From: an uncultured bacterium
GTDB taxonomy: Bacteria; Verrucomicrobiota; Lentisphaeria; Oligosphaerales; Oligosphaeraceae
DNA: 5,566 nucleotides
Assembly: GCA_902783355.1 (NCBI GenBank)
Contig: CACZQQ010000285.1
Location: 1 to 5,566, forward strand
Direction: 5' to 3'
This document shows positions 1 through 5,566 of the stretch, piece after piece. The notes under the pieces were generated by a model. It ran no database searches, had not been told where the DNA came from, and saw only the letters and a list, made by a program, of their open reading frames with translations. Every line of letters begins with the position of its first letter. The stretch's first letter is position 1. A program made the position numbers and the translations under genes.

Positions 1-479
1 ATATAGCCAAAACAGGCCCTGTGCCGGGCGTCACGCGCCAGACGCAATGGGTCCCCCTGGCCGGCGGCATCGAGCTGCTGGACACGCCCGGCATCCTCTG
101 GCCGCAGCTGCACGACCCAAAGCAGCAACTCCTCTTGACCGCCCTCGGCAACATCCCCGACACGGCCGTCGCCCCCGTCCTCACGGCGGAATATCTCGTC
201 GACCGCCTGCGGGAGCTGCCCATCCGCGAACCGCTGAAGAACCTGGACCTGGGCGAGGAGCCGGCGGAGGCGGAGGCGGTCCTGGAAGCGCTGGCGCGAC
301 GCCGCGGCATGCTCCTGCCCGGCGGCCTCCCCGACACGGAACGCGCCGCCAACGCCATGCTCAAGGAGTTCCGCAGCGGACGCCTCGGCCGCTTCACCCT
401 GGAGACGCCTCCCGCGCACGACGCGCCCGAACCGGAGGAGGACGACGGCGACACAACTCCCCTCTTCCTGGAAGAATAA
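1..479 (+). CDS. rbgA: Ribosome biogenesis GTPase RbgA/YlqF, C-terminal part (5' end outside window)
   Basis: RbgA (YlqF) is a circularly permuted GTPase that acts in the cytoplasm on late assembly of the large ribosomal subunit. The frame is open from the left edge and reads IAKTGPVPGVTRQTQW, the switch region that follows the P-loop in this family. The G3 motif DTPG starts at base 81 and is followed by ILWPQ, a family signature. The C-terminal helical domain ends in a segment like RRRGMLLPGG...FRSGRLGRFTLE, typical of RbgA, followed by a short acidic tail. The permuted G4/G5 motifs and the P-loop lie upstream of the window. A GTG at 21 is an internal valine codon, not a start, because homology continues to the left of it. 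The stop TAA (477-479) is one base before the truB ATG, so the two are almost certainly co-transcribed. The family assignment is firm; only the 5' part is unseen. Confidence 0.93.
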   Translation, partial: IAKTGPVPGVTRQTQWVPLAGGIELLDTPGILWPQLHDPKQQLLLTALGNIPDTAVAPVLTAEYLVDRLRELPIREPLKNLDLGEEPAEAEAVLEALARRRGMLLPGGLPDTERAANAMLKEFRSGRLGRFTLETPPAHDAPEPEEDDGDTTPLFLEE

Positions 480-480
480 G

Positions 481-1188
481 ATGAAGAGTCATGAATACAA
501 CCAGGCGGACGGCCTGCTGCTGGTGGACAAGCCGGCGGACTGGACGAGCTTCGACGTCGTCAATTTCGTCCGCCGACGCTTCAATTTGAAGAAGACGGGG
601 CATTGCGGCACGCTCGACCCCTTCGCCACCGGCCTGCTGATTGTCCTGTGCGGCAAGGCGACGCGGCTCCAGGACGCCCTCATGGGGCAGGACAAGGTCT
701 ACACGGGGACCATGCGCCTGGGCGTGCGCACCGACAGCCAGGACCTGACCGGCCAGGTCGTCCAGACGGCGGAGGTGCCCGCCTTCACGCAGGAGGCGCT
801 CCAGGAGGCCGCCAACCGCTTCGTGGGCGAAATCCAGCAGCTGCCGCCCATGCACTCCGCCATCAAGATCGACGGGAGGCCCCTCTACAAGCTGGCACGG
901 CAAGGCAAGGAGATCGAGCGGCAGCCGCGCCCCGTCCGCATCGACGCCTTCCAGCTGACCGCCCTCCGCCTGCCCGACGTGGATTTCACGGTGCGCTGCT
1001 CGAAGGGGACCTACATCCGCACGCTGGCGGCCGACCTGGGGGAGGCCCTCGGCACGGGCGCCCATCTGACCGCCCTCCGCCGCCAGGCCAGCGGCCGCCA
1101 TGACGTCAAGGACGCCGTCAGCCTCGACGACATCCGCACATGGGACATCGAGACTCTCAGGGAGCATCTGCACCATGACGGTGAATGA
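481..1188 (+). CDS. truB: tRNA pseudouridine(55) synthase TruB, short form
   Basis: TruB isomerises uridine 55 in the T-loop of tRNAs to pseudouridine. The 235-residue product shows the family motifs in order: GLLLVDKPADWTSFDVV (11-27), the catalytic motif GTLDPFATG with nucleophile Asp46, KVYTG with the active-site Tyr74, the LPPMHSAIKIDGRPLY segment (121-136), and CSKGTYIRTLAADLG (173-187) with the conserved Arg180. Escherichia coli TruB is about 314 residues; this one stops soon after the catalytic fold and lacks the C-terminal PUA domain, as in other short TruB proteins. The ATG at 481 follows a modest Shine-Dalgarno (GGAAG, 470-474) at six bases and lies one base after the rbgA stop. The 3' end overlaps ribF by 14 bases. 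truB next to ribF is a common bacterial arrangement. Confidence 0.96.
   Translation: MKSHEYNQADGLLLVDKPADWTSFDVVNFVRRRFNLKKTGHCGTLDPFATGLLIVLCGKATRLQDALMGQDKVYTGTMRLGVRTDSQDLTGQVVQTAEVPAFTQEALQEAANRFVGEIQQLPPMHSAIKIDGRPLYKLARQGKEIERQPRPVRIDAFQLTALRLPDVDFTVRCSKGTYIRTLAADLGEALGTGAHLTALRRQASGRHDVKDAVSLDDIRTWDIETLREHLHHDGE
1159..1164 (+). promoter_or_regulatory. Ribosome binding site that sets the ribF start
   Basis: AGGGAG lies 10 bases before the ATG at 1175, inside the end of truB. The frame stays open upstream to an ATG at 1100, and another ATG lies at 1202, but neither has a comparable purine-rich site in front of it. This supports 1175 as the start, with ribF translation probably coupled to termination of truB at 1186-1188. 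Confidence 0.6.
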
Positions 1189-2152
1189 CAGCCATTCCGC
1201 CATGTGGCTGGCGGCGCCGGCGGCCCTGGCGGGGCGCGGCCCAGTCGCCTTCGCCATGGGCACCTTCGACGGCCTCCATCTGGGCCACCAGGCCGTGCTG
1301 GAGGAGACCATCCGCCTTGCCCGCGAGGAGGGTGCCCTTCCCGCCGCCCTCTTCTTCTCCCCCAACCCCAAGGAGTTCTTCGCGTCGGGCAGCGCCCCCG
1401 CCCTCATGGACGAAGCGGAGAAGGCGCGCCTGCTGACGGGGGCCTGCGGCATGGCGGCGGTCGTCCGGATGCCCTTCACTGCGGAACTGGCCTCCCTCGC
1501 GCCGGAGGATTTCCTTCAGACCTACTTCTTTGACGTGCCCAATCTGGTCACGGCGGGATTCGTCGTGGGAGATGAATGGCATTTCGGGCGCGGCAACAGC
1601 GGCAATGCAAGCCTGTTGGCCGCGCTGGCGCAGAGGCGCGGCGTCCGTGTCCGCGCCGTCCCGCCACGATGCACGAACGACGGGGTCCCCATCTCCTCCA
1701 CGCGCATACGCAAGGCGCTGGCCGACGGCGACTTGGCCGAGGCGGCGCGGCTCCTCGGGCGCCCCTACGCGCTCTGCGGCGAGGTCGTCGCGGGCCTCCA
1801 TGTGGCGACAGGGCGCCTGTCGTGCCCCACCGCCAACCTGGAGGCCGCCGGCATGCAGCTGCCCCCCTACGGCGTCTATGCCGCAAGAGCGCGTCTTGCG
1901 GACACGGAAAAGCCAATGGAGGGTATAGTATATGTCGGCGACGCGCCTACCATCCGCCATGCGGACAACCGCCCCATCGTGGAGCTGCACCTCTTCGACT
2001 TCACGGGCGACCTCTATGGCAGGAGGGTTGCCGTCGAGCCCGTCCGTTTCCTGCGTCCCAGCCAGACCTTCCCTTCGCCGGAAGCCCTTCGGCAGCAGAT
2101 TTCCCACGACATCGAACAGGCCCGCCAGATTCTCGCGCGCATGCGTTCCTAA
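1175..2152 (+). CDS. ribF: Bifunctional riboflavin kinase / FAD synthetase RibF
   Basis: RibF phosphorylates riboflavin to FMN and then adenylylates FMN to FAD. From the ATG at 1175 the product is 325 residues, close to the usual length of 300-330. The N-terminal nucleotidyltransferase domain has FAMGTFDGLHLGH (26-38) with the HxGH motif at 35-38, VVGDEWHFGRGNSGN (130-144), and ISSTRIRKAL (173-182). The C-terminal flavokinase domain has TGRLSCPTANL (212-222) with the PTAN motif, PPYGVYA (230-236), VELHLFDFTGDLYG (269-282) with the conserved Glu270, and the terminal helix QQISHDIEQARQIL. The residue usually glycine just before PTAN (LGxPTAN) is serine here (Ser216); I infer no loss of function. 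The gene overlaps truB by 14 bases and ends 20 bases before the next gene. A start at 1202 is possible and would remove nine residues of no known importance. Confidence 0.95.
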   Translation: MTVNDSHSAMWLAAPAALAGRGPVAFAMGTFDGLHLGHQAVLEETIRLAREEGALPAALFFSPNPKEFFASGSAPALMDEAEKARLLTGACGMAAVVRMPFTAELASLAPEDFLQTYFFDVPNLVTAGFVVGDEWHFGRGNSGNASLLAALAQRRGVRVRAVPPRCTNDGVPISSTRIRKALADGDLAEAARLLGRPYALCGEVVAGLHVATGRLSCPTANLEAAGMQLPPYGVYAARARLADTEKPMEGIVYVGDAPTIRHADNRPIVELHLFDFTGDLYGRRVAVEPVRFLRPSQTFPSPEALRQQISHDIEQARQILARMRS

Positions 2153-2172
2153 AAATTCAATAGGAGTCGGCC

Positions 2173-2718
2173 ATGATTCCCAGCGACCATTTCGTGCGTT
2201 TCTACAACGAGGTCTTCAAGTTTCTCGACCCCATCGGCGGGCTGCCCGACTACTATCTGGAAATCAGCCGCGACCAGGAGCTTCACTGCCTCAAGCTCTT
2301 CTGGGAGAAAGGATTGGCTGGCATGAAGGAGTATTGGGATGGCATCGTCAAGGAGGAGAACTGCGTCACGACCGGCAGTTACGAGGACGGCATGCATTCC
2401 GGCGGACAGCTTGTCTGCCCAAGCCTCTCCAAGATTCTGGACTGCGACGCCACGCCCTGCAAAAAGTACTGCTGGCACTGCCCCGGCTGGGTCCAGCCCC
2501 TGCTGACCAAATGCGGCTTCTACAGCGTCTACGACATCGTCGATCCCCTCAAGCCGCAGTGCCGCTCCTGCATCACGGAGAACCGCGCCAAGGCGGAGAA
2601 GTGGCTGGCCGACGAAATGGCCAACGGCGCCAGGCCCGAATACATCAAGACCAACTTCGACAAGGCCGACGAAATCGAGCGCAACCAGAAGAGGCGCCAC
2701 GCCGAAGGCTGGACCTGA
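2173..2718 (+). CDS. Cysteine-rich protein of unknown function, tandem copy 1
   Basis: I do not recognise this family. The 181-residue product has no signal peptide and no membrane segment, so it is probably cytoplasmic. Residues 1-62 look helical and rich in aromatic and acidic residues ([12 protein letters not shown], then [11 protein letters not shown]). Residues 64-133 hold nine of its ten cysteines: C64, C82, C91, C96, C100, C103, C114, C130, C133. The core CDATPCKKYCWHC (91-103) has spacing C-x4-C-x3-C-x2-C and is followed 26 residues later by CRSC (130-133), an arrangement suited to an Fe-S cluster or zinc. Residues 138-181 are a charged helix ending RRHAEGWT. AGGAG at 2162-2166 stands six bases before the ATG, which supports this start. 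The gene lies 20 bases after ribF and is probably in the same transcript. C96-x3-C100-x2-C103 matches radical-SAM spacing, but the protein is too short for that fold. That it is a real gene is secure; its role is unknown. Confidence 0.88.
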   Translation: MIPSDHFVRFYNEVFKFLDPIGGLPDYYLEISRDQELHCLKLFWEKGLAGMKEYWDGIVKEENCVTTGSYEDGMHSGGQLVCPSLSKILDCDATPCKKYCWHCPGWVQPLLTKCGFYSVYDIVDPLKPQCRSCITENRAKAEKWLADEMANGARPEYIKTNFDKADEIERNQKRRHAEGWT

Positions 2719-2771
2719 CGCCGCGCCGACAACGGCTTTACACAACCATCCATCAATAAAGGAGTTGCCAT

Positions 2772-3317
2772 ATGATTCCCAGCGACCACTTCGTGCGCTT
2801 CTACAACGAAGTCTTCAAGTTCCTCGACCCCATCGGCGGCCTGCCCGACTACTATCTGGAAATCAGCCGCGACCAGGAGCTTCATTGCCTTAAACTCTTC
2901 TGGGAGAAAGGGTTAGCAGGAATGAAGGAATACTGGGATGCCATCCACAAGGAGGAGAACTGCGTCACAAACACCAAATACGAGAACGGCATGCGCTACG
3001 GCGGGCAGCTCATCTGCCCAAGCCTCTCCAAGGTGCTCGACTGCGACGCCACCGCCTGCGAAAAGTACTGCTGGCACTGCCCCGGCTGGGTCCATCCCCT
3101 CATCACCAAATGCGGCTTCTACGGCGCCTACAACATCATCGACCCGCTCAAGCCGCAGTGCCGCGCCTGCATCACGGAAGACCGCGCCAAGGCGGAGAAG
3201 TGGCTCGCCGACGAAATGGCCAACGGCGCCAGGCCCGAATGCATCAAGACCAACTTCGACAAGGCCGACGAAATCGAGCGCAACAAGGCGAAGCGCCACG
3301 CCGAAGGCTGGACCTGA
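2772..3317 (+). CDS. Cysteine-rich protein of unknown function, tandem copy 2
   Basis: This is a paralog of the preceding gene: 181 residues, gap-free, differing at 24 positions by hand count (about 87% identity). The first 56 residues are identical. The densest replacement patch is residues 57-76 (8 of 20). All ten cysteines of copy 1 are kept, and an eleventh is gained at residue 157 (Tyr to Cys). The core motif is [13 protein letters not shown] (91-103), followed by CRAC (130-133). The start is set by AAAGGAG (2758-2764), seven bases before the ATG. The 53-base gap after copy 1 holds no terminator, so the pair is probably co-transcribed, and a hairpin terminator follows 28 bases after the stop. 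Conserved cysteines, and silent changes without replacements at the N-terminus, indicate that both copies are under selection. Function is unknown; metal or Fe-S binding is an inference from cysteine spacing alone. Confidence 0.88.
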
Positions 3318-3344
3318 TCGGCTGAAAAAAACTTCTCTTTCCAC

Positions 3345-3373
3345 GGGGTGTCCGTCTGCGGGCGCCCCTTTTT
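3345..3373 (+). terminator. Intrinsic (Rho-independent) terminator after the cysteine-rich pair
   Basis: The 10-base arms GGGGTGTCCG (3345-3354) and CGGGCGCCCC (3359-3368) pair completely, with two G-T pairs, around the loop TCTG, and five T residues follow at once (3369-3373). An A-run lies upstream at 3325-3331. The hairpin ends the rbgA-truB-ribF-cysteine-rich transcript 28 bases after the last stop and separates it from clpB. Confidence 0.87.
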
Positions 3374-3393
3374 ATTTCCATGGTGTGACATTC

Positions 3394-3419
3394 TGGCACG
3401 CCGTACATTTGGCACGCCG
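3394..3419 (+). repeat. Direct repeat of the -24 promoter half (TGGCACGCCG twice)
   Basis: TGGCACGCCG occurs at 3394-3403 and again at 3410-3419, 16 bases apart. The second copy is the -24 half of the proposed sigma-54 promoter. The first has the -24 element (CTGGCACG) but AT where the -12 GC should be (3407-3408), so it is not a complete promoter by itself. It may be a decoy polymerase site, a relic of promoter duplication, or part of a regulator binding site. Confidence 0.6.
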
Positions 3420-3425
3420 CTTGCA
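3409..3425 (+). promoter_or_regulatory. Sigma-54 (RpoN) -24/-12 promoter of clpB
   Basis: TTGGCACG-CCGC-TTGCA matches the sigma-54 consensus YTGGCACG-N4-TTGCW at every defined position. The invariant GG (3411-3412) and GC (3423-3424) are separated by exactly 10 bases. Placing the C of GC at -12 predicts transcription from about 3436, giving a leader of about 33 bases before the clpB ATG. Sigma-54 promoters need an enhancer-binding AAA+ activator, whose site would usually lie 80-150 bases upstream, here inside the terminator and the 3' end of the second cysteine-rich gene. I see no clear palindrome there, and no convincing sigma-70 promoter in the gap. Confidence 0.8.
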
Positions 3426-3455
3426 TTATCCGTGTGTCAAAATCCATTCAACCGC

Positions 3456-3461
3456 AGGAGG
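3456..3461 (+). promoter_or_regulatory. Strong ribosome binding site of clpB
   Basis: AGGAGG lies seven bases before the ATG at 3469, and the match continues as AGGAGGTGA, close to the full anti-Shine-Dalgarno complement. It fixes the clpB start and is the strongest ribosome binding site in the window, in keeping with a protein made in bulk on demand. Confidence 0.85.
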
Positions 3462-3468
3462 TGAATTT

Positions 3469-5566
3469 ATGAACTACGACAAACTGACAGTCAAATCACG
3501 TGAATGCTTTGCAGAGGGCCAGAAGCTGGCCGCCAAGCTCAACCATCAGGAACTCAAGGCGATGCATCTGCTGTCGGCCATGCTGCAGCAGGAGGGAGGC
3601 CTCGTGCAGTCCGTCCTGGAGCGCCTCGGCCGCACGTCGGCGGCGCTGCTGCCGGCGGTGGACGACGCGCTCGCCAAGCTGCCGCATGTCACAGGCGACG
3701 TGGGGCAGGTCTACGCCGGCGCCGAAGTCAGCGCCGTCCTCGCCAGCGCCGACAAGTGCCGCGAGACCTTCAGGGACGACTTCATCAGCGTGGAGCATCT
3801 GCTGCTGGGCATCCTGGAGGGGGACAGCGAGGCCGCGCGGCTGCTCAAGTCCAACGGCATCGGCACCACGGAGGCCCTGAACGCCATCAAGGAGATCCGC
3901 GGCAACCAGCGCGTCAGCAACGAGGATCCCGAGGCCACCTACGAGGCCCTGAAGAAATACGGCGTGGACCTGACCGAAAAGGCGGTGCAGCACAAGCTGG
4001 ACCCCGTCATCGGGCGTGACGACGAGATCCGGCGCGTCATCCAGATCCTGTCGCGGCGCACGAAGAACAACCCCGTGCTCATCGGCGAGCCGGGCGTCGG
4101 CAAGACCGCCATCGCCGAGGGGCTTGCCGGCCGGATCGTGGCCGGCGACGTCCCCGAGGGCCTCAAGAACCACAAGCTCATCGCGCTGGACATGGGCGCG
4201 CTCGTCGCCGGCGCCAAATACCGCGGCGAGTTCGAGGAGCGCCTGAAGGCCGTCCTCAACGAGGTCACCAAGTCCGAAGGGCAGATCATCCTCTTCATCG
4301 ACGAGCTGCACACGGTCGTGGGGGCCGGCGGCGGCGAAGGCGCCATGGACGCCGGCAACATCCTCAAGCCCATGCTGGCCAGGGGCGAACTGCACTGCAT
4401 CGGCGCGACCACCCTCAACGAATACAGAAAGTACATTGAAAAGGACGCCGCGCTGGAGCGGCGCTTCCAGACCGTCCTCGTCAAGCCGCCCACGGTGGAG
4501 GACACCGTCTCCATCCTGCGCGGCCTGCGCGAGCGCTACGAACTCCACCACGGCGTCACCATCCGCGACTCCGCCCTGGTCGCCGCCGCGACCCTCTCCG
4601 ACCGCTATGTCGCCGACCGCTTCCTGCCCGACAAGGCCATCGACCTGGTGGACGAGGCCGCCGCGCGGCTGCGCACCGAAATCGACTCGCGGCCCCTGGA
4701 GCTGGACGAGGCCGTCCGCCGCAAGCTGCAGCTGGAGATCGAGCTGGCCGGCCTGCGGAAGGACAGCGACGACGCGGCCACGCGCGAACGCATCGCGCGC
4801 CTCGAAGAGGAACTGCGCAAGGTGGCCGCCGAGGCCGACGGGCTGGACGCGCGCTGGAAGGCCGAGAAGGAGGCCATCGGGCAGCTGCGCGGCCTCAAGG
4901 AATCCCTCGAAGTGGCCCGCCACCAGGCCGACGGCGCCCGCAGCCACGGCGACCTGGAGACCGCCAGCAAGCTCCTCTACGAGACGATTCCTTCACTCAA
5001 GAAGCAGATCGCCGCGCTGGAGGAGAAGTCCACGAAGGAGCGGCAGGACGGCGGCGTCCACCGCCTCCTCCGCGAGGAGGTCACGGAGGACGACATCGCC
5101 GAAATCATCAGCCGTTGGACGGGCATCCCCGTCACCAAGCTGGTGCAGGGCGAACGCGAGAAGCTCCTGCAGCTGCCGGAGCGGCTCCACCAGCGCGTCG
5201 TGGGGCAGGAAAACGCCGTGGCGGCGGTCTCCGAGGCCATCCTGCGGGCGCGGGCGGGCCTCCAGGACCCCGCGCGCCCCATCGGCTCCTTCATGTTCCT
5301 CGGCCCCACGGGCGTCGGCAAGACCGAACTGGCCAAGACGCTGGCCGCCGCGCTCTTCGACGACGAACGCGCCCTCGTGCGCATCGACATGTCCGAATAC
5401 ATGGAGAAGTTCTCCGTGTCGCGCCTGGTCGGCGCGCCTCCGGGCTACGTCGGCTACGACGAGGGCGGCCAGCTCACCGAGGCCGTCCGCCGCAGGCCCT
5501 ACAGCGTCCTCCTCTTCGATGAAATCGAGAAGGCGCATCCCGACGTCTTCAACATCCTCCTGCAGG
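3469..5566 (+). CDS. clpB: ATP-dependent disaggregase ClpB (3' end outside window)
   Basis: ClpB is a hexameric AAA+ unfoldase that works with DnaK to pull polypeptides out of aggregates. The frame is open from the ATG at 3469 to the right edge, giving 699 of about 865 expected residues. Order: Clp N-domain with two repeats (about 1-145); first AAA+ domain beginning [18 protein letters not shown], with Walker A GEPGVGKT (206-213), pore loop [12 protein letters not shown] (Tyr251), Walker B ILFIDE (Asp278-Glu279) and arginine fingers Arg331-Arg332; a full-length coiled-coil M-domain (about 405-535), which favours ClpB over ClpC or ClpA; then WTGIPV and the second AAA+ domain with Walker A GPTGVGKT (612-619), pore loop GYVGY (Tyr660) and Walker B LLFDE (Asp684-Glu685). 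All catalytic residues visible are intact. The end of the second AAA+ domain (sensors, arginine finger) is cut off. It is separated from upstream genes by a terminator and has its own apparent sigma-54 promoter. Confidence 0.97.

Follow-up and report, generated by a model that had tools for sequence, protein, structure and literature searches.

How does a bacterium of the class Lentisphaeria switch on the gene for its protein disaggregase, ClpB? The question arises from a contig of an uncultured gut bacterium of the Oligosphaeraceae (5,566 nt, referred to below in its entirety as the window), in which a sequence resembling a sigma-54 promoter stands before clpB. The window contains the 3′ part of a gene with a GTPase-domain match, which is weak (20.5 bits against a cut-off of 21.9), followed by truB, ribF, a tandem pair of genes encoding 181-aa proteins and a partial clpB. 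The clpB product carries the Pfam domains Clp_N, AAA, AAA_lid_9 and AAA_2 and scores 1104 bits against TIGR03346, below the full-length cut-off of 1232 because the gene is cut by the window end. Its nearest N-terminal matches, at 62–64% identity, belong to four Victivallales bins from ruminants. The features surrounding the start of clpB are listed in the table.

Features of the clpB promoter region in the window
Feature	Position	Strand	Basis
Terminator-like hairpin plus trailing T run, setting clpB apart from the upstream gene	3345..3368	+	sequence scan
Probable activator (UAS) palindrome, TGTGACA-TTC-TGGCACG (TGTGACATTCTGGCACG)	3384..3400	+	12/14 to the class motif
Predicted sigma-54 (-24/-12) promoter, TTGGCACG-CCGC-TTGC	3409..3424	+	12/12 consensus bases, kept upstream of clpB in relatives
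Ribosome binding site region, CAGGAGGT	3455..3462	+	sequence
clpB, ATP-dependent disaggregase, first 699 codons, gene cut by window end	3469..5566	+	TIGR03346, Pfam

The tandem pair upstream of clpB (2173–2718 and 2772–3317) is a duplication whose copies agree at 157 of 181 residues and at 90% of their bases. The encoded proteins are cysteine-rich by eye and gave no Pfam or NCBIfam family; among the 120 best listed of the gene's 779 homologs, the names are Victivallales, Oligosphaeraceae, Lentisphaeria and Lentisphaerae (all Lentisphaerota). Together with the clpB matches, these names place the window in Lentisphaeria, with a resemblance to Victivallales. A search of the window for Rfam elements such as RNA thermometers gave none at the gathering threshold, and no tRNA was found in it.

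The consensus for sigma-54 promoters is TTGGCAC-N5-TTGC, with GG-N10-GC as its core. The stretch TTGGCACGCCGCTTGC (3409–3424) agrees with this consensus at 12 of 12 bases; in the slightly longer TTGGCACGCCGCTTGCA (3409–3425, + strand), the GG occupies positions 3411–3412 and the GC positions 3423–3424, with N10 separating them. The clpB ATG follows 44 positions past 3425, with AGGAGG close on its 5′ side. Judging from the spacing, transcription is predicted to start near position 3436, so that the leader would be some 33 nt long and include a good ribosome binding site. The pattern TTGGCACGNNNNTTGC matches the window exactly once and never matched in 200 dinucleotide shuffles of the whole window, and when the 151-nt intergenic region (3318–3468) was shuffled 5,000 times, a 12/12 match on the + strand never arose while scores of at least 10/12 arose in 28 cases. 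Match, coordinates and shuffles thus confirm the original prediction of a consensus sigma-54 site 44 bases before the clpB ATG, between a terminator and a ribosome binding site. A tandem second sigma-54 promoter at TGGCACG (3394–3400) was considered and rejected: it has no in-register -12 element, and the heptamer is an arm of the palindrome.

If the site is functional, it should be retained in relatives. We found a clpB match in 171 of 197 class genomes (26 gave none) and assembled 150 clpB upstream regions, consisting of the window and 149 relatives (the 30 best loci less one, plus 120 more), with 22 of the 171 left out. The loci dropped were L085–L088, which are the same places as L001–L004, and L103 (G042), where the contig ends just upstream of clpB; one upstream region (L425) is shorter than 300 nt. 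When only sigma-54 sites with correctly spaced GG and GC are counted, 133 of the 150 upstream regions score 9/12 or better and 105 score 10/12 or better, compared with 58 and 6 of 1,432 background 300-nt stretches from the same class genomes; the remaining 45 upstream regions have no site at the stricter score. Shuffled sequences gave at least 10/12 in 8 of 1,800 cases, and none of 66 clpB upstreams from other bacteria, mostly Bacillaceae, did so (these controls are the loci longer than 8 kb among L005–L080). In all four nearest relatives, TTGGCAYG-N4-ATGC is kept upstream of clpB and the genome encodes RpoN. Two checks proposed with the original prediction, the presence of rpoN and the retention of the -24/-12 bases in close relatives, therefore came out in its favor, the latter also in most of the class. 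The motif is short and had been picked out of a single sequence, as a functionless chance match might be, but the empty shuffles, the conservation above background and the phasing described below leave that explanation a negligible probability.

Sigma-54 promoters rely on enhancer-bound activators, which raises the matter of an upstream site. The class motif is a 17-bp palindrome, TGYGACA-N3-TGTCRCA, with TGGCACA and TGACACA as right-arm variants. The window copy, in which TGGCACG is the right arm, is degenerate; it is the sole stretch there that scores at least 11/14, and its center (3392) lies 19 nt before the -24 GG. A palindrome of at least 12/14 is found in 85 of 150 clpB upstreams and absent from the other 65, as against 6 of 1,432 background stretches, 5 of 1,800 shuffles and none of the 66 upstreams from other bacteria. 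Palindrome and sigma-54 site occur together in 64 of 150 clpB upstreams and in none of the 1,432 background stretches, the pair being incomplete at the chosen scores in 86 of the 150. Because the motif was drawn up after the first upstreams had been inspected, the 30 best loci provide no independent test; the last 60 upstreams added do, and among these 41 have a sigma-54 site of 10/12 or better and 30 a palindrome of 12/14 or better.

The distance from the palindrome center to the -24 GG falls into clusters at about 19 (the window), 30, 41, 52, 63 and 74 nt. With similar promoters removed, the clpB spacings (n = 61) have a vector strength R of 0.59 at a period of 11 bp and a phase of 8.1, and those of a separate dnaK set (n = 18) have R = 0.80 and a phase of 8.0; the Rayleigh p-values, ~6e-10 and ~1e-5 respectively, correct only partly for relatedness and for the choice of period. 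The window spacing of 19 equals 8 mod 11 and fits the class-wide phase, and in the four nearest relatives the palindrome lies at 41–42 nt, so that the window copy sits two 11-bp steps closer. Looping of an enhancer-bound activator to promoter-bound polymerase predicts such a preference for one helical face at variable distance. The enhancers of sigma-54 promoters are usually located farther out than the window palindrome, whose center is at -44, and a site this close to the promoter is one where a repressor could act. The palindrome also reads TGTGA-N7-TCACA, which resembles the CRP-type half-site consensus in a site one base longer than that of CRP. It might hence be the operator of an unrelated regulator, whether a repressor or a co-activator, on a sigma-54 promoter. 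We consider this improbable, given that a single helical phase is maintained at clpB, dnaK and hsp20 despite spacings from 19 to more than 100 nt, as looping predicts. The window site, in sum, combines a core match, conservation at orthologous genes and an upstream site in register, as a sigma-54-dependent promoter would, and sequence comparison leaves both the predicted promoter and its putative enhancer well supported.

Is clpB the only gene arranged in this way? We searched the 197 class genomes with a strict pattern composed of one palindrome arm, 12–42 nt and a sigma-54 site, leaving the other arm and the phase free. It returned 59 matches in 49 genomes, against 9 for a backward control pattern. 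Chaperone or protease genes follow 33 of the 59: clpB in 14 cases (one, in G144, assigned by coordinates only), hsp20 in 9, dnaK in 8, and htpG and clpP in one each, the htpG lying 313 nt downstream of its match. Family scoring confirmed all nine hsp20 genes, clpP and htpG, as well as the three class dnaK genes scanned. The 16 inspected among the 26 other matches lie mostly within reading frames or before unrelated genes. The two properties left free in the pattern separate these groups: a full palindrome of at least 11/14 accompanies 30 of 33 chaperone or protease matches and 1 of 16 inspected others, and a spacing of 6–9 mod 11 is seen in 33 of 33 and 5 of 16, respectively.

The dnaK upstreams, obtained from 27 of 30 genomes searched, tell a similar story: 25 of 27 contain a sigma-54 site scoring 10/12 or better, and the palindrome reaches 12/14 or better in 19 and 11/14 or better in 24. 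A groES match was found in 26 of 30 genomes, and 25 loci were used after L326 was dropped for its short contig start. In each of the 25 (L318–L343), DnaK is encoded directly upstream of groES, at about 56–175 nt in 24 and at 588 nt in one, and groEL, recognized by its motifs in 25 of 25, completes a dnaK-groES-groEL cluster. Because DnaK adjoins groES, with groEL, in these 25 loci, one promoter could serve all three genes.

The predicted promoter–palindrome architecture extends outside the class, where the strict pattern finds few genomes. Our phylum sample comprised 387 genomes, 256 of them outside the class by inference, and the latter gave 39 strict-pattern matches, of which 34 were inspected. 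Ten matches, spread over 8 genomes, stand before dnaK in 5 genomes and before hsp20 in 4, one genome having both; family checks confirmed hsp20 in all four and DnaK in one. Across the nine chaperone promoters concerned, the palindrome scores at least 12/14 in 7 and the class phase is kept in 8, while the dnaK genes of G332 and G296 have no clear palindrome. Another locus from outside the class (L280 in G448) has a sigma-54 site before what appears by eye to be a gene for glutamine synthetase, a classic sigma-54 target.

The original prediction had proposed that clpB may be tied to a specific signal through an RpoN activator rather than to a general heat-shock factor. Its first half finds support, in that the conserved and phased palindrome suggests an RpoN activator; the contrast, as it was put, does not, for dnaK, which groES-groEL follow, and in some genomes hsp20, htpG and clpP have this architecture too, so that sigma-54 itself looks like the general chaperone control here.

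A candidate for the activator is a response regulator with a receiver domain (PF00072), a sigma-54 AAA+ domain (PF00158) and a Fis-type helix–turn–helix (PF02954, HTH_8), as seen in both proteins whose domains were scanned, those of G055 and G092. When up to the best 8 candidates per genome were scored at a strict cut-off of E ≤ 1e-120, it gave one match per genome in 158 of 197 and none in 39. Its nearest NCBIfam family is AtoC, but at 497 bits it misses the cut-off of 714, and we therefore call it AtoC-like only. The recognition helix reads SRRT in 44 of 46 extracted proteins; only L316 (GRRT) and L378, which is a different activator, depart from this. A PAS histidine kinase is encoded just ahead of the regulator in its nearest orthologs: in 27 of 30, the gene immediately upstream, on the same strand, encodes a kinase resembling those of G055, G053 and G092, and two of the three without it have no room on the contig. 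A kinase is upstream in 3 of 16 further loci. For the G055 kinase, the nearest NCBIfam family is AtoS, again below cut-off.

Other enhancer-binding proteins could fill this role. We inventoried strong sigma-54 activators in 19 genomes (12 of the class and 7 from outside) and counted 2 to 5 in 14 of them. The activator could consequently be another of these proteins, for instance one of the RtcR-like type that also occurs, or the sites could be shared by several, and 4 of 5 AtoC-like gene neighborhoods show no palindrome of 12/14. In contrast, the five remaining genomes (G055, G086, G144, G141 and G166, all of the class, the last three picked since an earlier search had shown few candidates) hold a single strong activator, AtoC-like in every case by coordinates, and in four of them promoter and palindrome stand before clpB or dnaK, G166 having given no clpB match. 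Being the only activator may reflect gaps, as the genomes are mostly metagenome drafts. Together with the steady recognition helix, these five genomes make a different or shared activator a possible but unlikely reading, and elimination on draft genomes points to the AtoC-like regulator as the likely activator of the chaperone sites.

The neighborhoods of the regulator offered further observations. Control by the system of its own kinase–regulator operon or of rpoN was considered and found unsupported, with one palindrome in five neighborhoods and a lone, unassigned 10/12 site each in L082 and L254. That one palindrome (L253:4788–4804, in G092) scores 12/14 and lies 88 nt before the PAS kinase gene, a possible kinase–regulator feedback absent from the four other neighborhoods scanned. 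Separately, a second activator with an unfamiliar N-terminus, found in L210 (G148) and L211 (G179), has TTGGCACGGGAAATGC or TTGGCACGGAAAATGC ahead of its reading frame, a hint that its gene may itself be controlled by sigma-54.

What, then, of the established heat-shock controls? Those exerted by sigma-32, HrcA/CIRCE, HspR/HAIR and CtsR have overlapping target genes, and the operator scans used the CIRCE, HAIR and CtsR consensus sequences. HrcA was found in none of the 197 class genomes and none of the 387 phylum genomes, with controls positive in 7 of 14; we dropped its absence as a class-specific trait, since it holds phylum-wide. RpoH above the family cut-off was likewise found in none of the 197 class genomes (controls, 2 of 14), which does not support an RpoH (sigma-32) regulon here. 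The window holds no CIRCE operator, even with up to 3 mismatches, and no HAIR or CtsR operator, giving no grounds for assigning it to an HrcA/CIRCE, HspR or CtsR regulon. Sigma-70-family proteins that match below the RpoH cut-off are present in 194 of 197 class genomes, so a functional analogue of RpoH may share heat-shock control. Since such further sigma factors exist in the class, clpB might be transcribed mainly from an unseen sigma-70-family promoter, with the sigma-54 site minor or working in tandem with it, in the manner of hrcA-grpE in Chlamydia. A simple consensus scan of 3200–3600 detected no sigma-70-type site, although other promoter types escape such a scan, and the sigma-54 site is kept widely; we regard this arrangement as quite unlikely.

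With the alternatives weighed, the window site is very probably a sigma-54 promoter within a class-wide Lentisphaeria chaperone regulon, likely switched on by the AtoC-like response regulator. Genome sequence supplies the sites, their conservation and phasing, the target genes and the lack of HrcA matches, and from these we infer that the promoter is used, that an activator binds, which protein this activator is and that protein-folding stress induces the genes. In the mechanism we propose, RpoN holoenzyme would wait in a closed complex at -24/-12. The activator, most likely the once-per-genome AtoC-like regulator, whose gene in its nearest orthologs comes just after that of a PAS histidine kinase, would dimerize on TGYGACA-N3-TGTCRCA, 19 to ~160 nt upstream of -24 and on a preferred helical face, and assemble an AAA+ ring whose ATP hydrolysis would open the promoter. 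It would act on clpB and the dnaK-groES-groEL cluster, and in some genomes at least also on hsp20, htpG and clpP. We also lean, with some reserve, toward a broader proposal: in Lentisphaeria and some genomes of the same phylum outside it, the general heat-shock response may have been rebuilt as an enhancer-driven sigma-54 system, in which the AtoC-like activator would sense proteotoxic stress via its kinase and the phased palindromes would drive these same genes, replacing sigma-32 or HrcA.

A link between sigma-54 and chaperones is not new in itself and has already been predicted in other phyla. In Bradyrhizobium, the chaperonin operon groESL3, one paralogue with a link to nitrogen fixation, is under NifA and sigma-54. 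A 2025 computational survey (PMC12316311) describes sigma-54 promoters as enriched at chaperone genes of Bacteroidota and Planctomycetota (GroEL, IbpA, GroES, GrpE, DnaJ, DnaK, HSP90 and COG0542) and states that grpE and groES of Bacteroides thetaiotaomicron are sigma-54-dependent. Its passages on these genes name no enhancer motif, phasing or activator, in contrast to what we describe for Lentisphaeria, and its main text contains neither ‘Lentisphaer’ nor ‘clpB’. In Myxococcus xanthus, the HsfB/HsfA pair, made up of a kinase with its NtrC-like response regulator, exerts direct control over the heat-shock gene lonD, resembling our proposal in placing such a pair at a heat-shock gene; as described there, it differs in using a hybrid kinase and in serving one heat-shock gene along with secondary-metabolite and motility genes rather than a class-wide dnaK-groESL-clpB core (PMC9109919). 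Chlamydia has an AtoC-like protein, CtcC, and a sigma-54 promoter at hrcA-grpE, and its atoC RNA rises on heat shock; according to the same accounts, however, CtcC has no DNA-binding domain, Chlamydia retains HrcA as well as a sigma-66 promoter, and heat shock lowers rpoN (PMC7482065, PMC8762339). Unlike Chlamydia, Lentisphaeria show no HrcA match and possess the putative enhancer palindrome. The portions consulted of PMC4641369 and PMC3162934 describe no chaperone regulon, and the open-access collection searched, outside which most subscription papers fall, yielded no report of sigma54 heat shock for Lentisphaer- and none of a heat-shock sigma factor for Kiritimatiell-. Within the parts of the related literature covered, we found no earlier description of the predicted class-wide regulon, of its enhancer and phase or of the candidate regulator.

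These findings suggest that an entire class of bacteria runs its core protein-repair genes by a switch that does not usually serve such genes. If this is true, both a phosphorylation signal and the ATP-dependent opening of promoters would govern chaperone output. With a defined DNA site and an equally defined candidate regulator, these findings make the sensing of folding stress directly testable in members of the phylum without HrcA.
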